Shown: in pieces, positions 1-29,024 of the stretch
Layout: each line of letters opens with the position of its first letter
How positions within the stretch are numbered: position 1 is the first letter of the stretch
Assembly (NCBI GenBank): GCA_021742025.1
Contig: JAIOWT010000004.1
Span: forward strand, 1-29,024
DNA from: Candidatus Nanopelagicales bacterium
Lineage (GTDB): Bacteria; Actinomycetota; Actinomycetes; S36-B12; UBA5976
Direction of reading: 5' to 3'
Length of the DNA stretch: 29,024 bases
Notes under the pieces: model-generated
Seen by the model: the letters and a program-made list of their open reading frames with translations, nothing else
What the model was told of the DNA's origin: nothing
The model's database searches: none
Program-made: the position numbers and the translations under genes

Positions 1-224
1 CTCCAGATTCTTCGCGTTACTGGCCAGCGGATCAATGGGTACCGGGCCAAGCCCAACCTTCGTATGACAAGCAATTTGTTCGGGATTGGTTAACTTCTCC
101 ATTTTCCGGTTGGGATAAAAATTCCGGCGAAGCGCCACCAGCACTACCTGATGAAGTTATTGAAAAAACTCGCGAACGTTATGTTGCTGCGTACGAACAA
201 CTAACTGGCCAAAGATTTCAATAG
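1..224 (+). CDS. purC: PurC (SAICAR synthase), C-terminal end only
   Basis: Frame 3 is open from the window edge to TAG at 222-224 and encodes the last 73 residues of phosphoribosylaminoimidazole-succinocarboxamide synthase. This enzyme joins aspartate to CAIR in de novo purine synthesis in the cytoplasm. Visible hallmarks are DSSRYWP, then [13 protein letters not shown], then [16 protein letters not shown] and the terminal YEQLTGQRF, the usual PurC C-terminus. The 5' part, with the start and ATP-binding region, lies outside the window. The following toxin-antitoxin pair has its own promoter, so it is probably not in the purC operon. The family call is confident although only the tail is visible. 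Confidence 0.93.
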
Positions 225-239
225 TTTAGGTGCTTTAAT

Positions 240-263
240 AACTAGTCATAATTATGACTAGTT
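240..263. promoter_or_regulatory. Perfect 24-bp palindrome, likely antitoxin/toxin operator
   Basis: The 12-bp half-site AACTAGTCATAA is followed immediately by its exact reverse complement. The palindrome ends 3 bp before the -10 hexamer and would cover the -35 region of the promoter at 267-272. Phd/YefM antitoxins, alone or bound to toxin, typically repress their own operon through such inverted repeats. I infer this is the autoregulatory site of the downstream pair. Confidence 0.8.
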
Positions 264-266
264 TGG

Positions 267-272
267 TATAAT
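267..272 (+). promoter_or_regulatory. -10 hexamer TATAAT of the toxin-antitoxin operon
   Basis: A consensus TATAAT lies 6 nt before the ATG at 279, which places the expected transcription start on the A of the start codon. No Shine-Dalgarno sequence is present, so the antitoxin mRNA is predicted to be leaderless. The -35 region falls inside the palindrome, so bound antitoxin would block RNA polymerase. Confidence 0.75.
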
Positions 273-278
273 TGCAGT

Positions 279-563
279 ATGTCCATTTCTGAATTCATGC
301 CTTTGGCTGAGGTTAAAAGCCGCCTATCTGAAGTTGTAGACGAAATAGAGCGTGAAAGCTCACATACCGTGATTACAAAACATGGTCGCCCAGCTGCAGT
401 AGTCATAAGTGTTGATGAGTATGAATCCATGATTGAAACACTTGAGATTCTTTCTGACCCTTCACTCGTTGAGGATATCTTCAAATCGAAGCTTGAAGAA
501 TCGCAAGCTGTAGTTTTGAGTGCCGATCAATTACGTGAACGAATCGCGAACCGAGATAAATAG
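279..563 (+). CDS. Phd/YefM-family antitoxin
   Basis: A 94-residue protein. The N-terminal half has the Phd/YefM DNA-binding pattern: MPLAEVKSRLSEVVDEIE, then VITKHGRPAAVVISVDEYESM. The charged C-terminal half is the part that usually wraps the toxin. In this family the N-terminus binds the operator and the C-terminus neutralises a RelE/ParE-type toxin. The ATG at 279 is chosen because a TATAAT box sits 6 nt upstream (leaderless start); a second ATG at 297 would remove part of the first helix. The stop codon at 561-563 is followed directly by the toxin ATG, so the two genes are co-transcribed and probably translationally coupled. Mobile-type modules like this are often acquired horizontally, but no transposase or att site is visible here. 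Confidence 0.92.
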   Translation: MSISEFMPLAEVKSRLSEVVDEIERESSHTVITKHGRPAAVVISVDEYESMIETLEILSDPSLVEDIFKSKLEESQAVVLSADQLRERIANRDK

Positions 564-833
564 ATGACCAGGTTTGAAGTTGCCTGGACCCCCACAGCAT
601 TACGAAATTTTGATGAACTGCCAGAAAAGGTTGCATTCGCAATCCTTGAATTTGCTACTGTCACATTGGTTGAGGAGCCGATCAAAGTTAGTAAAGCCTT
701 GAATGCACCGTTTGAAGGCTTGCGGAGCGCTCGCCGTGGGCAGTACCGAATTGTTTACAGTGTGGACGCCAAGAAAAATAAAGTATTAATCCATGGCGTG
801 AAACACAGAAACGTTGCCTACTTCAAAACCTAG
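564..833 (+). CDS. RelE/ParE-superfamily toxin
   Basis: An 89-residue basic protein of the usual RelE size. It begins FEVAWTPTALRNFDELP and has the family core GLRSARRGQYRIVYSVD, followed by VLIHGVKHRNVAYF. These correspond to the R-x-G-x-YRIxY strand and the final H-R-xx-Y segment that form the mRNA-cleavage site in RelE/YoeB-like toxins. RelE toxins cut mRNA in the ribosomal A site, whereas ParE relatives poison gyrase; sequence alone does not decide, but the YefM-type partner and the YRIVY core favour an mRNA interferase. The ATG directly follows the antitoxin stop. Its stop abuts the stop of the convergent gene at 834 with no spacer. Confidence 0.9.
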   Translation: MTRFEVAWTPTALRNFDELPEKVAFAILEFATVTLVEEPIKVSKALNAPFEGLRSARRGQYRIVYSVDAKKNKVLIHGVKHRNVAYFKT

Positions 834-2465
834 TTACTTTTCGCCCCAACGCGGGCTAGTGCTCTTTGGTGGATACAAAGTTTCGCGAATCAAAATGATT
901 CCTGGCTGCTTTAGATCCAGGGCATCGCCTAAATCTTCAATCGTGGTTTCAGTGAATGAAAGCCCAAATGATTGCGCGAGGATTGCCCAGTCTGGCGAAA
1001 CTAAATCAACTCCGCGTTCTGGATGACCCATAACTTGCTGGTCATAACGCAACATTCCATAGCCACCATCGTCAACGATTAAAAGTGTGTAAGGCAGATT
1101 TTCCTGCACGATAGTTGCCAGCTCACCAAGAGCAAATGCCACGCCACCGTCACCACAAACTGCAAGAGTGCGCTGACCGATTGCTGCTGGACCAATTGCT
1201 GCTGGCAGACCAAAACCTAGAGTTCCCCAACCAACTGGATAAACAATGCGTCGTGGTCGTGGCTGCTCTGCGTAAACACCAGTCCAGTAACCACAAACTG
1301 ACATGTCACAAACGATCGTGCCATCGGCTGGCCAGTGCTTTTCGATTGCTTCGACAAGTGCGATTCCACGCTTAGATTTTTCTCCAATTCGAAGTCGATC
1401 GCGAACGGCCTTGTTTACGGACTGAACATCTACCCAGGAACTACGAGTTGAAGTACCGGATACGAATGCCACAGCCACACCATTGATGTCGTTGTTTAAT
1501 ACAACAGCAGTTGGATCAACATTGCGCATAGTCTTTGTCGGATCTACATCAACCAACACAATGGTTTTAGGCCACGCGATTGCCCAGTTCTTTGTATTCA
1601 TGCCGTCTAGCTGGCTTCCAAAAACTACGAGCGCATCAGCTTCAGCTAACACAGCTTCAGATTCTGGTTCATGAATTGGCGCCACCAAAGTGTGAACTGA
1701 ATCGGCAGCGATACCTCGACCTGCAAATGAAGTCAGGATTGGGGCATGCCAATGCGCGGCAAGTGCTGAGATTGAATCAGAAGAGTTAACTGCACCACCG
1801 CCTGCCCAAATCACAATCTTGCTGGCGCCTTCGAGTGCAACTACGGCTGCAGCAATATCGATTTCGATAATCTCTTGGCCAATTTCAAGTTTTGGCTTTT
1901 CGCCAGTAAATTGCTGAGCCAATACATCAGCCGGGATACCTAGGTAACCAGCACCAACAGGTGCGCGTAATAAGTCGCGAATCATTTCAGCAGCAACGTC
2001 AACTGCTGTCTCGCCACCTGTAACACTGATAGCCATTGAGACCCCAGCAAGTTTTTTAGCCAGGGGAGCAAACATTGCGGCTTGATCATCCATTTCGTGG
2101 AGTAGGCCGCGAGCGCCATCTTTAGAGCGCTTACCAATGGGTGCTTCGGACGAAATCACAAACACTGGCGAGCCACTAATTGCTGCTTCACCGAAGGCAC
2201 CAAGAGTATTTGCAGCTCCTGGCCCAGTCGTGGTCAACGCCACACCCAAAGATCCTGTAGTGCGGGCTACGCCATCAGCGGCGTAAGCAGTCGTTTGTTC
2301 ATGGCGAACACCAACGATTGTGGGACGGTTTGGACCAAGGGCATCCCAGAATGCCAGGTTATGCACCCCAGGAATTCCAAATGTGGTCTTAACGCCTGCT
2401 TCCCAGAGTAAATCTAGGATTACCCCGGCTACAGTTTGTTGGTTCGAACTGGCATTGTTAGACAT
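834..2465 (-). CDS. Thiamine diphosphate-dependent 2-oxo acid decarboxylase-like enzyme (IlvB/AruI superfamily)
   Basis: About 543 residues with the three ThDP-enzyme domains. The N-terminal PYR domain has FGIPGVHNLAFWDAL and GVRHEQTTAYAADG, with catalytic Glu near residue 56. The central domain lies around residues 190-330. The C-terminal PP domain has GDGG near residue 438 and a DDGGYGML segment where the family usually has N-N or N-D for Mg binding. FGIPGVH resembles 5-guanidino-2-oxopentanoate decarboxylase (AruI) and related 2-oxo acid decarboxylases more than true acetolactate synthase, and no small IlvN subunit is nearby. I choose ATG 2465 over GTG 2474 because TAAAGT lies 7 nt before the ATG (leaderless pattern). 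It is divergent from an aldehyde dehydrogenase, which fits an aldehyde product. The exact substrate is unknown. Confidence 0.82.
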   Translation of the reverse strand: MSNNASSNQQTVAGVILDLLWEAGVKTTFGIPGVHNLAFWDALGPNRPTIVGVRHEQTTAYAADGVARTTGSLGVALTTTGPGAANTLGAFGEAAISGSPVFVISSEAPIGKRSKDGARGLLHEMDDQAAMFAPLAKKLAGVSMAISVTGGETAVDVAAEMIRDLLRAPVGAGYLGIPADVLAQQFTGEKPKLEIGQEIIEIDIAAAVVALEGASKIVIWAGGGAVNSSDSISALAAHWHAPILTSFAGRGIAADSVHTLVAPIHEPESEAVLAEADALVVFGSQLDGMNTKNWAIAWPKTIVLVDVDPTKTMRNVDPTAVVLNNDINGVAVAFVSGTSTRSSWVDVQSVNKAVRDRLRIGEKSKRGIALVEAIEKHWPADGTIVCDMSVCGYWTGVYAEQPRPRRIVYPVGWGTLGFGLPAAIGPAAIGQRTLAVCGDGGVAFALGELATIVQENLPYTLLIVDDGGYGMLRYDQQVMGHPERGVDLVSPDWAILAQSFGLSFTETTIEDLGDALDLKQPGIILIRETLYPPKSTSPRWGEK

Positions 2466-2472
2466 GTAAATC

Positions 2473-2478
2473 ACTTTA
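2473..2478 (-). promoter_or_regulatory. -10 hexamer TAAAGT for the ThDP enzyme gene
   Basis: On the minus strand TAAAGT ends 7 nt before the ATG at 2465, matching the actinobacterial TANNNT pattern with transcription starting at or next to the start codon. No ribosome-binding site is visible. This supports ATG 2465 over the upstream GTG at 2474, which would overlap the -10 box. Confidence 0.5.
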
Positions 2479-2500
2479 TCGTCAATGAAAGAGGCCCTAG

Positions 2501-3997
2501 GTGTCCACCTTCAAATCTCTAAATCCAACCAACTTGAGCGACGTAGTCGTCGAGACCAAACTTGCTACTCCTGATGAGATTGCAGATGCAGCTCGTCGTG
2601 CTAAGACAGCCCAGAAGGCATGGGCAAAGATGCCAGCGCCAGCTCGTGGCCGAGTAATTGCAAACGCTGGTCGGTTGTTCGAGAACAATAAGGAAGCCCT
2701 TTCCAAGCTAGTAACCCGCGAAATGGGCAAGGTTTACCGCGAAGCACTAGGCGATGTCCAAGAAGTAATTGATACCTGCGACTTCTTCCTTGGTGAAGGT
2801 CGCCGTCTATACGGTCAAACCGTTCCAAGTGAAATGCCAAACAAGAACTTGTTTACTTTCCGCATGCCTGTTGGCACTGCATTCATCATCACGGCTGGAA
2901 ACTTCCCAGCTGCTGTGCCATCTTGGTACATCATCCCGGCGTTGCTAACTGGTAACTCAGTTGTTTGGAAGCCATCGGAATTCACACCAGCGGTCGCCGA
3001 AGCCATGACAGCGATCTTCCATGCCGCAGGTGTTCCAAAAGATGTTTTGATCACTGTTGTCGCAGAAGGTAAAGAAACCTTCGAAGGCATGGTTAAGGGT
3101 CTGGATGAAGGAACCATCAACAAAGTTGGCTTCACTGGCTCAACTGAAGTTGGCCGTTTAATTGGTGCCAAAGTGGGCGAATACATTCAAAGTGCATGTC
3201 TAGAACTCGGCGGCAAGAATCCGATGATCATCATGCCAGATGCAGATCTAGATTTAGCTCTTGATGGCGCATTGTTCGCAGGCTTCGGCACTGCAGGTCA
3301 GCGCTGTACTTCACTTGGAACTTTGTGGATCCATGATTCGGTTTACGACAAGTTCCTCAAGATGTACGCCGACAAGGTTGCTAGCTCAAAGGTTGGCGAT
3401 CCAATGGAAGACGTGCTGTTTGGCCCAATGATTGCGGAGAAGTATCTTGCAACTCATGAAGAGAACTTGAAGTTAATTCAGCCGCATCACACCGTGCATG
3501 GTTCAACAGGAATTGGCCGAATCACAAAAGACAATCCACGCGAAGGTTTCGTTGGAGACCCAGAAGCTGGTGTCTTCGTGCACCCAACAATCGTTGCAGG
3601 CATTAAAAAGGAAGATGCCCTTTACAACACTGAAACTTTCGGTCCACTCGTAACAGTTGGTCGCTTCTCAACTATCGAAGAAGCAATTGAACTTGGTAAT
3701 GATCATGGCTTTGGTTTATCAGCTGCGATCTACACCAGTGATCCAAAGGCCGTTTGGACATTCCGTGAAGGAATTTCAGCTGGCATGCTTTCCATCAACA
3801 ACTCAACTTCTGGTGCCGAAGCTCATCTTCCATTTGGTGGCAACGGCAAGAGCGGAAACGGTTCACGTCAGTCCGGCATCTGGGTGCTTGATGTGTTCAC
3901 GCGTTGGCAGTCACTTAACTGGGATTGGTCCGGCAAGCTTCAGAAAGCCCAAATGGACAACGAAGAAGTTCCTCACAATCCAGACTTCAAGATCTAA
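2501..3997 (+). CDS. NAD(P)-dependent aldehyde dehydrogenase
   Basis: A 498-residue ALDH-superfamily enzyme of normal length that oxidises an aldehyde to the acid in the cytoplasm. Active-site landmarks are present: Asn134 in AGNFPAAVP (oxyanion hole), GFTGSTEVG at 210-218 (nucleotide binding), catalytic base Glu235 in LELGGK, and nucleophile Cys269 in GTAGQRCTS. The C-terminus has GAEAHLPFGGNGKSGNG. GTAGQRCT recalls semialdehyde dehydrogenases of the aminoadipate and 2-oxoglutarate-semialdehyde groups, but I cannot assign the substrate. The start is GTG 2501, preceded by AAAGAGG 7 nt upstream. It heads an operon with the FAD enzyme 11 nt downstream and is divergent from the ThDP enzyme; all three could act on one pathway. 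Confidence 0.95.
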   Translation: MSTFKSLNPTNLSDVVVETKLATPDEIADAARRAKTAQKAWAKMPAPARGRVIANAGRLFENNKEALSKLVTREMGKVYREALGDVQEVIDTCDFFLGEGRRLYGQTVPSEMPNKNLFTFRMPVGTAFIITAGNFPAAVPSWYIIPALLTGNSVVWKPSEFTPAVAEAMTAIFHAAGVPKDVLITVVAEGKETFEGMVKGLDEGTINKVGFTGSTEVGRLIGAKVGEYIQSACLELGGKNPMIIMPDADLDLALDGALFAGFGTAGQRCTSLGTLWIHDSVYDKFLKMYADKVASSKVGDPMEDVLFGPMIAEKYLATHEENLKLIQPHHTVHGSTGIGRITKDNPREGFVGDPEAGVFVHPTIVAGIKKEDALYNTETFGPLVTVGRFSTIEEAIELGNDHGFGLSAAIYTSDPKAVWTFREGISAGMLSINNSTSGAEAHLPFGGNGKSGNGSRQSGIWVLDVFTRWQSLNWDWSGKLQKAQMDNEEVPHNPDFKI

Positions 3998-4008
3998 GGA
4001 ATCCATCT

Positions 4009-5175
4009 ATGGCTAATCTTCCGGAAGAAGTAGATGTAGTTGTAGTCGGTGGTGGTGTCATGGGCGCCTCCGCTGCCTTCCACTTGGCAGAAGCTGGCGT
4101 TAGCGTTCTTCTCGTTGAGAAAAACGACCTAGCCAGTGGTTCAACTTCAAAAGCAGCTGGTGGCGTTCGAGCTAACTTCTCTGATGAGTTGAACATTGCA
4201 ATGGGTGCTCGCTCCCTTGATCTCTTGGCGGATTTTCCAAATCGCCCTGGTCAGGAAATTGATCTGCATCGTCCGGGCTACATGTTTGCGCTTTCAACTC
4301 CAGAAGATGTGGCACTGTTTGAAAAATCAACAGCCCTACACATCGCAGCTGGTGTGGAATCGCGAATGCTAACTCCAGAAGAAGCAAAAGAATTAAGTCC
4401 AATCTTGGAAATTGACGGAATTCTGGCAGCTTCATTTACACCTAACGATGGTTACTGCACGCCCGAGTCAGTTGTTCTTGGTTATGCAACAGGTGCACGC
4501 AAGCATGGCGCAGTTGTAATGACTCAGACCGAAGCAACCGATATCGAAGTTGTTGATGGTCAGATCGTTAGCGTTACAACTTCTGCCGGAAAAGTAAAAA
4601 CCAAAACAGTTATCAACTGTGCTGGTGCTTGGTCACCAACTATTGGTGCCATGGTTGGCCTAGAAATTCCAGTTCAACCACTTCGTCGTGAACTTTTGAT
4701 CACCGAGCCACTTACCGCTGACTTCGATGATGTGCCAAAAGATATGCCGTTCACGATCGATTACTCAACTTCGCTTTATTGGCATCGCGAAGGAAACGCA
4801 ATGCTTATGGGCTTTTCAGATAAGACGGTTGATTACTCGTGGGACATTCGCCGGGATCCAAACTTCCTAGAGAAGATTGGTGAGCTTGCCGATGTTCGCG
4901 CACCAAGACTTCTTGAACTTGGCGCAGCAAGCGGCTGGGCCGGCTTCTATGACGTAGCTCCTGATCACAACGCAATCATGGGTGAGTGGGAAGGCGTTTC
5001 TCGATTCTTGTACGCAACTGGTTTTAGTGGTCATGGTTTCCTACAAGGACCAGCGATTGGTGAAATTTTGCGTGACATGTACTTGGGTAAGACACCATTT
5101 GTAGACATCACTCCGTTGAGTAACGATCGGTTCTCATCAGGTGGCGAACTGCGCCCTGAAAAGAACATCGTTTAA
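4009..5175 (+). CDS. FAD-dependent amino acid/amine oxidoreductase (DAO family, SoxB-like)
   Basis: A 388-residue flavoprotein of the DAO fold. The N-terminal Rossmann motif VVVVGGGVMGASAAFHL is followed by VEKNDLASGSTSKAAGGVR, as in sarcosine oxidase beta subunits, glycine oxidase and D-amino acid dehydrogenases. CAGAWSP near the middle and ATGFSGHGFLQGPAIGEIL near the C-terminus are the second FAD-contact region. Family members oxidise the C-N bond of an amino acid or N-methyl amine to an imine, giving a 2-oxo acid or aldehyde. I start it at ATG 4009 because AAGGA at 3996-4000 is well placed; a longer in-frame extension overlaps the ALDH gene and looks unlike the family. No SoxA, SoxD or SoxG partners are present, arguing against heterotetrameric sarcosine oxidase. 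Substrate unknown. Confidence 0.88.
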   Translation: MANLPEEVDVVVVGGGVMGASAAFHLAEAGVSVLLVEKNDLASGSTSKAAGGVRANFSDELNIAMGARSLDLLADFPNRPGQEIDLHRPGYMFALSTPEDVALFEKSTALHIAAGVESRMLTPEEAKELSPILEIDGILAASFTPNDGYCTPESVVLGYATGARKHGAVVMTQTEATDIEVVDGQIVSVTTSAGKVKTKTVINCAGAWSPTIGAMVGLEIPVQPLRRELLITEPLTADFDDVPKDMPFTIDYSTSLYWHREGNAMLMGFSDKTVDYSWDIRRDPNFLEKIGELADVRAPRLLELGAASGWAGFYDVAPDHNAIMGEWEGVSRFLYATGFSGHGFLQGPAIGEILRDMYLGKTPFVDITPLSNDRFSSGGELRPEKNIV

Positions 5176-5178
5176 TAC

Positions 5179-5850
5179 ATGTCAGCTTTGAGCCAATGGT
5201 TGAAACCATCTAGGACAGTACCCACGACATCGTGGAGTGCTTCGGGCTCGATGTGGAAAGCCAAGCCAAAAACCCTTTTCTACTTAATGCTCGGTAACTG
5301 GCTTTATGGCACGGGTGAAGCGATTCTGATTAAAGCTGACATCGGTCAGTCAGCCGGAACTGTGCTGGCACAGGGAATCCAAAACATAACTGGAGACAGT
5401 ATTGGTTGGACCAGCTTTTACATTTCTATTGGCGTGATGTTTTTGTGGATACCACTCAAGAACAAAGTGGGTATTGGAACAGTTCTAAACATCATTTTTG
5501 TATCTGTTGCCATTGATGTAATGATGCCGGTTTTCCCAAGTCCAGACAGTTACGCAGTTTCCGTTGTCATGGTTTTGATCGGAATCTTGGTCATTGGATT
5601 AGGTAGCGCCTTCTACATCCCAAGTAACTTAGGACCGGGTCCTCGAGATGGTTTGATGACTGGCTTTCATTACCGAACTGGAATCCCGATTGGTCGAGTA
5701 CGTTTTGCAATTGAAGCAGTCTTCTTGCTCGCAGGTTGGTTGCTGGGTGGGTCGGTTGGACTTGGCACAGTTCTCGTAACTGTACTTGTCGGTGAAGTTG
5801 TTGCAATTTTCTTTGGAATTGTAAGTCGAGTAAGTAAGCCAAAGGTATAG
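5179..5850 (+). CDS. YczE/YitT-like integral membrane protein, copy 1
   Basis: A 223-residue protein with about five hydrophobic segments, beginning around residues 33-55 and ending near 215. The signature NLGPGPRDGLMTG near residue 150 and the following GRVRFAIE and GWLLGGSVGLGT are typical of YczE-type membrane proteins related to YitT. Their biochemical role is not established; some occur beside transporters or biosynthetic clusters. The ATG lies 3 nt after the FAD oxidoreductase stop, so it belongs to the same operon. The next gene is a paralog of exactly the same length. I would expect the pair to form a heteromeric membrane unit, perhaps a transporter for the pathway encoded upstream; that is inference. 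Confidence 0.82.
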   Translation: MSALSQWLKPSRTVPTTSWSASGSMWKAKPKTLFYLMLGNWLYGTGEAILIKADIGQSAGTVLAQGIQNITGDSIGWTSFYISIGVMFLWIPLKNKVGIGTVLNIIFVSVAIDVMMPVFPSPDSYAVSVVMVLIGILVIGLGSAFYIPSNLGPGPRDGLMTGFHYRTGIPIGRVRFAIEAVFLLAGWLLGGSVGLGTVLVTVLVGEVVAIFFGIVSRVSKPKV

Positions 5851-5853
5851 CTA

Positions 5854-6525
5854 GTGGCATCGTTTGGACAATGGCTGAGACCTGCTTTAACTGTTCCCAA
5901 AACCTCTTGGTCGGCAGGGGATTCCAATTGGAAAGTCTCTCCGAAAACGTTCTTCGTTTTGATTTTGGGTCTCTGGCTATTTGGTACTGGTGAAGCACTT
6001 CTGATTGACGCCAGCCTTGGTCAATCACCATGGACAGTACTTGCTGATGGCCTAGCAAAAACCCTTAACCTGACAATTGGGCAAACTACATTCCTAACTT
6101 CAGTAATTGTGTTGTTGCTTTGGATTCCACTAAAGCGCAAGCCAGGCCTTGGAACCGTAATGAATATCCTGGTTATTGCAGTTGCTATTGATGTGATGAT
6201 CCCAATCCTGCCTTCTCCCGATAACGTTGTTGCCCAATCTGTTCAGGTGCTACTAGGAATCCTGTTGACTGGAATTGCAAGCGCGCTTTACATAACTTGC
6301 AATGTGGGAGCCGGCCCCCGGGATGGCTTGATGACGGGCTTGAATGAAAAAACTGGAGTTCGAGTTGGTCGAGTGCGAACTGGAATTGAAGTTGTCGTAT
6401 TAACTATTGGTTGGCTGCTTGGTGGAGTAGTTGGTGTCGGCACTTTGTTATTTGCTTTACTAATTGGACAAAGTGTTGCAATTGCCTTTGGACTGGTTGA
6501 ACGTATTAGTCCGCAAACTTCCTAG
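5854..6525 (+). CDS. YczE/YitT-like integral membrane protein, copy 2
   Basis: Also 223 residues, starting at GTG 5854, 3 nt after the stop of copy 1. It aligns with copy 1 along its whole length: an N-terminal QWLRPALTVPKTSWSAG segment, an LFGTGEALLIDASLGQSPWTVL segment, LWIPLKRKPGLGTV, then NVGAGPRDGLMTG and IGWLLGGVVGVGT. The paralogs are clearly diverged, so the duplication is not recent, and retention of both suggests two distinct subunits. The predicted hydrophobic segments match copy 1. The stop codon abuts the stop of the convergent EamA gene, leaving no room for a terminator between them. Function unknown beyond membrane localisation. Confidence 0.82.
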   Translation: MASFGQWLRPALTVPKTSWSAGDSNWKVSPKTFFVLILGLWLFGTGEALLIDASLGQSPWTVLADGLAKTLNLTIGQTTFLTSVIVLLLWIPLKRKPGLGTVMNILVIAVAIDVMIPILPSPDNVVAQSVQVLLGILLTGIASALYITCNVGAGPRDGLMTGLNEKTGVRVGRVRTGIEVVVLTIGWLLGGVVGVGTLLFALLIGQSVAIAFGLVERISPQTS

Positions 6526-7500
6526 TTACTTGATTTCCTCAAAATCAGGTAATGGCTCATGTGCCTTTTGCTCTCTAGCTCGTTGCGCCACGATGATTCC
6601 AATCAACATGATTACACCACCTAGTATCTGAACTACAACGAAGATTTCGCCAAGAACGATCCAAGCAGCAATTGCGGCAATTGGAGGTTCGGTCATACCC
6701 ATGATGCTTGCGCCTGGCCCACCAATGTGCCGAATCGAATTGATTACTAAAACGTATGGCACCAAAGTTCCGATCAAAACCATGAACACAAAGAATGGCC
6801 AAATCGGATAAACATCAGTCCCGCCCTCAAATGGAGTCACCTGCGCTTGAAGTGACTCCCACGGGAAACTTCCCCAAGGACGAAGTACTGCGAAGAAAAT
6901 CGAAGCAAAGATAAATGCCCACATAAGTAATGAGACAGGATCACGACCCTGACTTGCTTTGTCACCGAGCAAGTACATAAACACCAACGTGGTCATGGAG
7001 GCGATTGCGAAAAGAACACCAACTTTGTCGAGCGTGAAACCATTCCACACTTGAGCAACTAGTGCCAAGCCCACAACTGCAAGGGCAAGTCCCAGCCAAA
7101 CTGTGTTCCTTACCGAAACGTGCATCACAAAGCGCGCATAAAGCACTACAAAAATTGGCGCCATGAATTCAATCAACAAGCTGATCGTGATTGGCATGCG
7201 AGAAATGGATTCGAAGTAGAACCACTGGCACATAGCGACGCCAATGATTCCGTAGCCAGCTAGAAGCAATGCTTCTTTTGGCTTGATTCGAAATGCTTTG
7301 CGATTGGTGAGCGCCACGAATATTGTGAGAATTATTGCGGTTCCAGTTCCACGGAATTGTGAGACGCGTAATGGATCACCAATTTCAAGTAGGACTACTT
7401 TGGATACCGTGCCATTCACAGCCCAACAGGTCGCCGCCGCCAGATATAAGGAATAGCCCAAAGTGGCATTCTTCTCGTGGACTTTTTTGTGTTTAGACAT
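6526..7500 (-). CDS. EamA-family (DMT superfamily) transporter
   Basis: A 324-residue membrane protein with about ten hydrophobic segments arranged as two EamA repeats. The first runs from LGYSLYLAAATCWAVNGTVSK to about residue 150. The second ends with GGPGASIMGMTEPPIAAIAAWIVLGE, the conserved EamA C-terminal signature. Family members usually export amino acids, nucleosides or metabolites across the cytoplasmic membrane. The start is ATG 7500; a highly charged cytoplasmic tail (HKKVHEKN) precedes the first helix. It is convergent with the YczE pair and separated from mutT1 by about 140 nt. It might export an intermediate of the neighbouring pathway, but orientation gives no operon link. Confidence 0.9.
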   Translation of the reverse strand: MSKHKKVHEKNATLGYSLYLAAATCWAVNGTVSKVVLLEIGDPLRVSQFRGTGTAIILTIFVALTNRKAFRIKPKEALLLAGYGIIGVAMCQWFYFESISRMPITISLLIEFMAPIFVVLYARFVMHVSVRNTVWLGLALAVVGLALVAQVWNGFTLDKVGVLFAIASMTTLVFMYLLGDKASQGRDPVSLLMWAFIFASIFFAVLRPWGSFPWESLQAQVTPFEGGTDVYPIWPFFVFMVLIGTLVPYVLVINSIRHIGGPGASIMGMTEPPIAAIAAWIVLGEIFVVVQILGGVIMLIGIIVAQRAREQKAHEPLPDFEEIK

Positions 7501-7641
7501 TGGCGAGTAAACCTGGTTTTAACTCTCTGAACGATGAATGAAGCAAATTTTGACCTGATTTAGACCCTAGCAGGAATGCGAAAAATAACCCCTACCTATT
7601 TTTAATGAACCGGATTTAATGCTTCAAAATCCGCCAAACAA
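7501..7641. other. Intergenic spacer with probable eamA promoter
   Basis: This 141-nt AT-rich spacer lies between the end of mutT1 and the start of the EamA gene, both on the minus strand. It should hold the eamA promoter, because the genes are too far apart for coupling. On the minus strand TTTACT lies 5 nt before the ATG and TAGGGT lies further upstream; either could be a -10, but neither is convincing. No strong hairpin terminator was seen. Confidence 0.35.
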
Positions 7642-8562
7642 TTAATGCATGTGTCTTTCAACTGAAAGTATTTTTGACAAATCTGCCGAATCTCGATGGT
7701 AGACCACCATTGATCCTGGGGTTAGCGCTGGATCAAATGCTTTTTTCGAGTCCGTGTCTAATTCAAATTTAGCTTCAAGTACTTCCATAACGGTTGGTAA
7801 AACTGGGCGATGAGTACAGAGCACAAATGCACTTTCGATTTCGGCAAGTTCGCTGACTCGAATACTTGCCTTTTCAGGAAATTGAACGTGCTGCTCTTCG
7901 CTTAAGGAAGGTTCTAGAGATATGGACAAACTTCTGGCAGATGCGTAAGGTCCAACGGTATCTCTGCATCGAACGGAGTCTGATGAATGCAATTTGGTGA
8001 TTCCATAAGCAGCAAGTGCACTTACCATCATGCTGGCTTGGATTCTGCCTACTGATGTCAGCGGGCGGTAAGCGTCGGGTTCATTCAAATTCTCAACATC
8101 ATTAGCCCACTCAGCACGCTTCGTTGCTTGAGTGTGTCGCAGCACAATCATTGGTGTAGTTTCTCTTGCAGTCTCTGCAGCTTTTAGAACTTCAACATCG
8201 TGTTCGTAAGTAAGCCGCTTCGCAGCTTCGTCGAAAGTTAGCCAGGCAATTTCATCTACTTCGTCGTTTGGCAGAAAAGTGCCAGAAAGTAATTGCGCGG
8301 ACCAGTAATGAGAATCTTTGGTTCGTTCTTCGATTTTGTAGGTCTGAGTAGGTAGTTGCATACCTAGCTGAATCGCGAAACCTGTTTCTTCTCGCACTTC
8401 TCTTACGGCGGCTCCAATTATGTGCTCGCCCGATTCAACTTTTCCCTTAGGAAACGTCCAATCCTCTCGGTAATCTCTGTGCACCAGCAAGAACTCTTTG
8501 CCTCCAGGGCCGATTCGAGTTACAACTGCGCCAGCCGCAACAATCTTGTCAGTGGTTGCCAA
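7642..8562 (-). CDS. mutT1: MutT1-type Nudix hydrolase fused to histidine phosphatase
   Basis: A 306-residue two-domain protein. Residues 1-130 are a Nudix hydrolase with a full Nudix box, G40 to F62 (GKVESGE...REVREETGF). Residues 138-300 are a histidine-phosphatase domain with RHT at 142-144 in place of the usual RHG/RHA, and a second catalytic His251 in CTHRP. Mycobacterial MutT1 has this architecture and hydrolyses 8-oxo-guanine nucleotides and diadenosine polyphosphates, sanitising the nucleotide pool. The start is TTG 8562, which overlaps the ppk1 stop by 14 nt; AAGG lies about 9 nt upstream. The order ppk1-mutT1 is the same as Rv2984-Rv2985. The assignment rests on domain order plus synteny. 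Confidence 0.9.
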
Positions 8563-10714
8563 AGAGTCCGACCTTGTTTAATAAGGTGTCAATTCGTCGC
8601 GGTGTAGGCACGTCTGCTGCCGACTTTGCTACGGGGTGGTTAGCAATCAACAGTTCTTGATAATCAACAAGGGCTTCACCAGATTCATCAAGGTGCTTGC
8701 GAACCCATTCGCCATCGGAAAGCAAATGCCAAGACGCAGTGGTATCAGACATACCAAGGTCTACAACTTGCGTGATTGCCTTGGCATTTTCCGGATTCAT
8801 TCGGACTAAGACTTCAACGCGACGATCTAAGTTTCGGTGCATCAGGTCAGCTGAGCCAATCCAAGTCTCACCTTCGCCACCATTTGCGAAATCATAAACT
8901 CTGCTGTGTTCCAAGAATCGACCCAGCACACTTCGAACTCGGATGTTTTCTGAATAGCCGGGCACGCCTGGGCGAACTGAGCAAATTCCTCGCACCAGAA
9001 TGTCAACCTTGACTCCTGCTTGTGAGGCGCGATATAGCGAATCGATTATGGTTTCGTCCACGATCGAATTGCACTTGAAGCGAATATGGCCCGGCTTTCC
9101 ATTCTTTACATGATCAATTTCGCGTTCAATTCGGGAGACTAAGCCACTTCGAAGTCCCTTTGGCGCAACGATGAGTCGGTTGTAATCGCCCTGAACTCCG
9201 TAGCCACTTAAGTGGTTAAACAAACTGGCGACATCTTCGCCAATTTTTGGGTCAGTAGACAGGAGGCCGTAATCTTCATAGAGCCTTGCAGTTCTAGGGT
9301 TGTAGTTTCCAGTTCCGATGTGCACGTATCTGTTTAACTTGCCGCCATCGTTGCGCACTACCATACAAAGTTTTGCATGTGTTTTGAGTCCGACGATTCC
9401 GTAGACAACGTGGACACCAGATTCTTCAAGTTTGCGCGCCCAATCGATGTTGTTTTGCTCATCGAATCGAGCCTTGATTTCTACAACAGCCAAAACTTGC
9501 TTACCGAGTTCTGCTGCATTGATCAGCGCATCAACAATCGGAGAGTCGCCCGAAGTACGGTACAAAGTTTGCTTGATTGCCAAAACATTTGGATCGTTGG
9601 AGGCTTGTTCTAGGAACATCTGCATGCTGGTTGAAAATGAGTCATATGGATGATGAAGCAAAATATCGCGGTGACGCATCACGTCAAGGATGTCTGGAGC
9701 GGTGGCACTTTCAACCTCGGCGAGTGCGGTACTTGTTCGGGCAACAAACATTGAAGCTTTCAAATCTTCGCGCTTAAGTTTCATCAATTCAAAAAGTGAT
9801 TGATGATCGAGCAGTCCAGACAATCGGAATACTTCGTTTTGTTCAACGCCTAATTCGCCAACGATTAGATCTAACACATGTGGATCGATTGAATTTTCTA
9901 CTTCAAGTCGAACTGCTGGGCCGAATCGTCGACGCATAAGCTCGCGCTCAAGTGCCTGCAGCAAGTTTTCCGCATCATCTTCTTCAACTTCGAGTTCTTC
10001 GTTTCGGGTAACTCGGAATGCGTGGCATTGCATAACCTTCATGCCAGGGAACAGCTTGTCCAAGTGACCAGCCATTACATCTTCAAGGGTTACGAAGCGC
10101 TGGTTTGAAACCTCGATGAATCTAGGAAGTGATGGCGGTACTTTTACGCGAGCAAATAATTCATTTCCAGCGTTCGGATTTCTAACTACAACTGCCAAAT
10201 TGAGAGACAAACCTGAAATGTAAGGGAATGGGTGTGATGGATCAACTGCTAATGGAGTTAAAACCGGAAAAACTTGTTCGTCGAAAAGCGTGGACATGTC
10301 ATCGCGCTCATCGCTGGTTAGTTCTTCCCATCGCAAAATTTCAATTCCGCTTGCTACCAGCGCGGGTAGGATCGAGTCATTAAAAGTCCCCGATGCTCGC
10401 TTCATCGCATCGTAACTTTGCGCCAAAATTGAAGCATGCACTTCAGTTGGCTGCATCCCCGAAGCTGTTTTGGTGGCCATTCCAGTCGCGATTCTTCGCT
10501 TTAGGCCAGCAACTCGCACCATGAAGAACTCATCTAGATTGCTGGCAAAAATCGAAAGATACTTTGCGCGCTCTAAAAGTTCCATTTCTTGATCTTGGGC
10601 CAACTCCAAAACTCTTTGGTTAAAGGCAAGCCAAGACAGCTCGCGATCAAGAAAGCGATCACTAGGTAGGGCGACGACAGTAGATGCCGATTGGGAAGTA
10701 GAAGTATCAGTCAT
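8549..10714 (-). CDS. ppk1: Polyphosphate kinase 1
   Basis: A 721-residue enzyme of the usual Ppk1 length. It reversibly polymerises the gamma-phosphate of ATP into inorganic polyphosphate. The N-terminal domain starts at [19 protein letters not shown]. The C-terminal phospholipase-D-like domains carry the two essential histidines, His446 in GLKTHAKL and His465 in [22 protein letters not shown], and [11 protein letters not shown] lies near the end. It is followed by mutT1 with a 14-nt overlap, so the two are one transcriptional unit. Upstream of ATG 10714 the minus strand has a TAAGTA/TATGTA region about 25-30 nt away, a possible -10. The divergent S51-like gene shares this short intergenic region. 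Confidence 0.97.
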
Positions 10715-10806
10715 AACGGGGTAAGCCTTACATACTTAGGTAAACAACTCCTAAAGCGGAATTTCCAAAAAGTGAACAATTGCCCGAAAAGTGGGATGAT
10801 TTAGCG

Positions 10807-11973
10807 GTGTCTAGACAAATAGTAGTTATGGGATCAGGGGAAACCAGCCCAACTATGGTTACACCGCATCAGCAGATTTTGGCATCTTTGGGCAAACTGG
10901 ACCGACTCAAATTAACCATTCTGGATACCCCATTTGGGTTCCAGGAAAATGCCGACGATCTGACAGAGAAGTTGATTGACTTCTTTACCCATTCAGTTGG
11001 CGCAACCCCAAAAGCGATTTCGCTACGTAACACTTCTGTTGCCGGTGCTGCGCTCGGTGAGGCTGTGAATGGAATTCGTGAATCTCAGTGGCTCTTTGCG
11101 GGACCAGGTAGCCCGTCATACGCCTTGAAAGTTTGGCACGAGTTGGGAGTAAGCCCGCACTTCGATGAGGTGTTGGTTAATGGAACTGTGGTCTTGGCCT
11201 CTGCCGCTGCGCTGACAGCTGGATCACACACGATTCCGGTTTATGAAATGTACAAAGTTGGTGAGGAGCCACACTGGCTTCCAGGTTTGAATTTGATCGA
11301 GCGTCACACAGGCATGCCTGCCGCGATCATTCCGCATTACGACAATGCTGATGGCGCAAATCACGACACGCGATTCTGTTACATCGGTGAACGTCGCCTG
11401 CGCGTAATGGAATCACTTCTGCCACCTGAAGTATTTATCATTGGCGTTGATGAACACACTGGAATTCGGTTTGATTTAGAAGAACGTACCGCACACGTGT
11501 TTGGCCGAGGCACCATGACGATTCGTCATCACGGCGAATCTTGGACTGTTGCATCCGGCGAAAGTGCAACATTCGAAGAAATTATTTCTCACACTGGAAG
11601 CTCTATCGTGCTAGGTGAACCAGCGCCGTTGTTTAAAGTTGATCCACACAAAGTTGAAGAATTACTTGATGCTGGAAAAGTTAGTGATGCAGTTGATGCT
11701 TTGTTAAATCTTGACGAACTAGATCGTGATACCGAAACTCGCGCCGCAGTGCATTCACTTGTAACCCGCCTAGGACATATTGCAGCAAGTCCAAAAGTCG
11801 ACATTATGTCGGTAGTTGGTCCGTACGTTGACGCACTGTTACAAGCCCGCCAAGCAGCTCGCGCTGGTGGTCGGTGGGATGATGCAGATGCAATTCGAGA
11901 TCAACTGATGGAAATGAAAGTTACCATCCAGGACACTAAAGACGGATCGTCTTGGGAGATTGAAAGTTCATGA
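10807..11973 (+). CDS. Peptidase S51/class I GATase-like protein fused to a CysS-type C-terminal domain
   Basis: About 388 residues from GTG 10807; an in-frame TTG at 10780 would add nine residues that look unlike the family. The N-terminal 200 residues resemble cyanophycinase/dipeptidase E-type (S51) proteins: IVVMGSGETSPTM at the start, FAGPGSPSYAL, a putative nucleophile Ser132 in VLASAAAL, and His177 in IIPHYDN. The usual GxSAG elbow is altered (ASAAA), so activity is uncertain. The last ~60 residues (VDALLQARQAARAGGRWDDADAIRDQL through IQDTKDGSSWEIE) match the small C-terminal domain of cysteinyl-tRNA synthetases. The gene overlaps the next S51-like gene by ATGA. Role unknown; a hydrolase for a peptide or acylated amino acid is a reasonable guess. 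Confidence 0.75.
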   Translation: MSRQIVVMGSGETSPTMVTPHQQILASLGKLDRLKLTILDTPFGFQENADDLTEKLIDFFTHSVGATPKAISLRNTSVAGAALGEAVNGIRESQWLFAGPGSPSYALKVWHELGVSPHFDEVLVNGTVVLASAAALTAGSHTIPVYEMYKVGEEPHWLPGLNLIERHTGMPAAIIPHYDNADGANHDTRFCYIGERRLRVMESLLPPEVFIIGVDEHTGIRFDLEERTAHVFGRGTMTIRHHGESWTVASGESATFEEIISHTGSSIVLGEPAPLFKVDPHKVEELLDAGKVSDAVDALLNLDELDRDTETRAAVHSLVTRLGHIAASPKVDIMSVVGPYVDALLQARQAARAGGRWDDADAIRDQLMEMKVTIQDTKDGSSWEIESS

Positions 11974-12677
11974 GCCCAGGTCCAATTGCGCTAGTTGGAT
12001 CCGGTGAGTATTTGCCGATTATGCAAGAAGTGGAAGCGAACCTAATCGCTGGGCGAAATCCTAAGTATGTTCAGATTCCAACTGCGGCGGCGCCTGAAGG
12101 TGAATCCTCATTGCACCACTGGATCACATTAGGCAAGGCGCAAGCTGAGCGAATTGGTGTTGAGGCAGTATCTGTAATTGCTCACGACCGCAATGATGCT
12201 GATGATGCAAGAATTGCTGAACAAGTTCGTGGTGCCGGGTTAATTTATCTATCGGGTGGTAACCCTTCTTTTTTGGCTAACACACTTCGCGACACTTTGT
12301 TATGGCGAGAAATCGAATCCGCTTGGCGTGACGGCGCAGCTTTGGCTGGCTGCAGCGCTGGTGCGATGGCGCTGGCAGATCACATTCCTACTTTGCGACT
12401 GCCAACACATGCAGCTACGAGTGGTTTTGGACTGTTGCCACACATTCGGGTGCTGCCACATTTCGACAAAATGTTTGCTCGACTACCTGATTTCATGACC
12501 AGATTCATGAAAGTTCCAGACGGTGTCAGCGTCGTAGGTATCGATGAAGATACTGCGATAGTTGGTGGCCCGTTTGAATGGGAAGTTCAGGGCCGTCAGT
12601 CAGCTTGGTTATTTACTGATGGGCATCGCGTTGAGTATGGCCACGGCCAGACCTTGATTACGCCTGCTCTTTCCTGA
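11970..12677 (+). CDS. Peptidase S51/cyanophycinase-like hydrolase
   Basis: A 235-residue single-domain protein with the canonical S51-type layout: IALVGSGEYLP at the start, IYLSGGNPSFL in the middle, the nucleophile elbow LAGCSAGAMAL with Ser129, and His164 in VLPHFDKM. S51 enzymes include cyanophycinase and alpha-aspartyl dipeptidase, which use Ser-His-Glu/Asp catalysis. No cyanophycin synthetase is in the window, so the substrate is not cyanophycin by context. Its ATG overlaps the stop of the preceding paralog, so both are made from one mRNA. The 3' end overlaps the convergent mshD gene by 20 bp. Confidence 0.82.
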   Translation: MSPGPIALVGSGEYLPIMQEVEANLIAGRNPKYVQIPTAAAPEGESSLHHWITLGKAQAERIGVEAVSVIAHDRNDADDARIAEQVRGAGLIYLSGGNPSFLANTLRDTLLWREIESAWRDGAALAGCSAGAMALADHIPTLRLPTHAATSGFGLLPHIRVLPHFDKMFARLPDFMTRFMKVPDGVSVVGIDEDTAIVGGPFEWEVQGRQSAWLFTDGHRVEYGHGQTLITPALS

Positions 12678-13578
12678 ACATCACGTCAGTATCCCAATGG
12701 GCAAAGCCAAGGGATTCATACAACCCAATTGCCGCAGTGTTGTCCGCATCGACATACAGCATGGCAGCCGGCAACCCCTGACTGCGTAAATGTTCCAGAC
12801 CTCGAATACTTAATGCCCTAGCCAGTCCGGTGCCGCGCTCACTTGGGGCAACGCCAAGAACATAAATTTCACCAATTTCCGAGTGGCCGTGTGTTCCCTG
12901 GCCACCATGAACTTTGGTCCAGTGATAACCGACCATCTTGCCATCACGAGTTGCAATCAGAAACCCTGTTGGATCAAACCATGCTTCGGACATGCGAACA
13001 TCAAGATCTTCGCGCGTCATACGTCCTTGTTCTGGATGATCGGCGAAAACTTGGGAATTCAATTCCAGCCAGTTGTTTTCATCAGCGCCAACTTCAAAAG
13101 CTCGAATCACTATCTCAGGCGAGAATTGCGCTTTAGGAAATGGTGCGAAGAGCGAGCGGCGCATCTGCCAAAGTTCCCTGCTTTTTTCAAAGCCAAGGTT
13201 TTCCGATAAGCCGTATGCACTTGATAACTCACCATGTGCCCAAAGTCGGATACGTGAATCGCTGGTGCGATCAAGTGCAGCTTGTACCAATGCTTTACCG
13301 ATTCCATTTCGGCGGGCGTCGGGATGCACCACGACTTCAAGTACTGGTCCTTCAACGGCATCAGTTGCATCCAGATGTAAGTAGCCTTGAATTTCCCCAG
13401 CCTGATCAATGGCAATCATATGTTCATCATGAGAATCTCCACCATGATGTAAGTGAATCAATACGTGCTCTGATAGCGGCGCCATCTCGTCAACAATTGC
13501 CGCATCGAGGGTAATTTGAATTACCCGCGAAGTTTGCTCAGGAGTTAAATGTGAACAAGTATCAATTGAAAATTGCAT
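12658..13578 (-). CDS. mshD: Mycothiol synthase MshD
   Basis: A 306-residue protein with two GNAT acetyltransferase domains. The first (residues 1-150) has VLEVVVHPDARRNGIGKALV. The second (165-306) has GYHWTKVH, GEIYVLGVAPSERGTGLARAL and LYVDADNTAAIGLYESLGF. This pattern is specific for MshD, which acetylates Cys-GlcN-Ins with acetyl-CoA in the last step of mycothiol synthesis; only the C-terminal domain is catalytic in the known enzyme. The ATG lies 2 nt after the stop of the GlnR-like gene, so the two are co-transcribed, as in Rv0818-Rv0819. Its presence is strong evidence for Actinomycetota. Confidence 0.96.
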   Translation of the reverse strand: MQFSIDTCSHLTPEQTSRVIQITLDAAIVDEMAPLSEHVLIHLHHGGDSHDEHMIAIDQAGEIQGYLHLDATDAVEGPVLEVVVHPDARRNGIGKALVQAALDRTSDSRIRLWAHGELSSAYGLSENLGFEKSRELWQMRRSLFAPFPKAQFSPEIVIRAFEVGADENNWLELNSQVFADHPEQGRMTREDLDVRMSEAWFDPTGFLIATRDGKMVGYHWTKVHGGQGTHGHSEIGEIYVLGVAPSERGTGLARALSIRGLEHLRSQGLPAAMLYVDADNTAAIGLYESLGFAHWDTDVMFRKEQA

Positions 13579-13580
13579 AT

Positions 13581-14288
13581 TTAAACAAGAATTTCATGTG
13601 ACTGCGATTCAGCAATCGGGGTGGTGACGTATCGGTAACCGACGTTGCGAACTGTACCGATCAAGTTTTCGTTTTCTGGACCTAGTTTTGCGCGCAGGCG
13701 TCGCACGTGCACGTCAACAGTTCGAGTGCCACCAAAGTAGTCGTATCCCCAAACTTCACGAAGTAGTTGATCGCGAGAAAAAACTCGACCTGGGTGTTGA
13801 GCTAAGAACTTAAGTAATTCAAATTCTTTGAAAGTTAAATCAAGAGTGCGGCCACGAAGCTTGGCGGAGTATGTGGCTTCATCAATTGAAAGCTCACCAG
13901 CTTTGATTTCACCGGCTGAATCAAAATTGTTAGCTGCTTCAACTTTTGTAGTTGCCAGGCGAATCCGAACTTCGATTTCGGCTGGACTGGCATTGACCAA
14001 AAGTACGTCGGTCAAACCCCATTCATGGTTTACGGCAGCCAATCCACCCTCGGTCGTAATAAGGATTACGGGAGATGTATTGCCTGTGGTTTCCAGAAGT
14101 CGGCACAAACTGCGAACTGCAGGTAAATCGGTGCGACCATCAATCAAAATCACATCAACTTCTGGTGCAGTGATTAAGGCCGTCGGTTCTGGCGACATTA
14201 CCTTTATATGGTGACTTAAGAGTTCAAGGCCTGGCAGAACTGCGCTGGATGGTGTGAGCGCGCGGGTGAGCAATAAGACCTGTGCCAT
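13581..14288 (-). CDS. glnR: GlnR-type OmpR-family transcriptional regulator
   Basis: A 235-residue regulator. The N-terminal receiver-like domain (1-115) keeps Asp50 in VILIDGRTD but lacks most of the acidic phosphorylation pocket, as in known actinobacterial GlnR, which works unphosphorylated as a dimer. The C-terminal winged helix (about 125-225) has [47 protein letters not shown] and [11 protein letters not shown]. GlnR controls nitrogen-assimilation genes in actinobacteria. No histidine kinase is nearby, which fits an orphan regulator. The ATG at 14288 is preceded by AGGTGATGGC. Placement between thioredoxin and mshD matches Rv0816c-Rv0819. An MtrA/RegX-type identity is less likely given this context and the receiver sequence. 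Confidence 0.92.
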
Positions 14289-14370
14289 GCCATCACCTGC
14301 TCAAAAAGTTGCTTCCCCAAGTCTAGGGCAGAACCAAAAGGGCTTTAATTGGCTTAAATTCCTAACAAAT

Positions 14371-14796
14371 TCAGTTATTCACAAGTTCAGTTACCGCAGA
14401 AGTCAGTTCGGCCTTCTTGGGAACCCCAGTAGCTCGGAAGTGAACCGTTCCCTCTTTATCGATTATTAAAGTGGTGGGGGTTCGAGAAATTCCGTAAGTC
14501 TTAACTAAATCCATGTGCTCAACCACATCTAGTTCAATGTGGCAGATAGCTGGGAAACTGTTGGTGACCCCTTCAAGGACTTTGCTGGTAACTCGGCAAG
14601 GCTGGCAAAACTCAGACGAGAACTGAAGAAATGTGACCTGCGGTGGATGATCGTGATCCAAGTGCAGGTGCTCAGTTAGGCCTTGAAGTGGCGGGACGAT
14701 TTCTTCGTGAAGTTTGCCATCACTTAGTTTCCGATAAATCCCAAAAGCGACTGAGAGCACAAGAACGGCAAGCAATACGTAGCCGCCACTCGACAT
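14371..14796 (-). CDS. thiX: Membrane-anchored thioredoxin-like protein (ThiX type)
   Basis: About 141 residues. An N-terminal hydrophobic segment (YVLLAVLVLSVAFGIY, residues 6-21) is followed by a His/Asp-rich linker (HLHLDHDHPP) and a thioredoxin fold. That fold has the redox motif CQPC (Cys64, Cys67) and the cis-proline segment RTPTTLII. It would act as a thiol-disulfide reductant tethered to the membrane; which side the domain faces is not certain. I choose ATG 14796 because GAGGAG lies 5 nt upstream; the GTG two codons earlier is too close to that site. It stands just beyond glnR and is divergent from the DUF4395-sulfurtransferase operon, the same set of families as Rv0814c-Rv0819. Confidence 0.88.
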   Translation of the reverse strand: MSSGGYVLLAVLVLSVAFGIYRKLSDGKLHEEIVPPLQGLTEHLHLDHDHPPQVTFLQFSSEFCQPCRVTSKVLEGVTNSFPAICHIELDVVEHMDLVKTYGISRTPTTLIIDKEGTVHFRATGVPKKAELTSAVTELVNN

Positions 14797-14830
14797 GTGC
14801 ACTCCTCATAAATAGGTAGTAATGAACTTA

Positions 14831-14875
14831 GGCGAAACGAGAACATTCGCCAACTCAGAGCCTTACTGCGAGGCT
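14831..14875 (+). other. Two small tandem hairpins in the thiX/leader-peptide spacer
   Basis: GGCGAA at 14831-14836 pairs with TTCGCC at 14846-14851, and AGCCT at 14859-14863 pairs with AGGCT at 14871-14875, followed by TTTT. The second could be a weak terminator on the plus strand. Read on the minus strand, both could lie in the thiX leader. The stems are short, so this may be chance. Confidence 0.3.
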
Positions 14876-14920
14876 TTTGCAATAACCATTGACGAGCCTG
14901 CGATTGCCCGGTACCTGTCC

Positions 14921-14926
14921 TATGGT
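14921..14926 (+). promoter_or_regulatory. -10 hexamer TATGGT for the Cys leader peptide operon
   Basis: TATGGT ends 6 nt before the ATG at 14933, so transcription should start at the leader peptide's start codon. No clear -35 is seen at the normal distance; TTGACG at 14889-14894 is too far away. The arrangement predicts a leaderless uORF followed by a 68-nt gap to DUF4395. Confidence 0.6.
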
Positions 14927-14932
14927 TGTGGC

Positions 14933-15013
14933 ATGTCGAGAACCACAGTTCTGATCAAGCGCCGAGTCGTGGATTACGGTCGCCTTGGTTCCTCGATGTG
15001 TATGTGCGCTTGA
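14933..15013 (+). CDS. Cysteine-ended leader peptide (uORF) of the sulfurtransferase operon
   Basis: A 26-residue peptide beginning MSRTTVLIKRRVVDYGRLG and ending SSMCMCA. The KRRxVDxGRL core with clustered Cys at the C-terminus is the pattern of actinobacterial sulfur-gene leader peptides. In Mycobacterium smegmatis a polycysteine uORF upstream of cysA2-type genes reports low Cys-tRNA by ribosome stalling. The ATG is preceded by TATGGT with a 6-nt gap, so the peptide is translated leaderlessly. Cys codons lie at 14999 and 15005. GTTCC at 14988-14992 can pair with GGAAC at 15062-15066, and TTCCT at 14989-14993 with AGGAA of the downstream ribosome-binding site. A ribosome paused on the Cys codons would mask this segment. 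The pairing model is inference. Confidence 0.82.
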   Translation: MSRTTVLIKRRVVDYGRLGSSMCMCA

Positions 15014-15081
15014 TCCTGCAGTCCCAATAGCGGCTGCGATAACCCAAAGCCAAGCTAAACCGGAACTGAAAAGGAAATCAA

Positions 15082-15507
15082 ATGACCAAGCAAATCGATC
15101 CTCGTGGACCACGCTTTGGAGCTGCGATCACAACGGTAGTTCTAGCAATCATTTTGCTAACGATTCCATCAAGTGTTGCCACTGTCCTATTGGCATTCCA
15201 AACTGTAGTTTTCGGATTGGGTGCTTTCGTCGGATTGCAGGCTCAACCATACGGAATTTTGTATCGCAAACTTGTTGCACCAAAACTTGGAAAGCCAACC
15301 GCGCTTGAAGCAGTTGAGCCACCACAGTTTGCCCAACTTGTTGGATTCCTTTTTGCAGTTACTGGCCTAGTAGCACTAGTTGCTGGTGCTGAACTGGTTG
15401 CCACAATTGCGGTTGGGTTTGCATTGGGCGCAGCGTTTTTGAATGCGGCATTTAACTTTTGCCTTGGCTGCGAAATGTATCTAATTGGCAAGCGAATCTT
15501 TTCTTAA
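15082..15507 (+). CDS. DUF4395 membrane protein
   Basis: A 141-residue hydrophobic protein. It has about four membrane segments: 14-32 (AAITTVVLAIILLTIPS), 34-54, about 84-102 and about 106-125. The conserved C-terminal motif FCLGCEMY contains a CxxC pair, and DPRGPRFGAAIT at the N-terminus is the usual DUF4395 opening. The family is found beside thioredoxins and sulfurtransferases and is thought to take part in sulfur or thiol redox handling; no reaction is known. AAAAGGAAA lies 5 nt before the ATG. It follows the Cys leader peptide and precedes the sulfurtransferase gene by 29 nt, so it should be the first gene under cysteine control. Confidence 0.87.
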   Translation: MTKQIDPRGPRFGAAITTVVLAIILLTIPSSVATVLLAFQTVVFGLGAFVGLQAQPYGILYRKLVAPKLGKPTALEAVEPPQFAQLVGFLFAVTGLVALVAGAELVATIAVGFALGAAFLNAAFNFCLGCEMYLIGKRIFS

Positions 15508-15536
15508 CAAAACTTAAAAACAAACAAGGAGTAATA

Positions 15537-16382
15537 ATGAGTAACCAAGCACTAGTAGACGCCGAATGGGCACTGGCACATCTTGATGATGCAAAAGTGG
15601 TTTTCATCGAAGTTGATGAAGATACCGAGGCTTACGCCGGTAACCATATCAAGAATGCAATTGCATTGAACTGGAAAACTGATCTGCAGGATCCAATTCG
15701 TCGCGACTTCGTAAACAAAGAACAGTTTGAAGTGTTGCTAAGTGCCAAGGGTGTATCTAATGATGACACCGTTGTGCTCTATGGCGGAAACAACAACTGG
15801 TTTGCCGCTTACGCGTTTTGGTACTTCAAGCTTTATGGCCATGGCGATGTTCGCTTGCTTGATGGCGGACGCAAGAAGTGGGAACTAGATGGTCGCGAGT
15901 TAGTCAGCGATGTTCCAAACCGAGCAGCTACTAAGTACGTTGCTAAAGATCAAGATCTTTCTATTCGTTCATTCCGCGAAGATGTACTCAAGGCGATCGG
16001 AACCCAGAATCTTGTCGATGTTCGTAGCCCCGATGAGTATGCTGGTCGCTTGCTCGCGCCAGCTCACTTGCCGCAAGAAGCAGCACGTATCGGTGGCCAC
16101 ATTCCAACCGCAGCAAACATTCCGTGGAGCAAGGCAGCAAATGAAGATGGCTCATTCAAATCAATCGATGAACTAAAGACACTTTACGAAGGTGCTGGAG
16201 TGGACTTGAATAAAGACACCATCGCTTACTGCCGAATCGGCGAGCGCTCTGCTCATTCATGGTTTGTTCTACACGAGCTACTTGGCGTGAAGAACGTCAG
16301 TAACTACGACGGCTCGTGGACCGAATACGGATCCCTTGTTGGCGTACCTGTTGCCGTTGGCGATGAGCCAGGCACAGCATGA
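15537..16382 (+). CDS. cysA2: Thiosulfate sulfurtransferase (tandem rhodanese, CysA2/SseA type)
   Basis: A 281-residue protein of two rhodanese domains. The N-terminal domain (1-125) has no catalytic Cys (LYGGNNNW at the loop), as normal for the inactive half. The C-terminal domain (about 150-275) has the active loop CRIGERS with Cys232, identical to the CysA2-type loop, and DVRSPDEYAG at its start. The enzyme transfers sulfane sulfur from thiosulfate or mercaptopyruvate to a thiol acceptor. The ATG at 15537 has AAGGAG 5 nt upstream; a longer reading frame from 15459 overlaps the DUF4395 gene and is rejected. Its stop overlaps the sseC start by ATGA, as in the mycobacterial cysA2-sseC pair. 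Confidence 0.95.
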   Translation: MSNQALVDAEWALAHLDDAKVVFIEVDEDTEAYAGNHIKNAIALNWKTDLQDPIRRDFVNKEQFEVLLSAKGVSNDDTVVLYGGNNNWFAAYAFWYFKLYGHGDVRLLDGGRKKWELDGRELVSDVPNRAATKYVAKDQDLSIRSFREDVLKAIGTQNLVDVRSPDEYAGRLLAPAHLPQEAARIGGHIPTAANIPWSKAANEDGSFKSIDELKTLYEGAGVDLNKDTIAYCRIGERSAHSWFVLHELLGVKNVSNYDGSWTEYGSLVGVPVAVGDEPGTA

Positions 16383-16684
16383 GTGGTTGCGGCGCAGTAG
16401 TCGGCGGTGTCTCGTTAGACAACGTTGACATCTCAACACAGGCTGTCATTCAAGGTGTAATTTCATCTGGAGATGTCCCAGCCTCTGTTGGTTATGCCCG
16501 CTTGCTCGATCGAAACGATGAGTTCGTGGCTGAAGTTCCGATTTCAAAGCAGGGTGAATTCCGATTCTTCACTGTTGCTGGTGATTGGACTGTTGTTGCA
16601 CTGATTCCGGGGGCAAATAGCCGCACAAAGGTTCAAGCAACAATCGGCAAGATCCTCGATGTAGACATTGCAGTAACCAAATAG
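16379..16684 (+). CDS. sseC: SseC-like DUF1416 protein
   Basis: A 101-residue protein of the SseC/DUF1416 family. It has a Cys near the N-terminus (MSGCGAVVGG), then a beta-rich segment QAVIQGVISSGDVPASVGYARLLDRNDEF and GEFRFFTVAGDWTVVAL, resembling a small carboxypeptidase-regulatory-like fold. The family is always found next to CysA2-type sulfurtransferases; its function is not established, although sulfur-carrier or partner roles have been suggested by context. It is translationally coupled to the sulfurtransferase by a 4-nt overlap and is the last gene before a strong terminator at 16696-16731. Confidence 0.9.
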   Translation: MSGCGAVVGGVSLDNVDISTQAVIQGVISSGDVPASVGYARLLDRNDEFVAEVPISKQGEFRFFTVAGDWTVVALIPGANSRTKVQATIGKILDVDIAVTK

Positions 16685-16695
16685 TTCTAACTAAT

Positions 16696-16731
16696 ACAAA
16701 GGTGGGCTTTCAAATGACAGCCCACCTTTGT
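16696..16731. terminator. Strong bidirectional hairpin terminator
   Basis: ACAAAGGTGGGCT at 16696-16708 and its exact complement AGCCCACCTTTGT at 16719-16731 form a 13-bp stem with a 10-nt loop. It lies 12 nt after sseC and 8 nt beyond the end of the convergent CoA-binding gene, so it can serve both. A U-tract is lacking beyond the stem, as often seen in actinobacteria. Confidence 0.88.
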
Positions 16732-16739
16732 CTTGGAAG

Positions 16740-17171
16740 TTACCTTCCTTCTGGAATCAAATTCATGTAGTCCACCTTGATGCAGCGATCCATCACGACT
16801 TTCATTCCGGCATCTTCGGCCAGTTTTGCAATATCGTAATTTTCAATACCTTGTTGCATCCACCACGTTTTACCTGCAGCGCTTTCGGCTATGGCTGGGA
16901 ATTCAGTTTCGAAAACCTCGGGCATATCCTCACCTTTACGAAACACGTCAATGATGTCCGGAACTATTGGTAAGTCCGCTACAGATTTGTAAACGCGTTG
17001 GCCCAAGATCTCATCGCTCGCAGTTGGGTTGACCAAGTAGACATCAAGGTGCGTTTGCTCAATTAGATAGGCTGCAACTTGATGGCTTGCTCGTTCCGGG
17101 TTGCTTGAGACACCTATTACAGCAACTGAGGCCGCTTCACTCAGAATGCTTTTAATCTCTGTATCGTTCAA
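16740..17171 (-). CDS. CoA-binding domain protein (YccU type)
   Basis: A 143-residue single-domain protein of the CoA_binding_2 family. It has a Rossmann-like nucleotide site: VAVIGVSSNPERASHQVAAYL near the start, VYLVNPTASDEILGQRVYKSVADLP, then IDVFRKGEDMPEV and the terminal VMDRCIKVDYMNL. The family is widespread; CoA binding is assumed from homology with succinyl-CoA synthetase alpha subunits, but a physiological role is not known. The start is TTG 17171; there is no ATG nearby, and AAGG lies about 10 nt upstream. It is divergent from the small membrane peptide gene and convergent with sseC. Confidence 0.88.
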   Translation of the reverse strand: MNDTEIKSILSEAASVAVIGVSSNPERASHQVAAYLIEQTHLDVYLVNPTASDEILGQRVYKSVADLPIVPDIIDVFRKGEDMPEVFETEFPAIAESAAGKTWWMQQGIENYDIAKLAEDAGMKVVMDRCIKVDYMNLIPEGR

Positions 17172-17218
17172 GGTGTTTACCCTTCGGCTTGGCTACTTAC
17201 CTGAGAATACTGGGCGGA

Positions 17219-17224
17219 TACACT
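17219..17224 (+). promoter_or_regulatory. -10 hexamer TACACT for the peptide-nitrobindin-Nur operon
   Basis: TACACT ends 7 nt before ATG 17232, placing the transcription start at or next to the start codon. No ribosome-binding site is present. It would be the promoter of the three overlapping genes that follow. Confidence 0.55.
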
Positions 17225-17231
17225 TGGGTAC

Positions 17232-17333
17232 ATGGCTGAGACGTTCTATACCGGGTTGCTAATTGTGAGCTCGGTTTCAATAACTGGTTATGCGTCATAC
17301 ATGGTCTACAAACTCTTTAAGGGTCAATCATGA
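17232..17333 (+). CDS. Small single-pass membrane peptide, 33 aa
   Basis: A short ORF from ATG 17232 to TGA 17331-17333. It has one hydrophobic helix (residues 6-26, TGLLIVSSVSITGYASYMVYK) and a basic end (KLFKGQS). Three signs support it: TACACT 7 nt upstream (leaderless promoter pattern), the ATGA overlap with the next gene, and an intact membrane-helix composition. I do not recognise the family. It could be a small membrane protein with its own role, or a leader that couples translation of the nitrobindin-like gene, which otherwise has only weak ribosome-binding signals. Confidence 0.62.
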   Translation: MAETFYTGLLIVSSVSITGYASYMVYKLFKGQS

Positions 17334-17854
17334 ACACCAAATTGCACCCAGACTTAGCTCCGCTGTCTTGGCTAGTTGGCACCTGGGTAGGTGTTGGCGT
17401 CGTTGGATACCCAAGTATGGAATCTGACATTCAGGTTGGCCAAGAACTCAGCATTCACTCAGATGGTCGCCCATTCTTGATTCACTGGTCCCGCACTTGG
17501 GAACTTGATGACCAAGGTGAACGAGTTCGTCCACTTGCACTTGAGAGCGGTTTCTGGCGTCCGCGCCCAGACAATGAAGTTGAATTATTACTAGCGCACC
17601 CAACTGGATTCTTGGAGTCTTGGTTTGGAAAAGTAACAATCACTGGACTTGAGAATGCGCAGATTACCGGTGCTCGTGTCGAACTAAAGACTGATGCTAT
17701 TTTACGAACCGCCTCTGCCAAGCAAGTTGATTCAGGCGAACGCATCTATGGATTAGTCGATGGCAACATTGGCTGGGTTTATGACATGGCCGCTGAAGGT
17801 CACGCTATGAAGTCCCATGCATCATTCCATTTAACAAAGGCAATGACACCATGA
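17330..17854 (+). CDS. Nitrobindin-like/FABP-family beta-barrel protein
   Basis: A 174-residue protein of the THAP4/nitrobindin family (formerly DUF1794). The signature GxWxGxG is seen as GTWVGVG at residues 17-23 after HPDLAPLSWLVG. The C-terminus contains MKSHASFHL, where His163 could be the heme axial ligand as in nitrobindins. These proteins form a 10-stranded barrel that binds heme b, with proposed roles in NO or peroxynitrite chemistry. The Mycobacterium homologue Rv0813c also lies beside sseC-cysA2. The ATG overlaps the small peptide stop, and its own stop overlaps the Nur-like gene, giving three coupled genes. Confidence 0.9.
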   Translation: MNTKLHPDLAPLSWLVGTWVGVGVVGYPSMESDIQVGQELSIHSDGRPFLIHWSRTWELDDQGERVRPLALESGFWRPRPDNEVELLLAHPTGFLESWFGKVTITGLENAQITGARVELKTDAILRTASAKQVDSGERIYGLVDGNIGWVYDMAAEGHAMKSHASFHLTKAMTP

Positions 17855-18279
17855 GTAATGAATGGGATGACGTACTTCGTGATCAGGGTTACCGAATCAC
17901 ACCTCAACGCCAGCTTGTGCTGGAAGCGGTTAACACTTTGGGGCACGCCACACCAGAAGAGTTACTGACGGAAGTTCAAAAAACTGCCGCTGCGGTTAAC
18001 CTCTCAACGATTTATCGAACTTTAGAAGTTCTTGAACAAGTTGGATTAGTTACTCATGCCCACATTGGTCATGGCGCACCTACGTATCACTCAGTTGATA
18101 ACGATGCGCATATTCACTTGGTCTGTGACACCTGCCAAGGCGTGCAATCAATTCCGGCAGATGCCGCTGAGTTATTCGTACAGATGCTTCGGGAAAAAGT
18201 TGGGTTTGAAACTGACGTTGCCCACGTATCAGTTCATGGCCAGTGCGAAAAGTGCATGGATCGCCAAAAACTGCTTTAG
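17851..18279 (+). CDS. nur: Fur-family regulator, Nur-like (nickel-responsive)
   Basis: A 142-residue Fur-family repressor. The N-terminal winged helix has GYRITPQRQLVLEAV and NLSTIYRTLEVLEQVGLVTHAHIGHGAPTYH. The C-terminal domain has HIHLVCDTC and CEKC, forming the structural Cys4 zinc site (Cys92, 95, plus the last pair). Compared from memory with Streptomyces Nur, the Ni-site ligands are conserved as His69, His71 and His125. The M-site keeps His32, His87 and His89, while the fourth ligand is Asp85 instead of His. That set favours Nur over Zur or FurA. Nur represses nickel uptake and Fe-superoxide dismutase genes; no such gene is in the window. It is coupled by ATGA to the nitrobindin gene. 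Confidence 0.82.
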   Translation: MSNEWDDVLRDQGYRITPQRQLVLEAVNTLGHATPEELLTEVQKTAAAVNLSTIYRTLEVLEQVGLVTHAHIGHGAPTYHSVDNDAHIHLVCDTCQGVQSIPADAAELFVQMLREKVGFETDVAHVSVHGQCEKCMDRQKLL

Positions 18280-18329
18280 CCTCTAGCGATAAAGGTTTCC
18301 AGTCTGCACTAACTGCGAGAGAATGAGCT

Positions 18330-19307
18330 ATGACCGCTATTCCACATATGGACGAAACCAGTATTGATGCTGGCGTGCCGTGGCATTACGGAGAACCGTT
18401 CAAGGAACAGCGCGAACTTGTGGCTGGACGCGGTCGAGTAGATCTTTCACACCGCGGAGTGGTCACGGTCACGGGCCCAGATCGCAAATCTTGGTTGCAT
18501 TCCATTACAACCCAAGACTTTGAGTCTCCGGCAGCTCATTTAACATCGCTGATTTTGTCACCACATGGACATATCGAACATGACATCCATGTAGCAGAAC
18601 ATAATGAAACCGTTTGGATTAGCTGTGAACCGGGAACTGTGAATGATTTGATTCAGTATCTGAATTCCATGAAATTCATGCTTCGCGTAGAAGTTAAAGA
18701 CGTTTCTGATGAAGTTGCAATTGTTGGAGCACCAGGCTGGATTGAATCAGACACCTACCCGGTGTGGCATTCATCTGATGCATTCGTGAATGGCTCACAA
18801 GTTAGCGATAAGTATGTTGCAACCAGGCCAGGGGATTGGAAAGTTAGCGAACTTTTTGTCCCGCGTACTGAGCTGGCCCAGGTGATGAGTCAAGAAACTC
18901 AAGTTGGAACTTGGGCTTGGGAAGCACATCGAATCCGTGCTGGTGTTCCGCGCCTGAATTTTGAAACCGACCATAAAACAATCCCACATGAAGTTGGCTT
19001 GATTGCTTCTTCAGTTCACTTGAACAAAGGTTGCTACCGAGGCCAAGAAACTGTGGCAAGGGTATACAACTTAGGAAAGCCACCACGTCGGATAGTTCAA
19101 CTCGAGTTGGATGGTTCTACTAATGACCTGCCTGCAGTTGGCGATGCGGTTTTGTGGGGTGACAAAGAAGTGGGTCGAGTAACTTCCGTGACCCAGGATT
19201 ACGAGAGCGGTCCGCTGGCTTTGGCTGTTATAAAGCGCTCGGTTCCAACGGACGCAGTTCTAACTGCGGGCACGGTTGCTGCCAGCCAAACCGTAATTGT
19301 TGAGTAA
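18330..19307 (+). CDS. ygfZ: YgfZ/GcvT-family folate-binding protein
   Basis: A 325-residue protein of the YgfZ family. The early region VDLSHRGVVTVTGPDRKSWLHSITTQDF is GcvT-like, and the hallmark KGCYRGQE lies at 233-240 with the conserved Cys235. YgfZ uses tetrahydrofolate to help build or repair certain Fe-S enzymes, such as MiaB in Escherichia coli. The start is ATG 18330; the ribosome-binding region (GAGAGAATGAG) is weak. It follows the Nur-like gene by 50 nt and may be in the same transcript. Its stop directly abuts the stop of the convergent dtd gene. Confidence 0.93.
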   Translation: MTAIPHMDETSIDAGVPWHYGEPFKEQRELVAGRGRVDLSHRGVVTVTGPDRKSWLHSITTQDFESPAAHLTSLILSPHGHIEHDIHVAEHNETVWISCEPGTVNDLIQYLNSMKFMLRVEVKDVSDEVAIVGAPGWIESDTYPVWHSSDAFVNGSQVSDKYVATRPGDWKVSELFVPRTELAQVMSQETQVGTWAWEAHRIRAGVPRLNFETDHKTIPHEVGLIASSVHLNKGCYRGQETVARVYNLGKPPRRIVQLELDGSTNDLPAVGDAVLWGDKEVGRVTSVTQDYESGPLALAVIKRSVPTDAVLTAGTVAASQTVIVE

Positions 19308-19778
19308 CTAAACTTCTAAAGTGACGGTCATTGGACCATCACAAACTGCACTGATTCGCATGTCTGCGCCAAACTTTCCAGTTTCAACTAGAGCGCCGAG
19401 ATTTCGTAATTCTTGAACCACTTTTTCAACTAATGGCTCAGCTTGCGGACCACGAGCAGCTTGCTGCCAAGTTGGACGTCGGCCATTTGAAGTGTCAGCA
19501 AAGAGGGTGAATTGACTGATAGCCAGGATCGGTAAACCAGCATCGGCAGCTGCCACCTCGACTGATTCAGAAAGCACGGTTTTGCCAGCCGACTTTAGGG
19601 CAGCGGATTCGAAGATCCGCAGCTTCCAAATCTTGTCCGCGAGAACTGCACATTTGCTTTCATCGTCATCAACGCTGACGCCGATCAGGACAAGTAGTCC
19701 CGGCCCCTCAAAGGCTCCGATGGTTTGGCCTTCGACAACAACACTTGCACCGTCTACTCGCTGAACAACTGCACGCAT
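19308..19778 (-). CDS. dtd: D-aminoacyl-tRNA deacylase
   Basis: About 156 residues. The protein opens MRAVVQRVDGASVVVEG, the standard Dtd N-terminus, which is why I prefer ATG 19778 to the GTG two codons upstream. The active-site motifs are AISQFTLFAD in the middle and DGPMT at the C-terminus (Gly-cisPro), close to the usual NxGPVT. Dtd hydrolyses D-amino acids, and misloaded glycine, from tRNA, protecting translation. The gene is divergent from asparaginase over a short spacer and convergent, with no gap, with ygfZ. The assignment is secure. Confidence 0.95.
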   Translation of the reverse strand: MRAVVQRVDGASVVVEGQTIGAFEGPGLLVLIGVSVDDDESKCAVLADKIWKLRIFESAALKSAGKTVLSESVEVAAADAGLPILAISQFTLFADTSNGRRPTWQQAARGPQAEPLVEKVVQELRNLGALVETGKFGADMRISAVCDGPMTVTLEV

Positions 19779-19817
19779 ACTCACATTCTGCCGTGCTTAT
19801 GTGGCAGTTCGCATTAG

Positions 19818-20801
19818 GTGTCCAATAGTCAAACGTGGAACTATAGGGATGTGTCAGTTCCAGTTGCTTATGTGGTCCGAAGCGGACTAATCGAAGGCGC
19901 GCATTTCGGTAGCGCCGTTGTTGTCGATGCCCAAGGCAAAGTTGAATGGTCGATTGGCGAGGTTTCGACAGCAATGTTTCCGAGGTCTTCAAACAAGTTG
20001 ATGCAAGGCCTAGCTATGGTTCGAAACGGCTTGCCACTAAAAAATGAATTACTTGCACTTGCTTGTGCATCCCACAGTGGCGAAGACTTTCATTTGTCGG
20101 GAGTTCAAGATATCTTGAATGCCGCAAACCTTGATACCTCAGCTTTGCAGTGTCCGCCTGATTGGCCGCTTGATGAAATAGAGCGAGACACATTGCTGGC
20201 AGCAGGTCTGGGTAAGTCCTCCTTGTACATGAATTGCAGTGGCAAACATTCAGCGATGCTCTTCACTTGCGTGCTAAATGGTTGGGACACCGACAACTAC
20301 TTGCAGCCAACGCATCCGTTGCAAGTGGCATGTAAAGAAGCAATTGAAGATGTAACGGGTGAAACCGTCGAACACATCGGCATTGATGGCTGCGGTGCGC
20401 CATTAATGTCGACAACATTGGTTGGCTTAGCTCGAGCATTTTCGAAGTTTGCCGGACCAACAGCGGATGCAGAACAGAAACTGATTGCCGATGCAATTCG
20501 GGCTAATCCACAATATCTTGGTGGCACTCGACGTGATGTGACAAAACTTATGCAAGGTGTTCCTGGTTTGCTGGCCAAGGATGGCGCAGAAGCTGTCTAC
20601 GGTATTGGCCTTGGTGACGGCCGAGCACTCGCCCTAAAAATTGAAGATGGCGCTGACCGAGCCCGGATCGTAGTTGCGATGTCGGTCCTACAAAACCTGA
20701 TGGGAGTAGTTTCCCAAGAAGTTGAGCGGCAACTAGATAGCCAAGAACTACTTGGTGGCGGAGTACACGTAGGAAAAGTCATTCCCGCTTTTTCGGTCTA
20801 G
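19818..20801 (+). CDS. Class 3 (Rhizobium etli type) L-asparaginase
   Basis: A 327-residue protein of the asparaginase II family unrelated to E. coli AnsA/B. It has a SxxK pair (Ser57-Lys60 in PRSSNKLMQ), NCSGKH (Cys140, Lys143) and GIDGCGAP (Cys192). The spacing matches the zinc-binding Cys-Lys-Cys of R. etli ReAV (Cys135, Lys138, Cys189) as I recall it. Such enzymes hydrolyse L-asparagine to aspartate and ammonia, with the Ser-Lys tandem as catalytic centre. The start is GTG 19818; no ribosome-binding site or clear -10 is visible. It stands alone between dtd and the Rv3587c-like gene. Its nitrogen role might connect to GlnR, but no operator was identified. Confidence 0.92.
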   Translation: MSNSQTWNYRDVSVPVAYVVRSGLIEGAHFGSAVVVDAQGKVEWSIGEVSTAMFPRSSNKLMQGLAMVRNGLPLKNELLALACASHSGEDFHLSGVQDILNAANLDTSALQCPPDWPLDEIERDTLLAAGLGKSSLYMNCSGKHSAMLFTCVLNGWDTDNYLQPTHPLQVACKEAIEDVTGETVEHIGIDGCGAPLMSTTLVGLARAFSKFAGPTADAEQKLIADAIRANPQYLGGTRRDVTKLMQGVPGLLAKDGAEAVYGIGLGDGRALALKIEDGADRARIVVAMSVLQNLMGVVSQEVERQLDSQELLGGGVHVGKVIPAFSV

Positions 20802-20892
20802 CCCGCTAGATAAAACTGCCCAAAACTTTTGAAATTCTAATTTCCTGACTCACCCTTGCTCGCGCCTACTGCCTTTGTTGGCGTTTACTTTG

Positions 20893-20898
20893 TACCGT
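20893..20898 (+). promoter_or_regulatory. -10 hexamer TACCGT for the anchored protein gene
   Basis: TACCGT ends 6 nt before GTG 20905, consistent with a leaderless transcript. It argues against the upstream TTG codons as translation starts, because they would precede the transcription start. Confidence 0.55.
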
Positions 20899-20904
20899 AA
20901 AAGT

Positions 20905-21570
20905 GTGACCGGCGTAGTGCATCCAGTTGGACCTGAAGAACCTCAGGTCTATTGGCGACGACGCCTGGTGATCGGACTGGCTGCCTTGGTGACGTTGATT
21001 GTGATCTTTAGCAGCCTCTCCGGCGGTGAAGATCCGGTTGCGACTGCAGCAACTACTTCTACTTCGCCAAGTCCAGAAACTGTAATCACGTCTCCTGAGA
21101 CAACACCTGTTCCAGGAGTTGTTGTTTCACCAACTCCAGCAACTCTCCAACCAACTGCGCAACCAGTTGTTCCAGTAGTTGCAGAGGGCGAATGCTCTGA
21201 TGCAGATACTTCAATTCGAGTAGTAGTTGATCGAGAGACCACAGCAGTTGGTGAAGGTGTTCACATCAACATGATTGTTAAGAACATATCCGCGACAACT
21301 TGTAAGCGTGATGTTGGCAGCGGCGCTAATGAAGTCACTGTCATTTCGGGTCCAGCATTGATTTGGTCTACCGATCATTGCAATCCAAAAACCGATAGGG
21401 ACTTAGTTGAACTAGCTCCTGGTCAAGAGTGGAATGTAAAAGTCGTTTGGATTGGTAAGCAAACAGCTACGGGATGCAAAGTTACAAATGTGGCAGAACC
21501 TGGCGCGTATTGGGCACACGGCAGAAATGCCAGCTTGAATAGCGCTGGCGTGAAGTTCGTCGTTCAGTAA
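20905..21570 (+). CDS. Membrane-anchored extracytoplasmic protein (Rv3587c-like), unknown function
   Basis: About 221 residues from GTG 20905. A short charged cytoplasmic tail ends in YWRRR and is followed by one membrane helix (LVIGLAALVTLIVIFSSL, about residues 21-38). A linker rich in Thr, Ser and Pro follows (about 45-90), then a beta-rich extracellular domain with four Cys (in GECSDAD, TTCKRD, DHCNPK, TGCKV), which may form two disulfides. The type II orientation is inferred from the positive RRR before the helix. I do not recognise the domain beyond a BsuPI/DUF4232-like immunoglobulin feel. The neighbouring disA and radA genes and the orientation match Rv3587c-disA-radA of M. tuberculosis, so it is a conserved actinobacterial companion. 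Confidence 0.75.
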   Translation: MTGVVHPVGPEEPQVYWRRRLVIGLAALVTLIVIFSSLSGGEDPVATAATTSTSPSPETVITSPETTPVPGVVVSPTPATLQPTAQPVVPVVAEGECSDADTSIRVVVDRETTAVGEGVHINMIVKNISATTCKRDVGSGANEVTVISGPALIWSTDHCNPKTDRDLVELAPGQEWNVKVVWIGKQTATGCKVTNVAEPGAYWAHGRNASLNSAGVKFVVQ

Positions 21571-21591
21571 TTATTTTTCAGTAATTTGTTG

Positions 21592-22689
21592 TTAAACGTA
21601 ACGTTCTAACAAGCTAGCTTCAGCAACTCGAGATAGATTTTCACGAATTGCCCGAGCGCGAGTTTCACCAACACCCTCAACATCGCGAAGCTCTTCGGCA
21701 GTTGCTGATAATAAGTGCTGCAAGCTACCGAAGTGCTGAATCAAATTTTCAAAGATCTGCTCGGGAAGTCTTGGCACCTTTGCAAGTAGGCGGAAGCCAC
21801 GTGGGTGCACGGTGTTATCCAGTGATTCCGTGTCACTTGGTAGCCCAATAGCTGAGGCAATGCTTGAAACATCTAATAGTGATGCGGCATCAAGTTCTGC
21901 GATCCCTTGCAAAATGCCTTCAGCCCTATTTGCCTTACGCCCGCCAGTTGGCATGTAATCCTGAATGATGTAACCCAGATCAGTTGCGGTACCAGAAACT
22001 AATTCTTCAAGCTGTAGCGACAACAAGCGACCGTCGGTACCGAGCTCGACAACGTAGGCAGAGATTTCACTTGAAATACGGCGAACCATTTCATGTCGCT
22101 GCACCACAGTTGCAACATCTCTAATTGTTACTAAGTCTTCAATTTCCATTGTGGACAGCGAGCCAGCAACTTCATCTAGTCGAGCGCGGTAGCGCTCTAA
22201 AGTTGCTAACGCTTGATTTGCCTTAGAGAGAATTGTGGCTGAGTCTTCTAAAACATAACGTCGGCCATCAAGATAAAGCGCAATGATTCGCATCGACTTA
22301 CTAACACTGATAACTGGCAAATTCGACTGCCGTGAAACACGATCCGCGGTGCGATGACGAGTGCCTTGTTCATTGGTTGGAATCGATGGATCTGGAAGTA
22401 GCTGGACAGCAGCCGAAACAATTTTTGTAGCATCGCGATCGCAAATAACTGCGCCGTCCATTTTTGCTAATTCGCGCAACCGAGTCGCAGTGAAATCGAT
22501 GTCAACATCAAACCCGCCACTACTGATTGTGTTAATTGTTTTGTCTTGACCCAACACGATTAGGGCGCCAGTATTGCCACGAAGAATACGCTCGAGACCA
22601 TCGCGCAGTTCAGTACCGGGGGCAACTTGTGCCAAAACAGATCTCAATAGTTCAGCAGAGTTAACTTGCTCTTTGGTTGCCACGACCAT
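21592..22689 (-). CDS. disA: DNA-integrity scanning protein DisA, diadenylate cyclase
   Basis: A 365-residue enzyme that makes c-di-AMP from two ATP. The N-terminal DAC domain has LIVLGQDK, DGA at 78-80 (KMDGAVICD) and GTRHRTA with RHR at 111-113, the two catalytic motifs. A helical spine follows, and the C-terminal helix-hairpin-helix region (LRDVEGVGETRARAIRENL) binds branched DNA, which inhibits the cyclase. The start is ATG 22689; only a weak AGAAAG precedes it. It lies 68 nt downstream of radA on the same strand, a conserved pair in actinobacteria, where RadA can modulate DisA. No c-di-AMP phosphodiesterase is seen in the window. Confidence 0.96.
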   Translation of the reverse strand: MVVATKEQVNSAELLRSVLAQVAPGTELRDGLERILRGNTGALIVLGQDKTINTISSGGFDVDIDFTATRLRELAKMDGAVICDRDATKIVSAAVQLLPDPSIPTNEQGTRHRTADRVSRQSNLPVISVSKSMRIIALYLDGRRYVLEDSATILSKANQALATLERYRARLDEVAGSLSTMEIEDLVTIRDVATVVQRHEMVRRISSEISAYVVELGTDGRLLSLQLEELVSGTATDLGYIIQDYMPTGGRKANRAEGILQGIAELDAASLLDVSSIASAIGLPSDTESLDNTVHPRGFRLLAKVPRLPEQIFENLIQHFGSLQHLLSATAEELRDVEGVGETRARAIRENLSRVAEASLLERYV

Positions 22690-22757
22690 ACTTTCTCACT
22701 GGAGTTGTGATGAGTCTACGGCCGATGCTTACTATTTCCCAGTATTGGTCAGGAAAT

Positions 22758-24131
22758 TCAGACTGCGTTAACCGCATCTGCAAGCGAACCAACTTCGATC
22801 AATCGAAGACCTTTGACCCCAGATGGCAATCGGGTGCCTTTTGGCACCAGCGCAGTTTTGAAACCAATTCGAGCAGCTTCACTTAAGCGCTGATTCATGC
22901 CCGGAACTGGTCTAACGTCCCCACTAAGTGCCACTTCGCCAATTGCTACTAGGTCAATAGGCAAAGCAGCATCGCGGGCAGCTGAGGTAATCGCCAAGCA
23001 CATAGCTAGATCAGCACCTGGATCTGAAATCTTCGCACCGGCGACTGTGGCAAGGTAAACATCTTTATCCCAAAGCTTTAGTCGAGCTGCGCGCTCCGTG
23101 ACTGCAATCAACATGGCAGCCCGAGCGTTATCAAATCCTGTGGTGCGACGCATTGGGTTGTTGCCAGGACTGGTGGTGGTCAGGGCTTGGACCTCCACGA
23201 GCAGCGCTCGGCGGCCTTCAAGTGTGATGGCTATGCAGGTGCCCGGAATCGCTTGATCGCGCTGGGATCGAAATAGGGCTGAGGGATCTGTGACTTGGCG
23301 CAAGCCGTCATCGGCTTGTTCAAAGCAAGCAACCTCATCCGCTGGACCATAGCGATTCTTGTTGGCGCGAAGCAGCCGCAACGGAGTTCCCCGGTCGCCT
23401 TCAAAAGTGAGCACGGTATCAACCAAGTGTTCTAGTGATCTGGGACCAGCAACCGAGTTATCGCGCGTGGACTGTCCAATGAGCAAGAGCGGCATCCGTC
23501 GACCTTTGGCAGCTCGAGTTAAAACTTGAGTAACTTCATGAACTTGCGCGACGCCACCAGCGCGACCATCTAATTCGGCTGACGCAATGGTTTGGACACT
23601 ATCAACTATTAACAAGTCTGGATCTACATCTTCGACGTGCCCGAGCAATACAGCTAGATCGGTTTCATCTGCCACAAGTAATGTGTCAGCATTAACACCG
23701 ATACGCCGAGCCCGGATGCCGATTTGCTCAGCAGATTCTTCGCCGGAGATATATAAAACTTTTCTTGGCTTACCGGATGCTCGCGCAAACTTATCTGCAG
23801 CTTCAAGTAGCAAAGTGGATTTACCAACTCCTGGTTCACCAGCGAGCAAGACACATTGACCTGCGACTAATCCACCGCCAAGAACGCGATCAAATTCTTC
23901 GATCCCAGTTGAAGTTCGCTCAACTTCGCCAAGTGGAATTTCTTTGACAGGACGAGCAGGTTTTCCTGGGGCTACTCCGGCAGTTGAAGTTCGCAATCCA
24001 GCGCTGCTTGCAGCAACTGTCGATTCAGTAACCGAACTCCAGGCTTGGCACTCGGGACAACGACCAACCCATTTGTGGCCAGTCCAACCGCATTCAGTGC
24101 ACTTGTAAGTTGCGCGAACTGCTTTGGCCAT
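22758..24131 (-). CDS. radA: DNA repair protein RadA
   Basis: A 457-residue protein of standard RadA architecture. It has an N-terminal C4 zinc finger (Cys11, 14, 25, 28 in CTECGW...CPEC), a RecA-like ATPase with Walker A GEPGVGKST at 98-106, the RadA-specific KNRYG at 258-262 (KNRFG in most homologues; here Phe is Tyr), and a C-terminal Lon-like domain from about 300. RadA is a helicase that drives branch migration during recombination. The ATG at 24131 is preceded by TAACCT with a 6-nt gap, a leaderless promoter. It is followed by disA. Confidence 0.96.
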   Translation of the reverse strand: MAKAVRATYKCTECGWTGHKWVGRCPECQAWSSVTESTVAASSAGLRTSTAGVAPGKPARPVKEIPLGEVERTSTGIEEFDRVLGGGLVAGQCVLLAGEPGVGKSTLLLEAADKFARASGKPRKVLYISGEESAEQIGIRARRIGVNADTLLVADETDLAVLLGHVEDVDPDLLIVDSVQTIASAELDGRAGGVAQVHEVTQVLTRAAKGRRMPLLLIGQSTRDNSVAGPRSLEHLVDTVLTFEGDRGTPLRLLRANKNRYGPADEVACFEQADDGLRQVTDPSALFRSQRDQAIPGTCIAITLEGRRALLVEVQALTTTSPGNNPMRRTTGFDNARAAMLIAVTERAARLKLWDKDVYLATVAGAKISDPGADLAMCLAITSAARDAALPIDLVAIGEVALSGDVRPVPGMNQRLSEAARIGFKTALVPKGTRLPSGVKGLRLIEVGSLADAVNAV

Positions 24132-24137
24132 GACCTT

Positions 24138-24143
24138 AGGTTA
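24138..24143 (-). promoter_or_regulatory. -10 hexamer TAACCT for radA-disA
   Basis: On the minus strand TAACCT ends 6 nt before the radA ATG, so the mRNA should begin at the start codon. No ribosome-binding site is present. It would drive radA and probably disA. Confidence 0.55.
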
Positions 24144-24209
24144 CGCGCTGGCACCGACAAGCAGATCGTTTGGTATGCCGATTTAGAACTATCGACCCCG
24201 TGAATAAAT

Positions 24210-24992
24210 CTAGGATTTTGGCGTTGCCGGGTGGATAGCTAGGTACTTGATGGCTCGGGTGTTATCAGATGCCCTGGCAGCTGCAATCATTTCTTCTCGA
24301 GCTTGGCAATGATCTGCCAAAATCTTGTAGGCCTTCTTACCCATCAATGCTGTTAGTTCTGGTTCATAGGACTGATAAACCGCACGGGCGCCAACGTGTG
24401 CCTCAGTTGCAGTTGTGCAGTACCAATCTAAATCTTCGCCACCAGGTCCCCAGCCGCGACGGTTGTACTCTTCAATTCCGATGACGATAATGTCGACGTC
24501 ATCTGGGCGCTTAACTTCTTCAAATGTTCGGCGAATTGGTAGTTCCCAACAAACTTGTGGTTTTGTAACCAGCGGATTCACGCCAAGCTGGCCAGCAAGA
24601 ATGTGAAGTGAGCAACCATCGCCACCCTCGAAATCGTTGCGGTTATGGAAAATGCAAGCTCCGTTGAAGGCGCGAGTTTTCTTGGCACCATCATCATCTT
24701 TTTCGAACATGCCATTCTTGTGACCCTCTTTGTGATTTTGCCAAATCTCTGGGGTCAGCATTGCTGCATATTTTTTGGTGTTCTTTAAATCTTCTTTGTC
24801 TGCAATGTGCGCACCAAGGTTGCAGCAACCAACGTCAGGATTCTCTTTGTCGATTCCTTTGCAGCCATTTCCCCAAATACAAGTCCAACGACTTGTAAGC
24901 CAGGTCAGATCGCAACGGTACAAATTTGTGTCGTCCTCGGGATCGACAAACTCGACCCAAGCACGAGGGAAATCTTGATTCTTTTCAACCAC
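24210..24992 (-). CDS. Cys-rich conserved protein, DUF3109/YkgJ-like
   Basis: A 260-residue soluble protein with ten Cys. The N-terminal group (Cys27, 38, 44, 56, 57) has the layout TCIWGNGCKG...GCCNLGAHI, similar to the CKGxCC element of DUF3109/YkgJ-like proteins that probably bind an Fe-S cluster or zinc. Further Cys are at 113, 127, 148, 192 and 229, with ACIFHNRNDF and GCSLHILAG in between; together they could form one metal site. The start is GTG 24992, 6 nt after TAGGAT. No catalytic function can be named. It stands between radA and the Ppx/GppA gene, divergent from the latter. Confidence 0.68.
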   Translation of the reverse strand: MVEKNQDFPRAWVEFVDPEDDTNLYRCDLTWLTSRWTCIWGNGCKGIDKENPDVGCCNLGAHIADKEDLKNTKKYAAMLTPEIWQNHKEGHKNGMFEKDDDGAKKTRAFNGACIFHNRNDFEGGDGCSLHILAGQLGVNPLVTKPQVCWELPIRRTFEEVKRPDDVDIIVIGIEEYNRRGWGPGGEDLDWYCTTATEAHVGARAVYQSYEPELTALMGKKAYKILADHCQAREEMIAAARASDNTRAIKYLAIHPATPKS

Positions 24993-24998
24993 GAATAA

Positions 24999-25004
24999 AT
25001 CCTA
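24999..25004 (-). promoter_or_regulatory. -10 hexamer TAGGAT for the Cys-rich protein gene
   Basis: TAGGAT on the minus strand ends 6 nt before GTG 24992. Transcription is predicted to start on the G of the start codon, a leaderless mRNA. It supports the GTG start. Confidence 0.58.
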
Positions 25005-25047
25005 TTGTGTTTGGGAGTGCTTACGCGCACTGCACCTAGTCCGCTAG

Positions 25048-25053
25048 TAATGT
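25048..25053 (+). promoter_or_regulatory. -10 hexamer TAATGT for the Ppx/GppA gene
   Basis: TAATGT ends 7 nt before ATG 25061, again the leaderless pattern. Together with the TAGGAT box on the other strand it defines a divergent promoter region of under 70 bp. Confidence 0.52.
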
Positions 25054-25060
25054 TCTGGTT

Positions 25061-25996
25061 ATGCGAATGGGTGTGTTGGACGTAGGGTCAAACACCGTTC
25101 ACCTCTTGATCGTTGATGCACATACTGGAGCTGCTCCAATCCCGGCACTGTCACAGAAGTACGAACTGCGTCTTGCCGAACAGCTCAAAGTTGATGGCGA
25201 CCTGAAAAAATCCTCAGTGAAATCTTTGATTGAAGTTTTGCAAGAGTGCAACAAATTTATCGAGGAACATGATTGCGATGAATTGCTCGCATTTGCAACT
25301 TCGGCAGTAAGAGAGTCGAAAAATTCTGACGAAATCTTGGAAAAGATAAAGACTGAAACTGGGATTGACCTGCAAGTACTCGACGGTGAGCACGAAGCGA
25401 TTCTCACTTTTCTAGCTGTGCGTCGTTGGTTTGGTTGGTCGTCGGGTCGATTGTTAGTCGCGGACATTGGTGGCGGCTCGCTTGAAGTTGCAATCGGAGC
25501 AGATGAACATCCAGAGCTTGCGATGTCCTCGCCACTCGGAGCTGGAAGGCTAACGCGCGATTTCTTCAAATCTGAAATTCCAAGTGGCGAAGAAGTTAAA
25601 TCACTGAGAAGGCACATCAAGAAAACTTTAGAAACTGAGTTTTCGCAGTTACTGACAAGTGAATTCGATCACGCTGTTGCAACAAGTAAAACCTTTAGAC
25701 AGTTAGCCCGACTTGGTGGTGCAGCACCTTCAAGTGAGGGCCAGCGGGTGCAACGAGACTTGACGCTCGCGAGCCTCAATAACTGGGTGCCGAAGATTTC
25801 TGAAATGAATTACGCGCAGCGAGCACAGTTGCCGGGTATTTCCAGCGGCAGAGCCGAACAGTTGCTGGCTGGAGCAATTGTTGCCCAGGAGCTGATGGAG
25901 TTCCTGAAGTTAGACACATTAGAAATCTGCCCCTGGGCACTTCGAGAAGGCATCATCCTGCGTCGCTTGGACTGGTTTGCCGACGATGCCGAGTAA
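25061..25996 (+). CDS. Ppx/GppA-family exopolyphosphatase
   Basis: A 311-residue protein of the short actinobacterial Ppx/GppA type, lacking the C-terminal HD-like extension of E. coli Ppx. The ATPase-fold motifs are GVLDVGSNTVHLLIVDAH (phosphate 1), FATSAVRESKN, LVADIGGGSLEVAIG (phosphate 2) and SSPLGAGRLTRDFF. Family members cleave terminal phosphate from polyphosphate or hydrolyse pppGpp; the Rv0496 homologue is an exopolyphosphatase on short-chain polyP. The neighbours, proC, the HTH gene and bS22, match the Rv0496-Rv0500B order. It opposes ppk1 located 15 kb away. The ATG at 25061 is supported by the TAATGT box. Confidence 0.93.
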   Translation: MRMGVLDVGSNTVHLLIVDAHTGAAPIPALSQKYELRLAEQLKVDGDLKKSSVKSLIEVLQECNKFIEEHDCDELLAFATSAVRESKNSDEILEKIKTETGIDLQVLDGEHEAILTFLAVRRWFGWSSGRLLVADIGGGSLEVAIGADEHPELAMSSPLGAGRLTRDFFKSEIPSGEEVKSLRRHIKKTLETEFSQLLTSEFDHAVATSKTFRQLARLGGAAPSSEGQRVQRDLTLASLNNWVPKISEMNYAQRAQLPGISSGRAEQLLAGAIVAQELMEFLKLDTLEICPWALREGIILRRLDWFADDAE

Positions 25997-26058
25997 CCCA
26001 TTTACCGCGTAAAGTAAGGGCTAGATCCAAAGTCGGGATCACCATAGGTGGGAGAGCC

Positions 26059-26988
26059 ATGCTTCGCGAGTTACTAGTTTCAGCATCACGCAGTGAAAAG
26101 TTAGAGTACCTTGTCTCTACTTCGCCATTGAGTCGTGGTGTAGTAAATCGATTTGTAGCCGGCACCACTACGGCTGATGTTGTCTCAACAGTTCAGAATC
26201 TGCATGACTTAGGGCTATTAGCAACGGTCGATCGACTAGGTGAAGACACTCTGGACCGCGCGGCAGCCGACAACACCGTAGCTGATTACAAAGAAGTACT
26301 TCGCGCATTGTCCGGTGCTGGACTTTCAGATAGTGCTGAAGTTTCCGTCAAGTTATCTGCAGTCGGTCAAGCACTTGGTGATGGTGGCGAGAGTATCGCT
26401 CTTGAAAATGCGTTAGAGATTTGTTCAGTCGCAAAACAAGCTGGCACTACCGTGACCTTCGACATGGAAGATCACACCACGATTGATTCCACTTTGCGAA
26501 TCTTGTCCCAAGTCAGAAAAGAATTCCCTACAACTGGTGGCGTACTTCAGGCACAGCTACATCGAACCGAAGACGATGTAGCCGCCTACTCATATAACGA
26601 TTCACGAATTCGGCTATGTAAAGGCGCCTACGCTGAAGCAGCCGATGTTGCATTCGTTGATCGCGGCGAAATTGATAAGGCCTACGTGCGCAGCATGCGC
26701 ACTTTAATCGAATCTGACGCCTACCCAATGTTGGCAACTCATGATCCACGACTAATCCAGATCGGCCAGGCCCTGGCCCTTCGCACGGGCCGCGGTAAGG
26801 AAACCTTCGAATTCCAAATGCTTCTTGGGGTGCGCCCAGATGAGCAGGTTCGCCTTGCCGAACTTGGCCACAAAGTACGGGTTTATGTTCCTTATGGCGA
26901 TCAGTGGTACCCATACTTAATGCGCCGGATGGCAGAAAAGCCAACCAATCTTTCCTTGTTCTTGCGTTCGCTGGTTTCTAAAAGTTAG
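26059..26988 (+). CDS. Proline dehydrogenase
   Basis: A 309-residue monofunctional PRODH, the FAD-dependent enzyme that oxidises proline to pyrroline-5-carboxylate and passes electrons to quinone. The barrel motifs are present: SVKLSAVG, FDMEDHTTIDSTL, RLCKGAY, LATHDPRLI, FEFQMLLGVRPDEQ and the terminal YVPYGDQWYPYLMRRMAEKP, which contacts proline and FAD. The length is typical of actinobacterial PutB-type enzymes. GGTGGGAGA lies a few nt before the ATG. It is 62 nt after the Ppx/GppA stop and 6-9 nt before proC. No P5C dehydrogenase (PutA2) is recognised in the window. Confidence 0.96.
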   Translation: MLRELLVSASRSEKLEYLVSTSPLSRGVVNRFVAGTTTADVVSTVQNLHDLGLLATVDRLGEDTLDRAAADNTVADYKEVLRALSGAGLSDSAEVSVKLSAVGQALGDGGESIALENALEICSVAKQAGTTVTFDMEDHTTIDSTLRILSQVRKEFPTTGGVLQAQLHRTEDDVAAYSYNDSRIRLCKGAYAEAADVAFVDRGEIDKAYVRSMRTLIESDAYPMLATHDPRLIQIGQALALRTGRGKETFEFQMLLGVRPDEQVRLAELGHKVRVYVPYGDQWYPYLMRRMAEKPTNLSLFLRSLVSKS

Positions 26989-26997
26989 GACTGCGTG

Positions 26998-27795
26998 ATG
27001 ACTACCGCCATAATCGGGGCTGGCGTGATGGGGGAGACTCTGTTAGCCGGTCTGTTGCGAGCTGGAGTTCCGCAGTCGGAATTATTGATTGCTGATCGCC
27101 GCATTGAAAGATCCGCCGAAGTCACCGAAAAACACGGTGTTGCAAATGGCACGAATCAAGAGGTTTCAGCCAAAGCTGACACCGTGGTTTTAGTTGTTAA
27201 GCCGCAAGATATGGCGATAGTTCTCAGCGAAATCAAAGATTCACTTAAGCCAGAAACGTTGGTCGTATCTCTGGCTGCTGGAATTACGACAAGTTTCATG
27301 GAAGATTTACTGCCCGCAAAAACTGCCGTAATTCGCGTTATGCCAAACACCCCGGCGCTAGTTGATCAAGGCATGGCTGCAATAAGCCCTGGCACAAACA
27401 GCACCGAAGACCATCTGTTAACAGTTGAAACCTTGCTACGTAGCGTGGGTCAAGTTGTCAGAGTTCCCGAGAAGTATCAGGATGCGGTTACCGCAATTTC
27501 TGGTTCTGGACCGGCCTACATTTTTTACGTTGTCGAGGCAATGATCGAAGGCGGAGTAATGCTTGGCCTACCGCGCGATGTTGCAAACGAACTAGTTTTA
27601 CAAACGGTTTATGGCGCGGCAACTATGCTCCGGGAAACGAAAGAACACCCAACGGTTTTGCGAGAACAAGTAACTTCACCTGGTGGTACAACGGTTGCAG
27701 CATTGCGCCAGTTCGATGACTTTAAGGTTCGTGCTGCGTTCTTGAGCGCAATGGAAGCAGCTAGGGATCGTTCAAAAGAACTGGGTATGCAATAA
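26998..27795 (+). CDS. proC: Pyrroline-5-carboxylate reductase
   Basis: A 265-residue enzyme that reduces P5C to proline with NAD(P)H, the last step of proline synthesis. It has the N-terminal Rossmann motif IIGAGVMGETLLAGLL, VRVMPNTPALVDQG in the middle, and the C-terminal signature SGSGPAYIFYVVEAMIEGGVMLGLPRDVA, then TSPGGTTVAALRQFDD. Either GTG 26995 or ATG 26998 may start it; homologues do not decide. It is directly downstream of proline dehydrogenase, an arrangement that places opposing reactions on one mRNA. Its last codons lie inside the hairpin at 27770-27810, and a copy of its final 19 bp occurs at 27853-27871. Confidence 0.96.
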   Translation: MTTAIIGAGVMGETLLAGLLRAGVPQSELLIADRRIERSAEVTEKHGVANGTNQEVSAKADTVVLVVKPQDMAIVLSEIKDSLKPETLVVSLAAGITTSFMEDLLPAKTAVIRVMPNTPALVDQGMAAISPGTNSTEDHLLTVETLLRSVGQVVRVPEKYQDAVTAISGSGPAYIFYVVEAMIEGGVMLGLPRDVANELVLQTVYGAATMLRETKEHPTVLREQVTSPGGTTVAALRQFDDFKVRAAFLSAMEAARDRSKELGMQ

Positions 27796-27810
27796 CCAGT
27801 TCTTTTGAAC
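27770..27810 (+). terminator. Hairpin overlapping the proC stop codon
   Basis: GTTCAAAAGAACTGG at 27770-27784 and its perfect complement at 27796-27810 form a 15-bp stem with an 11-nt loop that contains the proC stop. No U-tract follows, so termination would be of the hairpin-only type. GTTCAAAA recurs at 27822-27829 and could pair instead with 27803-27810, giving a competing hairpin. Confidence 0.7.
27777..27795 (+). repeat. 19-bp direct repeat, copy 1 (proC 3' end)
   Basis: AGAACTGGGTATGCAATAA encodes the last residues and the stop of proC. An exact second copy lies 57 bp downstream at 27853-27871, outside any gene. Confidence 0.85.
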
Positions 27811-27852
27811 AAGTGAATACAGTTCAAAATTGTGCTTGCCTTGCAAACAAAT

Positions 27853-27871
27853 AGAACTGGGTATGCAATAA
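27853..27871 (+). repeat. 19-bp direct repeat, copy 2
   Basis: Exact repeat of the proC 3' terminal sequence. The flanks differ from copy 1 and no transposase is nearby. It may be a remnant of a short tandem duplication. It touches the palindrome that begins at 27869. Confidence 0.85.
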
Positions 27872-27890
27872 ATTACACACGTGTAATTTA
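27869..27890. promoter_or_regulatory. 22-bp palindrome, possible operator
   Basis: TAAATTACAC and its complement GTGTAATTTA are separated by 2 bp, giving a 10-bp half-site inverted repeat. It lies 21 bp upstream of the TTCACT -35 element at 27911, a suitable place for a transcription-factor site. The binding protein is not known. Confidence 0.5.
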
Positions 27891-27910
27891 AGTTACTTTC
27901 TGAACCGACT

Positions 27911-27939
27911 TTCACTTACGTCCCATTCGCCACTAATGT
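27911..27939 (+). promoter_or_regulatory. Promoter for the HTH gene/bS22 unit (TTCACT-17-TAATGT)
   Basis: TTCACT at 27911-27916 matches the -35 consensus at four of six positions, and TAATGT at 27934-27939 follows after a 17-bp spacer. The expected start near 27946 leaves a short leader before the uORF at 27952 and about 73 nt before the HTH gene. Confidence 0.55.
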
Positions 27940-27951
27940 AAGCATCTACGA

Positions 27952-28032
27952 ATGAGTGTGAAGTTCAGCCCGGAGGGGAAGCCGGTGCTTAGCCCACACA
28001 GAATGGTTTTGGTGACCTATGGGTGCATCTAA
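27952..28032 (+). CDS. Possible 26-codon uORF overlapping the HTH gene start
   Basis: ATG 27952 opens a frame of 26 codons (MSVKFSPEGKPVLSPH, then RMVLVTYGCI) ending in TAA 28030-28032, 14 nt inside the HTH gene in another frame. It begins only about 6 nt after the predicted transcription start. The same region can fold: GTGTG near 27956 with CACAC near 27995, and AGCCCGG with CCGG-TGCT. It may be a leader peptide, a structured leader, or chance. No homologous peptide is known to me. Confidence 0.3.
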   Translation: MSVKFSPEGKPVLSPHRMVLVTYGCI

Positions 28033-28225
28033 TGAACGTCCTCTCGGAGAAGTTCGCTTCTTAACAGTTGCTGAAGTTGCAACTGCAATGCGGGTATCAA
28101 AAATGACTGTGTATCGCTTAGTGCACAACGGTGAGCTACCAGCAGTACAGGTTGGTAGATCATTTCGAATTCCAGAACAAGCAGTTCACACCTACCTACA
28201 AGAATCATTTGTAGAAGCTGGGTAA
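28019..28225 (+). CDS. Excisionase-family helix-turn-helix DNA-binding protein (Rv0500A-like)
   Basis: A 68-residue MerR/excisionase-type winged helix. FLTVAEVATAMRVSKMTVYRLVHNGELPAVQVGRSFRIPEQAVHTYL contains the recognition helix and the wing, and almost the whole protein is this domain. It is nearly identical in pattern to Rv0500A of M. tuberculosis, which also sits between proC and bS22. It is not BldC, which has a different recognition helix, although both belong to the same superfamily. A stop codon lies in frame just 5' of the ATG, so this start is fixed. It is likely a small transcriptional regulator; its targets are unknown. Confidence 0.9.
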   Translation: MGASNERPLGEVRFLTVAEVATAMRVSKMTVYRLVHNGELPAVQVGRSFRIPEQAVHTYLQESFVEAG

Positions 28226-28281
28226 TCTCCCAGGAATCTGGAGCAATCCAGTCCTAAACAAAGTTCGCTAAAGCAAGCACG

Positions 28282-28287
28282 TAGACT
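28282..28287 (+). promoter_or_regulatory. Weak -10 candidate TAGACT before bS22
   Basis: TAGACT lies 32 nt before the bS22 start codon. No good -35 was found at the usual distance, so bS22 may instead be transcribed from the promoter upstream of the HTH gene. Confidence 0.3.
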
Positions 28288-28319
28288 CAGATTTCACAAC
28301 ACAAGCAAAGGTGGTCCAA

Positions 28320-28421
28320 ATGGGCTCGGTGATCAAGAAGCGCCGCAAGCGTATGGCCAAGAAGAAGCATCGCAAGATGCTAAAGAAGACGCGTTCACAG
28401 CGTCGCAACAAGGGTAAGTAA
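28320..28421 (+). CDS. Small ribosomal subunit protein bS22 (AURKAIP1/COX24-domain), 33 aa
   Basis: A 33-residue, highly basic protein: MGSVIKKRRKRMAKKKHRK, then MLKKTRSQRRNKGK. It matches actinobacterial bS22 (Rv0500B), which sits at the intersubunit bridge region of the mycobacterial ribosome near the decoding centre. AGGTGG lies a few nt before the ATG. The gene order proC, HTH gene, bS22 is conserved in actinobacteria. It is easily missed by gene callers because of its size. The identity is as certain as a 33-residue match can be. Confidence 0.95.
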   Translation: MGSVIKKRRKRMAKKKHRKMLKKTRSQRRNKGK

Positions 28422-28436
28422 ACCCCTCAAAAAACT

Positions 28437-29024
28437 TTAGGCGCGGGAGCGTCGGCTAGCAGCAATTGCTATGCCGGCACCCGCGCTTACTAATGCAATC
28501 GCGGTTGCACCAACAGGTACGCCGTAGCGCTTAACTAATCTCTGTCTCCGGAAATCATGAATCGGCCAGCCCATTACTAGCGCGTGGTTTCGTAGGGCCG
28601 AGTCGGGATTGATAGCAGTGGGATTGCCAACACTATTCAAAAGTGGAATGTCATTACTGGAATCGGAATAAGCAAAACTGTGATCTAAGTCCAAGCCGTG
28701 CTCGCGCGCCAAATCTGCAACTGCGAGTGCTTTCTGCTCACCATGCATCGGAGGATTTTTTAGCCGGCCGGTGTAAACCCCATTTTCAATTTCACTTACC
28801 GTCGCTACAGCTCCACTAAGTCCAAGTCGAGTAGCGATGATGCTTGCCAGTTCAATTGGGGCAGCGGAGACTAACCACACTTGATGTCCAGCAGCTCTAT
28901 GCGTATGGGCTAGTTGCACAGTTCCTGGCCAAACTTTGTCAGCCATGATTTCGTCGTATATTTCTTCGGACAATCCGGTAACTTCTTCAAATGTTCGCCC
29001 AGTTACAAATGCAAGCGCATCCTC
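28437..29024 (-). CDS. HAD-IB family phosphatase, SerB1-like (5' end beyond window)
   Basis: The frame is open to the window edge, giving the last 195 residues; the true start and the first catalytic Asp motif lie outside. Visible are VWLVSAAPIELA (motif II, Ser), KNPPMHGEQKALAV (motif III Lys) and AYSDSSNDIPLLNSVG (motif IV Asp pair), then a hydrophobic C-terminal segment (VGATAIALVSAGAGIAIAA) ending in SRRSRA, which is probably a membrane anchor. HAD-IB members include phosphoserine phosphatase and CicA-like enzymes; the match to Rv0505c (SerB1) is by pattern and gene order. An internal TTG at 28973 is not the start, because homologous sequence (DALAFVTGRTFEEVTG) continues upstream. It is convergent with bS22 over 15 bp. 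Confidence 0.88.
   Translation of the reverse strand, partial: EDALAFVTGRTFEEVTGLSEEIYDEIMADKVWPGTVQLAHTHRAAGHQVWLVSAAPIELASIIATRLGLSGAVATVSEIENGVYTGRLKNPPMHGEQKALAVADLAREHGLDLDHSFAYSDSSNDIPLLNSVGNPTAINPDSALRNHALVMGWPIHDFRRQRLVKRYGVPVGATAIALVSAGAGIAIAASRRSRA

Follow-up and report, generated by a model that had tools for sequence, protein, structure and literature searches.

A very probable cysteine leader peptide upstream of a DUF4395-sulfurtransferase-sseC operon in uncultured actinobacteria

In ribosome-stall attenuators, such as the macrolide-inducible erm leaders, a ribosome stalled on the leader releases the ribosome-binding site (RBS) of the next gene, and Canestrari et al. are said to have proposed in 2020 that an RBS is released by ribosomes paused in a Cys tract. 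Cysteine leaders were predicted for cys operons of Mycobacterium and Propionibacterium acnes and, at cbs, of Bifidobacterium longum by Seliverstov et al. (2005; PMC1262725), who, in the part of that paper covered here, found no conserved hairpin in these leaders and suggested Rho. The sections of Shell et al. (2015; PMC4633059) considered here place a leaderless ORF with a Cys cluster upstream of cysA2, whereas the excerpts available from PMC8079986 contain eight Streptomyces lividans leaders, none of them Cys-dependent, and those from PMC11550727 contain nothing on cysteine. In the passages covered, PMC9094748, PMC9031893, and PMC13236596 attribute cysteine-dependent regulation to Canestrari et al. 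(2020); the last also describes pairing of a leader ORF that occludes the Shine-Dalgarno sequence and is unmasked by stalling, with the cysteine genes of M. smegmatis as a case of translation attenuation. A leaderless leader of S. lividans metNIQ, listed in Table 4 of PMC8079986, is noted in that source, as far as it is covered here, for several methionines and threonines; it ends CMCRRMCAF and might also sense cysteine.

We analyzed a 29,024-nt stretch of DNA from a Candidatus Nanopelagicales bacterium (the window), in which an earlier note had described a leaderless cysteine leader with a possible anti-Shine-Dalgarno switch. The observation itself is confirmed and its interpretation partly supported: the leader is real, is very probably a functional Cys leader of a known kind, and very likely serves as a cysteine-responsive attenuator. 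The mycobacterial precedent to which the note appealed is borne out both by the literature and by homology to NF042933. What it presented as new, namely pairing that hides the Shine-Dalgarno sequence until a stalled ribosome frees it, is already stated as known in the covered part of PMC13236596.

The leader, its operon, and its relatives

The leader and the operon comprise the following features.

14921-14926, + strand: -10 hexamer TATGGT, 6 nt upstream of the leader ATG
14933-15013, + strand: leader ORF of 26 codons (ATG at 14933, TGA at 15011-15013), encoding MSRTTVLIKRRVVDYGRLGSSMCMCA; NF042933, 17.1 bits
14999-15007, + strand: putative sensor codons, Cys23 (codon 23, 14999-15001) and Cys25 (codon 25, 15005-15007)
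15062-15081, + strand: RBS of the DUF4395 gene, with the Shine-Dalgarno sequence AGGA at 15072-15075; sequestered in the free predicted fold
15082-15507, + strand: DUF4395 gene (PF14340, 1.7e-40)
15537-16382, + strand: rhodanese-type sulfurtransferase (PF00581, 1.1e-33, two matched stretches)
16379-16684, + strand: SseC-like protein (DUF1416; PF07210, 8.6e-29)

The 26-codon ORF, its Met-Cys-Met-Cys-Ala end (GSSMCMCA, then the stop codon), the -10 box 6 nt before its ATG, and its place upstream of DUF4395, sulfurtransferase, and sseC genes were all read correctly in the earlier note, the gene identities following from the PF14340, PF00581, and PF07210 matches. Because TATGGT lies 6 nt before the ATG, transcription should begin at or beside the start codon, and the leader is very probably leaderless, as had been claimed; no sigma-70 type promoter with a -35 element was found at the leader. 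The Cys codons stand near the end of the ORF, at positions 23 and 25 of 26, and form an MCMC arrangement instead of a contiguous polycysteine run; in relatives, two or three Cys may follow one another (e.g., L014, L019, and L190), and six do so in L132 and L133 only. The top NCBIfam match of the rhodanese-type protein was 3-mercaptopyruvate sulfurtransferase, under its cut-off, and a scan of the window against Rfam gave no match at the gathering score.

Divergent from the operon, a thioredoxin-like gene occupies 14371-14802 on the minus strand. Also adjoining the operon on the minus strand, 12658-14288 holds a GNAT-type acetyltransferase, which we take to be MshD-like, and a GlnR-type regulator. 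The closest DUF4395 records are from metagenome-assembled Actinomycetota. Three metagenome records titled Bifidobacterium breve (L025, L040, and L073) carry a DUF4395 gene resembling those of uncultured actinobacteria, and their names look wrong.

To the best 80 of the 89 loci from the DUF4395 search we added further loci from genomes of the order and phylum, which together with the window gave 220 places; removal of 8 (3 with too little upstream sequence and 5 duplicates) left 212 upstream regions, which still include some repeats (one region reached twice at a different offset). A profile built from 21 leader peptides (alignment A1) matched 92 of the 212, and after 3 weak matches were removed, 89 leaders remained, 80 of them distinct. 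The earlier note had staked its reading on conservation of the peptide in relatives, and a homologous leader is indeed present in these 89 of the 212 regions. A regular expression applied to the remaining 123 regions matched loosely in 30 of them, but no match was convincing. Two regions that lack the leader (L157 and L159) contain an ORF, thioredoxin-like by eye, on the same strand, ending 52-55 nt before the DUF4395 match. The leader is present at every one of the 21 nearest loci with sequence upstream (L001-L023 minus L003 and L009, two genes that lie at contig ends), so the ORF is not a chance occurrence.

The leaders share the core [TI]KRRxVDxxRxxSxxC, with exceptions, and 1 Cys column is invariant among the 21 aligned peptides. 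They were divided by eye into clades A-F. The window falls in clade A, in which the leader is under purifying selection (pN/pS 0.14 for codons -7 to +3 around the Asp); the corresponding values are 0.16 in clade B, 0.17 in C, and 0.05 in D, as expected for a translated peptide. The number of terminal Cys follows the clades loosely, with one in L012, L013, L071, and L171 of clade A, and two in L073 of clade C and in some members of clade D. Clades C (11 leaders, e.g., L027, L038, and L045) and D (27, e.g., L030, L047, and L054) mostly have one terminal Cys, and many of their leaders have an additional Cys two residues past the Asp. A TANNNT hexamer lies 6-8 nt upstream of the chosen start in 80 of the 80 distinct leaders, an upper bound since starts were partly picked by that hexamer, versus 14 of 840 other ATG or GTG codons on the same strand.

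In a coarse first look across genomes, the leader profile matched (E ≤ 0.001) in 54 of the 148 genomes searched in the order and 17 of the 296 searched in the phylum, only 28 candidates being scored in large genomes in the phylum search. Two large genomes (G271 and G320) gave six matches each. Genomes G001-G008 had one clear leader each, and nine weaker matches there (E 0.06-0.6) yielded no convincing second leader.

Residues 5-26 of the window peptide match NF042933 (NCBIfam equivalog, Ms5788A Cys-rich leader) at 17.1 bits (E = 0.0033) against a cut-off of 45, which makes the peptide a divergent homologue and not a formal member. Among 10 relatives, L017 passes this cut-off (46.4), seven fall under it, and L008 and L013 give no hit, nor do these two match any scanned leader family. 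NF042934 ("putative leader peptide," cis_reg_atten) is passed by L017, L020, L047, and L030, and NF042936 (Ms4527A family) matches L017 and L020 under its cut-off; the window peptide matches neither family at E ≤ 10.

Nine more leader places of the order were hand-picked from the genome-search listing, and the downstream ORFs of seven (L237, L239-L242, L244, and L245; e.g., LISRRHVDLGRVSSAMCLC) were scanned, one contig having ended. They encode an NIR_SIR nitrite/sulphite reductase in three cases, a Cys/Met-metabolism PLP enzyme in three, and a cysteine synthase in one. The last matches cysteine synthase A (cysK) in NCBIfam above the cut-off, as does the one PLP enzyme scanned there, an OAH/OAS sulfhydrylase. 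Judged by these annotations, the set looks like a sulfur/cysteine regulon of the mycobacterial kind.

Predicted pairing of the leader stop region with the ribosome-binding site

We folded the window RNA that starts at the leader ATG and includes the first 30 nt of DUF4395, and considered the following elements.

14959-14983, + strand: predicted hairpin from the RRVVDYGR codons (14959-14968 with 14972-14983; 94.0% of cells paired, 15 sequences)
14987-14992, + strand: GGUUCC, previously proposed as anti-Shine-Dalgarno; unpaired with the RBS in the predicted fold
15007-15024, + strand: predicted anti-RBS arm spanning the leader stop codon (CGCUUGAUCCUGCAGUCC), pairing with 15062-15084 (15058-15084 in the fold of the window RNA)
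15018-15037, + strand: predicted alternative hairpin GCAGUC/GGCUGC (15018-15023 with 15032-15037), competing with the anti-RBS helix in the window

The arm at 15007-15024 pairs with the RBS at probabilities of 0.88-0.99 for 15 of its 18 bases, with one base at 0.75 and two unpaired, and the free window RNA is more closed at the RBS than all but 1% of 80 recoded or shuffled nulls. Covariation for this helix is modest. It was assessed on 15 clade A sequences (alignment A2) with 500 shuffles per test, the resulting counts being inflated by the kinship of the shuffled sequences and not to be read as probabilities. In the stop-RBS helix, 78.8% of cells are paired versus 75.8 in shuffled alignments (6/500 as high), and there are 7 compensated cells versus 3.6 expected (10/500 as high); the covariation score was reached by 4 of 500 shuffles, other measures being weaker (84/500 and 80/500). 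Slid versions of the helix pair at most 49% of cells. Across the 15 rows, the middle base of the stop codon and the base 3 nt before the DUF4395 AUG form A-U in 10, G-C in 3, and G-U in 2, although in L171, one of the A-U rows, the column is not its stop codon. The RNAalifold consensus includes the GCAGUC/GGCUGC hairpin (94.3% of cells paired; 1/500 shuffles) and the RRVVDYGR hairpin and omits the stop-RBS helix, possibly as a result of indels that displace the RBS arm in part of the rows.

An alignment-free test compared each arm's own partner with partners taken from other sequences. It favored the own partner for the stop-RBS pair in 17 clade A sequences (p = 0.001), and in the 13 of clade B gave p = 0.084, or 0.027 with a longer arm; three other arm pairs in clade A gave p = 0.52-0.92. 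In predicted folds, the stop region is the main element closing the RBS at 14 of 20 clade A loci, L011 being closed by the stop region together with the pre-Cys codons and L171 by neither. On these models, the switch arm seems best placed at the leader stop codon, 15007-15024, where it is better supported than at GGUUCC.

The same test pointed to two further pairs. The Cys region and the RBS fit one another in clades A (p = 0.023), B (0.003), and C (0.0022), the last of which sits badly with the absence of a masking gain in clade C (see below). The leader start and the pre-Cys codons gave p = 0.0002 in clade A, 0.62 in B, 0.028 in C, and 0.0014 in D, and the leader start with the Cys region gave p = 0.024 in clade B; values below 0.05 were limited to the Cys-region-RBS and start-pre-Cys pairs in clade C (10 sequences) and to the start-pre-Cys pair in clade D (21). 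With the leader folded alone, the start-pre-Cys stem has 12.4 pairs in the window against a null of 3.9, and in 490 of 500 shuffles its cells are less well paired. As the main switch this stem was rejected: its probability is about 0.02 once downstream RNA is included, and its covariation score was matched by 130 of 500 shuffles.

We then placed a ribosome footprint in silico at each leader codon and defined the gain as the resulting change in RBS opening energy, with nulls that keep the peptide and redraw codons from pooled usage (for L073 and L074 of clade C, a fallback Cys position was used in gain and null runs). The mean gain in clade A (20 leaders) is close to 0 at the Asp and climbs to 3.1-4.4 kcal/mol over the stretch between the Cys codons and the stop, where that of clade B (13) reaches 2.6-3.5 kcal/mol; at the terminal Cys the mean is 0.03 in clade C (11) and -0.9 in clade D (27). 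Gain at the Cys codons exceeds that in the leader body in 19 of 20 clade A and B clusters under five of six settings and in 18 of 20 under the sixth, but across the six settings in just 5-7 of the 11 clade C and 5-14 of the 27 clade D leaders. Against recoded or shuffled nulls, the top tenth holds 15 of 38 low-GC and 9 of 42 high-GC leaders. The logic of the earlier note, in which a ribosome stalled for Cys-tRNA frees the RBS, is thus supported in silico for clades A and B.

In the window, 11.5 of the 15 stop-RBS pairs stay with Cys23 in the A site and 0.7 of 15 with Cys25, and masking yields no gain at Cys23 and one of 2.0 kcal/mol at Cys25. Masking at Cys25 lets the GCAGUC hairpin form and raises the unpaired fraction of the Shine-Dalgarno bases from 0.28 to just 0.61, because the RBS partly re-pairs with the 5′ end of the leader. 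The mean gain in the window is 0.9 kcal/mol (9% of nulls as good) and ranges from -0.4 to 2.0 across the six settings; the modeled opening of the RBS is partial and setting-dependent. At 13 of the 14 clade A loci closed by the stop region, over half of the pairs made by the stop region are lost once the last Cys codon is masked; the exception, L071, is a leader whose second Cys codon has become His (MCMHS). A ribosome at the leader stop codon opens the RBS about as much as one at Cys25, and the model therefore requires fast termination.

We consider it probable that the leader attenuates translation of the DUF4395-sulfurtransferase-sseC operon in response to cysteine, with its arm at the stop codon, 15007-15024. 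The mRNA would begin at the ATG of the 26-codon leader. With cysteine plentiful, ribosomes would complete the leader and depart, after which 15007-15024 would pair with the DUF4395 RBS and start codon (15062-15084) and the operon would be shut. When charged Cys-tRNA is short, a ribosome would wait at Cys25, covering the 5′ half of the arm; the GCAGUC/GGCUGC hairpin could then form, leaving the RBS freer.

Alternative explanations

The leader might instead control transcription, by Rho-dependent termination after the leader, and not initiation at DUF4395. Rho was suggested for mycobacterial cys leaders in the covered part of Seliverstov et al. (2005; PMC1262725), the + strand of the window holds no intrinsic-terminator-like site, and such a route might account for clades C and D, in which a stall at Cys is not predicted to open the RBS. 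The covarying helix, however, includes the Shine-Dalgarno sequence and the AUG, and we regard this explanation as unlikely for the window.

The conserved TKRRxVDxxR segment of the nascent peptide could also contribute to the stall, beyond the Cys codons, in the manner of an arrest peptide. Conservation is indeed at the protein level (pN/pS 0.05-0.17 by clade; the first Arg is encoded by AGG in 3 of 80 leaders), and the motif is kept across leaders with one to eight Cys. These codons also specify a hairpin, however, whose stability tends to exceed that of synonymous recodings, and part of the conservation may be due to the RNA. From the leader start to the first terminal Cys, the natural sequences are on average stabler than GC-matched synonymous recodings in every clade, the median fraction of nulls as stable being 0.06, 0.05, 0.10, 0.02, 0.01, and 0.07 in clades A-F (clade E comprising two sequences); for the RRxVDxxR part alone it is 0.17, 0.05, 0.07, 0.05, 0.01, and 0.15. 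Single leaders, e.g., L014 and L176, are exceptions. Since its codons tend to out-stabilize recodings, the motif may be kept for the RNA as well as for the peptide, and a contribution of the peptide itself to the stall appears quite unlikely.

The earlier note had proposed that the GGUUCC codons before the Cys codons pair with GGAAC or AGGAA at the RBS and that a stalled ribosome prevents this pairing. Its positions for GGAAC (15062-15066) and AGGAA (15072-15076) are right, and GGTTCC, given as 14988-14993, is really at 14987-14992. As an isolated duplex, the 15-mer immediately ahead of the first Cys codon and the RBS have an energy of -9.5 kcal/mol, which 5.8% of the 864 synonymous variants and 1.2% of the 4000 random 15-mers drawn from the window equal or surpass, and the longer arm 14978-14996 forms with the RBS the strongest isolated duplex of the transcript, at -14.4 kcal/mol. 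The own-partner test is marginal for the pre-Cys-RBS pair in clade A (p = 0.047; longer arm 0.018), and closure by the pre-Cys codons is predicted at 4 of 20 clade A loci (L008, L012, L013, and L111). Against this, the base-pair probability in the window is 0.00 at each base of 14987-14993 with 15062-15076; enforcing the pairing costs 8.7 kcal/mol, and at most 0.01 pairs form with a ribosome masked at codon 7, Cys23, Cys25, or the stop. The covariation that the note had expected between the GGTTCC region and 15062-15076 is absent: 78.9% of cells are paired, a level that 463 of 500 shuffles reach or exceed. The affinity of the pre-Cys 15-mer for the RBS is, on these calculations, mildly unusual, yet unused in the predicted fold, and we consider the GGUUCC pairing very unlikely to be the switch.

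That the ORF is a functionless chance product, as the presence of just two Cys codons in 26 might suggest, is almost certainly wrong given the 80 distinct upstream homologues, the constant position of the -10 box, the purifying selection, and the sulfur-gene context.

Comparison with known attenuators

Returning to attenuation through the stop-codon arm, several observations could be joined into a broader picture, which we put forward tentatively as a possibility. The stop codon of the leader would lie within the anti-Shine-Dalgarno arm, so that termination hands the arm to the next RBS; the choice between UAA and UGA would covary with the spacer before the next AUG; RRxVDxxR would be kept partly for the RNA hairpin; and the leaders of Actinomycetota would split into sequestering clades A and B, mostly with at least two terminal Cys, versus clades C and D, mostly with one, that use another route. 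As far as searches show, the lineage, the two-Cys form, the stop-codon arm, and the clade split are new; among the papers listed by our searches, none treats this leader in the lineages concerned, which, with the key paper lying outside the search, is weak evidence of absence. The locus extends cysteine attenuation through leaderless leader ORFs from mycobacteria to uncultured environmental actinobacteria and supplies a concrete, testable RNA arm together with one codon, Cys25, on which the switch should hinge. With the comparative set, leaders expected to open the RBS on stalling can be told apart from leaders expected not to, so that the accepted mechanism can be tested on natural exceptions.

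Unlike the erm leaders, which respond to a drug, the window leader would take a hungry Cys codon as its signal and is very probably leaderless. The predicted leaders in the covered part of Seliverstov et al. (2005; PMC1262725) resemble it in having Cys codons, there in runs, near the stop, in other operons and lineages than the window. The NF042934 and NF042936 families have an RRxVDxxR-type peptide in common with relatives of the window leader, the window peptide itself being reported by neither. The closest counterpart is the mycobacterial Ms5788A leader of cysA2/Msmeg_5788. Unlike its long Cys run, the window leader has MCMC and scores 17.1 bits against the cut-off of 45; its anti-RBS arm, predicted at the stop codon, may also set it apart. 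The two have in common a short ORF that is leaderless, very probably so in the window, terminal Cys codons, the same kind of operon, and a homologous peptide, and in the Ms5788A leader cysteine-dependent ribosome pausing is thought to affect the downstream genes.
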